Shown: piece after piece, positions 1 to 64,000 of the stretch
How positions within the stretch are numbered: the first letter of the stretch is position 1
Layout: each line of letters starts with the position of its first letter
Source of the DNA: a virus
DNA: 64,000 nucleotides
Virus record (IMG/VR): IMGVR_UViG_3300031857_007934
Location: 92,457-156,456 of that record
Reading direction: 5' to 3' (one strand)
Position numbers and translations under genes: made by a program
The notes under the pieces: generated by a model
Told to the model about the DNA's origin: nothing
Seen by the model: only the letters and a program-made list of their open reading frames with translations
The model's database searches: none

Positions 1-388
1 CGTTTTGTGGTCCAATTAATACATAGTCAGTTCCGTTATAAACATATAACTGGTCGTTAGCACTGTCCCACCAAAAATCACCGTCTGTAAGTCCTGTAGG
101 TTCTGTAGGGGAAACTGCTGAGCCACCTGTAGCTCTCCATTGGCCGCCATCATAAAACTTTAGCTTTCCGCCGCCTGTTGAATCAAACCATAACTGTCCG
201 CTAATAGCCCTCGGTGGAGCATTAGCGCCAGCGAAGTTTTCAAGCAAAAACAGGAAGTTTTCGTTTTGAATTTCACCGTATCCAGCATAGTTTTTACCGA
301 TGAACTTAAGATCAGTGGTCTGATCTACGGTTCCGTCCTCTACAACTGTAAGTGTTGTATTATTATATCTATCAATTTGATAAGCCAT
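1..388 (-). CDS. Tail fibre-like structural protein, C-terminus beyond window edge
   Basis: The reading frame opens at an ATG at 388-386 and runs without a stop off the left edge (about 129 codons visible). It begins MAYQIDRYNN. It carries the same N-terminal block as the next two upstream genes on this strand: a YAGYGE segment, NENFLFLLENFA, a Pro-rich stretch, GQLWFD, then a YDGGQWRATGG repeat and a YNGTDYVLIGP repeat. It is therefore the third member of a tandem fibre/adhesin paralogue set. The product is probably a virion tail protein attached at the baseplate rim. A late-promoter-like GATAAATA lies just upstream on the minus strand. Function is inferred from paralogy and position only. 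Confidence 0.8.
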   Translation of the reverse strand, partial: MAYQIDRYNNTTLTVVEDGTVDQTTDLKFIGKNYAGYGEIQNENFLFLLENFAGANAPPRAISGQLWFDSTGGGKLKFYDGGQWRATGGSAVSPTEPTGLTDGDFWWDSANDQLYVYNGTDYVLIGPQN

Positions 389-417
389 CTGTAATAACCC
401 CTAATAGTGCTTTATAT

Positions 418-425
418 TATTTATC
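418..425 (-). promoter_or_regulatory. Late promoter-like element GATAAATA
   Basis: The minus strand reads GATAAATA in the gap between the 630-aa fibre gene and the gene starting at 388. It resembles the T4 late -10 box TATAAATA and lies about 30 nt before the ATG. Confidence 0.55.
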
Positions 426-430
426 GTAAA

Positions 431-2323
431 TTACGGATAAGCAGTCGTTGACACATGACTCCATCCTGAACCTGTGCTTTGGAAAACCATTAAACTTCTA
501 ACTGGTGTTAAAACTGCTATGCCTGACGCTGTATTTGAGGACACTATATCCTGTATAACTGACTCATTTTGTGTTCCATTTGAATCTACAGCTACTCTAG
601 ACAGTGATAATACTCCTGATGTATCAGGAGTCTCTGTAATACTAACAACAATACCGCTTACAGTAGACCCAGTATAAGAAGTTGTATGTATTCTAGCAAT
701 CTTTCCGTTGTTATCTACTGTGGAAGGAAACAAATCATTTAAGTAAGCTGCAACGTTAGTTTGTAATGTAAGTCCAGATCCTAAACCAGTAATATCTAAG
801 CTAAAAACAACAGGTGCTGTTACTGTAGCAAGATCAACATATGCTTTAGTTGCAGCATCTTGTGCCGATGTAGGGTCTGCTAACCCGGTAATTTTTTGAC
901 TATCCTGTACTGCAATGTCACCACCGGCTGTAATATTAATTCCTGAAGCAGCAGTAATTACTAGGTCTAAACTACTAGTTATAGTATTACTATTAATGTT
1001 TATGTTATCAACATCTAAAAACTGTAGTGTACCAATTCTTACAAGATCATCAGCATATAAAATATTTGATAAGCTGTTTGTAGTCAATTTAGTACTGCCG
1101 CCAATACTTAAACTTAACGTATTATCTGAAAGATCAATATTTTTATTAAATGTCCAAGAATCTGTTAATAGTTCCCAAGTAATAGTTTTATTGCCGTCCG
1201 AGGATCTAACAATAATTCCTGCGCCATCAATAACAGTATCATCACCTAGGCTGCTGTCATTAAGTGCAGCTAGTTCAATGTTCTTATCTTCAACTTTTAG
1301 CGTAGATACTTCAACTGTTGTTGTATCACCTTGAACTATTAGATTCCCTGTTACTCTTAAATCACCCTCAACATCTAGTGTATACTCAGGCAATCTGTTA
1401 GTAGTAAAGATACCTACTTTTGCAGTTGATGCATCAACATAAATTGCATCAACAATAATAGATTCAAATGCAGTACTTCTGACACGCAGACTTATATCAT
1501 GATCTCTCAACTGATTTTCAATATAAAATCTAGGACCAACAACTTTTTGTACGTTATTTTGTGAAAGTCCAATAGTTAAACCACCAGAGTTTTGTATAGT
1601 TAATGTACCTACAGTAATTCCGTCACTGTCTGATGGTAAAAATTGATCAGCAGTTCTAATTGCTCCTGAAGCTGTTACAAGAGCATTAGAACTTTGAGCA
1701 GTACCATAAAACTTAAATGTGCTAGAATTTATGATGTTAAATCCTTCGTATATTATACCACTAGGATTGTCTTCAGTTACAAGGCTAGTAATCCTTTGAG
1801 AATACGTTGGCGTAAATTCTATGTTACTAAAAATTCCTACTAACGTACCGCCAATAAAAAACTTTGCTACTGTTCTTGATCTGCTCTGAGTATCAAGTAT
1901 GTTTGCAATTTGAAATCCGCTTATACCTTGTGACTGTGTATACAGTGGCCCAATAAGGATAGTATCTGTACCATCATAGGCATATACTTGATTGTTTAAA
2001 TTATCAATCCACAGATCGCCTGCAACCATCTGAGGTCTTGTTTCTTGTACGTAAGGGCCACCTGATGCTTTCCATACTGTACCATCATAAACTTTTAAAC
2101 GTTGCTCACTGCTGTTCCACCATAACTGTCCTTCTAACGGATTACTAGGAGCAGCGGTGTTAGCAAAATTTTCTAGAAGTTTAATGAAGTTTTCATTAAA
2201 CGCTTCGCCATAACCGGTGTAGTTTTTACCTACCAGAGTAAGATTAGTACTTTCGGTATCAATTTGACCGTCAATTAAATCAGTTAAAATCGTTCCGTCT
2301 GTTTTGTTTAATTGATAACTCAT
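431..2323 (-). CDS. Tail fibre-like virion protein (630 aa)
   Basis: Residues 1-130 form the N-terminal block shared with both neighbours: YTGYGEAFNENF, LLENFAN, GQLWWN, then YDGTVWKASGG and YDGTDTILIGP repeats. The middle has the motif VQGDTTTVEVSTLKVEDKNI, which is also found in the plus-strand 324-aa tail protein at 51129. A TKAYVD segment near residue 490 is typical of trimeric fibre linkers. The C-terminus is Ser/Thr-rich and probably beta-structured. The gene follows the 684-aa paralogue with a single base between stop and ATG, so the two are co-translated. It is probably a fibre or adhesin subunit. No receptor or enzyme function can be read from the sequence. Confidence 0.8.
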   Translation of the reverse strand: MSYQLNKTDGTILTDLIDGQIDTESTNLTLVGKNYTGYGEAFNENFIKLLENFANTAAPSNPLEGQLWWNSSEQRLKVYDGTVWKASGGPYVQETRPQMVAGDLWIDNLNNQVYAYDGTDTILIGPLYTQSQGISGFQIANILDTQSRSRTVAKFFIGGTLVGIFSNIEFTPTYSQRITSLVTEDNPSGIIYEGFNIINSSTFKFYGTAQSSNALVTASGAIRTADQFLPSDSDGITVGTLTIQNSGGLTIGLSQNNVQKVVGPRFYIENQLRDHDISLRVRSTAFESIIVDAIYVDASTAKVGIFTTNRLPEYTLDVEGDLRVTGNLIVQGDTTTVEVSTLKVEDKNIELAALNDSSLGDDTVIDGAGIIVRSSDGNKTITWELLTDSWTFNKNIDLSDNTLSLSIGGSTKLTTNSLSNILYADDLVRIGTLQFLDVDNININSNTITSSLDLVITAASGINITAGGDIAVQDSQKITGLADPTSAQDAATKAYVDLATVTAPVVFSLDITGLGSGLTLQTNVAAYLNDLFPSTVDNNGKIARIHTTSYTGSTVSGIVVSITETPDTSGVLSLSRVAVDSNGTQNESVIQDIVSSNTASGIAVLTPVRSLMVFQSTGSGWSHVSTTAYP

Positions 2324-2324
2324 C

Positions 2325-4379
2325 TTATTGTCCAGTATATATTATATAGTTTACAACTAGATATGGGTTCATTACATCTAGTGGAGTTCCTAATGTTGAG
2401 GCTGTAAGTACGCCGCCGCTTGATGCAAATCCTTGGGTACCGCCTGCGCCGGGCTCTATTGGCAGTGTTATAGCTGCATCGTCTAACGGAGCGCCTGCTC
2501 CCACTCGTATGCCATAATACTGTGTACCACTTGGACCTTCTAAGTCATGCTCGTGTTCTGGTAAATTTTCTATTCCAATAGTTTTACTTTCTTCTCCTGA
2601 ACTATTACCTATTGCATCAGCAGCTGAGCTAGTAACTCTATTAGCACTAGGACCGCCCATATTGTCAGCACCTAGTGGGAATCTTCCTCTTAGATCTGGC
2701 AGGGCAAAATAATTAACACCGCCGTCACTGATTAAAGAAGCATCTCTAAAGTTAAATCCAATGGCTTCCCATAGAATAGTAAAATCAGACTTACGGACTT
2801 CTGAACCGTCACATAGTAGCCACCCCGCCGGTGGGGTGATTCCCCCGTAAGGCATAAAAACACCAGGAGGAATTAGTGGTATACTTTTTAAAAAGTTACG
2901 TTTAGTAACTCTGTAAAGTCCAGATTCACCAATTACTTTGTTTACTAATATTTCATCAGCATTATCTACATCGTAAATAACATCTTTATTACTTACAAAA
3001 CTGTTGCGAACTCTAATATCAAAAGTTTTTGTTGATCCACCTGTTTGTCCATCAAAAGCAAAACTGTTAGGTTCAACATCACCATCAACTGCAAACGTAG
3101 TAGCTGAAGCTAACTTGTCTGCTGAGCCTGCTCTACCTGTTACTGTACCGCTTACATTACCCTGTACATTACCAAAAAACGTAGTTGCATAAACTTGATC
3201 GTATTTGTTAATTGGGCTACCAATGTTTCTAGCACTATTTGAGTCTGGTGTAATATTAGCTGTAACTAATACTCCGTCAATATCAACATTTCCGCCCACA
3301 TTAAGATTCAATGCAATACCTGCACCACCTTTAACAATTAAAGAACCTTCGTTGATATCATCTGAGTTTATAGTGCTTTCTATCTTTAGTACACCGGTAG
3401 TTGCATCTGTTGGCTTCGAACTAATTTGTACGTTACCAACTACGTCTAAGTCTTCGTCAGGAGCTGTATTATTAATACCAACTTTTTGTGTACTATCAAT
3501 ACGCATAACAGTATTGTTAGTATTACCTTCTCTTAATATAAAATCAATGTTAGCACCAGGAGTATTGTGTTGTATAACACCAGCTTCGCCTGCTACTTTA
3601 ATGTTTATTTGTCCGCCTGAACCAATCTGTATACCGTCATTAGTCTTAACCTTTAATTGAAAATTTGTAGTGGAGGCTGCATCAACTCTTAAAAAGTTAC
3701 TAGCTGGTATTGATTCGCCTGCAACTATTAAATTTTCTGCCTTCTCTGAAATTCCAAAATATTTTAAGACCTGTAATCCTACAATAGGTGTTGATGCTAT
3801 ATTAAAACCAGGCTGAATACCTGCTCTAAAACCAGGTATTGCACTCTTAGGTGTAAATGCTTGGCTGCTTATAATTGCAGCAGGCTTATCTTCAATTTTA
3901 ATTGTTAAAACATTGTAACTAATATCGTCAATGCCTACAATTACTTCAGCTTTAGCGCCTGTTAATAAGCCGTCACTAAAATCAGGACCTACTAAGATCC
4001 ATTGACTACCAGTAAACAAATATAGCTGCTGTGCATCAGTATTAACCCATAAGTCACCAGCTAAAGAGTTTGCTACGGCAGGTTGTGATAGAGCTTTCTT
4101 TAGGCCGCCTGCTGCGGCCCAAGTAGTACCATCATAAACCTTTAACTGGTCTACACCGTCTGTATTATCGTACCATAGCTGACCTTCAACTGGTCTTGTT
4201 GGAGGGTTAGTATTTGCAAAATTTTCAAGTAAGTGTAGAAAATTTTCAGCTACTGCCTGTCCATATCCTGTATTACTTCTACCAGGCAGCGCCAATGAGG
4301 TTTCAGTATTAAGTGTGCCGTCTTCAACGACAATAATACCCTTGTTTACACTGTCTGTATAACGTACTTCGTATGCCAT
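2325..4379 (-). CDS. Tail fibre-like protein with phage tail collar domain (684 aa)
   Basis: The first 130 residues match the neighbouring fibre paralogues (TGYGQAVAENFLHLLENFAN, GQLWYD, YDGTTWAAAGG). Around residues 505-600 there is a phage tail collar domain: MPYGGITPPAGWLLCDG, then LPDLRGRFPLGAD. It is followed by an HxH pair in LPEHEHD; gp12 and gp37 of T4 use such His pairs to bind metal in their receptor-binding tips. This makes it a good candidate for a short-tail-fibre (gp12-like) or receptor-binding protein. A Shine-Dalgarno sequence AGGAG lies just before the ATG. The collar domain call is strong; equivalence to gp12 is inferred. Confidence 0.85.
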   Translation of the reverse strand: MAYEVRYTDSVNKGIIVVEDGTLNTETSLALPGRSNTGYGQAVAENFLHLLENFANTNPPTRPVEGQLWYDNTDGVDQLKVYDGTTWAAAGGLKKALSQPAVANSLAGDLWVNTDAQQLYLFTGSQWILVGPDFSDGLLTGAKAEVIVGIDDISYNVLTIKIEDKPAAIISSQAFTPKSAIPGFRAGIQPGFNIASTPIVGLQVLKYFGISEKAENLIVAGESIPASNFLRVDAASTTNFQLKVKTNDGIQIGSGGQINIKVAGEAGVIQHNTPGANIDFILREGNTNNTVMRIDSTQKVGINNTAPDEDLDVVGNVQISSKPTDATTGVLKIESTINSDDINEGSLIVKGGAGIALNLNVGGNVDIDGVLVTANITPDSNSARNIGSPINKYDQVYATTFFGNVQGNVSGTVTGRAGSADKLASATTFAVDGDVEPNSFAFDGQTGGSTKTFDIRVRNSFVSNKDVIYDVDNADEILVNKVIGESGLYRVTKRNFLKSIPLIPPGVFMPYGGITPPAGWLLCDGSEVRKSDFTILWEAIGFNFRDASLISDGGVNYFALPDLRGRFPLGADNMGGPSANRVTSSAADAIGNSSGEESKTIGIENLPEHEHDLEGPSGTQYYGIRVGAGAPLDDAAITLPIEPGAGGTQGFASSGGVLTASTLGTPLDVMNPYLVVNYIIYTGQ

Positions 4380-4389
4380 TCTCTACTCC

Positions 4390-4992
4390 TTAGCCCGATA
4401 GACTCTGTACTCGTACAGTATAGTCAATTTGAATTAATCTATTCAAAGATTTTTGTACGGGGTGGAAAATAACGTGAGTAATAAGTCTACCTGTGCCCGA
4501 AGGAGAATAACTTCTTAATCCTAATTCGTCAAATACAAAACTTCCGTTAGTGTCTGCTGCTGTGTCAAATGCATCTTGACCTTCTGGTTCACCGTAATCT
4601 AACAAACAACTTACAATAACATCTGTATAATTTGTACCGCTCAAATGCCTTGTTTCAATAAAATTTCTTGCCGGATCGGTGTTGTTCACTGATCTGTCAT
4701 CAACTACTTTTGAATATGTTTGATTATATAAGCTGGCATTTGTGCCAGCCGAGTTAGGAGTTAAATAGGTGATAATACCGGTAGGATCTATAGATGTACC
4801 ACCATTTCCAAAGCTCATTTCGTAAATAAACCCTTGCCCTGCATTACTTAAACTTTCAGCTAGTGCTATACTCATATTTTCGTAATGGATGGCATTGCGC
4901 TTATTAACGTAGATTTCTTTAGAAAGAGGATCATATATTTTTATGTGTCCCTGTACTAAAATTCCGCTGTTATCTTGCATAATTTCGCTCAT
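4390..4992 (-). CDS. Small baseplate/tail structural protein (about 200 aa)
   Basis: This is a compact protein with motifs VQGHIKIYDPLSKEI, VNKRNAIHYENMS and YEMSFGNGG, and a C-terminal beta-rich segment ending TVRVQSLSG. It sits between the giant gp7-position gene and the fibre genes, where T4 keeps gp8 to gp12, so a baseplate-periphery role is likely. I do not recognise a named family. The start is uncertain. The frame is open to a GTG at 5004, but a late-promoter-like AATAAATA at 5009-5016 would start RNA near 5002. I therefore give the ATG at 4992; another in-frame ATG is at 4980. Confidence 0.7.
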   Translation of the reverse strand: MSEIMQDNSGILVQGHIKIYDPLSKEIYVNKRNAIHYENMSIALAESLSNAGQGFIYEMSFGNGGTSIDPTGIITYLTPNSAGTNASLYNQTYSKVVDDRSVNNTDPARNFIETRHLSGTNYTDVIVSCLLDYGEPEGQDAFDTAADTNGSFVFDELGLRSYSPSGTGRLITHVIFHPVQKSLNRLIQIDYTVRVQSLSG

Positions 4993-5008
4993 TTCCTTTT
5001 CCACATTG

Positions 5009-5016
5009 TATTTATT
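5009..5016 (-). promoter_or_regulatory. Late promoter-like element AATAAATA
   Basis: The minus strand reads GAATAAATAC immediately before the small structural gene and inside the first codons-to-stop region of the upstream giant gene's end. It resembles the T4/cyanophage late promoter box and would serve the small protein and the fibre genes after it. Confidence 0.5.
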
Positions 5017-8000
5017 CGGGCAGCTTGGTTGTTCCTGCTCTCAAGAAAATTCCAATATCAGCCTGACTGGTTGATAGTGTTTCACCGGGTGCTGCCCAGG
5101 TTTTTCCTATTTTCCTAATAAAGTTTACTGTTTGCTTATTGCCAGGTACAACAGCAAGTTGTACTTGACTACTAATAATTTCTCCCGTTTCTTCATTTAC
5201 AGTGTTATTTAATGTAAATTCAGCAGGTGATACAGTATCTCCATCGGTGCTGTCTAGTGCTTGTATAGGATTAAACACAGCTATTGCTGTTTTTCTTAAT
5301 CTTCTACCTGCAACAAACACATCAAACTCGTTAACTGTTTGAGCTTTAAAGTTTAATGTCCATGTACTAGTAACTCCGTTACCCTCTTCTTTTTGTATTT
5401 GTGTAACATCTTTGTATGGAACTGTTTTTAGCATACTCTGATCGTATACGTCTGAACCAGCATCGTGTGTATCTTTTACACCTGTTCCTAGAGTACCTCT
5501 ACGAAGTTGTCTTAGTGTATTTCCTTCTTTTACAAGATACTCAATACGTTCACCGTTTACAAATATAATACCCGGTAAATTACCACCCTTGTTTGGCAAC
5601 GGTAAACTAGTTCCGTCTTCAACTTCAATTCTTAAATCATAAGAGTTTAATGGCTGTGCTAGAACTGTAGTAGGTGCGTCTAAACGCTTGTAGTGTGTTC
5701 TATTCAGCATGTCTTTAAACTGTCTAAACGCAAACTTAGGCTGAGACACCGGCGGCGTAAAGTGAATGATATCAATTGCATCATTTTGAGCAGGTCTTCT
5801 AACTAATCTAACTTTCTTTTTGTTATCAACAAGATAGTAATCAACACTAGGTGTTAATAATTCTCCATTTACGCTTACCCAAACATATTGTACATCCGCA
5901 GCAGGCTTTCTTAACTTAATTTCACCTACTGTTAATCGATTGTATGTTACATAATCAATATCTTCTGCTATCAATGTATCTCTAGCAACAACATCATAGT
6001 TTATGCGCTCTATGCCAACAAGGTCATGATTGCTAAATTTGAATACTTCTACAGTATCACCATCGTCTGGCGTTTGACCTATTGTTAAGTTAGTGCCGTT
6101 TAATTGGTATTCCCCGTCAGATATTACATATATTTCTAATGTATCACCTACATCACCAACTGCATCCGAAAGTATTACGCTACTATTAAAGATGTCAAAT
6201 CTCCATTGTGTTGGGGCAAATACTTGTGAACCATTAACATAGACATTAATATTTTCAGTAAGTAATGCATTCCCAGGTTGTTGGAAAGATTCTAAAGGAT
6301 ATTCTCTCTGTCTATTAGCGGGAATCTCGTACTGGATATTATAGCCGGGATTAAGTATTCTATTTTCAACTTTTACCATTATATTATAAGTTGTAGGTAT
6401 TGAATAGAACGGTGCTGAAGCTAATACAAACAAATTGTTAACTCCGTCTGCTACAAAAGTTTCCTTTGATACAACGCTATAATTTACAACCGTATCTGTT
6501 GAAAACAGCGTCCAGTGTATAACTGCACCTGCATCTTGCACTTCTTCAAATCTAATTACTGCATTTTCGTTTAATTCAGAAGCATACAGAATTACATGAA
6601 TTTGAATTCCGTCAACTGTAACAAATGCTGTCATTCCTTCTACATATTTTCTAGAAATTTCATAGTCAGTAGTTGAAGCATCTGCTATAATTCTACCATA
6701 GTCAACTATGTCCTGTCCGCCTCTTTCAACAGTTAAAATATTAAGTTCTACACCGTCTATAGGTGTAAGAATTGTTATTGAATTATTTTCCCAATCAATA
6801 GTATACTCTTCATTGGCTAATAATCTGTTATCCATTTTAACAAATATAGAAGGTCGAGTGCCAGGAACAACTCCTAACGAGTATGTAGTTACAGTTGCAT
6901 CCATTATGTAACTTTGACTATAAATCATTCCCTGACCTACACTATCTTTAGTATAAACTTTGATATCAACTGTGTCTAATACTTGTCCTGGTACTAATTC
7001 TTCAGGACCCTTACTTGTAGTAGGTGTTACAAATCCGTCGCCGTCAACTACAATTTCTTCAGCCCTAACTCCCTTAGCTGTAGTATAAGGTAAATCTCCA
7101 CCAGACAATGCAGTATCATAACTTTCAGGATCTGGAATAAAGCTACCATCACTAGTGTACTTTCTAACAATCAAAACGTCATTGTCGTTAGCAAAGAATC
7201 CGTATTCTCCTAGATCAATAATCTTAGTTTCACCGTCGCCTATAATACTTGGCATTCGGGCATTAGGATTATACTGCTGAGGTGTTCCAAAATTAGGATC
7301 ATCTATTCTGTCACCGTTAAGGTATATGTTATAGATCACACCGTTTTCGAGAACAGTTGATAATTCTATTACTGAAGTTGAACCGTCAAATGTAAACACA
7401 TCATCTTCAAATGTATTGTCAAACGTGTCCCAAGTATCAGTATACCATCCTTTTACGTCCCAGCCACCAGGACCACCAAAGTCAAAACTTGTTACTTCAA
7501 CGCCGCCGTAGTCAACACCATCCATTAGCTGTGCTAAGTCTTTGCCTAGCATTCCTGCTAGAGGGTTATAAGCAAAATTGATTCTATCAGATGCATTTAA
7601 CATAGACAGGGGACGCTTATATTCTATTCGTATAGCTGCATCAAGTACAGGCGGCTTAACAAATTTTAATCTACCCTGTTGTCTAGTATAACCAATGTCT
7701 TTGTTTGTTGCGTTAGAACAAGTATATGTACTTCTAAGTTGTTCTTCGTTATCGATATAAACCTTAATATTTTTTGGTTGCAAATCGATAGGCCATTCTA
7801 GGTCGTAGGTAGTTCTTATGCTTTCACCAATAAAATTTTCAGTCTGATCTAATGTGCTAATAAAGTAGTTTTTAGAAGTTCTGTCAAACTTAATTTTTAC
7901 TGTTGGAGTTCTAACTACACCGCTGCCAAGAATAGCAGAAGCAGTTGCTGGAGTTCCGGTGTCTAGTTGAGATCCTTCAATAATAACCTGAGGTGCAGTA

Positions 8001-11000
8001 ATGTAATTTTTGCCAGGATTTATTACTTTAATAGACGTAACTTTTCCATAACCTAAATATGCTTCAGCTGTAGCACCTGTTCCTCCTCCTCCAACTAAGC
8101 GAACAACAGGCTTGTATAAGAATCCGCTGCCGCCATTTTTGACCTGTATCTCTTTAACAATATAACCAACATTATCTAACCAATTTTTTCTTGGATATTC
8201 TGTTAAATTTTCGTCGTCACTGATTATTCTACTTGATACTACAATAGCATCAGTAGTAATATTCTTTCTATCTAGTTTACTATAGAATGGAGGTAAGTCA
8301 AAATCAGATACTGAACTATTCGTATTTTCAGTAGTTTCATAAGCACTTACAAATTCTCTAATAACAGTCTTGTAAGGTTTAACTTCTTCAACATATTTTC
8401 TATAACTTGGTAAAGTATCTGTGTTAAAAGTTAGGTCTTGTTCTAGCTTACCAACATTGTGTTTAATCTTAATAAAGCTAGTCTTAAAGAACCAATCAAC
8501 ATAATTCTGTTCAGTAAGAATATATCGTAAAGATGCAAAGAATAATTTGTTATATTCAACTTTTAAATTACCTACAAAAATATCGTTCTTTATTGCATTT
8601 AAAATGATTCGCAATTCCCTTGCTGAAAGATTGTCGTATGCAACACTGTCATAGTTTCTATTATCAAATCCTATAGTATTTTTTTGGAAATTATACAGAG
8701 TGTCTTTAAATTGTATAGTTCCGTTCTGTCTACCAATAGTTTTGTAATTAACAGTGTAATCTTCAGAGTCAACTGCTGCTATTTTTTCTAGAAGTAACCA
8801 ACCACCTGATCCTACATTAGCTATTCTTACAGTACTACCTAAATTTACATTTAGTTTAAAAATGTCATCAGTTACATCAATCTCATGATCTATTTTAGTA
8901 AAGGTGTTATAGCCATTAGCATACCAGTCAGCATAAGACCAATAAGCTGTTACATCATACCCTTGTATAGTAGATCTAAACCATGAACTTGTTTCATTAT
9001 TCCAAGAATAAATTGCCCATTTACCGTGTATTGATGCATCATTTTTTACCAATACACTATGTTTTCTAACAAGGATTCTAGTGTTATCATCATAACCTCT
9101 TCCTGAATTAAGAATAGTTACATCTGTAATTTGTCCTAGGTTATTAATAGTAAGCTCAAATTCAGCATCAGTTCCTGGTCCTACCAGTGTATATGTAGGT
9201 ACAATTTTATATCCTCGACCTGGATCATCTATATCAACACGAACAATGCGTCCATTTTGAATTATAGGTGTAAGAACAGCTTGAGAAATCTTGTTTGTAC
9301 TAACAAATCTTAATTCTTCAAGTGTATCAATTGTGCTGTCAAAAGTTCTATCTATTTCAGTTGGTTCGTTATCCTTTAACATCAGCGACGATGTGTTATA
9401 ACTATCTAAAATAGACTCAGTAACTAGTACAGAATTTATTCTTTCAATAACCTGCTTTAGAGCTTCTTCTCTGTTTACAAACATACTCTGTCGAGGTCTG
9501 TTTTGAACTCCGTATTTTTGTTTTACAGTTAGTTTTGTGTCAGGAATTGTTCTATTCTGTTCATCAAATCCTATCAAACTATCAAACCATTTTCGTTCAA
9601 TGTCGGGATGAATAGAACTTGATTCTAATCCTTCTGACATAATATAGTATGCACTGTGAAGCTGTTGTTCTGTGTTTTTACCAGTTGCATATTTAATATT
9701 CAATACTATATCATCGTTATAGATTAAAGAATCACAATTATTCAACAGGAATCTATCTGAACCTAAGAAGTTAACAAATCTGTAGCCTTGCTCTCGTGGC
9801 GTTGCTATTAGTCTAGCTATATCAAATACACTTAGAGATCTGTTTTCAACTTTGGGTACTGTTAATTTTCTACCTACCCAAAAATAAAATCTATTACTAA
9901 ATGTTTTAGAAACAGGATCATATACAAACTTTTGAGTGTAGAGATTATCACCGTAAATTGAAACTCCGCTTATGCCTTCGTTTAGTGCAGACTCACTATC
10001 AGCTAGTGTGTCCCACTGACTAGGAAGGAATCGACTTTCAACCCATTCATAAACATCGATAGACGATCCAGGCTGTAGCTCATTCCAATTGGCCTTTTGA
10101 TACTGTATATCTCCTTGATATGGGTATGTAAATCTTGCTGTTTTTAGATTCCACCATACTTCGCCCACATGTTCTTCGGCCCAGAAAGTATCTTTGTCAA
10201 CGCCTGTAAATACACCAACGTTGTATGTAGCAGGGTCATAAGGAACTCTATGAGTAATTTCTTGTTCTGCAGGTCCTGCTATCTTACCCTGTATAGGATC
10301 TATGTAATCTAAATAAGTTACAATTTGATTAGTTCTTTTATTATATAAGAACGCTCCTCGAATCTTTGAAACATCTACAGGAGGGACTAGTTCTCTTGTT
10401 CTGTTCCATGCAACAGCATTCTTTGTTTTACGATAGTTAAGAATTGTTCCTTTATAGTTGTCGTTGCCAACACTCTGCATACCAACGTAGATATGATTAC
10501 CATTAGATAACAAGTTTTCACCAAACTGTATTGTAGCATTATCATATCTGAACGATTCAGAATATACTAAACTATCTTCAATATCTTCAAATATATAAAC
10601 AACACCCGTATCTTTAATAACATTTTTAAATGTTGTGTAGTCTCTATCAAACGTTGTTTCGTTATTATTATCCACATCAAATGTAGTTGGTATCTTCATG
10701 TCACCGTTAAGGCTTGACACAACAAAATTATCATCGCTAAAAGCTATGCTTGAACCAAACTTTTCAGATTCCTCATTTTGCGGAGGAAGCAGAGTTTGTG
10801 CATAAGCAAATGCTCCATTAACTTGTCTGTAAACAACCACCTTACCTTGATCAGTTTTTCTTTCATCATTTTCAGGTTCAGATACAGCAATAATATTTCC
10901 TTGAGGACTTATTGACACTCTAGTTGTATTTTTACCTAACTCAATAGTTTGATCTAGAAGATATTGCTCATCTATTAATCTATAAATTACTAGATTGACT

Positions 11001-14000
11001 CTAGAAGTACTATCTGAATCAACTTCTTTTGTGAGTACTGCTATAACTGATCCGCTATCGCTAACGTCATAATCTATAGCAAACTGTTCTATATAAGTGC
11101 TTGACGGTGAATAAATTTCTTCACCATAAAACGCATTGCTTGTTCTGTTAGGCAAATATCCCAAATAATCAATATTGTTTGATACTAATTCCCACTCATT
11201 AAAGTTTAAACTAGATCCTGCAGCAATATTAGTTTTTGCTCTATATAATGAGCCGTCATAACTTACTATAGATCCTATTGAATAAGGATACGCAGTATTA
11301 AGGGCTCCTTGATAATTTTCATCCTTAGCTTGTCTCCAGCTAATTTTATTCCAGTAGATAGAATTATTAATATTAATACTATCATCAGGAGAAATATTTT
11401 TTATTGCCTTGTAATAATTGTCTCTGTTACGTACAATATCATTTTTTAGGTAACTAGATGATACTTTCCAATTGCCTTTAAAATATTCGCCAGGTTCGTA
11501 CCCGTGTTTGAAGATTTCAATTGATCCGTAATCGTCCGAAGTGTCACCAACGCTAGAAGCAAATAATGTGTACAGACCTTTGTTCTGTATTATCTTAACT
11601 TTTTGTCCAAATTTTCTATTAGTCGTTGCATATTCGCTACTTAACAGAACTAGAAGCTTATAAGAACCGTTTGCAGTTTTGTTATAAATTGCAACTGCGC
11701 CTGCACTATTAGGACCTACTGCACCAAACTCATCGCCCGGAATATTATAAACCTGCGTATAGTCCTTGTTTAAACTGTTTGGTGGATTTTCGTCTCTAGC
11801 AGCACCGTTATCAATTACTTCATTGAAGAAATAATATTCTTCGTCTGTTATATAAGGATTTGAAACTAGAGGAAAATTACTAGTATGTTGGAAAACAACT
11901 AGCTTACCAATAAGATCATTTCCTAGCACAACATCATTGTTAAAATCGTTTATTGTAGCGATGGTTCTCGAAACATCACTTGATCCACGTGCAGTAACAT
12001 TAGCAAGTCTACGTACTTCAACTCTTCCAATGTTGTTTAGTCTTGCCCAGTTACCTGTTTTATTCTTTACAAACACACGCACAAAGTTAAATTTTCGTTG
12101 ATAAAATACAACTTCAGCAGTGCTAGTTGAATAGCTAGTAAGTGCTAATCCTCCAAATTCATCAAACGGTGTTTGTATATCTTGTAAGATATCGCCTATT
12201 ACAGGCTCGTAAGGATCACCATCTGCGTTGAAGCGAGTGTATTCAAAATCAATGTATCCGTCCCAAAGATCGTAAACAGTTTGTTCTTTATTTAAAATGT
12301 CGTAGCTAAGTCCAGCTGATGCTAGATCGATAGTTCTGTTGTCTAGATCATAAAGACGAAATTCAATGTGGTCACCTGTTTCAATAGTGTCAGTATAAAC
12401 CTTTGATCCACGGACTACCCATAGATTAGATGGATATTCATCTTCTGTATCTACAAGATAGGTTCTACCAGGATCACCAAAATAAGTTAGCTGTCCAATA
12501 AAACTAGCTTGATTATTATTACTGATGTAAACACCTATTTCACTGATAGTCTTTTGTATATTATAATAGTTAAATGGTCTGCCAGGATTACCTATGTGTT
12601 CTTCAGTAACAACGTCTACATAAACTAGTCCTCTACCAATGTCATACCAGCGGCTATTATTATTGTAAGTAAAACCGTCTACATTTGACAGCTCACTAGT
12701 ATAACCTGATTCGGGTGGTTCTCCAACTCTATAGGTTTTAAATAACCAGAAACCTCCTAGATTGCTTGCAACATTATAAGTTTCTTCTTCAGAATAAAAA
12801 CCAATAAAGTCTGCGTCATCAATAAACAATTCACCAGTTAAATCAAAAGTACCGTTAGTTTCCTTAACGTAAATAACTGCACTATCACCCTTGATATCTA
12901 CATAATGAACTATGCCTGACCCGGTATTTGTTGTTACTCGCTCTCCTACCTCAGGTAGACCAACAAATGTTTCAACAAATAATATGTGATCAATCTTAGC
13001 CTGTATCTCATGTGTATTTTCAATATAAGAAGACAGTTCAGGTATCTCATTGTCAAACGGGGTATAAGGATCAAGTGTTGGATAAGCAAAACTTACTGGG
13101 TTCCATCCTAGTTTTACTAGGTCTCCAGATTTTGTACCAAGGTACATATCTAACGGAGCACGTACTAAGAAATGATCTGATATACTATTATCTAGACCAG
13201 GATTACCCGATATTAAAAGTTTAATAGCTGTAGAATCACTGTCAGCTTCGTTCACCAATTGTACATAGGTATCAAATGTTGAGAATGGCTGATTTGTTGT
13301 TGTTGGCAGAATAACTCTATTGGCTTTCCACAAACTTTCTCTGTATTTTACTATTTCATTTTTATTATAAGTCTGTGTGGGATCAAAATTACCTCTAAAT
13401 CTTGTTTTTATTTGGCTAGCATCTGGTATACCAACTGCTAAGAACTCTCCGTCAGGACTTACAGAAATACTTTCGCCAAAGTTACTATTAGTAGTATTAA
13501 AGAGATCTCTATCAGGATTAATTGCTGGTTCCTGTATTAGATTATTTGTATCCCTAGTTCTTCTATAATGATATACGACGCCGTCGCCGTCGCCAGGTGC
13601 AGAAACAAACAGATTATAATTATTATCTGTTGCTGTCATCGAAGTGCTGTATCTATGATCTGTACTGTCAAACAGTGCAGGATTAGTTAGTGCTTGTTGT
13701 ACTGCACCGTATACTGGAGAATTCTGATACACACCCCAATTATTATCTTTGTAATTATCAACCCAAACTTTTTGCTTGTCGTAGATCTGTTCTTGTATTA
13801 GATTATTCAATGCAGCTAGATTAGAAACACGTACTTGTCTTAACTTTACAAGTACAAACTTCTGATTATCAAAAGGCTCTATTTCATTTTCAACTGGTGC
13901 AACTATGTTTACTGTTGCAGCATCTAGAAAATCTACTTCATGAATACCTGTAAGATTAAATTCGGTCGCTCCTTTGACAGCAATTAATTCACCTACATTT

Positions 14001-17000
14001 AATATAGGAGCAGCCCATTTATCAAGAGTTAATTTGATTATAGGTTTGTTGTTTTCTGTAAACGTACCTAGTGCTTCTAAGGCAGTAACATTTGCAATAG
14101 CATCAGAAATTTGATAAACGGTCCACCCATCACTGTTAGTTCTAGTTAACCAAATATACTGTCCTAGCTGTAGCTGATTAATATCTGTTATTTCTAAATC
14201 ATCAATAGAGCCGGCCTTGTACTCAACATCTTCTTCGTGTACATAACCACTGCTTAATAGATAGTCGGGATCTATTGTAGTAGTTGGAAACGGCTTATGA
14301 TTGTATCCTTCAGGTTTGTCGTAAACTTCAAATGGTCTTATTCTATAGATATTATCAAACGATTCAACTGGTAACTGATCAACTAACTGTACTGGCTGCG
14401 GCGCTTCTTGGAATTTCTTTTCTTCAAGAGTGTATTCAACCTGTTGAACATTGTCAACAGCACCGTAACGACCTACTTGTATAGCCCATTCTTCGTAGAA
14501 ATCAAAACTATCTCTATCAGAACCACTTAAAGGATCAAACAATTTTGTTATTGCATTTTTTGTTCCTTTGTCTTGTATGAATCCTTGATAGAACTTATAC
14601 TGGCTGATGTCATCGTTAATGATATTAGCAAGATATTCTCTCTTCTGATAACCTATTAGATGTTGAGCTAATCTTTGCTGTTCAGCATCAAAGTTATCAG
14701 AATCTAAATCATAAAAATCAGAAAATTGATTTATCTTATAATCAAAGTTTGTATATAATTTTGGTACAGGTTTTTCATTGAGTCTATACCAAAAATTACT
14801 ATTAAACTCTTCTGATCCAGTAATTTGATATATTGCAACATAATAAAATTGCTTAAACTTTACAAGAGATCCTACGCTATAATCTTGCCAAGGTTCCCAG
14901 TCTGTTATTGTTGCATCGTCAAATATAAATCCAGGAATATCTAGGCCGCCAGTCCAGTTATCTGATCGATAACCTGTAACTTTTAATCTTTCCTGTCTAT
15001 AACCAGTAGATGGTTGATAGATTATATCATTGAACACTGTGGTATTATCTATTAATAGTACATGTTCCTTCTGAACTACAGGAATAGAAACACCGTATAT
15101 GCCATCATTAGTGTTTTTAGGTCTTACTTCAAACACATTTTTATTTCTATATATAGAAATAAACTTTCTATCTAAAGCATCGCCATCCTGCTTTACTACA
15201 CCGTAGCTGTAGAATACATCAAGAATATCATCAGCAACAGAGTAAGCTGTTGATAAATTTAGAGATGTTGCACCCGGACTTAACGATATAGTTGTTCCTG
15301 ACGCCCATCCTTGTGTAGTCCAGAATAAAAATTCTCTAGCTGCATTGTCCCAATTTTCAACAAAGTTTGTTTCGCGATTAAAATAATCAAATGTAAAACC
15401 TTGATATTTTAAATATGCATCATAACCTAATATAAAATCTACAACATCTTGCGACGTTGACAACTTAGTACCGTAGGTTAGAATTTTGTTACTTGATTTT
15501 AAGAAATTTTTCTTAAATTGTGCTCTTTTACCACCTACTATAGGAATGTCAGATAACAGAGCAAGATTATTTGTTGTAAAACTTGGTCCTGAAGTAAAAT
15601 TATCTGTTACTCTATAGTATTTGAAAGAATTGATTAACAGCTGACCTTTAACATAACGTCTATTAGCTGCCCATTCGCTTGCACTTTCAGTTATACCGCC
15701 AACTACTACAGTAACATCATTCTGTGTTGACTGAGTTTGAAAATATTTAAAATAAGGAATTTCGTTATTGTAGCCGCGAATAATAAATCCGTCAGGTGCT
15801 TTTTCAACAATTACACCACTGTATACAATCGTTTCAACAGGTGAACTTGTGTTTAAAAATACTTGGTAGTTCTCTTCAGGAACAAATACACCTTCTGATT
15901 CACTAGCTTTAGGACTTCTACTATCTAGTACAATTTTTAACTTTTGCTTATCTGTAAAACCGCCTAGTTTTAATCCTAATTGATTTCTAATAGATACTAG
16001 GTCTGTTTTATAGTCATTATAAACTGTTAAGATATTACTTGCTACAAGATTATAAATGAAATTTATTAATCCCGATGTTTGAATTCTTGAAGCGTCTTCA
16101 TAAGTATTTGGTAACTGAAGATCTGCTAATGTTAAATGCTTTTTAGTATCTTTATAAACATACTGTCCTACTAAGTTCTTATCAAGTCTAGAGGTATCAA
16201 ATCCTACGCCCATAGCTTTTGATGGCTGATTTAAAACCCATGCTCTAAGAATAGCAAACGGATACTCTGAACTTCTTCTCCAAGCGGTTTCAACAGGAGC
16301 TTCATCACCAAATTCAAAACTCTGTGTAGTATTTCTGTATACGAAATTTTTTGCAATATTAGCAGCAATAGGAGATAGCAATCTACCTTTGCTGTCAACT
16401 GGTATGAATGAAGTGAGTCCCGGTCTAGCAAACTTTTCTAAAACCCTAACCTGTTTTCCAGGCTCTCTTATAATGCCTTTCTCAATATCACCCCACATAA
16501 CACCGTTGTTACCAGTATAAGGAGCAGGTCCATAAACTTCGTTCCACCACTTTGGTTTAATAGTAAATCCTAAAATTTCCCATGGGTGACTGTGAGGACG
16601 ATCAGTATCAAATTGTTCTTTGTAAACGCCTCTCCAAAATCCAGGTAGACTAGTTCCATCAACTACGTTAGTCATGGTACTGTAGTTAAATGTAAATTGA
16701 TTTTCTCTTTCGTAAAAATAATTACTAGTGTAATCAGTCTCAACTAGGCTTAGCCACTCTACGAAAGATCCTCGTAAAGATTCGTTTATTTCGTTTCTAG
16801 TAAATTCAGTTTTTCTAAATTTGCCGGGTACAAAATCAAACAGACTTAGCGTTCCTTCACCGTAAAGAAGCTCAGTTTCTAGTGGATTATAAAAAACTTT
16901 AATATTATTGAATATTCGTTTTTCAAGATCTATTATAAGGGTATCTCTATAATCCTTAAATGCCTTAACAAAACTACCGTCGTGTCCTCGTATTACAGCA

Positions 17001-20000
17001 GTTCCTACAGGATACTCATCAAGTTCAACATTATCAGTTCCGGCTTCAATACCTGTATTAGTAGGAATATACAGTACTCTGTTATAACCTGCTAGAACTA
17101 GTTGTTTTGCTGCATTATTTGAGTCTGCGTTTTGAGCAGCTCGACGACTTGTGTATACAGGATAAAACCAACCTATTTTTGAAGTAGTCTCATCTTCACC
17201 ATAAATTTTAAATGGTCCGTTAATAACAGGTTCTTCTGATAGATAGGTATCATCTATAATAAGTTGTGGTACATAAGAAGGATATAAACCTAATTTAGTA
17301 GGTGTTGGCGGAATAAATGATCCGTCAGTAGACGAAGTTTCGTATATTCTAAGAATGTCACCTTCTTGTTGATAACTATCAAGTACTAAGAACCCTTCAT
17401 TGTTAAATGTATAGTCTTTATTGTGTACTAACTGATATCCGTTTAGGTATACATTAACTGCTCGCTGGCTTGGTACTGTTATATCAAATACTTCTGATAG
17501 TGGGTAAAACGGATTGCGAGGATCAAGGACTTCGTACTCTATAACCTTGTTATCGTTCCCCCAATTTATCATATCTGAAAAATAGAACGGTTGTGACTTA
17601 ACCTTATCTCGGTTAATTTCTTTAAGAATTAAATCAACGTGTTGTTTTATTTCACCGTCATATCCTAAAGTAGAAGCAGTTTCAATAAAGATTCTTTTAA
17701 ATCTTGCATACTCTTTTCTGCTGTAGTCCATAGCTTTAACTATGTTGTACTTCTTGTTAGTAATATGATATAAAGCAAGATTTAACGGACTACTGTGTTT
17801 TACAAACCGTTTACCGTAAACATCTAGTTCTCCAAGATCTCTTAAGTTACTAGGTCCAGGATAAGTGCCAGTAAACTCGTAAATATCTTCAATCATGCTA
17901 TCAACATGATCAATAACTTCACCTAACGTAAATGTCGATATATCTTCGTTAAGCGGATTTCTTTCTAGATTGATAGGAAAATCATACCAACCATTATCGT
18001 TCTTAGGTGTAGTAGAATCAGTCTTTAAAATAACATTAGAATTTTCTTCTAAATCATTAAAAAATCTAACAAATACTTTTTCATTTATTCTATCAAGTGT
18101 ATAATCTAGTTCTTGTTTCTTTAACTTATTATTAACAAAAACGTTTACTCGAAGATCTGTAATAAAAGCAGCCTTGTTATAAACATCAATTTGAAAATTA
18201 TTATTTTCTGCTTGGGTAGAAACGTATTGTCTAATTACCTTTTGCTTTGAAACAGTTGGTGTCTTTGACCAACCGTTAACATAATCAAAATTTGTTCTAT
18301 CAGTAAACTTTTTTAAACAGCTAGTTGACGTTGATACTGAAATAATATCTGTTTCGGTTTGATAGGTAAACGTATCTGTAAGAAGATTAAATTCAAATTC
18401 AATATCACCGCTGTTTTCAATATTTTTATAGCTTAAAGGAAATCCTAATTCTATATCATTGGCTCCATTGCCAATCTTATAACTAAAGATCTTACTACCT
18501 TTAAATGTAGTAGCATTAAAAATATTTGAATTACTTTGATTATTTCCTTCTGCATCAACTAATTCAAATAACGGCGGTTGATTTCTCTTTGTTTTTTCTT
18601 GCGCTAACATCCATCTATCGCCGTGATAATGAAATGTTTTGCCGCCATAATTATTACCGTTGATAACAAACACAGTTTCTAAATCAAGAGGTTCAGAGTC
18701 AGAAACTTCAATAAGGCTTATTTGTCTGTTATTACCTATAGTTACAAATTTTACTTGATAAATTTTTCCGTTTACTAACTTGTCTCGATCTGCTGTGAAT
18801 AAAATTCTCATTCCGTCAGCTACATCAATACCGTCAATGTTATATCCTAGACTACCTTCAATTGTTGAAAAAACATCAAGCGTGAAAGCATCTACTAAAT
18901 CAACGTCTAGTTTTGCAAATGATCCGTAATTATAGAGTTTTAAGCCTGCTTCAAATTCAATAATAGGACGTTTAGCTCTTAGATTTTCATCTATATCAAA
19001 TGGTATCTTGTTGTATTCTGCAGTTTTAATTAATACGTCCTTGTGTATCCATTTATTATATCTGCTCCAAGGATTTCTATCTCTACTAGATCTGTTAATT
19101 ACAATATAATCTTTTTCTTTTGCATAAGAAGATGAATCACTAAAGGGAAGAGTATCAAACCCCTCACTGTCAAAAGGAACATTTATATTAGCAGTATATG
19201 AAGCTGGAATAATTAAATCTTTTTCTTCAATTAATCTAATTTTATCTCCTACTCCTTCAACATACCAATTACCTTCGCTGTATATTTTAGGCACTACTGT
19301 ACCTAAAAATTCAACTTTAAGACCGTTAGTAAATTCAATACCGTTAGCACTCTTGTAGGTTTTCTTGCCTAATATTTCTGTTTCAACATCTAAGAAAGTA
19401 TTTTCTTCAATGTCATAAATTTTTATTAAACCACTAACATCAACATCATTCTTAGATATGTAATATAATTTGTCAGGAGCATTAATGGGAATAGTAAATT
19501 CAATAATTCCCTTTTCTATATACACGTTTGCAATTTCTTCTCCAGCTTCTCCTAACTTACGAATACCATCTGGATAAAGTGTAGAAACATTTTCATCGGC
19601 GTCAAAGGTTACTGAACCGCTGTCTGGTAGAATGATATAATCGCCAAGATCGTAATCATTGCCGTATAATTTTGCGTCAAAGAGACCTTCGCCTCTAACA
19701 CCTTCTCGACCTGCAACAACTACAGCGTTACCAGGAGTAAATGTTCTACTGATTGCTATAGCCATAGGATGACCAACACAATCTATGTCAAATCTATAAG
19801 TCTGTCCTCTGTATAGCTTAAGGCTTGGGTTTGACGTAAAACCGTCAGGAGAAAATAGATAAGAAACATTATCACCATTATCAGTAAGACGTACTGTATA
19901 GGTACTGATTACTTCTTTGGCCTGACCTGTAACTCTTACTGTTTTAGGTCCAGTTGGTATCCAATAATATTCTCTAAAATTAACAAACTTATCCCAATCT

Positions 20001-20407
20001 ATATTCGGGTTCCAGGCATAAGTTTCCTGACTATTAAGTCTACTGTGATTAGTTGTGTTAGCACCAAAAATCTTCAACTGATTTACGTAGTCGTTATAAT
20101 CTTTGTAGAAAGTTACATTGTCTAGATTATCTTTTATAACCAGTGCAGGTTCTAACTGGTAATTTTCTCTTGCTTTAGAAACATCACCAATGTAATTGTC
20201 TCCAGCAGCATATGCTTTAGAATTTTTTCTTCCAAAAAATCCACTAATTTTTTCTGCTACACCAGGTTGTACTAGTTGGTCTAATGTTGATTGTAAAAAC
20301 TTTTTATTTGCTTCAGTTCTAAAATATCTAGGTAGCAGATCCGAAACAGCTCTACTGTTGTTGCCTGGTACAGGCAAAGCATTTTCATTTTGAGTATGAT
20401 TAGACAT
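5012..20407 (-). CDS. Giant baseplate wedge/adhesin protein in the gp7 position (5131 aa)
   Basis: A single 15.4-kb frame follows gp6, where T4 has the 1032-aa gp7, so it is about five times the T4 length. The N-terminus has a cupredoxin-like stretch (YRGQTYRFDIDCVGHPM) near residues 185-215. CBM5/12-like aromatic modules of the pattern W..Y..G..V.Y...Y.A lie near residues 1570, 1836, 2336, 2973 and 3031. Residues about 2256-3290 carry FG-GAP-like propeller repeats such as SNFGESISVSPDGEFLAVG and SEKFGSSIAFSDDNFVVSS. Gly-rich repeats (GGGGTGATAEAYLG, NPGKNYITAPQV) follow near residues 4100-4180. It probably combines a wedge-core function with peripheral adhesin modules. Large gp7/VrlC-like proteins are known in marine T4-like phages; direct orthology is inferred from position. 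Confidence 0.85.
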   Translation of the reverse strand: MSNHTQNENALPVPGNNSRAVSDLLPRYFRTEANKKFLQSTLDQLVQPGVAEKISGFFGRKNSKAYAAGDNYIGDVSKARENYQLEPALVIKDNLDNVTFYKDYNDYVNQLKIFGANTTNHSRLNSQETYAWNPNIDWDKFVNFREYYWIPTGPKTVRVTGQAKEVISTYTVRLTDNGDNVSYLFSPDGFTSNPSLKLYRGQTYRFDIDCVGHPMAIAISRTFTPGNAVVVAGREGVRGEGLFDAKLYGNDYDLGDYIILPDSGSVTFDADENVSTLYPDGIRKLGEAGEEIANVYIEKGIIEFTIPINAPDKLYYISKNDVDVSGLIKIYDIEENTFLDVETEILGKKTYKSANGIEFTNGLKVEFLGTVVPKIYSEGNWYVEGVGDKIRLIEEKDLIIPASYTANINVPFDSEGFDTLPFSDSSSYAKEKDYIVINRSSRDRNPWSRYNKWIHKDVLIKTAEYNKIPFDIDENLRAKRPIIEFEAGLKLYNYGSFAKLDVDLVDAFTLDVFSTIEGSLGYNIDGIDVADGMRILFTADRDKLVNGKIYQVKFVTIGNNRQISLIEVSDSEPLDLETVFVINGNNYGGKTFHYHGDRWMLAQEKTKRNQPPLFELVDAEGNNQSNSNIFNATTFKGSKIFSYKIGNGANDIELGFPLSYKNIENSGDIEFEFNLLTDTFTYQTETDIISVSTSTSCLKKFTDRTNFDYVNGWSKTPTVSKQKVIRQYVSTQAENNNFQIDVYNKAAFITDLRVNVFVNNKLKKQELDYTLDRINEKVFVRFFNDLEENSNVILKTDSTTPKNDNGWYDFPINLERNPLNEDISTFTLGEVIDHVDSMIEDIYEFTGTYPGPSNLRDLGELDVYGKRFVKHSSPLNLALYHITNKKYNIVKAMDYSRKEYARFKRIFIETASTLGYDGEIKQHVDLILKEINRDKVKSQPFYFSDMINWGNDNKVIEYEVLDPRNPFYPLSEVFDITVPSQRAVNVYLNGYQLVHNKDYTFNNEGFLVLDSYQQEGDILRIYETSSTDGSFIPPTPTKLGLYPSYVPQLIIDDTYLSEEPVINGPFKIYGEDETTSKIGWFYPVYTSRRAAQNADSNNAAKQLVLAGYNRVLYIPTNTGIEAGTDNVELDEYPVGTAVIRGHDGSFVKAFKDYRDTLIIDLEKRIFNNIKVFYNPLETELLYGEGTLSLFDFVPGKFRKTEFTRNEINESLRGSFVEWLSLVETDYTSNYFYERENQFTFNYSTMTNVVDGTSLPGFWRGVYKEQFDTDRPHSHPWEILGFTIKPKWWNEVYGPAPYTGNNGVMWGDIEKGIIREPGKQVRVLEKFARPGLTSFIPVDSKGRLLSPIAANIAKNFVYRNTTQSFEFGDEAPVETAWRRSSEYPFAILRAWVLNQPSKAMGVGFDTSRLDKNLVGQYVYKDTKKHLTLADLQLPNTYEDASRIQTSGLINFIYNLVASNILTVYNDYKTDLVSIRNQLGLKLGGFTDKQKLKIVLDSRSPKASESEGVFVPEENYQVFLNTSSPVETIVYSGVIVEKAPDGFIIRGYNNEIPYFKYFQTQSTQNDVTVVVGGITESASEWAANRRYVKGQLLINSFKYYRVTDNFTSGPSFTTNNLALLSDIPIVGGKRAQFKKNFLKSSNKILTYGTKLSTSQDVVDFILGYDAYLKYQGFTFDYFNRETNFVENWDNAAREFLFWTTQGWASGTTISLSPGATSLNLSTAYSVADDILDVFYSYGVVKQDGDALDRKFISIYRNKNVFEVRPKNTNDGIYGVSIPVVQKEHVLLIDNTTVFNDIIYQPSTGYRQERLKVTGYRSDNWTGGLDIPGFIFDDATITDWEPWQDYSVGSLVKFKQFYYVAIYQITGSEEFNSNFWYRLNEKPVPKLYTNFDYKINQFSDFYDLDSDNFDAEQQRLAQHLIGYQKREYLANIINDDISQYKFYQGFIQDKGTKNAITKLFDPLSGSDRDSFDFYEEWAIQVGRYGAVDNVQQVEYTLEEKKFQEAPQPVQLVDQLPVESFDNIYRIRPFEVYDKPEGYNHKPFPTTTIDPDYLLSSGYVHEEDVEYKAGSIDDLEITDINQLQLGQYIWLTRTNSDGWTVYQISDAIANVTALEALGTFTENNKPIIKLTLDKWAAPILNVGELIAVKGATEFNLTGIHEVDFLDAATVNIVAPVENEIEPFDNQKFVLVKLRQVRVSNLAALNNLIQEQIYDKQKVWVDNYKDNNWGVYQNSPVYGAVQQALTNPALFDSTDHRYSTSMTATDNNYNLFVSAPGDGDGVVYHYRRTRDTNNLIQEPAINPDRDLFNTTNSNFGESISVSPDGEFLAVGIPDASQIKTRFRGNFDPTQTYNKNEIVKYRESLWKANRVILPTTTNQPFSTFDTYVQLVNEADSDSTAIKLLISGNPGLDNSISDHFLVRAPLDMYLGTKSGDLVKLGWNPVSFAYPTLDPYTPFDNEIPELSSYIENTHEIQAKIDHILFVETFVGLPEVGERVTTNTGSGIVHYVDIKGDSAVIYVKETNGTFDLTGELFIDDADFIGFYSEEETYNVASNLGGFWLFKTYRVGEPPESGYTSELSNVDGFTYNNNSRWYDIGRGLVYVDVVTEEHIGNPGRPFNYYNIQKTISEIGVYISNNNQASFIGQLTYFGDPGRTYLVDTEDEYPSNLWVVRGSKVYTDTIETGDHIEFRLYDLDNRTIDLASAGLSYDILNKEQTVYDLWDGYIDFEYTRFNADGDPYEPVIGDILQDIQTPFDEFGGLALTSYSTSTAEVVFYQRKFNFVRVFVKNKTGNWARLNNIGRVEVRRLANVTARGSSDVSRTIATINDFNNDVVLGNDLIGKLVVFQHTSNFPLVSNPYITDEEYYFFNEVIDNGAARDENPPNSLNKDYTQVYNIPGDEFGAVGPNSAGAVAIYNKTANGSYKLLVLLSSEYATTNRKFGQKVKIIQNKGLYTLFASSVGDTSDDYGSIEIFKHGYEPGEYFKGNWKVSSSYLKNDIVRNRDNYYKAIKNISPDDSININNSIYWNKISWRQAKDENYQGALNTAYPYSIGSIVSYDGSLYRAKTNIAAGSSLNFNEWELVSNNIDYLGYLPNRTSNAFYGEEIYSPSSTYIEQFAIDYDVSDSGSVIAVLTKEVDSDSTSRVNLVIYRLIDEQYLLDQTIELGKNTTRVSISPQGNIIAVSEPENDERKTDQGKVVVYRQVNGAFAYAQTLLPPQNEESEKFGSSIAFSDDNFVVSSLNGDMKIPTTFDVDNNNETTFDRDYTTFKNVIKDTGVVYIFEDIEDSLVYSESFRYDNATIQFGENLLSNGNHIYVGMQSVGNDNYKGTILNYRKTKNAVAWNRTRELVPPVDVSKIRGAFLYNKRTNQIVTYLDYIDPIQGKIAGPAEQEITHRVPYDPATYNVGVFTGVDKDTFWAEEHVGEVWWNLKTARFTYPYQGDIQYQKANWNELQPGSSIDVYEWVESRFLPSQWDTLADSESALNEGISGVSIYGDNLYTQKFVYDPVSKTFSNRFYFWVGRKLTVPKVENRSLSVFDIARLIATPREQGYRFVNFLGSDRFLLNNCDSLIYNDDIVLNIKYATGKNTEQQLHSAYYIMSEGLESSSIHPDIERKWFDSLIGFDEQNRTIPDTKLTVKQKYGVQNRPRQSMFVNREEALKQVIERINSVLVTESILDSYNTSSLMLKDNEPTEIDRTFDSTIDTLEELRFVSTNKISQAVLTPIIQNGRIVRVDIDDPGRGYKIVPTYTLVGPGTDAEFELTINNLGQITDVTILNSGRGYDDNTRILVRKHSVLVKNDASIHGKWAIYSWNNETSSWFRSTIQGYDVTAYWSYADWYANGYNTFTKIDHEIDVTDDIFKLNVNLGSTVRIANVGSGGWLLLEKIAAVDSEDYTVNYKTIGRQNGTIQFKDTLYNFQKNTIGFDNRNYDSVAYDNLSARELRIILNAIKNDIFVGNLKVEYNKLFFASLRYILTEQNYVDWFFKTSFIKIKHNVGKLEQDLTFNTDTLPSYRKYVEEVKPYKTVIREFVSAYETTENTNSSVSDFDLPPFYSKLDRKNITTDAIVVSSRIISDDENLTEYPRKNWLDNVGYIVKEIQVKNGGSGFLYKPVVRLVGGGGTGATAEAYLGYGKVTSIKVINPGKNYITAPQVIIEGSQLDTGTPATASAILGSGVVRTPTVKIKFDRTSKNYFISTLDQTENFIGESIRTTYDLEWPIDLQPKNIKVYIDNEEQLRSTYTCSNATNKDIGYTRQQGRLKFVKPPVLDAAIRIEYKRPLSMLNASDRINFAYNPLAGMLGKDLAQLMDGVDYGGVEVTSFDFGGPGGWDVKGWYTDTWDTFDNTFEDDVFTFDGSTSVIELSTVLENGVIYNIYLNGDRIDDPNFGTPQQYNPNARMPSIIGDGETKIIDLGEYGFFANDNDVLIVRKYTSDGSFIPDPESYDTALSGGDLPYTTAKGVRAEEIVVDGDGFVTPTTSKGPEELVPGQVLDTVDIKVYTKDSVGQGMIYSQSYIMDATVTTYSLGVVPGTRPSIFVKMDNRLLANEEYTIDWENNSITILTPIDGVELNILTVERGGQDIVDYGRIIADASTTDYEISRKYVEGMTAFVTVDGIQIHVILYASELNENAVIRFEEVQDAGAVIHWTLFSTDTVVNYSVVSKETFVADGVNNLFVLASAPFYSIPTTYNIMVKVENRILNPGYNIQYEIPANRQREYPLESFQQPGNALLTENINVYVNGSQVFAPTQWRFDIFNSSVILSDAVGDVGDTLEIYVISDGEYQLNGTNLTIGQTPDDGDTVEVFKFSNHDLVGIERINYDVVARDTLIAEDIDYVTYNRLTVGEIKLRKPAADVQYVWVSVNGELLTPSVDYYLVDNKKKVRLVRRPAQNDAIDIIHFTPPVSQPKFAFRQFKDMLNRTHYKRLDAPTTVLAQPLNSYDLRIEVEDGTSLPLPNKGGNLPGIIFVNGERIEYLVKEGNTLRQLRRGTLGTGVKDTHDAGSDVYDQSMLKTVPYKDVTQIQKEEGNGVTSTWTLNFKAQTVNEFDVFVAGRRLRKTAIAVFNPIQALDSTDGDTVSPAEFTLNNTVNEETGEIISSQVQLAVVPGNKQTVNFIRKIGKTWAAPGETLSTSQADIGIFLRAGTTKLPE

Positions 20408-20409
20408 TA

Positions 20410-23400
20410 TTAATATGAACCTCTACTTGACGAACTTTGTATTCCGCTCTTGCTTGATGATACACTTGTAACTACATTGCCTAGAGCTTTAAGATTTGTT
20501 GCTGTTATTTCGTCGATAATTTCTATATCGGAAACTGTTGCTGCCGAGATAAAAATTTCATCGCTTTCTGATTTAACTTCAAAAAGGCTTCCAAAGCCTT
20601 GATCTGACTGCTTTGGTACCATTAAGAATGATACTAGTTCTGGTGATAAGCCATTCATTACATAAGCACTTAGCTCTGAGAAATAGAAAGTATCACCAAA
20701 ATTCCAGTATTCTATACTAAAGAATCGATTAATTGAATCAATTACCTTAGCTTTTATTTCATTGTTGTTTACTGTTAGAGCAGGATTTTTTACTATCTTA
20801 AATGTAACCTGTAGATCTGATCTTGCTTTGCTACCAAAGAGAGACTTATATTTTACAGGATGGTAAACAACTTCATCACTTATAGACTTAATTTTATTAA
20901 TTTCAGCACCGTAACTTCTAAATAACTCGTCGCTGCTTGGAGGCAGCGGTTGTACAGCAGTGTCGCTGCTCAAATACTTTCTATATTCAGTATCATAACC
21001 TTTAGTTAACAAATAGGTATCAATGATGTTTGTAGAACTAGGGTCAATTCTGTAGTTTGAATCTGCAACGTGTACATAGTGGAATTTAAGATCATTTCTA
21101 CCAACAAATGCTTTATAATCAACTGTAACAGTTGTATTGTTATTGGTAATATTTAATACTTTGAACAGGCCTTCTTCAATTAAATAGAACACTTGTCCGT
21201 CATTGTAACTGCTGGGAGATCCAATTGCAGCTTCATTATTCTTAACCATAATTGTGCCACTGGAATTATTAAAGTATTTGAAATCTTCAACTCCGTCAGT
21301 GGTCATATATTTCTTTTGGAATACAAATTTAGAAGAAGGATTTATTGCTTCGGCTACAATTTGTTCAAATAAATCAGGATCGTCTACTACGCCGTCGTCA
21401 TCGTTGTCAAAAAATTCAACTTGAATTTTTCTTGAATCAACATATCCTTCTGTATCTCTAAATGCATCACTAATTGTCCAAATATAGTCTTTTGTAAACG
21501 GTACTAAACTGTCAGGCTTTCTGTTAATGTTTAAAACAGAAATCTTATCTTTAACTAATTGGCCTGTTTTAGGATCATAAATTTTATCTGCACTATCAAA
21601 GAAGAATCGTATTTCTCCTGCACTTTCAAATACGTAACGTAGATTTCTGTAAGTTACAGTATATGATTGACCATTTGTTTTAAAATTTAATATCCAACTT
21701 GAGTCTAGATTTTGTCCGCTAGAGTCGCCTGCCTTGCCAGTACTCCATGGATTTACTGTGTTGATGTTTTCAGCTGTAATAATTTTCCACTGTCTAGCTT
21801 CTTGATCATAACGAAGTGCAAAATCTCTATAAGCAAAAACTCTATCAATTATTTGAGATTTAATATCATCAATTAAAACTCTTGATAGCTTTGGAATAAT
21901 TTGATTCAGAACAGCGCCTTCAGGTATAATATCGTTTAATACAATAGATCCCGATCCACTAGAATCAATTTGAGTACCGTTACCATAAACACTTATTACT
22001 TTAGCCCATTTATAAGAAGTAGAGCCTAGATGATCTGCATCACCTTGCATTAAGGTGCCGTCTGGCATAAAATGATATCCATCTGGTGCTGTAAATTTAA
22101 GCATTGATCCTGTTTCAACCAATCGAAGGCTGTTGGCGGTAAATGTTCCAACTTTTTGTCTTGCTAGGTCAGCGTCAACAAACACACCTGTACATCTATT
22201 AGTAGATTTAGTAATCTGTGACCAATCTACACCAAGATCAGAAACAATTATCTTTCCGTATTTGGCAAGATAAAAATTATTAGTATTAGCACTTGCTAGT
22301 ATTGGTTCTATAAGATTATAAATTACTCCCTCAATATCTGACTGGGTAGCAAAAGTAAATGCTGTTTTTCTTAAAAATTCTTCTTTATATAAAATACCGT
22401 CGTCGGCGAAAAGACTAGTATTTGAATATTTCCCGCTAGCATCTTTTAAATCGTAGTATCTACTAATACCACTAGCTATTCTGTTAACAGATTTTGTTTT
22501 GATAATATCTTGGCTGATACCTAAAGGTCCAACATTATAATCTTCAGCAGTAATTAATCGATTCTGTGTATAGTAAGTAGCAGGAGCATTTGACTTTATT
22601 TCTTCGTTGCTTTCTGAAGCAGCACCGTTAGATATAGAATACTTTAGATTTAAACTTACTGTGAGTGTTTCCTGGGTATTATTTTTACTAATATATGGTA
22701 TATCAATAGAAACATTAGTTAAGGCGCCTGGATTTATAATAGAATTCCTGTTCTCACTAGTTCTATAATAAATTTTAAAATTGCCTGAAGGTAAATTTCC
22801 AAATACACCGTCACTAAAAATTAGATTAATTCTATCTTCAATTCTAGTTTGTACAGCATATGCATTTCTTATTCCTCGAAACAAGCTGTTGTATATAATG
22901 TTATTTCCTTCAATAGCTTCGAGTTTTGTCCACAATTCAGTTTCAATACCGTTAGAGTCTGTACTATAAAGCCAAACATCAGTGTTATTAATGTTTACAG
23001 AATCTATAGCAACTATTTGATTAGGTGTAGGATTGTTTATTGTAAATGGTCCGCTGTCTAAACGACCTTGACGGAAATGCATAAAGAAACCAGTGTTAGA
23101 GCTACTAGCTCCTTGACCGTCATCTCTATATAGGAAAGCAGGATTATTAGCCGGTAGAGGAGGTTCTTCTACTATAGAGCCATTTAAAATATCAGAACTT
23201 ACAATTTCAAATCTAGTCGATGTTCCTTCGATGTTTCGTGTAAAAGGATATACCGGAATATCAATATTTGCAGCATTAAATCTATACTGCTGTGTCAGCA
23301 CTCCTGCAATATTATCACTCTTAATAGGACGACCATAAGTTCCGTTCACAGGCAGTGCTGCGTTTAAGATCTTAATAAACTGTTCAAAATAATTAGAATT

Positions 23401-23844
23401 ACCTCTATCATTCCAACGTACAACTATACCAGCTAGATTTAATCCAGTGCTGTCAAATACAGATTCTGTAGTCTTTACAGTTTCAAATTTTAATAACCCG
23501 TTAGCTGCTTGATTTCGTGTAGCATTATAGGAAATAAGTCTAGCTAATCTAAGAACGCTTTCTCTGCGTTCTGCTGTTTCTAAGAAATTTTCTCTTGCAT
23601 TAAGATCGATACGGAAACTAAGATTTTGACCTAAAAATGCAATTAAATCTATAAGAGCCAAATATTCACTAGACTCAATATAATCGTTAAAATCTTCTGG
23701 ATAGTTTTGACGCAGATAGTTAATCATCGTACGACGAAGGTTGTCAAAGTCGTAGCTCTGGAAGTCTGCGTTACGGAAAGATTGGTAAATTGTTTTCCAA
23801 TCTTCTGTCGCTAATAATCTTGATTGTCTGTCAGTTGAAGACAT
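20410..23844 (-). CDS. gp6: Baseplate wedge protein gp6
   Basis: This 1144-aa protein is longer than T4 gp6 (660 aa). The N-terminal half has the gp6 signature: a start rich in charged residues (LLATEDWKTIYQSFRNADF), the helix block INYLRQNYPEDFNDYIESSEY, LALIDLIAFLGQNLSFRIDLNARE, and ETAERRESVLRLARLISY. The C-terminal half contains the gp6/J-like segment around VTFKIVKNP and a Ser-rich tail. gp6 dimers form the inner ring of the wedge that triggers sheath contraction. A GATAAATA late element and a GGGGAAAC Shine-Dalgarno-like sequence precede the ATG. It follows gp25, as in T4, and its stop overlaps the region just before the giant gene's ATG (TAATAATG), which suggests translational coupling. 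Confidence 0.93.
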   Translation of the reverse strand: MSSTDRQSRLLATEDWKTIYQSFRNADFQSYDFDNLRRTMINYLRQNYPEDFNDYIESSEYLALIDLIAFLGQNLSFRIDLNARENFLETAERRESVLRLARLISYNATRNQAANGLLKFETVKTTESVFDSTGLNLAGIVVRWNDRGNSNYFEQFIKILNAALPVNGTYGRPIKSDNIAGVLTQQYRFNAANIDIPVYPFTRNIEGTSTRFEIVSSDILNGSIVEEPPLPANNPAFLYRDDGQGASSSNTGFFMHFRQGRLDSGPFTINNPTPNQIVAIDSVNINNTDVWLYSTDSNGIETELWTKLEAIEGNNIIYNSLFRGIRNAYAVQTRIEDRINLIFSDGVFGNLPSGNFKIYYRTSENRNSIINPGALTNVSIDIPYISKNNTQETLTVSLNLKYSISNGAASESNEEIKSNAPATYYTQNRLITAEDYNVGPLGISQDIIKTKSVNRIASGISRYYDLKDASGKYSNTSLFADDGILYKEEFLRKTAFTFATQSDIEGVIYNLIEPILASANTNNFYLAKYGKIIVSDLGVDWSQITKSTNRCTGVFVDADLARQKVGTFTANSLRLVETGSMLKFTAPDGYHFMPDGTLMQGDADHLGSTSYKWAKVISVYGNGTQIDSSGSGSIVLNDIIPEGAVLNQIIPKLSRVLIDDIKSQIIDRVFAYRDFALRYDQEARQWKIITAENINTVNPWSTGKAGDSSGQNLDSSWILNFKTNGQSYTVTYRNLRYVFESAGEIRFFFDSADKIYDPKTGQLVKDKISVLNINRKPDSLVPFTKDYIWTISDAFRDTEGYVDSRKIQVEFFDNDDDGVVDDPDLFEQIVAEAINPSSKFVFQKKYMTTDGVEDFKYFNNSSGTIMVKNNEAAIGSPSSYNDGQVFYLIEEGLFKVLNITNNNTTVTVDYKAFVGRNDLKFHYVHVADSNYRIDPSSTNIIDTYLLTKGYDTEYRKYLSSDTAVQPLPPSSDELFRSYGAEINKIKSISDEVVYHPVKYKSLFGSKARSDLQVTFKIVKNPALTVNNNEIKAKVIDSINRFFSIEYWNFGDTFYFSELSAYVMNGLSPELVSFLMVPKQSDQGFGSLFEVKSESDEIFISAATVSDIEIIDEITATNLKALGNVVTSVSSSKSGIQSSSSRGSY

Positions 23845-23867
23845 ACTGTTTCCCCATCTATATTAGA

Positions 23868-23875
23868 TATTTATC
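23868..23875 (-). promoter_or_regulatory. Late promoter-like element GATAAATA before gp6
   Basis: The minus strand reads GATAAATATC 24 nt before the gp6 ATG, in the 55-bp gap between gp25 and gp6. It matches the late-box pattern found elsewhere in the window. Confidence 0.55.
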
Positions 23876-23899
23876 TGTAGCAATTATATGCTAACTTAA

Positions 23900-24337
23900 T
23901 TATCCAATACTAGCAGCTTGGTCAAACTTAAATCTTAACTGTTCTGATATATTATAGGGTAGATATGATAGAGTGCAGTCAATAGAAATGCCAGACTCAT
24001 AAGTATCAACTATAACTTCTTCTACTTGAACACGCGGATCATAATTAACTATTTCTGTAACATTTTGAATAATAGCTTCTTTAACCTGTGCCGTAAATGG
24101 TTCGTACAGCATGTCCCATATAATTGTTCCGAAACTAGGGTCAGATAATTTTTCACCCTGTCTTATATGGAAATGATTAATTATGTCCTGTTTAATGAGT
24201 TCAAAGTCATAGAGAGCAAAACCGTCAGTAGCTTCATTAACTGTAGAAAATCCTCTATAGGCTCTACCAACTTGTCCTCGTTGCGGTCCTGAAGTTACAG
24301 TAACTCTTTTGTAAAGATTTTTTTCTAATGTGCTCAT
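23900..24337 (-). CDS. gp25: Baseplate wedge protein gp25
   Basis: At 145 aa it is close to T4 gp25 (132 aa). The conserved gp25/lysozyme-like core is visible: YDFELIKQDIINHFHIRQGEKL, DPSFGTIIWDMLYEPFT, then VTEIVNYDPRVQVEEVIVD. gp25 joins gp6 and gp53 in the wedge core and nucleates the tail sheath in all contractile machines. It sits directly between the gp5 gene and gp6. The stop of gp5 is 12 bp from its ATG, and a Shine-Dalgarno AAGGT precedes the ATG. Confidence 0.94.
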   Translation of the reverse strand: MSTLEKNLYKRVTVTSGPQRGQVGRAYRGFSTVNEATDGFALYDFELIKQDIINHFHIRQGEKLSDPSFGTIIWDMLYEPFTAQVKEAIIQNVTEIVNYDPRVQVEEVIVDTYESGISIDCTLSYLPYNISEQLRFKFDQAASIG

Positions 24338-24349
24338 ACAGTATTTACC

Positions 24350-26977
24350 TTACTCTGTTTTACCTTGAGTGCTTTGACGCGGTGGCTGTGGAGAGTCAGC
24401 ATTAGTAGGTCTGCCGGTTGTAGGATTATTACCAGGTAGTGCTGATGTTGACGGAATTCTACCATCATTTCTTACAGGCCATCTTCCACCTTCATGTTTT
24501 GCTGCGCTAAAGTGCATAGCATCGTCTATTGATCTCCAATCTCCTCCCCAACCTAGGCCCCATTTACGACACAACTCTCTGACTTTCTGCACTGGCATGT
24601 CTGTTAAAGGTGCGTTTGGTGGTCTTGGGGTGTACATTCCATTAGGTGCTTGGTTCCTTACGTTTGGCGGCCAGTTAATATCAATAGCTGCGCCGCTGGC
24701 ATGAATACTCCATTTGTTAGGATTACCGTTAATTTGACGCTTGCTGTAGCCGCCTAATAGCTTAATTTGATATCCTGTTGCTTCGAGATCGTCAATAAAT
24801 CCTTGGAAATATTCTTTAAAGCATTCCGCAACCTGTGCAGTTTTTCCACTCTTTGATCTAACAGCAACTAGTTTACCCTGACCGTCATACCCAACTGTAC
24901 CGCTGGCTTCGCCGCTGCCAGCTTGTCCATATCCTCCGCCAGAGCCGCCACCCCTTGCTCCACCAGGTGCTCCAGAAGTGTTGCTGTTTTCGCCATGGAA
25001 TACGCTATCTCCGCTGTTACTGAATTCATCTTTATTAGCAGGTCCAATTGCTTGAACAAACGTACTAGTTGCTGCTCCGTCTTTATTCTTACGGAATGTG
25101 TCAACTGTAAGAACACGATCAGATAAAGGTAATTCACCAGGAGCTTCTCTATCTGTTTGATCAGGAACAAAACCTTTTGGATTATAATTTTCATGATGTA
25201 CCCAAGGCTCATGCTGTGGTGCTCTACAAAGAATACTTTCATAAGACACTGCCTGTTGCGCACCTGGCGGTATATATGGTAATATAACTTGTGTTAATTT
25301 TATAACATTTTCTGCTATTTCAGGTTCTGTAGGCGGTGTTGCGGGTGTGGCAGCAGTATTAACACCCGACGCTGCTTGTCCACTGTTCCAATGTATAACC
25401 CCTGCATCACCTGCTACTATAGATCCACCTAGTAGATTTATTCCTGATGCTGCTACATGATGTATGCTAGCGCCAGCATTATTAGAGATTGATGCTCCTG
25501 CGTTTTCTACAATAGTTGAACCTGCAGAGGAATGAATATGTCCTGCAGATAAAAAGTCCATTGTTGCTGCTTTGTTAAGGTATTGTGCTCCAGCAGTATC
25601 GTTAATGTTTGAGCCGGCTTCTCTATACCAACTGTGACCAGCTTTTTCATGAAAGTTTTGCGAAGTATTCAAATACACATTGGTTTCGCTTTTTAGATTA
25701 AAGTCAGACTTTGTTAAAATCTTCATAGAGTTATCAACTACAATATGATGATTCTGATGTACAGTGGTTTTTAAATCTTTACCCACTTCAAAATTCATAT
25801 TATACTTAGATTCAATTTGAACTCTACCGCTTTCGATGCCGTTGTCTGATTCTTTACCATCTGAGAATCTAGCTTGTGCTCTTATGTTAACGTTTCTACC
25901 TGCATCAATATTAAAATCTCTTTCAGCAGTAAAGTTTATGTCATTGTTAGACATAACACTAATACTATCATAAGCATAGATATCTATCTTACCGTCTGAA
26001 GTTAATTCTATCCAAGCCGTTCCTCTACTGTTAGCTATATAGATTAAATCTTCAGAATTGTGTAAAAGGATTTGATGTCCGGTTCTAGTTCTAAATCTTA
26101 ATAACTCGTTTTGAGGAATAGTTTCGTCGCCGCCCTGTTCGCCACCTTCTTTATTAATGTATATAGGAGGGCCATCAGCAGCATGTGTAGCTCGAACAAA
26201 CTTATCATCACCGTCATCCATTACAAACGACGACCCGCCTAGTCTATTAAAGGGATAATCTGCTGCTTCTGTTGCCGAGCCGTATTTTGCTGTAGGATGT
26301 TGATTTCTTTTATCTAAAGGTCCAGGTGTGCTAATACCAAACACCATTGAAGGTGCTTCTCGCCTTGCACTAGAAGTTGTTGTGCCCCTAGCTTCATCAA
26401 CTAGCAACCCTTGAACTTCTAATATTTCAGTAAAATCTTTATTGTAAGGTTTTTCAAATAGAGTTGGATCTACTTTAGATCCTTGTTCAATTAGTTTATT
26501 ATATTCGCCAACGGGTAGCTTTTGACCTTTTAAGTTTTGAGGTGTTCCAGCTGTTGTAAGAGTAGTTGATGCTTGTCCTGCGCCTGGCATCATGTAATTC
26601 ATACCCTGATCTTGTATGCAGCCAATCCAATACCCGTAGGCTGTATTTCCTTCAGCAAATATTACAAGTACTCTAGTTCCCACATCCGGTGGGACCATCC
26701 ACATTCCATAACTTTTTTGTGTGTGCTGAAATCCGTCGTTAGGTGTTAAACCATTAGAAGGGGTTACTCCGTAAAAAGGACTAAGGTATCTAACTGTTAC
26801 TAATTGTCCGCTACGTTGGGGTGTTCCACCCGCTTCAGTATTTTTGATCAGTTCAACTTCAAGTGTCCCCATATACATCGGGTCAAGATGGCTTACTATT
26901 ACTGCCTCGTAAGGACCTGCGTCTCTTAACGGTGTAACAGCGTCACTGGTTCTTGAATATGAGTTTGTTGCTGTCAT
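24350..26977 (-). CDS. gp5: Baseplate hub spike gp5 with C-terminal M15 peptidase domain
   Basis: The 875-aa protein begins with an OB-fold-like region (residues about 20-130) that passes through a gp5/VgrG-type segment (MYMGTLEVELI, VPPDVGTRVLVIFAEGN). Residues about 320-540 are a repetitive beta-helix needle (DGKIDIYAYDS, NDINFTAERDFNIDAGRNVN). After a Gly-rich linker, residues about 690-830 form a VanY/endolysin-like M15 peptidase with the zinc motifs SIHASGAAIDI near 759 and DAMHFS near 821. T4 gp5 instead carries a lysozyme between OB fold and needle. The enzyme probably cleaves peptide stems of peptidoglycan during tail penetration. It lies next to a muramidase-like gene, so both bond types may be covered. 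Confidence 0.9.
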   Translation of the reverse strand: MTATNSYSRTSDAVTPLRDAGPYEAVIVSHLDPMYMGTLEVELIKNTEAGGTPQRSGQLVTVRYLSPFYGVTPSNGLTPNDGFQHTQKSYGMWMVPPDVGTRVLVIFAEGNTAYGYWIGCIQDQGMNYMMPGAGQASTTLTTAGTPQNLKGQKLPVGEYNKLIEQGSKVDPTLFEKPYNKDFTEILEVQGLLVDEARGTTTSSARREAPSMVFGISTPGPLDKRNQHPTAKYGSATEAADYPFNRLGGSSFVMDDGDDKFVRATHAADGPPIYINKEGGEQGGDETIPQNELLRFRTRTGHQILLHNSEDLIYIANSRGTAWIELTSDGKIDIYAYDSISVMSNNDINFTAERDFNIDAGRNVNIRAQARFSDGKESDNGIESGRVQIESKYNMNFEVGKDLKTTVHQNHHIVVDNSMKILTKSDFNLKSETNVYLNTSQNFHEKAGHSWYREAGSNINDTAGAQYLNKAATMDFLSAGHIHSSAGSTIVENAGASISNNAGASIHHVAASGINLLGGSIVAGDAGVIHWNSGQAASGVNTAATPATPPTEPEIAENVIKLTQVILPYIPPGAQQAVSYESILCRAPQHEPWVHHENYNPKGFVPDQTDREAPGELPLSDRVLTVDTFRKNKDGAATSTFVQAIGPANKDEFSNSGDSVFHGENSNTSGAPGGARGGGSGGGYGQAGSGEASGTVGYDGQGKLVAVRSKSGKTAQVAECFKEYFQGFIDDLEATGYQIKLLGGYSKRQINGNPNKWSIHASGAAIDINWPPNVRNQAPNGMYTPRPPNAPLTDMPVQKVRELCRKWGLGWGGDWRSIDDAMHFSAAKHEGGRWPVRNDGRIPSTSALPGNNPTTGRPTNADSPQPPRQSTQGKTE

Positions 26978-26985
26978 TGTAATCC

Positions 26986-28728
26986 TTAACTAAATGTTAC
27001 CACTGGTGGAACTGCTGATATTTGTGCGCTCATATTTGGTTGAATTAAATCTATTCCAAAACTTCTAGCTTGGGAAACTATTCTAGGAACTGTTACATTT
27101 ACTAGGGTAGTTAAATCAGCTAACGAATTATTATAAGTAGGATCTTCTCTTGTTCTACGCTGACGTTCGGCTGTAGTTAGTCCGTATGGAGATCCTAGAT
27201 TGATTTTATTTTGCAGTCCTGTTACTCTAGTTTGTGCAGTAAAAACTGCTGCTTCGGCGGCGGCGATCTCTGTAGGATTTCCGCCTGCTTGAGCTGTTAT
27301 TAAATTTGCTCTAGCAGTATTAAGCGTTGTTTGTGCTACAATCAATTCGCTCTGTAAAAATGTACCATAAGACTCGCTCTGATTGTTGTAAATTTGTGTC
27401 ATTGTAGAAATCAAACTAGCAATGTCTCGTTTTGCTTTATCAAGAGACTGTTGTAATCTAACAGAGTTATCTCTCTTATTTGTTTGTTCTTGTTTTGGTT
27501 TAGTCAACAGCAAGCCGCCGGCTAATATTGCGCCCGTCAGCAATGTTGGTATATTGCTTGCCTGTTTTTCCGGAGGCTTTGGTAATCCTCTTGGGGCTGG
27601 GCCAAACAGTCCTGACCTTGGTTCTGCTCTTGGTGGAGTAGATCCCGGAATTGGTGTTGGTGGAAGTCTTCCTGGCACTGTTAGTAGTTGGCTAGGATCA
27701 TAAGGATCTGTAAACAGATCAGAGTATCTTCCAGGCTGTGTTGCTACACGATCTCTACCTTCCATTAGATTTCTAAGTTCTTCTTCTGTAAAATTTTCAG
27801 GATCTTTGACACCATCTGCAGATGCTACACCTGCTTGAGAAGCAGGTGTGTTTGCTGCTGTCGCACTGTTGGCTTGGTTATATGCTGCAACAGACGATGT
27901 TCCATACAACGTTATATCAGTTACTTTTTTACCCGTTCTAAAATCATATCTATCGTCAAGAGGATCTATTACTTCATAAACGTATACATTTTCTGCAGGC
28001 GGCAAGCCCTGTCGCTGTGCTGTTGTATTATTTCCTGTAACACGTCTGCCATCATGTGTACCACCGCCGGTAGCAAAATTATTCATTCTTGCTCTATTAG
28101 ATTCACCTTGTGGTGAATGAGCATTGCTTCCTGTTACAGATCCGTTACTAGTTTCTACATCTTTAACTGTAGCGCCAGTGCCTCCAGCTCTTATATCTAT
28201 TAACGCAGCTACAAACGTGTCAGGGTTATGATGTGCTTTATTTGTGCCGTCTCCTGCATAAAATGATTGGCCTTTTTGAACCTGTCGATGCGCACCTCTC
28301 ATATCATAAGGCACAGGAATACTAGCAAATTCTTTTGCTAGTTCAACACAAAATTTCTGTGCGTTTTCTAATTCTGAACCGCCAAGACTCTTTGACTTAA
28401 ATTGATTATATTTACGAAAACGTGATAAACGCTTTATCATCATAGCGTCTTGTACATCAGCGGTGTATCTAGTTTGTGTTGGATCAAGAGTAAAGGCTTT
28501 AGATTCTTCTTCAACAATTGCCTTAAGCATTTGATACTTGCCTACAGCACTAGACCAATTTCTGCGAGTTCTTACAATTTCAGATTGCCAGAGAATAACT
28601 TCTGCGACAGTTTTTTCAACAAGATTTACTTCGTCGCCACCGTAGACAGTATTATAACTCTTAGCTTCTTTTTTAGAACATAAGTTTAATACTGCTTTAT
28701 CTTGTTGTGTGATTGATTGTGTTGCCAT
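26986..28728 (-). CDS. Tail-associated muramidase/lytic transglycosylase-like protein (580 aa)
   Basis: The first about 190 residues resemble the lambda-endolysin-like wall hydrolase fold found in tail proteins: a catalytic-type Glu21 before SYNTVYGG, TVAEVILWQSEIV, SSAVGKYQML, then LAKEFASIPVPYDMRG and GQSFYAGDGTNKAHH. The remainder is Pro/Ser-rich, with a hydrophobic stretch (IPTLLTGAILAGGLLL) near residue 400 and a coiled region after it. The gene lies between the large hub gene and gp5, so the product is probably part of the hub that opens the murein layer. The active-site assignment is by motif position and has not been tested. The C-terminal part has no recognised function. Confidence 0.72.
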   Translation of the reverse strand: MATQSITQQDKAVLNLCSKKEAKSYNTVYGGDEVNLVEKTVAEVILWQSEIVRTRRNWSSAVGKYQMLKAIVEEESKAFTLDPTQTRYTADVQDAMMIKRLSRFRKYNQFKSKSLGGSELENAQKFCVELAKEFASIPVPYDMRGAHRQVQKGQSFYAGDGTNKAHHNPDTFVAALIDIRAGGTGATVKDVETSNGSVTGSNAHSPQGESNRARMNNFATGGGTHDGRRVTGNNTTAQRQGLPPAENVYVYEVIDPLDDRYDFRTGKKVTDITLYGTSSVAAYNQANSATAANTPASQAGVASADGVKDPENFTEEELRNLMEGRDRVATQPGRYSDLFTDPYDPSQLLTVPGRLPPTPIPGSTPPRAEPRSGLFGPAPRGLPKPPEKQASNIPTLLTGAILAGGLLLTKPKQEQTNKRDNSVRLQQSLDKAKRDIASLISTMTQIYNNQSESYGTFLQSELIVAQTTLNTARANLITAQAGGNPTEIAAAEAAVFTAQTRVTGLQNKINLGSPYGLTTAERQRRTREDPTYNNSLADLTTLVNVTVPRIVSQARSFGIDLIQPNMSAQISAVPPVVTFS

Positions 28729-28739
28729 TTAATATTCCA

Positions 28740-31700
28740 TTAACCAGTAGGTGGACGCAAACCTACAGCCCTAGCTTGAGTACTTAATCCTGACGCTAAA
28801 GAATTTACTGAAGATTGGATACGTCCTATAGTTTCGTTACTAGTTAGTGCTCCTGCTGCTGTTGTTAAACTGCCGCCTATTCCAGGTAACGGTGGCAGAT
28901 TAGGTGCTGAAGGAAGATTAAATGGTAATGACCCGTTAGCAGGAACATTTAATCCGCTACGTTGTAGTGTACTAGATAAATTTGAAGCATTAACTGCTGC
29001 CAAAGACGGCAAACCACTAGAAAAATTATTTGGTAATTTTAAAGGAAATATCGTAGAAGTTAGATTAGCCGTAATGCCTAATCTTGACGCCGAATCTATT
29101 GGAAGGTTTGCTAATTCTTCTGCAGGTATAACACTAGCAATGCTGGATAGAGGATTAGTTACCACTTGTGAAGGCGAGGCTGGAGTTTCACCTGTCATTA
29201 ATCTAGCTTGAGAAAACGATGCTGCTGATCCTTCATCTATATTAAGATTTTGTATACCAGTAAGAGTACGATCTACATCTGCAGAAGTAGGTGCTGCAAG
29301 TGGTGCTTGTTCTGGATTAGGATTAATATTTTGAGCAACATCGGGTACTGTTACATTTTCTCTAGCCCCTGTCTGCAATACACCAGAATTATTAACTGTT
29401 CCTGGTTCGCCATTTTGTCCGGGAACTCTTATTACTTTTAAAAGCTGTTTAAATGTTCCTGCAGAAAAAGTACTAGTTGCAGTCACTACTTGATAAAGTC
29501 CGCTGAAAGGTCTAACATAGGTTGGAAAATCCATTGTAGATCCGTTCATAAAATAATCTAACGGAGTTAAAAAGTTTATAACCACAAAAACTTCATCACG
29601 CATGTATGACATAGTGCCATCAGCAGTAACCGTTGGTTCGCCGGGCGCAGGATTATAATTTCCTACACTAGAGGGAATGTAATAAGGATCTCCCCAAATT
29701 GTCATTTCTGCTGTAACCATGTCTGCAGGACTGTTAATAAGCCTATTGTGAAATTCTTCTGCAATAGCCCGTTTAACACTTTGATCAACAGTTCCTATTC
29801 TAGTGCCGCCGCTGGATACAGATCGATTAGATGCAGTATATTCTACACCCGGAACTGCTTCACCATTGTTACTAGCAGGTGTTGGAGTGTCACCACTAGA
29901 AGCAACAACTGTACCAGGTCTTGGTCCTGTAGAAGTGTTTTCTTGACCTATTGTAGTAGCTGAATTCTGTCCTATATCAGATCTAATATTTTGGAAAAAT
30001 GCTAGATTAAAATTTATATCAAAATCTAACACATCTTCATTTTGACCAGTATAGTAATAGTTGTACTCTTTTTTTGCTTGGTCTTTTACCTGAGTTACAT
30101 TAGCAGGAGTTTGACCCGGGGCTAACTGCCTAGCTTCATATGTCCAATAAGGATGTACAGCATACACATATGTTTTTCTAGGTCTACCAATCTGCGCCTG
30201 TATACCCCCTTCGTCGGGCTCTACAAATACCATAGTTTCAATTCTAAAATGTTTTTTAAACCCGTTTTGTGAAGGTGCTGCTGCTTGTTCCTGAACATAA
30301 GAACTGCTCATCAAAACTTCTGTTATGATATCTGTCATTTTAGCGCCTTCAGTAAAATTAAATTTTCTAGATTTTTCCGAAGGTGCATTTGACGGACTGT
30401 CTCTTTGTATAGTCGAAGTTTCTTGATTAATTACAGCGCCAGCACGACCATGTGACTGATCGCCACCAGCTCTAGTATCTACTACTACAGGGCTTAGGCC
30501 AAAATCATTCATATTAGCTGTATTTTCAGCCCAGGCCTTTAAGAACAAATAAGTGTTTGGTGCTGTACTGATTACAGGCACCGAGGCTGCGGCAGCATTA
30601 GGATTAGGATTGCGCACAGGTTCTCCAATGCCCCTACGACGTCTTTCTTGATCGTCGGCATCTTGTGTTGCTTTTAGTGCGCTTGTATCAACACTTTTAC
30701 TTTCTATTGCCTTTATTAGATCCTGTTGTGTTTTTGGAAAACAGATTAGATATCGATCATATCCTTTTATAACTTTCTTATCTTCAAGTGTTTCTATTTG
30801 ACCATTGACCGTATAAGTAACAGATTCTTTACTAGTTTCTAAAATAGCATGTACAGTATCACCGTATGCGCTAGTAGCTACTTTTGTTTTATTTGCAACG
30901 TCACTTAGAGCAGATTCATTAAACGGAACAGCAGTACATTGATAGGTGCTACCTTGCTGTCCTATGTTAAGATCCATCTTATTAATTCTTATTGGAATAT
31001 ATGCCGGAGGAGTTATATATGCATCTTTTTCTCCATTCTCATCCCAACCTAAAAATTCTATTTTAATACAAAACGGTGCTTCTAAGTAGCTAGAAAACCC
31101 GCATTCTTGAGAGCCTATCATCATGGCCTCAATAATTTTTCCCATACTGTATGGTTCTATAATTTTAAAAGTAACGTTAGTTCCTAAAGCTGTACTGGTG
31201 TTAGGATTTGGACATATAACTGCACTGACTTCAAGATCTTCAATAAAATATTCTGCGTCTTCTTCGCCCTCAGCAAAAGTTCTAATCCTTTTAGCATAAC
31301 CAGAACTTCTTAGGCCGCCGCCAGACTTTAGTAATACTTTTTTAAATCCGTCAGCATTACGATAGCTTGACGGGTTGTTTACTTGGTCGGCATCTAAAAT
31401 GCCCAGTGTTATGATATAATTGTTAGAATTAGAATCTCTTAAAGGATTTAAAATTCTGCCTTCAGGAGTTTTTACATAGTTAGTTATACCGTCATTTTTA
31501 GCTGACCCTTGACCTACTTCTGGTTTGTAAGATTCCATAAAAGTTCTAGCACGTTGTATCAGTGCTACACCAGAAAGGTCAGCAGAACTCCTATTAACCA
31601 CTGTTACTGAATTAAACGGGCCAATATTGCTTTTTGCAACAGTTGATCCTATAGAACCTAAACTTTCAATCGTAGCTGCAAAAGATCCTAAATTTGAAGA

Positions 31701-32078
31701 TTTTAATTTGCCTGCTATAAGACTTTGTACAGACGGAGGTTTAGATTGGCCTCCTAGCAGTCCTCCTAGACTGGTTGTAGATCCTAAACTACTCAGCTTG
31801 TTTATTGCACCAAGTGCTGCGCCGCCTTGATTTAATAACTTTGAAACAGGATTAAAATCACCTAATAATTGATTTGACAATCCACCAATAGCAGACAGTG
31901 GATTAGCATTAGGATTGGCAGAACCGTTTTGAGAAAGATTTCTAGAAACAGCATTTACACCGTTAGGAAAATTAGAACTATTTGAAAACGTATTTGTCGT
32001 GAGAGTATTAAAAGAAGATGTTATTCCATTAATAGCACTAGTCACACCGCTTGATATAGATCCTAATGATATGGCCAT
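28740..32078 (-). CDS. Large baseplate hub structural protein (1112 aa, gp27 position)
   Basis: Residues 1-150 are low complexity and rich in Ser, Asn, Gly and Ala. A folded region follows with motifs YIITLGILDADQV, YFIEDLEVSAVI, EPYSMGKIIEAMM and APFCIKIEFLGWDENG; a second part has PYWTYEARQLAPGQ and VLDFDINFNLAFFQNIRSD. The C-terminal 250 residues are again low complexity. It sits between gp53 and the muramidase/gp5 genes, where hub genes such as gp27 are expected. The F-IEDLEV...F-I-EP pattern suggests a hub or tail-tube-like beta domain. The gp27 identity is positional inference. A Shine-Dalgarno AGGAAAG precedes the ATG. Confidence 0.72.
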   Translation of the reverse strand: MAISLGSISSGVTSAINGITSSFNTLTTNTFSNSSNFPNGVNAVSRNLSQNGSANPNANPLSAIGGLSNQLLGDFNPVSKLLNQGGAALGAINKLSSLGSTTSLGGLLGGQSKPPSVQSLIAGKLKSSNLGSFAATIESLGSIGSTVAKSNIGPFNSVTVVNRSSADLSGVALIQRARTFMESYKPEVGQGSAKNDGITNYVKTPEGRILNPLRDSNSNNYIITLGILDADQVNNPSSYRNADGFKKVLLKSGGGLRSSGYAKRIRTFAEGEEDAEYFIEDLEVSAVICPNPNTSTALGTNVTFKIIEPYSMGKIIEAMMIGSQECGFSSYLEAPFCIKIEFLGWDENGEKDAYITPPAYIPIRINKMDLNIGQQGSTYQCTAVPFNESALSDVANKTKVATSAYGDTVHAILETSKESVTYTVNGQIETLEDKKVIKGYDRYLICFPKTQQDLIKAIESKSVDTSALKATQDADDQERRRRGIGEPVRNPNPNAAAASVPVISTAPNTYLFLKAWAENTANMNDFGLSPVVVDTRAGGDQSHGRAGAVINQETSTIQRDSPSNAPSEKSRKFNFTEGAKMTDIITEVLMSSSYVQEQAAAPSQNGFKKHFRIETMVFVEPDEGGIQAQIGRPRKTYVYAVHPYWTYEARQLAPGQTPANVTQVKDQAKKEYNYYYTGQNEDVLDFDINFNLAFFQNIRSDIGQNSATTIGQENTSTGPRPGTVVASSGDTPTPASNNGEAVPGVEYTASNRSVSSGGTRIGTVDQSVKRAIAEEFHNRLINSPADMVTAEMTIWGDPYYIPSSVGNYNPAPGEPTVTADGTMSYMRDEVFVVINFLTPLDYFMNGSTMDFPTYVRPFSGLYQVVTATSTFSAGTFKQLLKVIRVPGQNGEPGTVNNSGVLQTGARENVTVPDVAQNINPNPEQAPLAAPTSADVDRTLTGIQNLNIDEGSAASFSQARLMTGETPASPSQVVTNPLSSIASVIPAEELANLPIDSASRLGITANLTSTIFPLKLPNNFSSGLPSLAAVNASNLSSTLQRSGLNVPANGSLPFNLPSAPNLPPLPGIGGSLTTAAGALTSNETIGRIQSSVNSLASGLSTQARAVGLRPPTG

Positions 32079-32079
32079 C

Positions 32080-32385
32080 TTACTTTCCTAAAAGCTGTCT
32101 CAATTTTTGTCCCTGTGGAAGATATATTTTTGTACCTGCAACAAAGTCATAGATAGGATCTTTAATAACGTCTAAGTTTCTTTGCGCAAAAATCCACCAT
32201 AGATTTTTTTCTCCGTAGAGATCGTAAGCTAATAAATCAGGTCTATGTGTATAAGACGAAGTTATTTCATAAAGAATATCATCAGAGGCTGCAGGTACAG
32301 CACGTATTTTCATAATATCAAGATACCCAGAACTTGTAATATTAGTTGTGCCGTAAGGACCTAGTGTCTTACTATTAGTTGCCAT
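32080..32385 (-). CDS. gp53: Baseplate wedge protein gp53
   Basis: This 101-aa protein has the gp53/LysM-like core: SSYTHRPDLLAYDLYGEKNL, WWIFAQRNLDVIKDPIYDF, and VAGTKIYLPQGQKL. gp53 clamps neighbouring wedges around the hub. T4 gp53 is about 196 aa, so this is the short marine form. Its ATG overlaps the stop of the preceding gp48/54-like gene by one base (TAATG), indicating coupled translation. Its own stop lies just before the large hub gene. Confidence 0.88.
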   Translation of the reverse strand: MATNSKTLGPYGTTNITSSGYLDIMKIRAVPAASDDILYEITSSYTHRPDLLAYDLYGEKNLWWIFAQRNLDVIKDPIYDFVAGTKIYLPQGQKLRQLLGK

Positions 32386-33362
32386 TATACAAAACCTTCC
32401 TTACCGTTAATAAATCCACCTTCAGCAAACTTCTTAAGATCAAATCTTGACACAGCACGTCTTGCATAATTTGGCTGGCAAGTAACAGTAACCGTTGATT
32501 TAGTTGGTACATAGTTTGGGGACGAATCTCCTGGTACAACCACAGGAATGTAATCAACATCCTGAGGCAGATCTACTGTAAAGTTTGTTATAACTACAGG
32601 AATATCATTAAGAACATATTTCCCATAACCGTTTAGTCTTGATACTAAAGGAGGATTACCAGTTTTATCACCACTGCCATAAAACATTTTGGTCATAGTT
32701 CTTAAGAAATGTAAGCAAGCTACCCAATATAGTGCATCAGCTTCGTTCTCGTTGTAAAAATCACCTGTAATAGTTATATTATCAATACTGCTGTTCTGAT
32801 ATGCGTTGAAGGGGTAATTAGTATGTGTAGGCGAAATTTTTGCATATGAAGCAGTATGCCCTAACAATATTGTTGGATTAAAAGGAAACACCATTCTGCC
32901 TCCAGTTCTACCTGTACCAGAAAAAGAAGCAAAAACAGGACTAGTTGCTATGTCAGCAGGAATACTTAAACTAACACGCCAGTCACCAGCTGTTGATGTA
33001 TCTGTTCTGTTTGAAACAGCGTCTTCTCTAGCTATGGCAACTTGTACAGATCTATCACGTGGGTTAGCTCCAACAAACACTCCCTGTGCTGCATTGCCTA
33101 CACCGCGGAAGGCGCCACCTATATTTTTGAGTCTAGAGCCATTGCCTAATAAGTTATCAACTATACCAGCTACTCTAGCTGCTTTATTAATAGTACTGCC
33201 AATGTTAGTGCCTGCAAGTATGCCGCCAAATTGGCTGTTAAATTTACCCAGTGTTGAGTTAAGGCCGCCAGTAATGCTGCCTATAACACCCGAGACACTA
33301 GAAAAGTTAGATGTTGCACTGTTAATTGCACCGCCTATATTAAAACCACCAAATAATGACAT
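32385..33362 (-). CDS. gp48: Baseplate tail-tube junction protein (gp48/gp54-like)
   Basis: The protein is 325 aa; T4 gp48 is 364 aa and gp54 is 320 aa. The N-terminal 110 residues are Gly/Ser/Asn-rich. The C-terminal half has the tube-junction signature: MVFPFNPTILLGHTASY, YPFNAYQNSSIDNITITGDF, FLRTMTKMFYG, NGYGKYVLNDIPVVITNFTV and DLPQDVDYIPV. Such proteins cap the hub and start tail-tube polymerisation. It is the first gene of the minus-strand baseplate operon, directly before gp53. A Shine-Dalgarno AGGAGAG precedes the ATG. I cannot separate gp48 from gp54 by eye; the symbol is the more likely of the two. Confidence 0.78.
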   Translation of the reverse strand: MSLFGGFNIGGAINSATSNFSSVSGVIGSITGGLNSTLGKFNSQFGGILAGTNIGSTINKAARVAGIVDNLLGNGSRLKNIGGAFRGVGNAAQGVFVGANPRDRSVQVAIAREDAVSNRTDTSTAGDWRVSLSIPADIATSPVFASFSGTGRTGGRMVFPFNPTILLGHTASYAKISPTHTNYPFNAYQNSSIDNITITGDFYNENEADALYWVACLHFLRTMTKMFYGSGDKTGNPPLVSRLNGYGKYVLNDIPVVITNFTVDLPQDVDYIPVVVPGDSSPNYVPTKSTVTVTCQPNYARRAVSRFDLKKFAEGGFINGKEGFV

Positions 33363-33378
33363 AGATACTCTCCTGTAA

Positions 33379-33386
33379 GTATTTAG
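33379..33386 (-). promoter_or_regulatory. Possible weak late element CTAAATAC
   Basis: The minus strand reads ACTAAATACT 17 nt before the gp48/54-like ATG. It is a one-base variant of the late box and is placed to drive the whole minus-strand baseplate operon. It abuts the sigma70-type promoter on the other strand. Confidence 0.4.
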
Positions 33387-33415
33387 TTGACAAAATTATC
33401 TATGTATATTATAAT
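33387..33415 (+). promoter_or_regulatory. Consensus sigma70 promoter before gp55
   Basis: A perfect -35 box TTGACA (33387-33392) and a perfect -10 box TATAAT (33410-33415) are separated by exactly 17 bases. Transcription should start near 33422, giving a short leader before a GGAG Shine-Dalgarno (33428-33431) and ATG at 33439. This is an early, host-polymerase type promoter. Confidence 0.88.
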
Positions 33416-33438
33416 AGTTAGTGATCCGGAGAATCAGA

Positions 33439-34269
33439 ATGAAAACAAAAAATTATTTAAACAATAAAGACATACTAGCAGAGATTCATAAATCAAAAAA
33501 TACGTATTGTAGCTATGTATCACCAGAATACGGCGACTATGACATCATTTTGCCTAGTCTAGAAAAAATCAATGTAAGAACAGTTGCAGAAGCTAAACGC
33601 AATAAAGCTAAAAAGCTAGGTAACGAAAGTTACGATGCAAGGCGAGCAGCAGGAGAAAAGATTAAGCAAAGTGATTGCGAAGTTGATTATAAGAAAATAA
33701 ACAAGACTGATCTTGTATTTCGTATAATGACATTTGATCATATACCGGACGAAAGTGGGCGAAAGAAAAACCCCAAAAGTATTGCAGACAGCAAAACCAA
33801 ATTAAACTTTCCACCGTTCCAACATTGGAAATTTGACGACAACGACGAGTTAGTCTGCGTAGGAAAAAGTCATTGGACTGGCGGTATGCAGAACGGACAA
33901 TTTTCAAAAGATCACGGACAAGCTACAAGAACCCTTGCAATGATGTGGATGAAGCTATGCGAAAGATACGCTACTAGAGGCAACGTTCGAGGTTATACTT
34001 ACAACGATGAAATGCGCGGGCAAGCCATTTTACAACTCACACAGATAGGATTACAATTCGATGAAAGTAAGTCTAACAATCCTTTTGCTTATTATACTGC
34101 TGCCGTTACTAACAGTTTCGTGCGAGTTATTAATATTGAAAAGCGTAATCAAAATATTCGCGACGACATCTTAGAAATGAATGATTTGAATCCGTCATTT
34201 ACAAGACAGCATCAAGGCGAATTTGAAGCAGCTCAAAAAAGATACAATGACAGCAACGGCGATTCGTAA
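33439..34269 (+). CDS. gp55: Late transcription sigma factor gp55
   Basis: The chosen start is the ATG at 33439, with GGAG seven bases upstream. The frame is open to a GTG at 33421, but that codon lies at the predicted transcription start. The 276-aa product is longer than T4 gp55 (185 aa). The sigma region-2-like core is in the C-terminal half: QATRTLAMMWMKLCERYATR, MRGQAILQLTQIGLQFDES, NNPFAYYTAAVTNSFVRVIN and EKRNQNIRDDILE. The N-terminal about 140 residues are basic, with no domain I recognise. gp55 directs host RNA polymerase to the short late promoters, which recur across this window. Recognition is good from the core motifs; clamp dependence of this protein is not visible. Confidence 0.88.
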   Translation: MKTKNYLNNKDILAEIHKSKNTYCSYVSPEYGDYDIILPSLEKINVRTVAEAKRNKAKKLGNESYDARRAAGEKIKQSDCEVDYKKINKTDLVFRIMTFDHIPDESGRKKNPKSIADSKTKLNFPPFQHWKFDDNDELVCVGKSHWTGGMQNGQFSKDHGQATRTLAMMWMKLCERYATRGNVRGYTYNDEMRGQAILQLTQIGLQFDESKSNNPFAYYTAAVTNSFVRVINIEKRNQNIRDDILEMNDLNPSFTRQHQGEFEAAQKRYNDSNGDS

Positions 34270-34277
34270 AATTAGTC

Positions 34278-34306
34278 TTGACTTTTATTACATCTTATCT
34301 TACACT
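34278..34306 (+). promoter_or_regulatory. Sigma70-type promoter before gp47
   Basis: TTGACT (34278-34283) and TACACT (34301-34306) are spaced by exactly 17 bases. The start would fall near 34313, just ahead of the GGAG ribosome site for gp47. It is a good match, weaker than the gp55 promoter. Confidence 0.7.
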
Positions 34307-34329
34307 AGTAAAACAATCGGAGTATAACT

Positions 34330-35340
34330 TTGTTTAAAAAGGCAGCAGTATTTACTGATATCCACTTTGGATTGAAAGGTAACTCTACAGTACACAACAA
34401 TGACTGCGAAGAATTCGTAGACTGGTTCATTGCCACTGCTAAGGAGCAGGGTTGTGAAACAGGCATTTTTTGTGGAGACTGGCATCACAATAGAAACAGC
34501 CTCAACCTAGCAACTATGGATGCAACTATTCGCAGCATGGAAAAGCTAGGTGCTGCCTTTGAAAACTTCTACATGTTTGTTGGAAACCACGACATGTACT
34601 ACAAAGATAAGCGTGATGTTTCATCAACTGCATTTGGTAGACACATACCAGGCATCACATTTGTAGACAAGATTATGGTTAGTGAAGATGTTGCACTAAT
34701 TCCGTGGCTTGTTGGAGACGAATGGAAGAATATCGAAAAGATCAAAACAAAATATATGTTTGGACATTTTGAACTTCCTTACTTTTATATGAATGCTATG
34801 GTACAGATGCCTGATCACGGCGATCTCAAAGCAGAACACTTCAAACATCAAAAGTATGTGTTCTCAGGACACTTTCATAAGCGTCAACAACAGGGCGCAA
34901 TACACTACATTGGCAATGCATTTCCGCACAACTATGCAGATGCATGGGACGATGCACGAGGTATGATGATTCTTGATAAAGAAAATGACGGTGAACCAGA
35001 GTATATTAATTGGGATAATTGTCCTAAGTATAGGACTGTATCATTGTCAAAGCTATTGGATAAGACAGAAGAAATAATCAAATCAAAGATGTATCTGCGT
35101 GTTACTCTGGACATTCCAATCAGCTACGAAGAAGCAAATTTTATCAAAGAAACATTTATGTCTACATATGACTGTAGAGAAATTACACTGATACCGCAGA
35201 AACAGATTGAAGAAATTTCAACTAATTTAGATATCAGCGGATTTGAATCCGTAGATCAAATTGTTGCGGGCGAAATATCAGAACTTGATACTGATAATTT
35301 TGACAAGAAAACACTGCTAGAAATATATCACGGGTTATAA
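34330..35340 (+). CDS. gp47: Recombination nuclease subunit gp47 (Mre11/SbcD-like)
   Basis: The 336-aa protein has all calcineurin-type phosphodiesterase motifs: DIHFG near residue 10, GDWHHNR near 51, GNHDMYY near 84, GHFELP near 140 and SGHFHKR near 178. These bind two metal ions. With gp46 it forms the Mre11-Rad50-like exonuclease that resects DNA ends for recombination-dependent replication and degrades DNA. The start codon is TTG, supported by GGAG (34319-34322) seven bases upstream; no suitable ATG is nearby. The stop overlaps the gp46 ATG (TAATG), so the two subunits are coupled. T4 gp47 is 339 aa, a close match. Confidence 0.95.
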   Translation: MFKKAAVFTDIHFGLKGNSTVHNNDCEEFVDWFIATAKEQGCETGIFCGDWHHNRNSLNLATMDATIRSMEKLGAAFENFYMFVGNHDMYYKDKRDVSSTAFGRHIPGITFVDKIMVSEDVALIPWLVGDEWKNIEKIKTKYMFGHFELPYFYMNAMVQMPDHGDLKAEHFKHQKYVFSGHFHKRQQQGAIHYIGNAFPHNYADAWDDARGMMILDKENDGEPEYINWDNCPKYRTVSLSKLLDKTEEIIKSKMYLRVTLDIPISYEEANFIKETFMSTYDCREITLIPQKQIEEISTNLDISGFESVDQIVAGEISELDTDNFDKKTLLEIYHGL

Positions 35341-37115
35341 TGACAATAAAAATTAAAGATCTTACTGTAAAAAACTTTATGAGTGTGGGCAACCAAACTC
35401 AAGCTGTTAACTTTAACAAGGAACAGCTAACTCTAGTGCTTGGCGAAAACTTAGATCAAGGAGGTGACGATACTGGTTCTCGTAACGGTACAGGCAAAAC
35501 TACTATTATTAATGCACTCAGTTATGCACTGTACGGCCAAGCATTAACTAACATTAAGAAGAATAACTTAATTAACAAAACCAACAACAAAGGCATGTTA
35601 GTTACACTGCACTTTGAAAAAAGTGGTGTTGATTATAGGATTGAGCGCGGACGCTCTCCTAATCTTCTTAAATTTTATATAAACGACGAAGAACAAGAAC
35701 TCACAGACGAAAGCCAAGGTGACAGTAGAGATACGCAGAACACTATTGACACACTGTTAGGCATGAGCCATGATATGTTTAAACATATCCTTGCACTAAA
35801 CACCTATACTGAACCGTTCCTAGCTATGAAGCAGAACGATCAAAGAGCTATTATTGAGCAACTGTTAGGTATTACTATACTTTCTGAGAAGGCAGAGTCT
35901 CTAAAAGAACAAGTAAAACTAACCAAAGATGCAATCACAGAAGAGACACTGAAAATCAATGCTCTGCAAGCAGCTAATGCTAAAATACAGACAACTATTG
36001 AAAGTTTAAAGTCTACACAGAAGGCTTGGCAGTCAAAAACAGCACAAGATGCGGCAAAATTACAGCAAGCTATACAAGAATTAGAGCAACTTGACATTGA
36101 TCAAGAGCTTGAAAATCACGAAAAGCTGGCTAATTGGTCGGAACTTAACAAGCAAATTACGGCTCTTAATAAAGAAAAAAGCACATTGGACAGTGCTCTA
36201 CTGCAAGCAGAAAAGACTGTTAAAAAGGTCGAAAAAGACATTGAAGATTTAGAAGAAGCTGTTTGCTATGCATGTAATCAGCCCTTGCATGCTGACAAGA
36301 AGCAGGAAATTCTAGCTAAAAAGAGCAAGGAACTGCGTGATGCAGATACTTACTATCAGGAAGTTAGCACAAAGTTGAGCGATACTGTAATGGCTCTTGC
36401 TCAAATAGGAAATATCAACGGCAAGCCAAACACTTTCTATGAAACTGCTAAGGAAGCCTACGATCATCGCAACAATGTTGAGAATCTTAAGAAGGCACTT
36501 GAACAAAAACTTAACGAAGACGATCCTTATCAGGCGCAAATTGACGAGTTAAACAAGACTGCTATCCAAGAAATAACTTGGGGAACTGTTAACGATCTAA
36601 CTTCTTACAGGGAACATCAAGAGTTCTTGTTAAAACTACTGACTAACAAAGATAGCTTTATCCGCAAGAAGATTATTGATCAAAATCTAGCCTATCTAAA
36701 CAATAGACTAACGTACTATCTAGACAAACTAGGACTTCCACATCAAGTTGTGTTCTTAAACGACCTAAATGTTGAAATCACACAGCTAGGACAGGACCTA
36801 GACTTTGATAACCTAAGCCGCGGTGAACGAAATAGACTTATTTTAGGTCTCAGCTTTGCATTCCGTGATGTATGGGAAAGTTTATATCAAAATATCAACT
36901 TACTATTCATTGATGAGCTAATTGACAGTGGTATGGATACTGCGGGAGTTGAAAATTCACTAGGTGTCCTTAAGAAAATGGGTAGAGAACGTCAAAAGAA
37001 TATCTATCTAATCAGCCACAAGGATGAATTAATTGGAAGAGTTAACAATGTCCTTAAGGTTATTAAGGAAAACGGCTTTACCAGTTACGCCAATGACATT
37101 GACTACGTAGACTAA
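35340..37115 (+). CDS. gp46: Recombination nuclease ATPase subunit gp46 (Rad50/SbcC-like)
   Basis: This 591-aa SMC/Rad50-type ATPase is close to T4 gp46 (560 aa). The Walker A motif is in GSRNGTGKTTI near residue 47. A coiled coil spans about residues 170-400 and is broken by a zinc-hook-type CYACNQPL near residue 311. The ABC signature is NLSRGERNRL near 497, and Walker B is LLFIDELID near 521. With gp47 it forms the end-resection complex. Its ATG overlaps the gp47 stop and its own stop overlaps the next ATG (TAATG), so the three genes form one tight operon. Confidence 0.95.
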   Translation: MTIKIKDLTVKNFMSVGNQTQAVNFNKEQLTLVLGENLDQGGDDTGSRNGTGKTTIINALSYALYGQALTNIKKNNLINKTNNKGMLVTLHFEKSGVDYRIERGRSPNLLKFYINDEEQELTDESQGDSRDTQNTIDTLLGMSHDMFKHILALNTYTEPFLAMKQNDQRAIIEQLLGITILSEKAESLKEQVKLTKDAITEETLKINALQAANAKIQTTIESLKSTQKAWQSKTAQDAAKLQQAIQELEQLDIDQELENHEKLANWSELNKQITALNKEKSTLDSALLQAEKTVKKVEKDIEDLEEAVCYACNQPLHADKKQEILAKKSKELRDADTYYQEVSTKLSDTVMALAQIGNINGKPNTFYETAKEAYDHRNNVENLKKALEQKLNEDDPYQAQIDELNKTAIQEITWGTVNDLTSYREHQEFLLKLLTNKDSFIRKKIIDQNLAYLNNRLTYYLDKLGLPHQVVFLNDLNVEITQLGQDLDFDNLSRGERNRLILGLSFAFRDVWESLYQNINLLFIDELIDSGMDTAGVENSLGVLKKMGRERQKNIYLISHKDELIGRVNNVLKVIKENGFTSYANDIDYVD

Positions 37116-37336
37116 TGGAAAAAGACACGCACGAATTACTGATTCAAGCATACCTTGAGTATTTTAAGACTCACGATCGCTTTAAGCTGAGTAATTCGGT
37201 GCGTAACCATGTAGCTGCACGAAGGCATTTAAGAGAAATACGCAGGCTCGCTAAACTACGCATGGAAGAAATACACAAATCACACAATGAAGTTAAACAA
37301 CTCAAGAGAGAGGCAGCTAAAAACGAGCCTCGGTAA
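37115..37336 (+). CDS. Small basic helical protein of unknown function (73 aa)
   Basis: This small Lys/Arg-rich protein appears almost entirely helical, with the stretch AARRHLREIRRLAKLRMEEI followed by a heptad-like HNEVKQLKREAAK. Its ATG overlaps the gp46 stop (TAATG), so it is translated with the recombination genes. Similar short basic helices next to gp46 occur in marine T4-like phages. A DNA-binding or accessory role is possible but cannot be shown from the sequence. Confidence 0.75.
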   Translation: MEKDTHELLIQAYLEYFKTHDRFKLSNSVRNHVAARRHLREIRRLAKLRMEEIHKSHNEVKQLKREAAKNEPR

Positions 37337-37344
37337 GTACACTC

Positions 37345-37785
37345 ATGCAGTGGACTTATCAAGGTAACATCGTTGAACAAATACCAGAAGGCAAAATAGG
37401 CTTTGTTTACCTTATAACCAATCTAAAAACTGGACAAAAGTACATAGGCAAAAAACTTGCACAATTCAAACGTACAAAACCTCCGCTAAAAGGCAAAAAA
37501 CTCAAAAGGCGTTCCACTGTAGAAAGCGACTGGCGTGATTATTGGGGTTCATCCGATAGACTCAACGCTGACGTTGCACAATTAGGTCCAGAAAACTTCA
37601 CTAGAGAAATACTTTACTACTGCACTTCCAAGGCAGAAATGTCATATATCGAGGCAAGAGAGCAATTTGACCGCCGTGTGTTAGAGACGGATGAATATTA
37701 TAACGGAATTATTAATTGTAGAGTGGGCGGTTCCGATAAATTGCGTAAGGCACTTCTAGAACAGGCAAATCATACCAACACTTAA
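37345..37785 (+). CDS. GIY-YIG family endonuclease (146 aa)
   Basis: The GIY-YIG module is at residues about 18-36: GFVYLITNLKTGQKYIGKK. It is followed by a basic stretch (KGKKLKRRST), SDWRDYWGSS, a metal-ligand-type Glu in SYIEAREQF near residue 106, and YYNGIINCRVGG with the conserved Asn. No extra DNA-binding domain is seen, so the protein is a bare catalytic module. It could be a free-standing homing endonuclease (Seg-like) or a conserved DNA-processing nuclease of the recombination operon. It starts eight bases after the small basic gene and ends at the edge of the structured RNA region, which is the main oddity of its context. Confidence 0.82.
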   Translation: MQWTYQGNIVEQIPEGKIGFVYLITNLKTGQKYIGKKLAQFKRTKPPLKGKKLKRRSTVESDWRDYWGSSDRLNADVAQLGPENFTREILYYCTSKAEMSYIEAREQFDRRVLETDEYYNGIINCRVGGSDKLRKALLEQANHTNT

Positions 37786-38150
37786 GGTTGGCGGGCCAGT
37801 TTAGTAATACCGCTGTGGAAAAACCGGGGTGATATCCGGACACGTAACACATTGATCAACCCCCTAAGGGAGGCAGGCCATCAGACAAATTGGGCTACTG
37901 GTTGATGTAGATTGACTGTTGGCAGTCGAAAAACGCATATTGCTCATAAAAACCTCTTGCACTAGGAACGAAGCGGAGGGTAGCAGTAGAAATACTGTAA
38001 TGTCGGCGTAGGTTGGGAAAGGTCAGAGCCCATTGAGCAGCGCACAAACACCTACTTCCATGTCTCGGCTGTGACTACTCACATGAAAACCAGAGATAGG
38101 ATGGAACCGTAGTAGGTTCCGTCTGACTGAAACAATCTACATGAAGTTTA
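37786..38150 (+). ncRNA. Candidate structured non-coding RNA, family unknown
   Basis: No convincing reading frame covers this stretch, yet it is rich in complementary segments and visibly richer in G+C than its surroundings (30 of 60 bases in 37861-37920 against 19 of 60 in 38161-38220). Pairs found by eye: a perfect 10-bp long-range helix 37905-37914 with 38133-38142; 37855-37861 with 37900-37906; hairpin 37914-37918/37923-37927 with loop TTGG; CAGTA/TACTG around a GAAA tetraloop near 37984-37997; 38008-38013 with 38050-38055; 37941-37946 with 38034-38039, which crosses the previous helix as a pseudoknot; 38059-38063 with 38081-38085; and 38101-38108 with 38115-38122. The strand is set by the flanking genes and is not proven. 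It matches neither tRNA nor tmRNA features I could recognise. Confidence 0.65.
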
Positions 38151-38152
38151 AA

Positions 38153-38173
38153 CAATATCACTTCGTGATATTG
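38153..38173 (+). terminator. Hairpin closing the structured RNA region, possible terminator or processing stem
   Basis: A perfect 9-bp stem CAATATCAC/GTGATATTG encloses the loop TTC. It is followed by CTCTTAT rather than a clean T-run, so termination is possible but weak. Confidence 0.5.
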
Positions 38174-38203
38174 CTCTTATATCACTATTAAAAAGAAAAA
38201 TAT

Positions 38204-38245
38204 GTGTTTGAGCGATAGCGAAAACACGTATCAACGTAGTTGATA
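38204..38245 (+). repeat. Two further small hairpins in tandem
   Basis: The first is GTGTTT (38204-38209) with AAACAC (38222-38227). The second is a perfect 7-bp stem TATCAAC/GTTGATA around GTA (38229-38245). With the stem at 38153-38173 they make three consecutive hairpins in about 95 bases. Role unknown; RNA stabilisation or transcription attenuation are options. Confidence 0.5.
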
Positions 38246-38272
38246 CTTAAATAGTAAATCAAAAAGACTTTG

Positions 38273-38280
38273 AATAAATA
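38273..38280 (+). promoter_or_regulatory. Late promoter-like element AATAAATA
   Basis: TGAATAAATAAATC lies 28 bases before the ATG of the Ala/Pro-rich gene and matches the late-box pattern. Confidence 0.55.
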
Positions 38281-38308
38281 AATCATATAGAGCTTAGGAC
38301 TTGAACAA

Positions 38309-39136
38309 ATGAAAATTTCTGATATTACAAATGAATCTGAACTAGTAGAAGGACCGGTTCTAAATAAAATAGGTTCTGCTATCGGTAAAGGCGTAGGAAC
38401 TGCTGCTAAAGCTGCTGGTGCTGTTGCTGGAGGAGTAGCTGGTTTAGGTAGTGCCCTTAAAAAAGGCTATCAAGCTGGTAAATCAACTGTAGCAGGTGCT
38501 GGTGATGACGAACAAGGTAATGTTCAACTTCCGCCAGCTGCACAAAAAGCTCTTGATGTTCTAAAATCTCTTTCACCACAGGATCAAAAATCTGTAGTTT
38601 CAGCACTACAAACTCCTGCTAAGCCAGCTAGTGCTCCAACAACTGCTGCGGCTCCTGCTAAGCCAGCTGCTACTACAGCAGGACCAGCTAAAGCTACTGC
38701 ACCTACTGGCAGTAGAGTAGAACCTACACTTAACAATCCAGCTGCCGCTGCTAATCCAGCTAATAAAGCTGGTAGTGATTCGTTTGAAAAGGCTAAAAGC
38801 AACATACGTACAGTTCAAAGTGGTACAAAACCACTGCCTGACAAGATGTCACAAGGCATACAAGCTGATCTAGCTAAACTAGCCAAAGGCGACAAGGAGA
38901 GTGGTGTGTTTGCTGCTCAAAAGATTATGAATTTTGCTAAAGCAGGATATGATATTTCTAAACTTCAGCCTGCTTGGACAGCAAATGCCAAGCAGGGCGA
39001 GCGTTTCTTAACACAGAGCGTGTATTATGCTATTACTAAGATGCTTAGAGAGTACAACTTAGGTTGGGCTGATCTAGGATTACGTATTCGTTTAGTTGAA
39101 AACACCAACGAAGTTGTTGGCATAAACTACATTTAA
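38309..39136 (+). CDS. Ala/Pro-rich protein, candidate internal virion protein (275 aa)
   Basis: Residues 1-15 (MKISDITNESELVEG) contain L-V-E followed by Gly, which fits the T4 prohead protease rule of cutting after (L/I)-x-E. Residues 20-55 are Gly/Ala-rich and amphipathic. Residues about 95-165 are an Ala/Pro/Thr/Lys-rich linker. Residues about 170-275 are a folded helical domain with KMSQGIQADLAKLAKGDK and SVYYAITKMLREYNLGW. The gene stands alone under its own late element. I suggest a capsid-packaged protein with a removable targeting peptide. No family is recognised, and the role is inference. Confidence 0.65.
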   Translation: MKISDITNESELVEGPVLNKIGSAIGKGVGTAAKAAGAVAGGVAGLGSALKKGYQAGKSTVAGAGDDEQGNVQLPPAAQKALDVLKSLSPQDQKSVVSALQTPAKPASAPTTAAAPAKPAATTAGPAKATAPTGSRVEPTLNNPAAAANPANKAGSDSFEKAKSNIRTVQSGTKPLPDKMSQGIQADLAKLAKGDKESGVFAAQKIMNFAKAGYDISKLQPAWTANAKQGERFLTQSVYYAITKMLREYNLGWADLGLRIRLVENTNEVVGINYI

Positions 39137-39351
39137 AAGAAAGGAAGACCTGACTCTTTAGTAGTGTTTAGGTTTTCCTTAATTATTTTTCCAATAATTT
39201 CTTTATCTTCGGCACACAAGTTGTAAGCCTCTTCAAGAGTTATGCCGCCGCGCATGTACCAGCAGACCTTAAACAGATCGTGCTTTAATTCTTTTTGTTG
39301 ATTTTCAAAATTACGGACCTCGTCTAGAATCTCGTCAAGAGACCAGGGCAA
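39133..39351 (-). CDS. gp51: gp51-like baseplate hub assembly protein (72 aa), possible frameshift partner of gp26
   Basis: The 72-aa product has LDEILDEVRNFENQQKELKH and the sequence WYMRGGITLEEAYNLCAEDK, which resembles the short T half of tail assembly chaperones and the short gp51 of marine T4-like phages. T4 gp51 is much longer (249 aa). The separate start would be a TTG at 39351 that lacks a clear ribosome site. The reading frame is open upstream of the TTG, in the -1 frame relative to gp26, back into a slippery sequence at 39363-39372. Expression as a gp26 fusion is therefore likely. The 3' end overlaps the convergent Ala/Pro-rich gene by four bases. Confidence 0.72.
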   Translation of the reverse strand: MPWSLDEILDEVRNFENQQKELKHDLFKVCWYMRGGITLEEAYNLCAEDKEIIGKIIKENLNTTKESGLPFF

Positions 39352-39356
39352 GATCC

Positions 39357-40235
39357 TTATCCGAAAAAATTTGATTGATCAAATGTAATAGGAACTTCAA
39401 ATCTTTCAGGAGCACCACGTTCAACGTCTTCGTCTGAACATTCAACTTTGAGCGGTTCAATACTAAACAGTTCTTTCTGCTGTTCAATGTGTTCTAAAAT
39501 TGCACTATAAAAGTTTTTATCTGTATTAGTTAGAAATTCTTGAATATGATTTCTATCAGTTACTATAACATCGTCAACTGTTATACTTACAATAGTTTTA
39601 CCCATTGTATCTACAGTAAGCTCTGTTAGCTTTTTAAAACTTTCATTAAATTTAGATAACTTTTCTTCTTCACTCATCTTACCGTCATTAACTAGAGCGA
39701 AAATTCTTTGTTCTTCAAAAGTTTTAATGCTGTTAGTAGTAAATTCTCTATAATTTAATGGACGTATCTTAACAACCATATTGTTGTATTCAATAGTATC
39801 AACAAATTCTTTAGTAACTAACTTGTTAAGCAGTGTTTTACAATCAACACTAAATTCTCTTTCTTCATTAAGACCAGGAATTTTTGTTGTAAGTTCTAAC
39901 TTGTCACCATAAGTTGCAATTCTAATACCTATTAGTGCAGCATCGAGGTCAATTGATGGCATCTGCCACGCATCTTTGATTGCAGGAATACAGCTTTGTA
40001 TTACATCAACAGTAGCTTGTCCGTTTAATAGTGCGTCGGGTGTCTTTAGCGTTAGTTCATCCTTAGCAGTCATAGGAAAGACTGGTAGTTCTCCGTTCTC
40101 CGGAAGATCAACAGCGCCGGGTTTATAAAATTTACCCTTGCTGGGTAAAGTAATATAAACTTTAGGTTGTCTAAAATACTTCTGTAGTGGGTTTGACTGT
40201 TGCTTGCCTGCCATTAGCGGGTTAAAATCTGCCAT
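39357..40235 (-). CDS. gp26: gp26-like baseplate hub/tail assembly protein
   Basis: The 292-aa protein matches the T4 gp26 baseplate family: NPLQKYFRQPKVYITLPSKG, FPMTAKDELTLKTPDALLNG, VIQSCIPAIKDAWQMPSIDL and ALIGIRIATYG. T4 gp26 is 208 aa. It has no obvious enzyme motif. In T4, gp26 and gp51 are needed for hub assembly around the tape measure gp29, and here the tape measure is the divergent neighbour. The Shine-Dalgarno GGAG lies six bases before the ATG. The C-terminal codons AAT TTT TTC before the stop form a slippery run that could send ribosomes into gp51. A perfect TATAAATA late box is upstream. Confidence 0.85.
   Translation of the reverse strand: MADFNPLMAGKQQSNPLQKYFRQPKVYITLPSKGKFYKPGAVDLPENGELPVFPMTAKDELTLKTPDALLNGQATVDVIQSCIPAIKDAWQMPSIDLDAALIGIRIATYGDKLELTTKIPGLNEEREFSVDCKTLLNKLVTKEFVDTIEYNNMVVKIRPLNYREFTTNSIKTFEEQRIFALVNDGKMSEEEKLSKFNESFKKLTELTVDTMGKTIVSITVDDVIVTDRNHIQEFLTNTDKNFYSAILEHIEQQKELFSIEPLKVECSDEDVERGAPERFEVPITFDQSNFFG
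39363..39372 (-). promoter_or_regulatory. Putative -1 frameshift site between gp26 and gp51
   Basis: In gp26 frame the minus strand reads TCA AAT TTT TTC GGA TAA. It contains two overlapping canonical X-XXY-YYZ heptamers, A-AAT-TTT and T-TTT-TTC. A -1 slip reads CGG ATA AGG ATC TTG and continues in gp51 without a stop, giving a predicted 367-aa fusion. Confidence 0.65.
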
Positions 40236-40246
40236 TTCTGTCTCCG

Positions 40247-40254
40247 AATAAATA
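40247..40254 (+). promoter_or_regulatory. Late promoter-like element AATAAATA before the tape measure
   Basis: GAATAAATAC on the plus strand lies 60 bases before the tape-measure start codon. It faces the minus-strand TATAAATA at 40279-40286. Confidence 0.5.
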
Positions 40255-40278
40255 CAATGTATAAGTATGTATCTATTC

Positions 40279-40286
40279 TATTTATA
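40279..40286 (-). promoter_or_regulatory. Late promoter TATAAATA before gp26
   Basis: The minus strand reads TATAAATA, identical to the T4 late consensus, 44 bases before the gp26 ATG. Confidence 0.65.
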
Positions 40287-40313
40287 TACGCACATTATTC
40301 AGGTTGAACAAAA

Positions 40314-43300
40314 TTGGCTGATGAAGTAATTATTGGTAATGTAGGTGGTGAAAGTGGCGTAGCCAGCGAAGCCACTCTGTTGGCTCTAGTTCGTGCCATT
40401 GAACGAATGGGAGGACAGAAAGGCCAACGTGGTTCTGGTTCCAAAGTACAAGAAATGTACAACAAAGCTCAACAAGCAGGAACAACAGCTACTACAACAC
40501 AAACCGCAGCTACTACAGCACAAACCGCAGCTACTAATAAGACAACAGAAGCAGCATCTAATTTAGCTAAAGGCTTTGGTGCGCTGGCCATGCGTGGCGT
40601 TGGCCAAGTAATGGCCAGCCTTGCAGGTATGACTCGTTCATTACTAGCAGGTGAAGATTCAATGGCAGCTTATGCTTCGCAGGTTCCTATTGTTGGATCT
40701 TTGCTAGGAGCAATGGCAGGGTACTTAGATAAGTCTGTTGACGCATTTAGAGAATTAAGTGCTGTAGGTGCAGGTTTTAACAACGACATTGTAGCTATGC
40801 GTCGTGCAGCAGCACAGAACGGTCTTACTCTAGAAGAATTTTCAACTCTAGTACGCAATAACACACAGACGTTTGCTAAATTTGGAGGCACTGTTACTCA
40901 AGGTGTTCAGCGATTTACTGCTATGAACAATGCTTTAAAGGATACAGGTACTTTTGAACAGCTCAAAGGTATGGGATTTAGTATATCAGAAATTAATGAA
41001 GGTATGGCTAGCTATGTTGAATTACAGGGCAGATTAGGTAGACTAGAAGGCAAAAGTACACAGGAACTAGCAGCTGGCTCAGCAAGCTATCTTAAAGAAC
41101 TTGATATGCTGGCTAAGCTAACAGGTAAGAGTCGTAAAGAATTAGCTGATCAGCAAGCTGCACGAGCTGCTGACGCATCGTTTAGAGCACTAGCAAATCA
41201 GTTTGAAGAAGGAAGTATACAAGCTCAAAACTTTAATAGAAGTATGGCACTGCTAGATCAGTTGCCAAAAGAAACTGGCGATGCTTTGAAAGATTTAGCT
41301 GACGGTGTAGCTAACACAGAAGCAGCACAACAACTTTTAGCTCAGGCTGGCCCCGAGCTAAGAGATGCGATGATGCAAGTTGGTCAAGGCGCTGATCCAA
41401 AAATTCTACAAGAAGCTCTAAGAAAAGCCGGAGAAACAATAGAAAGTCGATTTACAAAAGGAGGCCAGCGAGATGCTGCTATGCTTGGAGCATTACAGCA
41501 AGCTAATCCTGTACTAAGAAGTCTTATTGATCAAAACAGAGACATGGTACGAATAAGCAATCTAAACATCGATGCAGCTGAAAAGGAATCACAAACTAGA
41601 AATGAAACTACAACAAAATTAACTACATTTCAAGATTCTGTTAGAAAAATGAGCGAAGCTATTCAAATAGCTTTTATTGACAGTGGTCTATTAGAACTGT
41701 TTGCAGTAGGAGTAGGAAAAGCAGCTGAAATGATTACTGGAATGGCAAATTCTATTAAAGCATTTACTGAAAAGGTAAAAGTAGAAGGTTTCCTACCAGC
41801 AGTACTAGGATTAGTTGGCGATGCTATTACAGGAATATTTACTAACGGTACTGTAGTAGCTGCAATGGTAGCAGGTATTGGTGCTCTGTTCCTAGCGAAA
41901 TCTGTAATAGGAGCTCTTGGTAGAGGTCTGAGCGGAGTAACTGATAATATAGCAAGTAGAATGATGGGCGGCTTTGGTGCTAGAGCCGCCCCAACAGCAG
42001 GCGCAAATATTGCAGGTGGTGCAGCAGCTAATGCCGCAGGTGGTGCAGCAGCAGGCGCAGGCAACGCAGCAGCATCAGCAAGTCAAGCACTAAAATCTGT
42101 TGGTGCTGGAATACAAAAACTATTAACAGGAGTTGCTAGAGGTTTTGCTGAATTTGGAAAAACAGTAGGTGAAATTGGTAAGGGAATTGGCAAAGGTCTT
42201 GGCGGAATACTAGAAGGATTAGCTAAGGGTCTTGGTGCATTTGCTAATCCGCAAATACTAATAGGCGCTGGTATACTAAGTGGTGCTATAGTTGTAATAG
42301 GTGCAGGCATTGCTGGCGCTACATGGCTAGTAGGAAAAGCTCTTCCAACCTTTGCAGAAGGTATGCAGAAATTTGCCGAGCTTGATGGCAACAATTTAAT
42401 ACAGGTTGGTAAAGGTATTGGAGCAATCAGTTTAGCAATGGCTGCTATGGGTGCTTCAAGCGTTGTGTCTGGTCTTGGCGGAATGCTAGGAGGCCTTGCA
42501 GAAGGCATTACAAGTTTGTTTGGCGGTAAAACTCCGTTTGATAAACTGCAAGAATTTTCTCAACTTAATATTGATGCAGCAAGAGTTGAAGCTAATGCAA
42601 ATGCTGTTGTAGCTTATTCAAAGGCAATGTCATCAATGGGTTCCGGTGGCGCAACAGGAGCACTAGGTAATTTAGTTGCTAATGCTGTTAACGGTTTAGT
42701 TGGTTTCTTTGGCGGCGAAGTAAAATTACCATACGCTAAGATGGTAGAATTTCAATCTTACAATCTAGATGCTACTAAGATGCAGCAAAACAGTCTTGCA
42801 GTAAAAGCATTTGCTGAAGCTATGAGTAACATTCCTACTGTGAATGGTGAACGCACTGGCGGATTAATTGGTGCTGTAGCAAACTTCTTTATGGGTTCTC
42901 AACAAGTACCATGGGCACAAGCAGTTGCATTTGGTCAGCTTACATTACCAGTTGATAAAATTAAGACTAATGCTGAAGCAATGGCAGCATTTGGTGATGC
43001 TTTGAGTAAAGTTCCACAAATAGATGGAACACGAAGCGGAGGATTACTTGAAGGGTTAAGAAGTTTCTTTGGTGGCAGTCAACAGATGCCATGGGACAGT
43101 ATGAGACAGTTTGGCGAGTTGCGCATTGACGCACAGCGAATAAAAGCAAATGCAGAAGCAATGGCAGCGTTTGGAAATGCACTAAATGCTTTTAAAGGTG
43201 GCGGCCAAGGCACTGCTAATCTTTCAATACCGCCTGATTCAGTAGCTAGCTTGGGCAGACTAGCAACTATTGGTAGTAATGGTGGACTACAACAAACTGC

Positions 43301-43688
43301 TGCCGGCTTACAATCAATTGCAAATGTTCAAAATCTACAAACTACACTAACAGCTCTAAATGGACTTGATGCAACTAAACTATCATCCTACAATACAGCA
43401 TTGAGAGATTTAACAAGAACTCTAGCAGATCTTAACAAAGAATTAGCTAATGAAAACAGAGGCGGGTTATTTGGTATGGGCGATTCTAGAGCCAATGCTG
43501 GGGACATATTAAAGAACATTAGTGTAAATACAAGTACAGGTGCCGGCAATACAGAACAATTAAATGGTACAATGACGAGAATGGTTGAACTACTGCAACA
43601 AATGAAAGAAATCAGTGATAAGATTGAAAAGAACACCAAACGCGGCACTGGTGTAGATGTTGCAAATAGAGACGTTACGTCATTCTAA
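40314..43688 (+). CDS. Tail tape measure protein (gp29 position)
   Basis: At 1124 aa this long Ala/Gly/Gln-rich helical protein sits next to gp26/gp51, as expected for the tape measure. The N-terminus has LLALVRAIERMGGQ and a Thr/Ala coiled stretch (residues 45-85). Two hydrophobic, membrane-like segments lie near residues 510-530 (AAMVAGIGALFLAKSV) and 645-675 (LIGAGILSGAIVVIGAGIAG). Four internal repeats begin near residues 745, 810, 870 and 930, with cores such as IKTNAEAMAAFGDAL and IKANAEAMAAFGNAL. The start is TTG at 40314; the only ribosome-site hint is AGG at 40301-40303, and the next in-frame ATG is about residue 32. Assignment to gp29 function is by composition and context. Confidence 0.78.
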   Translation: MADEVIIGNVGGESGVASEATLLALVRAIERMGGQKGQRGSGSKVQEMYNKAQQAGTTATTTQTAATTAQTAATNKTTEAASNLAKGFGALAMRGVGQVMASLAGMTRSLLAGEDSMAAYASQVPIVGSLLGAMAGYLDKSVDAFRELSAVGAGFNNDIVAMRRAAAQNGLTLEEFSTLVRNNTQTFAKFGGTVTQGVQRFTAMNNALKDTGTFEQLKGMGFSISEINEGMASYVELQGRLGRLEGKSTQELAAGSASYLKELDMLAKLTGKSRKELADQQAARAADASFRALANQFEEGSIQAQNFNRSMALLDQLPKETGDALKDLADGVANTEAAQQLLAQAGPELRDAMMQVGQGADPKILQEALRKAGETIESRFTKGGQRDAAMLGALQQANPVLRSLIDQNRDMVRISNLNIDAAEKESQTRNETTTKLTTFQDSVRKMSEAIQIAFIDSGLLELFAVGVGKAAEMITGMANSIKAFTEKVKVEGFLPAVLGLVGDAITGIFTNGTVVAAMVAGIGALFLAKSVIGALGRGLSGVTDNIASRMMGGFGARAAPTAGANIAGGAAANAAGGAAAGAGNAAASASQALKSVGAGIQKLLTGVARGFAEFGKTVGEIGKGIGKGLGGILEGLAKGLGAFANPQILIGAGILSGAIVVIGAGIAGATWLVGKALPTFAEGMQKFAELDGNNLIQVGKGIGAISLAMAAMGASSVVSGLGGMLGGLAEGITSLFGGKTPFDKLQEFSQLNIDAARVEANANAVVAYSKAMSSMGSGGATGALGNLVANAVNGLVGFFGGEVKLPYAKMVEFQSYNLDATKMQQNSLAVKAFAEAMSNIPTVNGERTGGLIGAVANFFMGSQQVPWAQAVAFGQLTLPVDKIKTNAEAMAAFGDALSKVPQIDGTRSGGLLEGLRSFFGGSQQMPWDSMRQFGELRIDAQRIKANAEAMAAFGNALNAFKGGGQGTANLSIPPDSVASLGRLATIGSNGGLQQTAAGLQSIANVQNLQTTLTALNGLDATKLSSYNTALRDLTRTLADLNKELANENRGGLFGMGDSRANAGDILKNISVNTSTGAGNTEQLNGTMTRMVELLQQMKEISDKIEKNTKRGTGVDVANRDVTSF
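42546..43185 (+). repeat. Four-fold internal repeat in the tape measure
   Basis: Units of 60-65 codons start near 42546, 42741, 42921 and 43101. Shared elements are an F-x-x-L/Y-x-L/I start, an N-A-x-A-V/M-x-A-F/Y core, and between units a Gly-Gly-L...FF-GG/MG-S-Q-Q-x-P-W link. Confidence 0.75.
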
Positions 43689-43698
43689 GGAAAAATAA

Positions 43699-45432
43699 AT
43701 GAGTTGGAAGAAATTTTTTACTCCAGTAAGAACAGGTGATAATCCAGAAGGTAGCTACTCGCCTCTGAGCGGTAGAAGATATGGAGGTCAAGCTGGTCCT
43801 GCGAGAACCAACTATAGTTCCTTCTTACCTGACGTCTACACAGGCAGTCCTAACAGAGTTGAGCGTTATGGTCAATATAATGTAATGGATCTTGATTCTG
43901 AAGTAAACGCTGCACTAGATATTCTAGCAGAATTTTGTACACAAACTAACAAACAAAATAATACACACTTTATTATAAATTATAAAACTGATGCTACTAA
44001 TAGCGAAATAACAGTTATTCAAAAGTATTTGCAGCAGTGGTGTAAACTGCAAGACTTTGAAACTAAAATGTTTAGACTGTTTCGTAATACATTCAAGTAT
44101 GGGGATCAGTTCTTTGTAAGAGATCCTGAAACAAAACGTTGGTTTCATGTAGATCCTGCAAATATTACAAAAATTATTGTTAACGAGTCAGAAGGCAAAA
44201 TTCCAGAACAATACGTTGTTAAAAACTTCAATTTAAATTTTGTTGAAGGTGTAGCAACAACTCCGTATCAAACTAACGGCAACGTTACCGGTGGAGGTAG
44301 TGGTTACTTAACTGGCGGCGTTCGCGGCATGGTTGGTTTATCTAGTTCACAATCAACCGGCACACGTTTTCAAAATGATCAAAATGAAATTACAGTTGAT
44401 GCCAAACATGTTGTGCATCTAAGTCTATCAGAAGGTTTGGATAATAACTATCCATTTGGCAATTCACTACTTGAAACTATTTTCAAAGTATACAAGCAGA
44501 AGGAACTGTTAGAAGATGCCATCATTATCTACCGTGTGCAGCGAGCTCCTGAACGCCGTGTTTTTTACGTTGATGTTGGCAATATGCCTAGTCACTTAGC
44601 TATGCAGTTTGTTGAGCGAGTAAAAACAGAAATACATCAACGACGTATTCCTTCTTCTACAGGAGGCGGAGCAAATGTAATTGACAGTTCGTATAATCCC
44701 CTAAGTATTAACGAAGACTACTTCTTCCCGCAGACAGCAGAGGGTCGCGGAAGTAAAGTTGAAACATTACCCGGCGGTACTAACTTAGGTGAAATTGACG
44801 ATTTAAGATATTTTACCAACAAACTGGTTAGAGGTCTAAGAATTCCAAGCAGCTACTTACCAACAGGTGCAGATGACTCAGCAGCACAGTACAATGACGG
44901 TAGAGTAGGTACAGCTTATATACAAGAACTGCGTTTTAATACCTATTGCGAAAGACTTCAGGGATTAGTAACTGAAGCATTTGATACAGAATTTAAAAGA
45001 TACTTGTTAGAAAAAGGTGTCAACATTGATACTAACATGTTTGATATTAAATTTCAACCACCACAGAACTTTGCTAGCTATCGTCAAGCAGAAATTGATA
45101 ATGCGCGAGTACCAACTTATACACAGATGGCACAGATTCCTTACATGTCTAACAGGTTCGCTCTAAAACGATTCTTAGGAATGACTGAAGAAGAACTAGC
45201 TGAAAATGAACGTCTGTGGAAAGAAGAAAACGCAGAAAACCTTACACTACCAACTGATGCAAGTGCAGAATTGAGAAGTGCAGGTATTAGCTCTGCTGGT
45301 ATTAGTGCTGATGCAGGATCTATGGAAGATACTGCTCCTGAAGAAGGAACAGAAGCAGCAGCAGGCGCTGAATTAGCTCCTGAAACAACCGGAGTTGAAC
45401 CTACTGCACCAACTGCTGCTCCAATTGCCTAA
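43699..45432 (+). CDS. gp20: Portal vertex protein gp20
   Basis: The 577-aa protein has the T4-type portal signature: VERYGQYNVMDLDSEVNAAL, DILAEFCTQTN, FRLFRNTFKYGDQFFVRDPE, IIYRVQRAPERRVFYVDVGN, FPQTAEGRGSKVETLPGGTN and LRIPSSYLPTGADDS. T4 gp20 is 524 aa. The C-terminal 60 residues are Ala/Glu/Thr-rich and low complexity. The portal forms the dodecameric DNA channel at the unique vertex and starts prohead assembly. It opens the head cassette, ten bases after the tape measure stop, with AAGGAAAAATAAATG as ribosome site. Confidence 0.96.
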   Translation: MSWKKFFTPVRTGDNPEGSYSPLSGRRYGGQAGPARTNYSSFLPDVYTGSPNRVERYGQYNVMDLDSEVNAALDILAEFCTQTNKQNNTHFIINYKTDATNSEITVIQKYLQQWCKLQDFETKMFRLFRNTFKYGDQFFVRDPETKRWFHVDPANITKIIVNESEGKIPEQYVVKNFNLNFVEGVATTPYQTNGNVTGGGSGYLTGGVRGMVGLSSSQSTGTRFQNDQNEITVDAKHVVHLSLSEGLDNNYPFGNSLLETIFKVYKQKELLEDAIIIYRVQRAPERRVFYVDVGNMPSHLAMQFVERVKTEIHQRRIPSSTGGGANVIDSSYNPLSINEDYFFPQTAEGRGSKVETLPGGTNLGEIDDLRYFTNKLVRGLRIPSSYLPTGADDSAAQYNDGRVGTAYIQELRFNTYCERLQGLVTEAFDTEFKRYLLEKGVNIDTNMFDIKFQPPQNFASYRQAEIDNARVPTYTQMAQIPYMSNRFALKRFLGMTEEELAENERLWKEENAENLTLPTDASAELRSAGISSAGISADAGSMEDTAPEEGTEAAAGAELAPETTGVEPTAPTAAPIA

Positions 45433-45436
45433 ATAG

Positions 45437-45444
45437 AATAAATA
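45437..45444 (+). promoter_or_regulatory. Late promoter-like element AATAAATA
   Basis: GAATAAATACT lies just after gp20, only seven bases before the next ATG. If used, that first gene would have almost no leader, so its main target may be the genes further down. Confidence 0.4.
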
Positions 45445-45451
45445 CTTTGCT

Positions 45452-45700
45452 ATGATACTGCGTGAATTATTTTATTTTGATAAAGAGACTGTTGAGCCCG
45501 TAGAAGATAATCGCTACGAGCCTGAACACGATCAAAGTCCTATTGACTTTGACGATACACGCAGAACTAGATTATCACTTTCTCAAATTAACCGTATCCG
45601 CAAAGCTTCTGAGCTACATAAAAAAGACAAGCAGTCAGAACTTGACTTTATTAAGCAGATGTATGGCATTGCAGCCAACGCAGCAGCAGGCGGAGCATGA
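45452..45700 (+). CDS. Small conserved head-cassette protein (82 aa)
   Basis: This short charged protein has an acidic N-terminal half and a basic helical segment, LSLSQINRIRKASELHKKDK, followed by LDFIKQMYGIAANAA. A small protein with this kind of helix usually follows the portal gene in marine T4-like phages, in the place of T4 gp67. It may be a prohead core component. The stop is followed three bases later by the TTG of the next gene. Confidence 0.72.
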   Translation: MILRELFYFDKETVEPVEDNRYEPEHDQSPIDFDDTRRTRLSLSQINRIRKASELHKKDKQSELDFIKQMYGIAANAAAGGA

Positions 45701-45703
45701 TAA

Positions 45704-46321
45704 TTGAACAGAGCATTTGTTATAGGTAACGGCATTAGTCGCAAATCTATTTCTTTAGAATCACTTAGAACACACGGAAAAATCTACGGCTGTAATGCTT
45801 TGTACAGAGACTTTGATCCTGATTATCTAATTGCAGTAGACATAAAGATGGTACTTGAACTAGCAGAAGCTAGGTATCAGCATAAAATACCTGTGTGGAC
45901 CAATTCAAATAAAACTTTTCTAAAAATACCAGGATTAAATTTTTTTAATCCTGCTAAAGGCTGGAGTAGTGGCCCAACAGCATTGTGGATGGCTTCTGAG
46001 CACGACAATGAAGAAATCTATATTTTAGGTTTTGATTATGCAGGTATAGGTGACGATAAACAGCAAGTAAACAACATCTATTCAGGGTCTTTTAACTACA
46101 AAAGAGTTGATGAACGTGCTACTTATTACGGCAATTGGTTAAAACAAACTACATCTACAATACATCAATTTAATAAAAAAAGATATATAAGAGTAGTAGA
46201 AGAGGACACTCTTATACCTAGAGAACTGCAAAGTTTAACTAATTTACAGCATATGACAGTAGTTGAGTTTAATAAAAAGTTCAACGAAAACACTGTTGCG
46301 ATTCAAAACGAGTCGTTTTGA
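45704..46321 (+). CDS. MptE/DUF115-like enzyme of unknown substrate (205 aa)
   Basis: The N-terminus has a Rossmann-type start, AFVIGNGISRKSISLESL, then KIYGCNALYRDFDPDYLIAV with an acidic AVD site, and later SSGPTALWMASEHDNEEIYI and LGFDYAG. This pattern resembles the DUF115/6-hydroxymethylpterin diphosphokinase MptE-like and GT29-like group, whose members act on nucleotides or sugars. The start is TTG with GGAG eight bases upstream. Lying between the portal and scaffold genes, it interrupts an otherwise structural cassette and may be an auxiliary enzyme, for example one that modifies a surface glycan or a virion protein. The family call is moderate; the substrate is unknown. Confidence 0.6.
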   Translation: MNRAFVIGNGISRKSISLESLRTHGKIYGCNALYRDFDPDYLIAVDIKMVLELAEARYQHKIPVWTNSNKTFLKIPGLNFFNPAKGWSSGPTALWMASEHDNEEIYILGFDYAGIGDDKQQVNNIYSGSFNYKRVDERATYYGNWLKQTTSTIHQFNKKRYIRVVEEDTLIPRELQSLTNLQHMTVVEFNKKFNENTVAIQNESF

Positions 46322-46372
46322 CTCTATTTCTACGCATATTTTCCCATTCCAACTAAATAAAAATGACAGCCT

Positions 46373-46389
46373 TACCATTTCGTATGGTA
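46373..46389 (+). terminator. Small hairpin upstream of the acidic core gene
   Basis: TACCAT/ATGGTA pairs around TTCGT in the 91-base gap after the MptE-like gene. There is no clear T-run (TTATAC follows), so this is a weak terminator or leader stem. Confidence 0.35.
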
Positions 46390-46412
46390 TTATACATTTA
46401 TAGGAGAAACAA

Positions 46413-47381
46413 ATGGCCGATCGTAAGAAATTTGAAGAAATGCTAGAGCGTCTTATCAATGAAGATAAGGAAGGCGCACAAGCCATATTCCACGAGTTAG
46501 TTGTGGAAAAGTCACGTGAAATTTATGAAAATCTACTAGAAGATGATGAAGACATTGAAGAAGCATCAGACGACGAAGAAGTAGATGAAGCCTCAAAAGA
46601 CGAAGATGAAGACGAAGATAAAGTAGACGAAGCTTCTGATGAGGACACTGACGAAGAAACTAACGAAGATTTTAATCTAGACGAGTTTGAAGTAGAAGCT
46701 GACCCAATGGCCGCTATGGGCGGTGACCCAACAGATGATATGATGGGTGACATTGATATGGGCGGTGACGAAGAAGGTGAAGAAGAAGGTCCAGAAGGCG
46801 ATGTAGAAGATCGTGTTGAAGACCTTGAAGATGCTCTTGAAGATCTAAAAGCTGAATTTGAAAAGCTAATGGCTGACGAAGGCGGCGAAGAAGGCGCTGA
46901 TGACATGGACATGGACATGGGCGACGACGAGGGCGAAGAAGACGAAGGCGACGAAGAAAAAGAAGCCTTTAACTTTGGCGAAGCTAAAGAGAAGAAGGAT
47001 GACAAGAAGGCTGATAAGAAAGCCGAAAAGAAGTCATCAGCTGAACAGATGCGTGAATACGTAGAAAAAGTTAGTGCTACAATGGGCGACAACGGTGTAA
47101 ACACCAAGTCAACAGTTGCTAGCAAGAACGACATGGGCGGCACTGTAAAGAATCTAAATCAAGCTGACACTGAAAAGTCTCCTGTTGAAGCTAACAAGGG
47201 ACAGCTAAAGGGCAGCAGCCTATTTAAGGGCACTGAAAAGGAAGACAACGCAGGTAACGTAAATGTACCAGGCGGTAAAGCAGCTAAGTCTCTAAAGGCA
47301 ATGTCAAAAGGCCACGGCGCTGAAAAAAAAGGCGCAGGCGAGCAAGCTGACAATAAGAAGTCAACTATTGGCAGCAGATAA
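46413..47381 (+). CDS. Acidic prohead core protein (gp67/gp68-like)
   Basis: The first 45 residues are a helical domain (MADRKKFEEMLERLINEDKE, IFHELVVEKSREIYENLLED). Residues about 45-190 are extremely rich in Asp and Glu, with a coiled VEDRVEDLEDALEDLKAEFE inside. The last 130 residues are basic and Gly/Ser/Lys-rich. Several (L/I)-x-E sites suit cleavage by gp21. The position before the protease gene matches the T4 internal core proteins gp67/gp68, which help shape the scaffold and are then degraded. AGGAGAAAC precedes the ATG. Homology to T4 cannot be proven because of the low complexity. Confidence 0.75.
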   Translation: MADRKKFEEMLERLINEDKEGAQAIFHELVVEKSREIYENLLEDDEDIEEASDDEEVDEASKDEDEDEDKVDEASDEDTDEETNEDFNLDEFEVEADPMAAMGGDPTDDMMGDIDMGGDEEGEEEGPEGDVEDRVEDLEDALEDLKAEFEKLMADEGGEEGADDMDMDMGDDEGEEDEGDEEKEAFNFGEAKEKKDDKKADKKAEKKSSAEQMREYVEKVSATMGDNGVNTKSTVASKNDMGGTVKNLNQADTEKSPVEANKGQLKGSSLFKGTEKEDNAGNVNVPGGKAAKSLKAMSKGHGAEKKGAGEQADNKKSTIGSR

Positions 47382-47394
47382 TAAGGAAGTTTAG

Positions 47395-48018
47395 ATGATA
47401 AACTTACGAGAGAATTTGAGCTTTGACCAAGCAAGGATTGTAGTAGAATCCACCGATGAAGGTAAGAACCTTTACATGAAGGGTATTTGCATTCAAGGTG
47501 GTGTTCGAAACGCAAATCAGCGAGTGTATCCTGTAAATGAAATTGGCAGGGCTGTCAAAACTCTCAATGATCAAGTCAGCGGCGGTTACTCAGTTCTCGG
47601 CGAAGTTGATCATCCAGAAGGCCTTAATATTAACCTAGACCGTGTTAGCCACATGATTTCAGAAATGTGGATGGATGGTCCAAACGGTTACGGAAAACTA
47701 AAAATCCTACCAACACCGATGGGAAACCTAGTAAAGACAATGCTTGAAAGCGGAGTTAAGCTAGGTGTCTCATCACGCGGTAGCGGAAATGTTAAAGAAG
47801 ACGGAAGCGGTGAAGTTTCCGACTTTGAAATAATCACTGTGGATGTAGTAGCTCAACCTAGCGCACCCGGTGCATACCCAACACCCATTTATGAACACTT
47901 AATGAATAATCGTGGCGGGTATCAGGCATATAAAATAGCACAAGAAGTTAGAGGCGATACAAAGGCTCAGAAGTACCTCAAGGAATCGTTGATGAATATC
48001 ATCAACAAGCTCCAGTAA
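47395..48018 (+). CDS. gp21: Prohead core protease gp21
   Basis: The 207-aa serine protease is nearly the same length as T4 gp21 (212 aa). Visible motifs are GVRNANQRVYPVNEIGRA, the catalytic His73 in GEVDHPEGLNINLDRVSH, and the Ser126/Ser127 site in GVKLGVSSRGSG, followed by DFEIITVDVVAQPSAP. It cleaves scaffold and capsid precursors after (L/I)-x-E during head maturation. It is flanked by the acidic core gene and scaffold gp22, in T4 order. AAGGAAGTTTAG precedes the ATG. Confidence 0.96.
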   Translation: MINLRENLSFDQARIVVESTDEGKNLYMKGICIQGGVRNANQRVYPVNEIGRAVKTLNDQVSGGYSVLGEVDHPEGLNINLDRVSHMISEMWMDGPNGYGKLKILPTPMGNLVKTMLESGVKLGVSSRGSGNVKEDGSGEVSDFEIITVDVVAQPSAPGAYPTPIYEHLMNNRGGYQAYKIAQEVRGDTKAQKYLKESLMNIINKLQ

Positions 48019-48032
48019 ACTAGGAGAAGAAT

Positions 48033-49127
48033 ATGTTGGATGCACTGAAAAAACTCTTCGAAAACAATGTAATTTCAGAAGAAATCAGAGCAGATATTGA
48101 AGCAGCTTGGACTGCAAAGGTAAACGAGAATAAGCAACAAGCAGTTGCCGAACTTCGTGAAGAGTTCGCTCAGAAGTACGAGCACGATAAGAATTCAATG
48201 GTAGAAGCTATTGACTCGCTATTGTCAGAACGCCTAGCAGAAGAAATCGCAGAATTTGCAGAAGATCGTAAGTCACTAGCAGAAGCAAAAGCAAAGTATG
48301 CTGTTGCTATGCGTGAGAATGCAGGTCTACTACGTAATTTCGTAGTTGAACAACTACAAAACGAAATCCAGGAACTTCGTACAGACAAGAAAGCTATGGA
48401 GTCACAGTACTCTAAGCTAGAAGAGTTTGTAGTAGAAGCTTTATCATCTGAAATCGCAGAGTTTTATGAAGATAAGAAAGATTTAGCTGAAACAAAAGTA
48501 CGTTTAGTACGTGAAGCTAAGACACACTTCGCTAAGGTTAAACAAAACTTTATCGAAAGAAGTGCCGCATTAGTACAAGAGACCGTTGCTAAAGCCTTAA
48601 CTAAGGAAATTGGCGCACTCAAGGAAGACATTGATGCAGCACGTGAGAACGATTTTGGTCGTAAGATATTTGAAGCATTTGCAGCAGAGTTTGGCACATC
48701 ATACCTAAATGAGAAGTCAGAAACTGCTAAACTTCTAAAAGTTCTTGCCGTTAAGGACAAGCAACTATCAGAAGCAAAAGCATTTGCTGCAAAGGCAAAA
48801 CAGTTGGCAGAATCAAAGGAAGCTGAAAAGCAACGCCTAATTGAATCTGCACAGCGCAAAGAAATAGTTAGCGAATTACTTGCTCCACTAAGCAAGGATC
48901 AGCGCGAAATTATGACAGACTTACTGGAAAGTGTTCAAACAAACAAGCTACGCTCACAGTTTGAAAGATACCTACCGGCAGTAATAGACGGTAAATCTCC
49001 AGCAAAGCAGAAGGCAACATTAACAGAAGGCAAAGAAGTAACAGGCAACAGAGATCAAATTACAATTAGTAGTAAAGCAGACGCCGATAATGTTATCGCA
49101 ATTAAGCGTCTAGCTGGATTAAATTAA
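48033..49127 (+). CDS. gp22: Prohead scaffold protein gp22
   Basis: The 364-aa protein is almost fully helical and rich in Glu, Lys and Ala, with repeated AEE, DKK and LAE segments, as expected of the internal scaffold. T4 gp22 is 269 aa. Repeats of the kind AEEIAEFAEDRKSLAEAK, SEIAEFYEDKKDLAETK and TKEIGALKEDIDAARE recur. The C-terminus reads AIKRLAGLN, likely the capsid-binding end. It is flanked by gp21 and gp23. TAGGAGAAGAAT precedes the ATG. The call rests on composition, repeats and gene order. Confidence 0.9.
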   Translation: MLDALKKLFENNVISEEIRADIEAAWTAKVNENKQQAVAELREEFAQKYEHDKNSMVEAIDSLLSERLAEEIAEFAEDRKSLAEAKAKYAVAMRENAGLLRNFVVEQLQNEIQELRTDKKAMESQYSKLEEFVVEALSSEIAEFYEDKKDLAETKVRLVREAKTHFAKVKQNFIERSAALVQETVAKALTKEIGALKEDIDAARENDFGRKIFEAFAAEFGTSYLNEKSETAKLLKVLAVKDKQLSEAKAFAAKAKQLAESKEAEKQRLIESAQRKEIVSELLAPLSKDQREIMTDLLESVQTNKLRSQFERYLPAVIDGKSPAKQKATLTEGKEVTGNRDQITISSKADADNVIAIKRLAGLN

Positions 49128-49137
49128 GGAGATAATA

Positions 49138-50313
49138 ATGTCAGAACTACTAGAAAGTCGCTGGCAGGATACAAAAGCAGCACTTCTTGAAGGCCTTCAA
49201 GGCAACAAAAAGTCAGTAATGGCCACTACACTGGAAAATACCCGTAGGTATCTTGCAGAAAGTGCTACTGCTGGTGCTACTTCTGCCGGTAATGTCGCAA
49301 CACTAAACCGTGTTATCCTACCAGTCATCCGTCGTGTAATGCCAACCGTTATTGCTAACGAGTTAGTTGGTGTTCAGCCAATGACAGGACCCGTGGGTCA
49401 AATCCACACTCTACGTGTTCGCTATGCGGACACAGCAGGCTCAGGCGCTTCAGGTGCAGTTGCAGGTGAAGAAGCTCTAAGCCCATTCAAGATTGCTGAA
49501 GCCTATTCAGGCAATACTTCAACAGCTAAGGCAGACGCAACTGCTGCGCTAGAAGGTGTTGCTGGTAACAGACTAAGCATTCAAATCTTGAAGCAAACAG
49601 TTGAAGCCAAGACTCGTAAGCTCAGCGCACGTTGGACTTTCGAAGCTGCACAAGACGCACAGTCTATGCATGGCATCGACGTAGAAGCAGAAATTATGGC
49701 TGCTCTTGCTCAAGAAATTACAGCTGAAATCGACCAGGAAGTGTTAGCTTCGCTAAACACTCTAGCCGGTGCTGCTGTAGAAACATACGACCAGACTGCT
49801 GTTAGCGGTACTGCTACATTCGTTGGTGACGAGCATGCTGCACTAGCTGTTCAAATCAACCGTGCAGCAAACCTAATCGCTCAGCGTACACGTCGTGGTG
49901 CTGGTAACTACGCTGTAGTTTCACCATTTGCACTAACAATTCTACAGAGCGCAACAACATCAGCATTTGCACGTACTACAGAAGGTACGTTTGAAGCTCC
50001 AACTAACACAAAGCTAGTTGGTACTCTAAACAATGCAATGAAGGTATATGTCAACACTTATGCTGCTGACAATGCTAACGTTATCATTGGTTACAAGGGA
50101 ACTTCAGAATCTGATGCTCCAGCATTCTACTGCCCATACATTCCATTGATGAGCAGCGGTGTTGTACTAGATCCATCAACATTCGAACCAACTGTCAGCT
50201 TTATGACACGTTATGGTTATGTTGAGCTAACCAACACAGCTTCGTCACTTGGTAACGCAGCAGACTACCTAGCAACTGTTGGTATTACTTCTTCAAGCGT
50301 AAGCTTCAGATAA
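49138..50313 (+). CDS. gp23: Major capsid protein gp23
   Basis: The 391-aa HK97-fold capsid protein is shorter than T4 gp23 (521 aa). Conserved segments are RVILPVIRRVMPTVIANELV, GVQPMTGPVGQIHTLRVRY, RKLSARWTFEAAQDAQSMHG, AALAQEITAEIDQEVL and VSFMTRYGYVEL. A likely maturation cut is after Glu41 in RRYLAESATAG (L-A-E), which would remove a 41-residue propeptide. AAGGAGATAATA precedes the ATG, and a perfect stem-loop terminator follows the gene. The shortness suggests loss of the T4 insertion domain. Confidence 0.96.
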   Translation: MSELLESRWQDTKAALLEGLQGNKKSVMATTLENTRRYLAESATAGATSAGNVATLNRVILPVIRRVMPTVIANELVGVQPMTGPVGQIHTLRVRYADTAGSGASGAVAGEEALSPFKIAEAYSGNTSTAKADATAALEGVAGNRLSIQILKQTVEAKTRKLSARWTFEAAQDAQSMHGIDVEAEIMAALAQEITAEIDQEVLASLNTLAGAAVETYDQTAVSGTATFVGDEHAALAVQINRAANLIAQRTRRGAGNYAVVSPFALTILQSATTSAFARTTEGTFEAPTNTKLVGTLNNAMKVYVNTYAADNANVIIGYKGTSESDAPAFYCPYIPLMSSGVVLDPSTFEPTVSFMTRYGYVELTNTASSLGNAADYLATVGITSSSVSFR

Positions 50314-50337
50314 TACTACCTGTTAGGTAAGCAAATT

Positions 50338-50367
50338 GAAATAGGGCCGAAAGGCCCTATTTCTTTG
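50338..50367 (+). terminator. Strong rho-independent terminator after gp23
   Basis: A perfect 10-bp stem AAATAGGGCC/GGCCCTATTT closes on a GAAA tetraloop and runs into TTTCTTTG. It closes the head operon and isolates the next small gene. Confidence 0.88.
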
Positions 50368-50417
50368 ACTGATGATATTTTAATGATTTTACGTATGTTT
50401 TTCCTACTATAACTGTG

Positions 50418-50423
50418 TATAAT
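50418..50423 (+). promoter_or_regulatory. Possible -10 box TATAAT before the PqqA-like gene
   Basis: GTATAATTAATAG lies 12 bases before an AGGAGG ribosome site. No convincing -35 is seen at the right spacing. It could alternatively be read as a late-type TATAATTA box. Confidence 0.45.
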
Positions 50424-50448
50424 TAATAGTGCAAAGGAGGAAAACATT

Positions 50449-50520
50449 ATGTGGACCAAACCAGTAGCAACAGAAATGCGCTATGGTTTTGAAGTTACAA
50501 TGTATATTGCTAACAGATAA
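50449..50520 (+). CDS. pqqA: PqqA-like precursor peptide for pyrroloquinoline quinone (23 aa)
   Basis: This 23-codon frame begins MWTKP and ends [11 protein letters not shown], matching bacterial PqqA in length and in its signature. Glu15 and Tyr19 stand in the E-x-x-x-Y arrangement that PqqE cross-links to build the cofactor [12 protein letters not shown] corresponds to the family R-x-G-x-E-V-T-x-Y core. The ribosome site AGGAGG is perfect and eight bases from the ATG. A promoter-like box stands upstream, and terminators flank the gene on both sides, so it is a deliberate single-gene unit. No other pqq gene is in the window, so host PqqB-E would have to process it. It is the only clearly metabolic gene seen here. 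Confidence 0.9.
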
Positions 50521-50534
50521 ACTATAGTTCTTTT

Positions 50535-50568
50535 AAAAAGCCCAACATTGTTGGGCTTTTATCTTTTA
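50535..50568 (+). terminator. Strong terminator after the PqqA-like gene
   Basis: A perfect 11-bp stem AAAAGCCCAAC/GTTGGGCTTTT with loop ATT is followed by ATCTTTT. It may work on both strands because of the A and T flanks. Confidence 0.88.
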
Positions 50569-50569
50569 T

Positions 50570-50577
50570 GATAAATA
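50570..50577 (+). promoter_or_regulatory. Late promoter-like element GATAAATA
   Basis: TGATAAATACTTTG lies right after the terminator and 67 bases before the next ATG. It is one of the best late-box matches in the window. Confidence 0.6.
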
Positions 50578-50644
50578 CTTTGTCTAAGACTTATGCAGTT
50601 ACCCACTGCGTAGACCTAGAACGTCAACATAAAGGAGAAAACAA

Positions 50645-51088
50645 ATGGGACGTCCAGTAAATAAGAAATTCTTTGGTTGGTTAGCAGACGCTGACGATAC
50701 ACGTTATGCACCAGCATCAAACGAAACTTTTTTTAACATCACAGTAAACGTAAAAGTTGCCAGCAACTCTGCTAGCGACGAAGGCTACATTTTAAGACAG
50801 CGTAGTTCAAACAAGTTTTTAGTAAACGATACTAAAGCAGGTACTAAGGTAACACCAAGCGGTTCTGGTACAGGTAACGTAGGAATTTGCACACTAGTTG
50901 ACAAAGCTGTTGGTTCTTTAGCAGCTAATGAAATGTCAATACAAGGTACTATTGTTGGTACTGGTGGTACACAGGTTCGTATTAAGAAACTATTCAATCG
51001 TACTTGTAGAGATTTCAACAACGCAAGATACAAGTGGACTATTGAGAACGACTCGACAGAAACTGTAATGCGATTAACAGCTATCTAA
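50645..51088 (+). CDS. Probable virion protein downstream of the capsid gene (147 aa)
   Basis: The sequence begins MGRPVNKKFFGWLADADDTR and is beta-rich, with FFNITVNVKVASN, GYILRQRSSNKFLVND and a C-terminal YKWTIENDSTETVMRL. It has its own late promoter and an AAAGGAGAAAAC ribosome site, which suggests high expression. Its place just after gp23 and before tail genes suits a head decoration or neck-type structural protein. I do not recognise a named family, so the role is inferred from position and expression signals. Confidence 0.72.
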   Translation: MGRPVNKKFFGWLADADDTRYAPASNETFFNITVNVKVASNSASDEGYILRQRSSNKFLVNDTKAGTKVTPSGSGTGNVGICTLVDKAVGSLAANEMSIQGTIVGTGGTQVRIKKLFNRTCRDFNNARYKWTIENDSTETVMRLTAI

Positions 51089-51090
51089 TA

Positions 51091-51112
51091 GTAAGGGGAG
51101 AAATCCCCTTAC
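51091..51112 (+). terminator. Intercistronic hairpin GTAAGGGG/CCCCTTAC
   Basis: A perfect 8-bp stem with loop AGAAAT follows the 147-aa gene. CTTATAGG comes after it rather than a T-run, so it may shield or attenuate the transcript rather than end it. Confidence 0.5.
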
Positions 51113-51128
51113 CTTATAGGAACAATGA

Positions 51129-52103
51129 ATGTCTAAATTTTTAAGAGTTACAGAAGGCGGTTATAAGATATCAGTTGAACCTGGTGATGAAATCGTTTTG
51201 AATACAGGTTCAGGTGAAGGCACTGTGATAATCACAGGTAATTTATTAGTTGAAGGAACTACAACTACGGTTGAGTCAACTGATATGTCTGTCACTGATA
51301 ACATTATCCTTCTTAACGCTGGTGAAACAGGATCAGGAATAACTTTAGACACATCAGGTATAAGGATTGATAGAGGAGTACAACCAGATGCTTACATTTT
51401 GTTTGATGAAAATGTAACTTGGAGAGACCCTGTATCAGATACAACAGTAACTGGCGGATTTATTTTTAGGAATGATCTATCAACGCTAGTAGGTATTAGA
51501 ACAAACAGCATTAGCACAGGTGGCGGCGATTTATTTTTAATTAATGCAGGTTCAGGAGTTATTAGCGTAGAAGGCACTAATAACTACGAAACAAATGTTA
51601 CCGATGATGATCATATAACAAATAAAAAATATGTTGATGATGCAATTACTTCAGCTTTTGCTAGTACACTATTAACACAGATCGGTGATGGTGTTATAGA
51701 TCCAACAACTGTAAAAGCACTTGACAGTGAAACTACAGGAACTGCTAGCAGAATAGAAATTGCTATTGATACTAATGTAGTAGCTAATATCTATGCTGAT
51801 AGATTTGAGTTAGGAAATATTAGAATTGTTGGTACTAGGATTGAAACCACAGCATCAGATGAAGATTTAGTTCTATCTGCTCCTGGGTTAGGTCATATAG
51901 TAGTTGACGATACTTTGCAGATAAATTATTTGCCTAGTCCTGATGATCCTTCAGTTGTTCCTCCAATTTCAACAGACGGTTTAAAACTTTATGTTAAAAA
52001 TGAATCCACCGGAGGAACAGGATTATTTTTTGTAAATGCAGAATTAAGAAGAGACGAAATTATAAGTAACAACAGATCTCTTATTTACAGTATGATATTT
52101 TAA
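51129..52103 (+). CDS. Tail fibre-like structural protein (324 aa)
   Basis: Residues about 30-65 carry the motif LLVEGTTTTVESTDMSVTDN, which also appears in the minus-strand 630-aa fibre protein. ITNKKYVDDAI near residue 160 is the common KxYVD linker of trimeric fibres. The rest is Ser/Thr/Asp-rich beta sequence with IYADRFELGNIRI, also found in the large adhesins downstream. It is probably a subunit of the second fibre cluster. The exact role is not visible. Confidence 0.75.
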   Translation: MSKFLRVTEGGYKISVEPGDEIVLNTGSGEGTVIITGNLLVEGTTTTVESTDMSVTDNIILLNAGETGSGITLDTSGIRIDRGVQPDAYILFDENVTWRDPVSDTTVTGGFIFRNDLSTLVGIRTNSISTGGGDLFLINAGSGVISVEGTNNYETNVTDDDHITNKKYVDDAITSAFASTLLTQIGDGVIDPTTVKALDSETTGTASRIEIAIDTNVVANIYADRFELGNIRIVGTRIETTASDEDLVLSAPGLGHIVVDDTLQINYLPSPDDPSVVPPISTDGLKLYVKNESTGGTGLFFVNAELRRDEIISNNRSLIYSMIF

Positions 52104-52112
52104 GGACAGACA

Positions 52113-52451
52113 ATGGCAATAGCAAACGTATTAGTAACAAATATTGACACAGAACTTTTAGAAGTTCCTGTAGGCAAACGATATGCTATCACAACAATCC
52201 TAGTCTGCAATACTTGGACACCAAATCCAGGACACGAAGAAGACGGATTGACCAGTTTTGATATGCACTTAGTACCTAACGGACAAGCCAAAGGTAATGT
52301 AAACATGGTAGTTAGAAATTTGCTTCTACCCGCAGGAGAAACTTTCACATTTGATTCTGAAAAGATTATTTTAGAAGAAGGTGACCGTATAATTCTTTTA
52401 GGTGAATCACCTACAAATCTTTCTGCAACTGTGAGTTATTTGGAAGTATAA
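52113..52451 (+). CDS. Small beta-sandwich tail protein (112 aa)
   Basis: The short all-beta protein has VPVGKRYAITTILVCNTW, NLLLPAGETFTFDSEKIILE and EGDRIILLGE. A similar layout (PAHSSLRALSAGEKLIL) occurs in the 109-aa protein at 58896, so the two look like distant paralogues placed between fibre genes. It is probably a small connector or cap in the fibre complex. AAGGACAGACA precedes the ATG. Function is inferred. Confidence 0.7.
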   Translation: MAIANVLVTNIDTELLEVPVGKRYAITTILVCNTWTPNPGHEEDGLTSFDMHLVPNGQAKGNVNMVVRNLLLPAGETFTFDSEKIILEEGDRIILLGESPTNLSATVSYLEV

Positions 52452-52452
52452 C

Positions 52453-52962
52453 ATGAGATTTTTAAAGCGTCAAAGCACAAATTTAAGAAGCCTATCGGGC
52501 AAAGGTGTTCACTTTGACACTAATGATCAAATAATTATGGATTCTAATAATTCTATTAGACTTCCTAAGGGTTCAACATCTGAACGACCATTTTACCCGA
52601 CTGACGGACATCTAAGATATAATACAACTACAGATGAAGTAGAAGCTTATCAAGACGGTGCTTGGAGAAAACTAAGATTTAAAGAACCAAACAGAAATCC
52701 TGGTATTGTTCAACAAACATTTGGTCCAGGTGATGCTATAGAAACAGTATTTGGTATACTTAATTCAGGCGATGCAGATTATCCAGTACCTGCAACAGAA
52801 AGAAATATTTTAGTATTTGTTGAGAACGTTTATCAAATTCCAGGAACAAACTATTCCTTAGCGCAGAATCCTCCAGGAAAAGCAGAAGGATGGTATATCG
52901 AGTTTGGTACAGCAGTTCCATTCGGAAAAGACGTAACTGTAATCCACAACTTTGACAAATAA
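52453..52962 (+). CDS. Tail fibre-like protein (169 aa)
   Basis: It contains the motif SIRLPKGSTSERPFYPTDGHL then RYNTTTDEVEAYQDGAWRKL. The same motif appears near the ends of the 810-aa and 1112-aa proteins (LPRGTTAQRI...RYNTTSQRFEGY, LPTGSIAERPGTP...RYNTDTNLFEGY). A C-terminal segment, FVENVYQIPGTNYSL, resembles other marine phage tail pieces. The ATG follows the previous stop by one base. It is probably a short adhesin or fibre part. Confidence 0.72.
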   Translation: MRFLKRQSTNLRSLSGKGVHFDTNDQIIMDSNNSIRLPKGSTSERPFYPTDGHLRYNTTTDEVEAYQDGAWRKLRFKEPNRNPGIVQQTFGPGDAIETVFGILNSGDADYPVPATERNILVFVENVYQIPGTNYSLAQNPPGKAEGWYIEFGTAVPFGKDVTVIHNFDK

Positions 52963-52965
52963 ATA
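52958..52965 (+). promoter_or_regulatory. Late promoter-like element AATAAATA
   Basis: CAAATAAATACTACTG overlaps the end of the 169-aa gene and lies 21 bases before the ATG of the 810-aa gene. Confidence 0.55.
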
Positions 52966-52986
52966 CTACTGTCAAAGGAGACCTAA

Positions 52987-55419
52987 ATGGCAGGGCAAAT
53001 AGGTAGAATCAGTGGTGGAGTTTTAGAAGACAACCTTGTAAGAAACGGTGTTGATTTAAATTTTAAAAACGAAACACTAGACACTGCATTACTACAGCTC
53101 AAAGTAAACACAGCTAGAATTGGTGTTAATACTGAAAGTCCTATAGATGTTCTTGAAGTAGCAACTACGCTGGGCGCCAGTCATCTAATACAAGACGTAG
53201 ACTTAAAAGTTGCTAATTTTACAATACAGTCTGGAGCAATTAATGTTGCACCAGGCAACATGTTTTTAAATGCAGCTAATCAAATTAAATTATCTAATCT
53301 TCGCACAGACGATCTTGATATAAATTTTAATTCTATTGGTACCACTGTACCTAATTCTAATGTAGAAATTAGACCCGACGGTACTGGTACATTAGAAATA
53401 CATGCTAATACAAATGTTACTGGAAGTTTACACGCAACAGGCGATATAACTTTTGGCGGAACATTAACTTTAGGTAATGACAATACTGACAGTGTAGATT
53501 TTAATGCAGATATTAACAGCCACATTATACCAGATGCTACGTCAACCTACGACTTAGGTACTAGTGTAAAACGTTGGAGAAATTTATATACCAACAATTT
53601 AATTGGTAATAACTTAGTATCTAATGTTGTAGTTGTTGAAGATGCTAGTCTAGCAACTAGACCAGGCAACACTTTTTTTGTTGCCGTAAATGGTGATGAC
53701 ACAAATGTAGGTGATCATCCTCAAGGTCCGTTTAGAACAATAGCCCATGCTCTTGCAGTCGCAGACGGCAGCACAGCAGGCCCTGTAACAATACATATCT
53801 ATCCCGGAGAGTATGAAGAAACTACTCCTCTAATAGTTCCACAGAATACAACTATCACCGGCGAAGATTTAAGGAATACAATAATAAGTCCAACCACTGC
53901 TAGCCAGGGAGAAGACATATTTCATTTAAATCAAAACACACTAGTTGAAAATGTAACTATTAAAAATTTCACGTTCGATAGCGGAAGCAACACAGGATAT
54001 GCATTTAGATTTGCATCTGGTGCAATAATTAACGAGCGTAGTCCTTATGTTAGAAATGTAAGTGTTATTACTAACAACGATGCTGGAATAGCAGGACACG
54101 GAGCATGGATTGACGGCAGCGAATTAAACAGCGCCAGCACACAAGCAAGTATGCTGTTTCACAGTGCTACATTTATAACTCCAGGTGTTGATTGTATTAC
54201 TATGACAAATGGCGTGAGGGTAGAATGGCTTAACTCATTTACATATTTTGCAAACAGAGGATTGTATGCACTACAGGGATCAGCAGGCTTTGCAAATTTA
54301 GGCACAGAGTTTGGAGCAGAAATTCGTTCTATTGGATCGGCCAGTGTATACGGAAATTACGGTGCTGTAGCAGACGGTGCAGACACGCTGATGTATCTAA
54401 TAGGACAAAACTTTGCATACATAGGCGCCGGCACAGATGCAAATAACGATTCAACGCTAACGCTAAGAGATCAAGAAGCTGTAGAACTAAACAGCGGAAA
54501 AATCTATTATGTGTCAACAGATGCTAGAGGAACGTTTAGAGTTGGCAATGTATTCTATGTAGACTTTGATACAGGTGAAACTAGTATTGATGCTAGCAGT
54601 ATTGACTTTAGTGGCGTAAGTGCAATAGTTATAAACACTGGCGGAGAAATTACTTACATTGACGGCGAACGCATTGATATAGGTAATATTAGATTCAGCG
54701 GAAATTCTGTAGTAACAGTAAACGGTGACCTAATATGGAATCCTGGATCTGGTTTTTTAAATGTATCTAGTAATTCAAATATAATACTTCCTAGAGGAAC
54801 TACAGCACAGCGTATATCTGAACAGTCGGATATACGTTATAATACAACTTCGCAACGATTTGAAGGATATAGTACTACTACAACTACTTTTAATGGAGTA
54901 TTCAGTGAAAATAGAAATACAAGTATTAATGCTAACAACCTTCAAGGACACATTATTTTTACTGCAAATAGCATAGAAGCAGGTAGAGTAATACCAGGTG
55001 CAATACAGTTAACTGGATTGTATACCGGAGATGTTTTAATTCAGAATAACCTAATTACAACATCAACTTCTAATTCAAATTTAGAACTAGAAGCTAACGG
55101 AACTGGAGTTGTATATTTTGATGATTTAGCTGTATACGATAATGTTATAGATAATACTAGTAATAATAATCTAAGTGTTAGTCATACTAATAATGGTTAT
55201 CTAGTGTTTGATAATGTTCGAGGCCTAGTAATTCCTACAGGTACAGATGTAGAACGTCCCTCAGTTCCGCCACAAGGAACTACACGTTGGAACACTGACA
55301 GAGACTATCTTGAAACTTGGAACGGCAGCGAGTGGCAGAGATCAGCAGGCGAAGGCGAAATTGTTACTGCAGAACTTATGGGTGAAATTCTTGATATTTA
55401 CACCCTTGTCTTAGGTTAA
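52987..55419 (+). CDS. Beta-helix tail adhesin (810 aa)
   Basis: The N-terminus (GQIGRISGGVLEDNLVRNGV) matches that of the 1112-aa protein. From residue about 228 there is a pectate-lyase-like right-handed beta-helix: TFFVAVNGDDTNVGDHPQGP, FRTIAHALAVADG, IHIYPGEYEE, then VRVEWLNSFTYFANRGLYAL and SVYGNYGAVADG. The C-terminal part has two LP-x-G-T...RYNTTS motifs and ends DIYTLVLG. Such helices form trimeric tailspikes and may bind or cut polysaccharide; no catalytic residues can be assigned by eye. It is probably a paralogue of the next gene without its LamG-like insert. Confidence 0.8.
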   Translation: MAGQIGRISGGVLEDNLVRNGVDLNFKNETLDTALLQLKVNTARIGVNTESPIDVLEVATTLGASHLIQDVDLKVANFTIQSGAINVAPGNMFLNAANQIKLSNLRTDDLDINFNSIGTTVPNSNVEIRPDGTGTLEIHANTNVTGSLHATGDITFGGTLTLGNDNTDSVDFNADINSHIIPDATSTYDLGTSVKRWRNLYTNNLIGNNLVSNVVVVEDASLATRPGNTFFVAVNGDDTNVGDHPQGPFRTIAHALAVADGSTAGPVTIHIYPGEYEETTPLIVPQNTTITGEDLRNTIISPTTASQGEDIFHLNQNTLVENVTIKNFTFDSGSNTGYAFRFASGAIINERSPYVRNVSVITNNDAGIAGHGAWIDGSELNSASTQASMLFHSATFITPGVDCITMTNGVRVEWLNSFTYFANRGLYALQGSAGFANLGTEFGAEIRSIGSASVYGNYGAVADGADTLMYLIGQNFAYIGAGTDANNDSTLTLRDQEAVELNSGKIYYVSTDARGTFRVGNVFYVDFDTGETSIDASSIDFSGVSAIVINTGGEITYIDGERIDIGNIRFSGNSVVTVNGDLIWNPGSGFLNVSSNSNIILPRGTTAQRISEQSDIRYNTTSQRFEGYSTTTTTFNGVFSENRNTSINANNLQGHIIFTANSIEAGRVIPGAIQLTGLYTGDVLIQNNLITTSTSNSNLELEANGTGVVYFDDLAVYDNVIDNTSNNNLSVSHTNNGYLVFDNVRGLVIPTGTDVERPSVPPQGTTRWNTDRDYLETWNGSEWQRSAGEGEIVTAELMGEILDIYTLVLG

Positions 55420-55430
55420 ATCCAAAAATC

Positions 55431-55438
55431 GATAAATA
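55431..55438 (+). promoter_or_regulatory. Late promoter-like element GATAAATA
   Basis: CGATAAATACTACTAATG begins the 133-base gap before the 1112-aa gene and would start RNA near 55445, so the folded leader after it would be transcribed. Confidence 0.6.
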
Positions 55439-55444
55439 CTACTA

Positions 55445-55550
55445 ATGCAGGAGCGACCAACTCTCGCAGGACCAAACTGTGGTCAACCAGCAAAGAGCCG
55501 TAAGGATGAGAATTTGGTTGGAGGGACAGGATCCCCGTATTGAGGAGAAG
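55445..55550 (+). promoter_or_regulatory. Candidate structured 5' leader of the 1112-aa adhesin gene
   Basis: The leader carries several complementary pieces: GCGA/TCGC around 55453-55467, GACCA/TGGTC around AACTG (55471-55485), CCAAC with GTTGG (near 55457 and 55517), and GGGA/TCCC near 55523-55535. A GAGGAGA ribosome site follows at the end. The amount of pairing is unusual for a phage structural gene. Regulation is inferred only. Confidence 0.45.
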
Positions 55551-55552
55551 AG

Positions 55553-58500
55553 ATGGCTATTGGTCGTATTAGTGGTCCGCTCTTAAAGGCTAACCTCCTA
55601 CGCGAGGGAGTAAATCTGGCCTTTGAGACTGATCTATTATATCTTGATGTTAACAACAGCCGTATCGGTATACGAACAGCATCACCTCAATACGATCTAG
55701 ATGTAAACGGTTCAGTTTACAGTACAAATCTAACAGTAAGTACATTAGCTAATATTGCTGATGTTACATTCTCAGGCAACACAATCAGTACAACACAGCC
55801 TACACTAGAGTTAGGTACAGCTGATACTGTTGTATATCAAAACAAATTAACTGTTGACAGTGTTAGTATTGAAGATAACATAATCAGTACAAACACATCT
55901 AATGAAAATTTAGAATTTCGTCCAAACGGTACAGGTACTGTAGAGATATTTGCAGATACAAATGTTTACGGTAACATAGTAGCTACAGGATCTATTACTG
56001 CTGACGGAAACATTACTATTGGTAATCAAGACACTGATAATGTAGTCTTTAATGCGGAAATAGTATCAAACATAATTCCTGATAGTTCAAATGCCTATGA
56101 TCTAGGTTCTGATCCAGGAGCCGGCGGCAAACAATGGCGCAATGCCTATGTAGATAATATCTATGCAGACACTGCAACTATCAATACCGCTAACTTAACA
56201 GTTGATGGAGTAGAACTAGCTCTAAGACAGGGTAACATTTACTATGTTGCGGAAAACGGAAGCGATTCGCTTGACGGTGATCATCCAAGTGCTCCGTTTG
56301 CTAGTCTAACACACGCTGTAACAGTAGCAGGTGCAGGTGATACTATTCACATTTATCCAGGAACATATACAGAAACATTCCCAATTACAGTTCCAGCTGG
56401 CGTAACTGTCAAAGGACACAGTTTAAGAAGCGTTAACATTAAGCCTAGCATTGCTACACAAAATAATGACGCATTCCTACTTAACGGTGAAGTAACAGTT
56501 GAAGATATAACTGTAAAAGATTTCTTTACAGGATATGCGTTTAAATTTGCACCTGGATTTACAGTAACCAGTCGTTCACCTTATGTTAGAAACGTATCAG
56601 TTATTACATCAGGCTCTGTAACCAGCGGCAGTGATCCTAGAGGATTTGCAGCGGGTGATGCAGGCAAAGGTGCGTACATTGATGGTGCAGTAGCTAGTGT
56701 AAGCTCACGCGAAGCAAGTTGTTTATTTCACTCAGTAACTTTTATCACACCTGGTGTAGATGCACTGGTAATTACAAACGGTGCAAGAGTTGAATGGCTC
56801 AACTGCTTTACATATTTTGCCAACAGAGGCATGTACGCTTTTGATGGTGCAACAGGACTACAAGGTCAAGGTAAAACAGCACTAAGAGTTGATAATGTAA
56901 CAGGCACATTTAGTTCAGGTGAAACTGTAACCTATTATGATACTGACGGAGTAACTGTTCTAGCAACAGGTACTATTGCAAGTAAAGACGTTGACGGTAA
57001 ATTTTATATAACTGGTAAGCAGACGGGATTTGAAACTTATCTTGAAAGAGCCGGTAAGACTGCAACTATTGCAAATGAAGCTAGATTAGATACTTCTCTT
57101 AAGAAGTTTGGCACAGCAAGTTTAGAACTTGATGGCACAGGGGATTATATTTCTTATCCATCCCATGCTGATTTTGGATTTGGTACAGGTGATTTTTGCT
57201 TAGAAGCATGGTTGTATCCAACTACAACAGGTACGTATAGAACTATCTTTGACCTAAGAACTGCTAGTCCCGGCGATGGCGGAGGCATTGTCTTAGGTCT
57301 TACAGATGCTAATCAGCTTTATTTCTACTACAATTTTAATTTTAGAATAGGCCCTGTTGGAACAGTTCCTATTAGCACTTGGACTCATGTGCGTTTATCT
57401 AGAGTAAGTGGCAATACACGAGCATTTATAAATGGTGTACAGGTTGGTTCTACTTATGTTGATGCTAATAGCTATGCAGCTCGCCCTGTGAGAATAGGTG
57501 CAGACCCTAATGGAAGTTTTGCATTTGCTGGACGCATTGACGAAGTAAGAATTTCAAAAGGTAGTGGTCGTAGTTCAGGTACTTTTACTGTTCCTACAGC
57601 AGAATATCTAAGCGATCAATACACTGTACTGCTACTACATTTTAACGGCACAGACAGCTCTATTACTATTGACGACGATGCTCAACAGGTGCAGGATGTT
57701 AGATTTAGTGGCGGCGCAACTGCTACAGCAATAACACTGGTTGACTTTACTGACTTTGGTGGCGAGGTTCGTTCGATTGCCAGTGCTTGTGTATACGGAA
57801 ATTACGGTGCTTACGGAAACGGTCCGGGCGTATTGATGTACCTAATTAGTCAAAACTTTGCTTATATAGGTAACGGAAAAGAAACGTCAAACGATCCGTT
57901 AACTGTTATACAAACTAACGAAGTTATAGAACTAAACAATGCAAGAATAAGATATAGCTCAGTTGATCATGACGGTGATTTTAGAGTTGGTGATTTATTC
58001 TTTGTAGATCAACAGACGGGTACAGTAAACTTTACTAGTGCAACATTTAATATTGAAACTAGTACTGGTATATCTATTACAACTGGTGCTAGCACAACAA
58101 CAATTACTGGCGAACAAATTAATACTGGTAATTTAGTAATTAGTGGCAATACAATATCAAGCACCACAGGCGATATTATACTAGATGCAGCTAGCGGAAC
58201 TGTAAGATTAAATGCCACGGGCGCATTTAATTTACCCACAGGATCTATAGCAGAACGACCAGGAACACCTAGTGTTGGTATGATAAGATACAACACTGAC
58301 ACTAACCTGTTTGAAGGGTATGATGGAAATTGGATAGCACTTAATGGTGTTTACGACTTAGATCTAAACACCTATATCACTGCTGAATTAACTCCTGGTG
58401 CAAATGATAACACTATTAGATTTTATGCTGATGGCTCTTTAGTTGCTGATATGACTTCGGCTAGATTTAGAGCAGATAGATTTGAAGTAGATGATATATC

Positions 58501-58891
58501 AATAGACGATAACACTATTAGTATTACAACACTTAATCAAGATCTGTTATTAAATGCTAATGGAATTGGTTCAGTTGTTATTGACGAACTAGGATTTAAA
58601 GATTCATCTATTATAAATAGAACTAACAACGGTATAACATACTTTAGAAACAGTGGTACCGGTTATTTTAAAATAGAGGGCAATAAAGGTTTTGTTGTCC
58701 CAGTTGGTTTAGATACTGAAAGACCTATTCCTCCGTATAGAGAATTAGGTATGGTTAGATATAATACTGATCAAAGCTATTTAGAAATCTGGGACGGAGT
58801 AAGTTGGGTATCTGTAGCAGGTAGTTCTGGTGCTATTACTTTTACTGCCGCTGAAAATTTAGCAGTTGAATATATTTTGACATTAGGATAA
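55553..58891 (+). CDS. Beta-helix tail adhesin with inserted LamG-like domain (1112 aa)
   Basis: Residues 1-230 match the 810-aa protein (GRISGPLLKANLLREGVNL, RIGIRTASPQYDLDVNGS). A beta-helix starts near residue 228 (IYYVAENGSDSLDGDHPSAP, IHIYPGTYTE). After EWLNCFTYFANRGMYAFDGA, a block of about 300 residues (about 435-735) interrupts the helix. It contains a concanavalin/LamG-like fold: GTASLELDGTGDYISYPSH, DFCLEAWLYPTTTGTYRTIF, STWTHVRLSRVSG and AGRIDEVRISKGSG. The helix then resumes with GGEVRSIASACVYGNYGAYG. The C-terminus repeats the RYNTD motif and ends EYILTLG. It is probably a host-surface glycan-binding tail protein. Confidence 0.82.
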   Translation: MAIGRISGPLLKANLLREGVNLAFETDLLYLDVNNSRIGIRTASPQYDLDVNGSVYSTNLTVSTLANIADVTFSGNTISTTQPTLELGTADTVVYQNKLTVDSVSIEDNIISTNTSNENLEFRPNGTGTVEIFADTNVYGNIVATGSITADGNITIGNQDTDNVVFNAEIVSNIIPDSSNAYDLGSDPGAGGKQWRNAYVDNIYADTATINTANLTVDGVELALRQGNIYYVAENGSDSLDGDHPSAPFASLTHAVTVAGAGDTIHIYPGTYTETFPITVPAGVTVKGHSLRSVNIKPSIATQNNDAFLLNGEVTVEDITVKDFFTGYAFKFAPGFTVTSRSPYVRNVSVITSGSVTSGSDPRGFAAGDAGKGAYIDGAVASVSSREASCLFHSVTFITPGVDALVITNGARVEWLNCFTYFANRGMYAFDGATGLQGQGKTALRVDNVTGTFSSGETVTYYDTDGVTVLATGTIASKDVDGKFYITGKQTGFETYLERAGKTATIANEARLDTSLKKFGTASLELDGTGDYISYPSHADFGFGTGDFCLEAWLYPTTTGTYRTIFDLRTASPGDGGGIVLGLTDANQLYFYYNFNFRIGPVGTVPISTWTHVRLSRVSGNTRAFINGVQVGSTYVDANSYAARPVRIGADPNGSFAFAGRIDEVRISKGSGRSSGTFTVPTAEYLSDQYTVLLLHFNGTDSSITIDDDAQQVQDVRFSGGATATAITLVDFTDFGGEVRSIASACVYGNYGAYGNGPGVLMYLISQNFAYIGNGKETSNDPLTVIQTNEVIELNNARIRYSSVDHDGDFRVGDLFFVDQQTGTVNFTSATFNIETSTGISITTGASTTTITGEQINTGNLVISGNTISSTTGDIILDAASGTVRLNATGAFNLPTGSIAERPGTPSVGMIRYNTDTNLFEGYDGNWIALNGVYDLDLNTYITAELTPGANDNTIRFYADGSLVADMTSARFRADRFEVDDISIDDNTISITTLNQDLLLNANGIGSVVIDELGFKDSSIINRTNNGITYFRNSGTGYFKIEGNKGFVVPVGLDTERPIPPYRELGMVRYNTDQSYLEIWDGVSWVSVAGSSGAITFTAAENLAVEYILTLG

Positions 58892-58895
58892 AAGA

Positions 58896-59225
58896 ATGGC
58901 AACAACGTTTAAAAATAAAGTAATTAAAGAAATAGGAACAGTACCTATACTTGCACTTGAAACTAATGCTGGTACAAGATCAACTGTAATTGGACTAAGT
59001 CTTGCTAACTTAACTTCTGGAATTGTCTATGCAAGTGTTCTAGTGCATGATGATACTAGTGTTGAAGGTTATTATCTTAGAGATGTAATGATACCAGCAC
59101 ACTCAAGTTTAAGAGCATTAAGTGCAGGTGAAAAATTAATACTAGCACCACTAAATCAATTGTTGTTGGTGGCTGATCAAGACAGTGCGCTAGATGCTGT
59201 GATAAGCTACGTAGATATCGTATAA
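58896..59225 (+). CDS. Small beta-rich tail protein (109 aa)
   Basis: Motifs are NAGTRSTVIGLSLANLTSG, VMIPAHSSLRALSAGEKLIL and LDAVISYVDIV. The layout parallels the 112-aa protein at 52113, suggesting a paralogous pair used as connectors in two fibre sub-assemblies. It begins four bases after the adhesin stop and is followed closely by another small gene. No function beyond structural is visible. Confidence 0.7.
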   Translation: MATTFKNKVIKEIGTVPILALETNAGTRSTVIGLSLANLTSGIVYASVLVHDDTSVEGYYLRDVMIPAHSSLRALSAGEKLILAPLNQLLLVADQDSALDAVISYVDIV

Positions 59226-59234
59226 GGAAAAATT

Positions 59235-59612
59235 ATGTCATTAAATTATATTGGGTTTACTCCGGATTCTGTAGCAGCTACTCTCAGCAGCAGATTTTTC
59301 TACGGATTTAGAAGAACAGACAAGGGAGAATTGTTTTTTGGTAAAGTTGATCAATTAAACAATTCTGATTCAATTAGCGTAAACAAGCCCGGTGCAGAAG
59401 AAGACAACTATCCTTATTTTGAAATAGGTCAAGATTTCTTCGAAGGACGAAATCAAGACAGAGAACTACTTTATCAAAACTTAGTATATGAACAGTACAG
59501 ATGGGATGATAGAAACGCTCTTTACTACATAAATGATGACGGTGATCTAGTTATGAGATTGAATACAGCTTACACATATCCTTCTGGTATAAGCTCTGAC
59601 GGAACAGAATAA
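59235..59612 (+). CDS. Small tail-cluster protein of unknown function (125 aa)
   Basis: It begins MSLNYIGFTPDSVAATLSSR and has an acidic, Tyr-rich middle (NYPYFEIGQDFFEG, LLYQNLVYEQYRWDDRNALY). No family is recognised. It is tightly packed between the small beta protein and the large adhesin (AAGGAAAAATT ribosome site), so a structural role in the tail is likely. Confidence 0.7.
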   Translation: MSLNYIGFTPDSVAATLSSRFFYGFRRTDKGELFFGKVDQLNNSDSISVNKPGAEEDNYPYFEIGQDFFEGRNQDRELLYQNLVYEQYRWDDRNALYYINDDGDLVMRLNTAYTYPSGISSDGTE

Positions 59613-59623
59613 AGGTTACAACT

Positions 59624-62600
59624 ATGGCTAATTTTAAAATAGATAGACTTAAATTTAGATGGACAGGTAACTGGGCACCTGCTACAGACTATACCAAAGA
59701 CGATGTAGTGTATTATGCAGGCAAAGCCTATGTAGCATTAGATTCGCATACTTCGAGTAGTGCCTTTTATACTGACTTTGGTAGTACACCGAGAGATCTA
59801 GTAGTAACTGTTGCTAGAAATGCAGCAGACACAGCTGATGTGTTTTTTATTAATGGTGTTGAAAGACCTGCCTTAACACTTAAAAAGGGTAGACCTTATA
59901 TTTTTAATCAAAATGATGTATCTAACGTTTCATTTTCAGCAAGTCAACATCCTTTATACTTTTCATCTACAGCCAATGGATTTTACGGTGGCGGCAGTAA
60001 CTATACAAAAAACGTAACTTATTATCTAGACAATGTTGAAGTAAGTGCTACTGGATATGTTTCAGGATTTTCTTCTGCTGGTCTTAGAGAGGTTAGAATT
60101 GAAATTAAAGATGATACTCCAAACACATTATACTATTGGTCACAAGCTGCTACAGGCTACGGAAACTCAATAGCTGCATCAACAAGTTCAACTTGGGAGC
60201 TGATGTTTGAAGGATCACATTGGCGCGGTACATGGCAACTTAATACACTTTACAACGAAAGAGATAAAGTACGTTATGGCGGTAAAATATACGAGTGCTT
60301 AACTACCCATACCTCAACAATATTAGCTTCACTAGGATTAGAAGTCAATCAACGTTTCTGGAGAGAAGTAACTGAATCTGAAGACTGGAAAAATGTTTGG
60401 CTAACTAGTACAAGATATAAAGTAGGAGATCTAGTAGTATACGGTGGCATAGTTTATAGATGCAACACAGGACATACCGGTGCATCTACAGTGTCAAGCG
60501 GATTAGAAGCTGACATTGAAAAATGGGACACTGTGTATGACGGTACACATTTTATCGGTGACTGGGCACAAGCTGTACGCTATAAAGTTGGCGACATAGT
60601 TAAGTACGGTTCTACCCTTTGGGTAGCAAATACAGAACATACATCTACAGGTTTTGCTGCTAATCTAGCTAACTGGACAGTTTACCTTGAAGGTTTAGAA
60701 TTTGAAAGTATTTACGATAGTTCTACATACTATCAACAAGGTGATGTTGTTTGGTACGGCGGTTATAATTATAGAGCAAAACAAAACAACACTAATCAAA
60801 ATCCTGTAACTGCTAGTACATATTGGCAACCAGTCTCCGAAAGATACACGTTTGACGGTGATTGGGCAGTAGGTCCAGCGTACGAAGTTGGTAATGTTGT
60901 AAGACACAAAGGTTATCTTTATGTTGCAGTAGCAGATAATACTAATGAAGAACCACCAAACTTATCTTATTGGGAAGTAGTTTCTCCCAGCGAAGCATGG
61001 CGAGGTCTATGGATAACTGGTATATCCTATAAACTAGGCGACTTAGCAACATACGGTTCAACTACTTATGTTTGTAAATTAGCACACACAGGGTCATCAC
61101 CTACACGCCCAGACACAGACATAGCAGGTCCGGGAACATATTGGGATGTATATGTAGAAGGACATTCATCTAACGTTCTAGCAGCACAGGGTGATATTCT
61201 ATGGTATAACAGTGGAGCAAAGGATAGGTTTCCAAAAGGTAGCGAAAATGAATTAATTAAAGTATCTAACGGAACTACATTTGATTGGGATTTATTTGGC
61301 AACGTTTCGAAAGTATACTACGTAGCAACAGACGGCATTGACGCAGCTGGAAGAGGAACTACGCTTAACGAGCCGTGGAGAACAATTAAGTATGCCTGTG
61401 CAAACATAACAGGCCCTGCAACTATTTTTATAAAAACAGGTGTATACGAAGAAGAGTTACCTATTAGTATACCTGCAAGTGTAGCATTAGTTGGTGACGA
61501 GTTAAGAAGTACTATAGTACAACCAGCAGCTGGATATGAAAGTACTGACATGTTTTATGTTAGAAATGCCACAGGCATAAGAAACATGACTCTGCAGGGA
61601 TTATTTGATACATTGTCAACACCCAATGAATATTTTACTCAGCGACCATTAAATGATGTAAAATTTGTTTCGCTAGATCCTGGCACAGGAACAGGCGACT
61701 CAACAGTATGGATTACTAATAAATCTCCGTATATTCAAAACGTTACTACATTTGGTACAGGGTGCGTAGGGTTAAAGGTTGATGGCTCTCTACATGCAGG
61801 CGGCAATGATTCTATAGTTGCCAACGACTTTACACAAGTCATAAGTGACGGTATAGGTTGTTGGATTACAGATCTAGGAAGAGCAGAACTTGTTTCTGTG
61901 TTTACCTACTACTGTCATGTTGGCTATCTTGCAACTGCTGGCGGAAAAATTCGTGCTACTAACGGAAATAATTCTTATGGAGACTACGGTTCTATAGCAG
62001 AAGGAATTGATGCTACAGAAACTCCTATTACTGGTAGTGTAAACAATAGAAATTTTGAAGCACAAATTGGTTATGTGTTCACAGATGGAGATCAAATACT
62101 AAGTTTAGAATACACTAACGCTGGTATTAACTACGACTCTGCCGCAGCTTATACATTTACGGGTGCAGGTCTTAACGCAGCAGTTAGCAGTGCAAACGTA
62201 GTAACAAACGGAATTTATGAAATTAGAATAACAGACCCGTACGATTCGGGAACTGTGGGCGGCACTGGTTATCTAATAAGACAAAACTATGCACAAGGGG
62301 GCAGCGGTTCATCAGGTACTATAACTCTAGCGAATAGTGATGAGAGTGAAGAATCTGTTTATCTTGGTATGAAGTTAGTTATTATATCAGGCGCAGGCGT
62401 AGGACAATATGGTTATATATCTGCATACGATCCTCTTACTAAGATAGCTTCTATATCTAAAGAATCAGATGATACATCTGGATGGGATCACATGTTATCC
62501 GGCACACCTATTGTTGATCCAGCTAGCACCAGCAGATATCAGATTGAACCAAGAGTTATTATTTCTGTAGGAACTGGTACTAGAGCAACAGCTAGAGTAG

Positions 62601-63604
62601 CAATAGCTTCTGGTAGAATAGGAAGTTTTAGGATTATAAATCCCGGTTCAGGATATTTGAATCAACCTACTATTACTGTAGTTGATCCTAATGCTACTTC
62701 TACAGGTACTTGGACAGCAAGAATAGGAAGTGGTGTACTAGCACAGCCTACTTTTTCTAATAGAGGAACCGGATATGTTACGGCTAATGCAACAGTTACT
62801 GGTGTTGGTCTACAAGATGCATTCCAAACAGGAAGTTACATATGGGTAACTGGTTTAACTGGACAACCAGGACCCGGTGCTAACGTACAATTTAATGGAA
62901 ATTCTACCGTTTATAGACTAGTAACTATAGAAGATATAACCGGTAGTTTAGGAAATCAAAGTGCTAAACTTAGAGTAAGTCCTAGAATAGATACGTATGA
63001 ATCACCCGCACATTCTTCTGCAATTACTGTTAGAGAAAACTATAGTCAAGTACGACTAACAGGTCATGACTTCTTAGATATTGGCACAGGTAATTTTGTA
63101 GAAACAAATTATCCAGGACTTCCTCAAAATGAACCTGAAGCTTTTAGAGAAACAAATGACGCAGGCGGCGGACGAGTATTCTATACCTCAACCGACCAAG
63201 ACGGTAACTTCCGTGTAGGCGAATTGTTTAAAGTTGAACAGGCCACAGGTATTATTACACTAAATGCTGACGCTTTTGACCTAACAGGTTTAACTGAGTT
63301 AAGATTAGGCGGTGTTGTACTGGGAGGAACAGGTGCTGTAATTAGAGAATTCAGCACTGATGCAACGTTAGGTGCAAATTCTAACAATATTGTGCCTACG
63401 CAAAGAGCTTTAAAAACTTACATAGCTGCTCAAATTGGTGGTGGTGGTGAGGATCTCAACGTTAGCCAATTACGTGCTGGACAGATAATTATTAACAACA
63501 ATCAAATTACTTCGGCAACAAGCAGTATAGATTTTGATGCAGTAGCACGTTTTACTGGTGGTGTTGAAGGTAGTTTACTAGCACTTGCTTACTTTAAGCG
63601 ATAA
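59624..63604 (+). CDS. Large adhesin with seven CBM5/12-like modules and a beta-helix (1326 aa)
   Basis: Seven aromatic modules of the pattern W..x-Y..GD-V-Y-G..Y-x-C/A..H-T start near residues 13, 198, 253, 309, 360, 407 and 458 (for example TSTRYKVGDLVVYGGIVYRC). They resemble chitin/cellulose-binding CBM5/12 repeats. Between the first and second lies a cupredoxin-like stretch (LKKGRPYIFNQ, SASQHPLYFS). From residue about 563 a beta-helix begins (VYYVATDGIDAAGRGTTL, IFIKTGVYEEELPISI). Gly-rich repeats (IINPGSGYLNQPTITV) follow, and a TQRALKTYIAAQI linker stands near the end. It probably binds host or particle glycans through many weak contacts. Confidence 0.82.
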   Translation: MANFKIDRLKFRWTGNWAPATDYTKDDVVYYAGKAYVALDSHTSSSAFYTDFGSTPRDLVVTVARNAADTADVFFINGVERPALTLKKGRPYIFNQNDVSNVSFSASQHPLYFSSTANGFYGGGSNYTKNVTYYLDNVEVSATGYVSGFSSAGLREVRIEIKDDTPNTLYYWSQAATGYGNSIAASTSSTWELMFEGSHWRGTWQLNTLYNERDKVRYGGKIYECLTTHTSTILASLGLEVNQRFWREVTESEDWKNVWLTSTRYKVGDLVVYGGIVYRCNTGHTGASTVSSGLEADIEKWDTVYDGTHFIGDWAQAVRYKVGDIVKYGSTLWVANTEHTSTGFAANLANWTVYLEGLEFESIYDSSTYYQQGDVVWYGGYNYRAKQNNTNQNPVTASTYWQPVSERYTFDGDWAVGPAYEVGNVVRHKGYLYVAVADNTNEEPPNLSYWEVVSPSEAWRGLWITGISYKLGDLATYGSTTYVCKLAHTGSSPTRPDTDIAGPGTYWDVYVEGHSSNVLAAQGDILWYNSGAKDRFPKGSENELIKVSNGTTFDWDLFGNVSKVYYVATDGIDAAGRGTTLNEPWRTIKYACANITGPATIFIKTGVYEEELPISIPASVALVGDELRSTIVQPAAGYESTDMFYVRNATGIRNMTLQGLFDTLSTPNEYFTQRPLNDVKFVSLDPGTGTGDSTVWITNKSPYIQNVTTFGTGCVGLKVDGSLHAGGNDSIVANDFTQVISDGIGCWITDLGRAELVSVFTYYCHVGYLATAGGKIRATNGNNSYGDYGSIAEGIDATETPITGSVNNRNFEAQIGYVFTDGDQILSLEYTNAGINYDSAAAYTFTGAGLNAAVSSANVVTNGIYEIRITDPYDSGTVGGTGYLIRQNYAQGGSGSSGTITLANSDESEESVYLGMKLVIISGAGVGQYGYISAYDPLTKIASISKESDDTSGWDHMLSGTPIVDPASTSRYQIEPRVIISVGTGTRATARVAIASGRIGSFRIINPGSGYLNQPTITVVDPNATSTGTWTARIGSGVLAQPTFSNRGTGYVTANATVTGVGLQDAFQTGSYIWVTGLTGQPGPGANVQFNGNSTVYRLVTIEDITGSLGNQSAKLRVSPRIDTYESPAHSSAITVRENYSQVRLTGHDFLDIGTGNFVETNYPGLPQNEPEAFRETNDAGGGRVFYTSTDQDGNFRVGELFKVEQATGIITLNADAFDLTGLTELRLGGVVLGGTGAVIREFSTDATLGANSNNIVPTQRALKTYIAAQIGGGGEDLNVSQLRAGQIIINNNQITSATSSIDFDAVARFTGGVEGSLLALAYFKR

Positions 63605-63606
63605 TG

Positions 63607-63614
63607 GATAAATA
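63607..63614 (+). promoter_or_regulatory. Late promoter-like element GATAAATA
   Basis: GGATAAATATTAATAAC lies 28 bases before the last ATG of the window and matches the late-box pattern. Confidence 0.55.
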
Positions 63615-63642
63615 TTAATAACTAAGGATACTGGAGTATAAG

Positions 63643-64000
63643 ATGGCTGAGTTTAAATTAGGTAGAATTAGATTTGTTTGGAAAAACCTATGGAATTCTT
63701 CTACTACCTACTATAGAGATGACGTAATTCGTTATGGCGGAAAAACGTATATATGTATCGAAGGACATACTTCAGCAGGCGATTTTTACATTGACCTCGA
63801 TGCAGCAAAATGGAACTTAGCCAGTGATGGCCAAGAATACAAAGGTAATTGGACAGGATCCACATACTATAAGCTAGGCGATCTAGTTACATGGGGTAGT
63901 TTAGTCTATATATGTTCAACAGGGCATACTTCTCAAACTTATCTTGAAGATGATCAATCCAAATGGGAAACTTTTGCAACAGCTTCGTTTGATTGGAAAG
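63643..64000 (+). CDS. Tail adhesin with CBM5/12-like modules, C-terminus beyond window edge
   Basis: The frame opens at ATG 63643 (MAEFKLGRIRFVWKN) and is open to the right edge (119 codons). It has two modules of the same kind as the preceding protein, near residue 12 (STTYYRDDVIRYGGKTYICI) and residue 66 (STYYKLGDLVTWGSLVYICS), each followed by H-T-S and a Trp. It is a paralogue of the 1326-aa protein's N-terminal region. Ribosome site GGAG lies upstream. The C-terminal content is unknown. Confidence 0.85.
   Translation, partial: MAEFKLGRIRFVWKNLWNSSTTYYRDDVIRYGGKTYICIEGHTSAGDFYIDLDAAKWNLASDGQEYKGNWTGSTYYKLGDLVTWGSLVYICSTGHTSQTYLEDDQSKWETFATASFDWK

Follow-up and report, generated by a model that had tools for sequence, protein, structure and literature searches.

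Viral genes for PqqA, the precursor peptide of pyrroloquinoline quinone (PQQ), have been reported before. According to the sections of the report covered here, a representative of the Lake Baikal virus population VP_266 (2020), likewise a virus of methylotrophs, encodes PqqA, taken as an auxiliary metabolic gene, and also methanol dehydrogenase (PMC7678222). Viral contigs from reservoir sediment list pqqA, pqqE and pqqD among their auxiliary genes, there under phosphate solubilization and with several pqq genes named; pqqD, not pqqA, is named among the virus-encoded genes confirmed by metatranscriptomics, and the parts of that report covered hold no operator or gene anatomy, unlike the present analysis (PMC13188868). 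In the text reached by a term look-up, PQQ appears only as a medium supplement in one methylophage paper (PMC9004378) and is absent from another (PMC10580990). The genes described below differ from VP_266 in that PqqA occurs without a PQQ_2 dehydrogenase in this record and the 40 others searched, in many phage types and with a host-type operator. Viral PqqA is already known as a kind, and what we did not find reported in the open-access literature is its spread across cultured methylophages and the operator that they share with bacteria.

On the bacterial side, multi-copy pqqA is known in the Methylophilaceae (PMC4109929) and five copies occur in the strain of PMC9851590. As far as the covered parts of these two papers go, most of the several genes lie apart from the single pqqBCDE set. 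In the present analysis, these chromosomal lone copies have an upstream dyad in common with many phage pqqA genes. Genomes of the Methylophilus methylotrophus family that are at least 90% complete encode pqqA in all 121 cases listed, 118 of them with two or more copies and some with up to 12; Methylophilales bacterium LSUCC0135, for example, has 12 copies in a genome of ~2.1 Mb. Adjoining pqqB-E genes are usual but not required for a PqqA, because none is seen in the stretch covered for 97 of the 120 listed bacterial loci that carry a pqqA of this kind. The bacterial set was fetched by pattern and is, by title, mostly but not wholly Methylophilaceae.

The window analysed here is a stretch of 64,000 nucleotides that covers positions 92457-156456 of a possibly incomplete viral record, 156,456 bases in length. 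An ATG-started open reading frame of 23 codons at 50449-50520 (plus strand) encodes a 23-residue PqqA precursor peptide that exceeds the cut-offs of both family models: PF08042 with 32 bits against a gathering score of 21.1 (E 1.2e-7; profile positions 1-19 of 19) and TIGR02107 of NCBIfam with 35 bits (E 9.1e-9; cut-off 20; full profile). None of 14 control genomes matched the PF08042 model, and PHROGs assigned no family to the peptide. The initial annotation had recognized a PqqA by length and signature, and the two curated cut-offs bear it out, as does the translated frame, in which Glu15 and Tyr19, the Glu-x-x-x-Tyr pair joined by PqqE, stand where it had placed them. The peptide is like the family in length, in its whole-profile match, in this pair and in its basic C-terminus. 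It differs in being phage-encoded and without adjoining pqqB-E, and its cross-linking by PqqD/PqqE is predicted. Searches with tblastn confirm that the window holds no pqqB-E, and found none in the rest of the record either, save one weak radical-SAM match. The latter was considered as a maturase of the record's own and rejected: it is a radical-SAM protein that scores 29.3 against the 381-bit PqqE cut-off.

The gene directly upstream, at 49138-50313 (plus strand), encodes the major capsid protein gp23 (PF07068, E 5.5e-98; phrog_138), which agrees with the position first assigned to pqqA. Two hairpins enclose the small gene, as described earlier, and both are real: neither fold was equalled by any of 200 shuffles. 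The first (50338-50363, plus strand) lies inside a fold that spans 46 bases at -21.2 kcal/mol (z -5.5); for the second (50536-50560, plus strand), the fold is 48 bases long at -15.9 kcal/mol (z -4.9). A terminator consensus scan lists the second on the plus strand and the first on the minus strand only; the plus-strand T-run of the first is partly within the stem. Given that 60 of 69 gp23 relatives with enough sequence share a terminator-like hairpin after gp23, the first hairpin belongs to gp23, and the second closes the pqqA cassette. The ribosome-binding site noted earlier, AAAGGAGG, is a strong one and lies at 50433-50440 (plus strand), and such sites are common before viral pqqA. The promoter-like box proves to be more than was first described: a bacterial-type, operator-like dyad (50380-50396) and TATAAT (50418-50423), a candidate -10, are present on the plus strand, but a plain sigma-70 consensus scan gives no plus-strand promoter before pqqA. 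TATAAT alone is not enriched before the genes of this viral record. A T4-type late promoter, TATAAATA, was also tried and rejected, as it occurs twice before the 156 genes of the record against 2.9 expected, which is no enrichment. Together, these features support the reading of 50449-50520 as a phage gene for the PqqA precursor, in a transcription unit of its own after gp23 and dependent on host pqqB-E. A freshwater-2 RNA (Rfam RF02980, 55.7 bits, cut-off 49.9) lies at 50569-50647, 3' of the pqqA terminator, and ends at the ATG of the following gene; it is present too in 5 of the 15 gp23-relative loci scanned.

Phage-borne pqqA extends well beyond this record. Searched with the peptide by tblastn, 50,697 phage records gave 12 matches. 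Nine cultured Methylophilales/Methylophilaceae phages encode pqqA (Venkman EXVC282S, four Melnitz phages, P19250A, MEP301, MEP401 and MEP402), as does the podovirus genome ctXG6705, from a spring. The taxonomy holds 18 Methylophilales/Methylophilaceae phage names: these nine, and nine more that came up in no sequence search. Two matches named Acinetobacter phage MD-2021a were left out of the phage count; one of them, CAKLQF020000010.1, is a bacterial contig that resembles a chromosome (pqqB-E, fur, ppk). In the phage records examined, pqqA is unannotated or lies beneath a hypothetical protein on the opposite strand, so the earlier remark that it is easily missed by gene callers was apt. The opposing frames in Melnitz (L004:4961-5056) and ctXG6705 (L002:2067-2195) are probably miscalls.

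Among uncultivated viruses, an IUPAC pattern that fixes W2, K4, P5, G13, E15, V16, T17 and Y19, nearly fixes R11, and fixes the second base in codons 14 and 18 retrieved at least 120 IMG/VR contigs with an intact pqqA. The viral, genome and gp23 samples obtained by such scans are non-random, and their counts are lower bounds. None of the 120 pqqA-bearing viral loci listed (each 1.1-14.8 kb) contains pqqB, C, D or E. In 106 of these 120 loci, one or more proteins (E 1e-5 or better) are shared with the phages compared, and the best protein matches of the 106 fall on seven phage types, many by a single shared protein. A narrower, phage-like pattern applied to genome contigs gave at least 120 matches, mostly with Methylophilaceae titles; among the matches listed, the remainder come from Burkholderiales, other beta- and gammaproteobacterial bins and a few other bins. 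Upstream of the viral genes, a Shine-Dalgarno-like site precedes 117 of the 120 listed, compared with 212 of 2400 control positions. Downstream, a terminator-like hairpin follows 37 of 118 assessable genes, compared with 11 of 600 random windows. In 34 of the 104 cases with called genes on each side, pqqA stands between two genes that both run the other way. Based on this arrangement and the frequent 3' terminator-like hairpins, many viral pqqA genes likely have their own promoter.

Counts of short words in front of viral and bacterial pqqA genes point to what such promoters may have in common. Among the standouts were TAATGATT and AATCATGA, which belong to one dyad, CTCATGA-N3-TCATGAG. Dyads were counted in upstreams made non-redundant at 80%, which left 99 of the 116 viral and 116 of the 127 bacterial sequences with 200 bases. 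A bacterial matrix scored at least 8.4 bits in 107 of the 116 bacterial upstreams versus 10 of 1560 control windows, a flattering figure because the matrix was trained on the upstreams that it then scored. Its use on phages is independent, and here 53 of 99 viral upstreams reached the same score, versus 10 of 1381 control windows and 5 of 495 shuffled sequences. The isolates score 19.9 (Melnitz), 19.3 (ctXG6705), 19.0 (Venkman), 12.7 (P19250A) and 10.8 (MEP301). A viral matrix reached 12 bits or more in 72 of the 99 viral upstreams, most of which had trained it, versus 6 of 1380 controls.

The dyad of the window, TTAATGA-TTT-TACGTAT, is a phage form of the bacterial pqqA dyad. It scores 8.4 bits on the bacterial matrix, a value that 10 of 1381 controls (0.7%) reach, and 18.9 bits on a viral matrix whose training set excluded both the window and its gp23 relatives, a value that none of 1380 controls matches. 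The record has no second copy of the exact string TTAATGATTWT. A second place with a high viral-matrix score (18.7 bits) lies at L006:10408 on the minus strand and has no gene assigned. Among the matches listed, bacteria whose PqqA is nearest to the window's have a dyad of at least 20 bits in 13 of 15 non-redundant upstreams.

Phage and bacterial versions differ in spacing. In bacteria, a -10-like hexamer lies mostly 61 or 62 bases past the start of the dyad (59 and 34 hits in 101 upstreams), whereas the phage peak spans 38-44, with maxima at 38-39 and 41-44 and a smaller peak at 60-61; these offsets follow loose hexamer rules, by which one upstream may count at several offsets. In the window the candidate -10 has an offset of 38 bases from the dyad start, a spacing more frequent than any other single one upstream of phage pqqA. 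This would place the dyad centre near -65 in bacteria and near -42 in the window. Positions of ~-65 and ~-42 are the two classical activator positions of promoter geometry.

Across 10 bacterial genomes the strict dyad occurs 20 times, compared with no occurrence of the reversed pattern. Fourteen of these sites are upstream of pqqA and two are upstream of a pqqB-like gene (G001 and G045). In G001 its product is a beta-lactamase-fold protein by Pfam, and in both genomes a PqqE match lies close downstream. One further site precedes a MarR gene and one a glycine-zipper protein, and the remaining two are without assignment. The MarR gene behind the L354 dyad was tried as the regulator and found no support: the 300 bases upstream of its homologues hold a dyad (at least 12 bits) in 1 of 30 cases, an undercount given that minus-strand loci were not turned, and a dyad is found anywhere in only 5 of the 30 loci.

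The phage gene is best explained, and in our judgement probably correctly, as a phage-borne, host-regulated extra copy of bacterial pqqA that feeds the host's PqqB-E. All of the carbon and nitrogen of PQQ comes from one glutamate and one tyrosine of PqqA, and one whole peptide is spent per PQQ. Peptide supply could thus limit PQQ, and the Methylophilaceae, hosts of the cultured pqqA-phages, keep several lone copies of the gene. The phage product would be a genuine substrate of host PqqD/PqqE, which would join Glu15 to Tyr19, and the remaining host enzymes would complete the cofactor. As a self-contained unit with host-type operator, -10 box, ribosome site and terminator, the cassette may keep or raise PQQ during infection. 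Methanol dehydrogenase and other periplasmic dehydrogenases would then retain their cofactor, so that respiration could continue while the phage replicates. In keeping with supply of the stoichiometric precursor, cell-free Gluconobacter extract given PqqA yielded PQQ at 70-80% conversion, as summarized in the covered part of PMC9851590. Counter to this, the same part of that paper states that the rise in PQQ from pqqABCDE overexpression was limited in Methylovorus, which speaks against simple substrate limitation. Also against the supply reading, no PQQ_2-type dehydrogenase (PF13360) was found in the record or in 40 gp23-relative or pqqA-bearing viral records, and the dyad is absent upstream of pqqA in MEP402.

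A broader proposal is that several unrelated lineages of phages infecting methylotrophic and neighbouring betaproteobacteria each took the precursor gene along with the PQQ control site of their hosts. A putative host regulator would bind the TCATGA-type dyad before pqqA copies and some pqqB operons, the phage copies of the dyad would sit closer to the -10, and supplying peptide in step with host demand would be a general strategy, carried by what is perhaps one of the smallest metabolic genes of phages. We consider this proposal evenly balanced between true and false. If the supply reading holds, viruses of one-carbon-eating bacteria commonly act on PQQ supply via a gene whose shortness led the annotations examined to overlook it or to call the other strand. 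Methanol oxidation starts with methanol dehydrogenases, whose cofactor is PQQ, so infection could alter methanol turnover in water. The same reading would give a way into the question of why a Methylophilaceae genome retains as many as 12 pqqA copies, and the dyad could serve as bait for the regulator of their PQQ synthesis.

Alternatively, the peptide could be a decoy that competes for PqqD/PqqE, or a poor substrate, so that PQQ falls and host metabolism is starved or rerouted. Titration of PqqD/PqqE had been offered from the outset as the other option. With no pqqB-E in the record, the peptide must meet the host's PqqD/PqqE, and a small peptide made in abundance could tie these up. One marine survey, in the part covered, describes a PqqA-annotated host peptide family co-expressed with two defence systems (PMC11118758), which makes a role in conflict between phage and host conceivable. 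Evidence from the reactive residues argues the other way. The proposed test was whether related phages conserve the Glu and Tyr codons, and targeted scans found no true changed variant beside at least 120 intact genes. A scan for a changed residue 15, covering codons without an initial G, returned two stretches of 8-9 bits on the PqqA profile whose frames overrun both ends of PqqA, as expected of chance. The corresponding scan for residue 19, covering codons without an initial T, returned no variants. Variants that bind but do not react are thus absent from these scans and the core is kept, which therefore favours a substrate over a dead decoy. The operator, often of the same kind as before bacterial pqqA, would likewise suit co-production. 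We consider a decoy unlikely.

We give the same low standing to passive cargo, by which a short host cassette with its promoter is often acquired and then kept without benefit in spacers such as the one after gp23. That spacer is indeed variable. Among the best 80 of 600 stretches matching gp23, pqqA follows gp23 immediately in three (L294, L295 and L326), and in two pqqA contigs with head genes in common with this phage (L096 and L133) it is also directly 3' of gp23; the short frames sought after gp23 in relatives thus exist. In L294 and L295, which are the same contigs as L080 and L086, the cassette is inverted. Only 1 of 19 gp23-relative records longer than 20 kb (from the best 80 of 600) has pqqA, so the gene is accessory in this lineage. 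Beyond the gp23 terminator, some of the 15 loci scanned carry freshwater-2, glutamine-riboswitch or manA RNAs (Rfam), and the gap looks like a spot for small regulated inserts. What speaks against mere cargo is selection. Conservation was judged on the codons left free by the search pattern and by the separate scans. In 107 distinct viral sequences, pN/pS is 0.32 on the free codons and 0.15 on six core codons, which shows purifying selection on viral pqqA. The ribosome site and operator are kept as well, each of 22 positive records has a single copy, and the gene recurs in the nine cultured methylophages, which are of several unrelated types.

As side observations on this spacer, the glutamine riboswitch lies just after gp23 at L258:5234-5281 and L326:5234-5281, and the manA RNA at L310:5613-5818. 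In L080, ~250 GC-rich, structured-looking bases with a terminator-like end of their own separate pqqA from the next structural gene; L294, from the same contig, has no Rfam match at the gathering score.

It is highly improbable, in our view, that the gene has a phage role unrelated to PQQ, as a virion part, a signal or a transcript acting as RNA. The thought arises because pqqA follows a capsid gene here and a 23-residue peptide could do other things, but other phage types have pqqA in different gene neighbourhoods, and the peptide is conserved despite wide variation at synonymous positions. A chance open frame resembling PqqA, conceivable at a length of only 23 codons, can be dismissed: the match has an E value of 1e-7 to 1e-8 over the whole profile, comes with a ribosome site and flanking terminators, and is already refuted by conservation, since relatives have this gene at the equivalent position.

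Concerning the virus itself, pqqA is a host-type metabolic gene within a true phage genome, with gp23 and a prohead protease beside it. Its gp23 is ~65-70% identical to those of the jumbo T4-like phages Phosso, Vibrio 2.275, PA5oct and CBB (the best matches listed). The label 'marine' given at first is not established for the record. No tRNAs were found in the window or in the rest of the record. The expectation that the host has pqqB-E stands at the level of the family that includes most known pqqA-phage hosts, where pqqA is universal in the listed genomes and PqqE exceeds its cut-off in 140 of 150 genomes, whatever their completeness, but the record's own host may belong elsewhere. The type of PqqA suggests a betaproteobacterium, Methylophilaceae or a neighbour. 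Among the matches listed, the 15 nearest bacterial PqqA sequences share 20 of 23 residues and come from 13 loci. Only one of these (L184, Methylotenera) is titled Methylophilaceae and the rest are Burkholderiales and unclassified beta- or other proteobacterial bins, so a host outside the Methylophilaceae is quite possible. IscU was tried as a second guide to the host and rejected as non-discriminating: its identity is mostly 78-84% to IscU of the Methylophilus family and reaches 85% in other members of the class.

Beyond pqqA, the record encodes IscU (TIGR01999 over cut-off; L006:18077-18472) and a 4Fe-4S ferredoxin (L006:11429-11776), both phage genes, as well as DnaJ and a fatty acid desaturase. 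One run of genes in L009/L010 (G000:C1:63593-84914) combines six radical-SAM proteins that exceed the NF033640 (twitch family) cut-off with further radical-SAM proteins. Within the window, an open frame of 5131 codons (5012-20407, minus strand) lies among large minus-strand genes.
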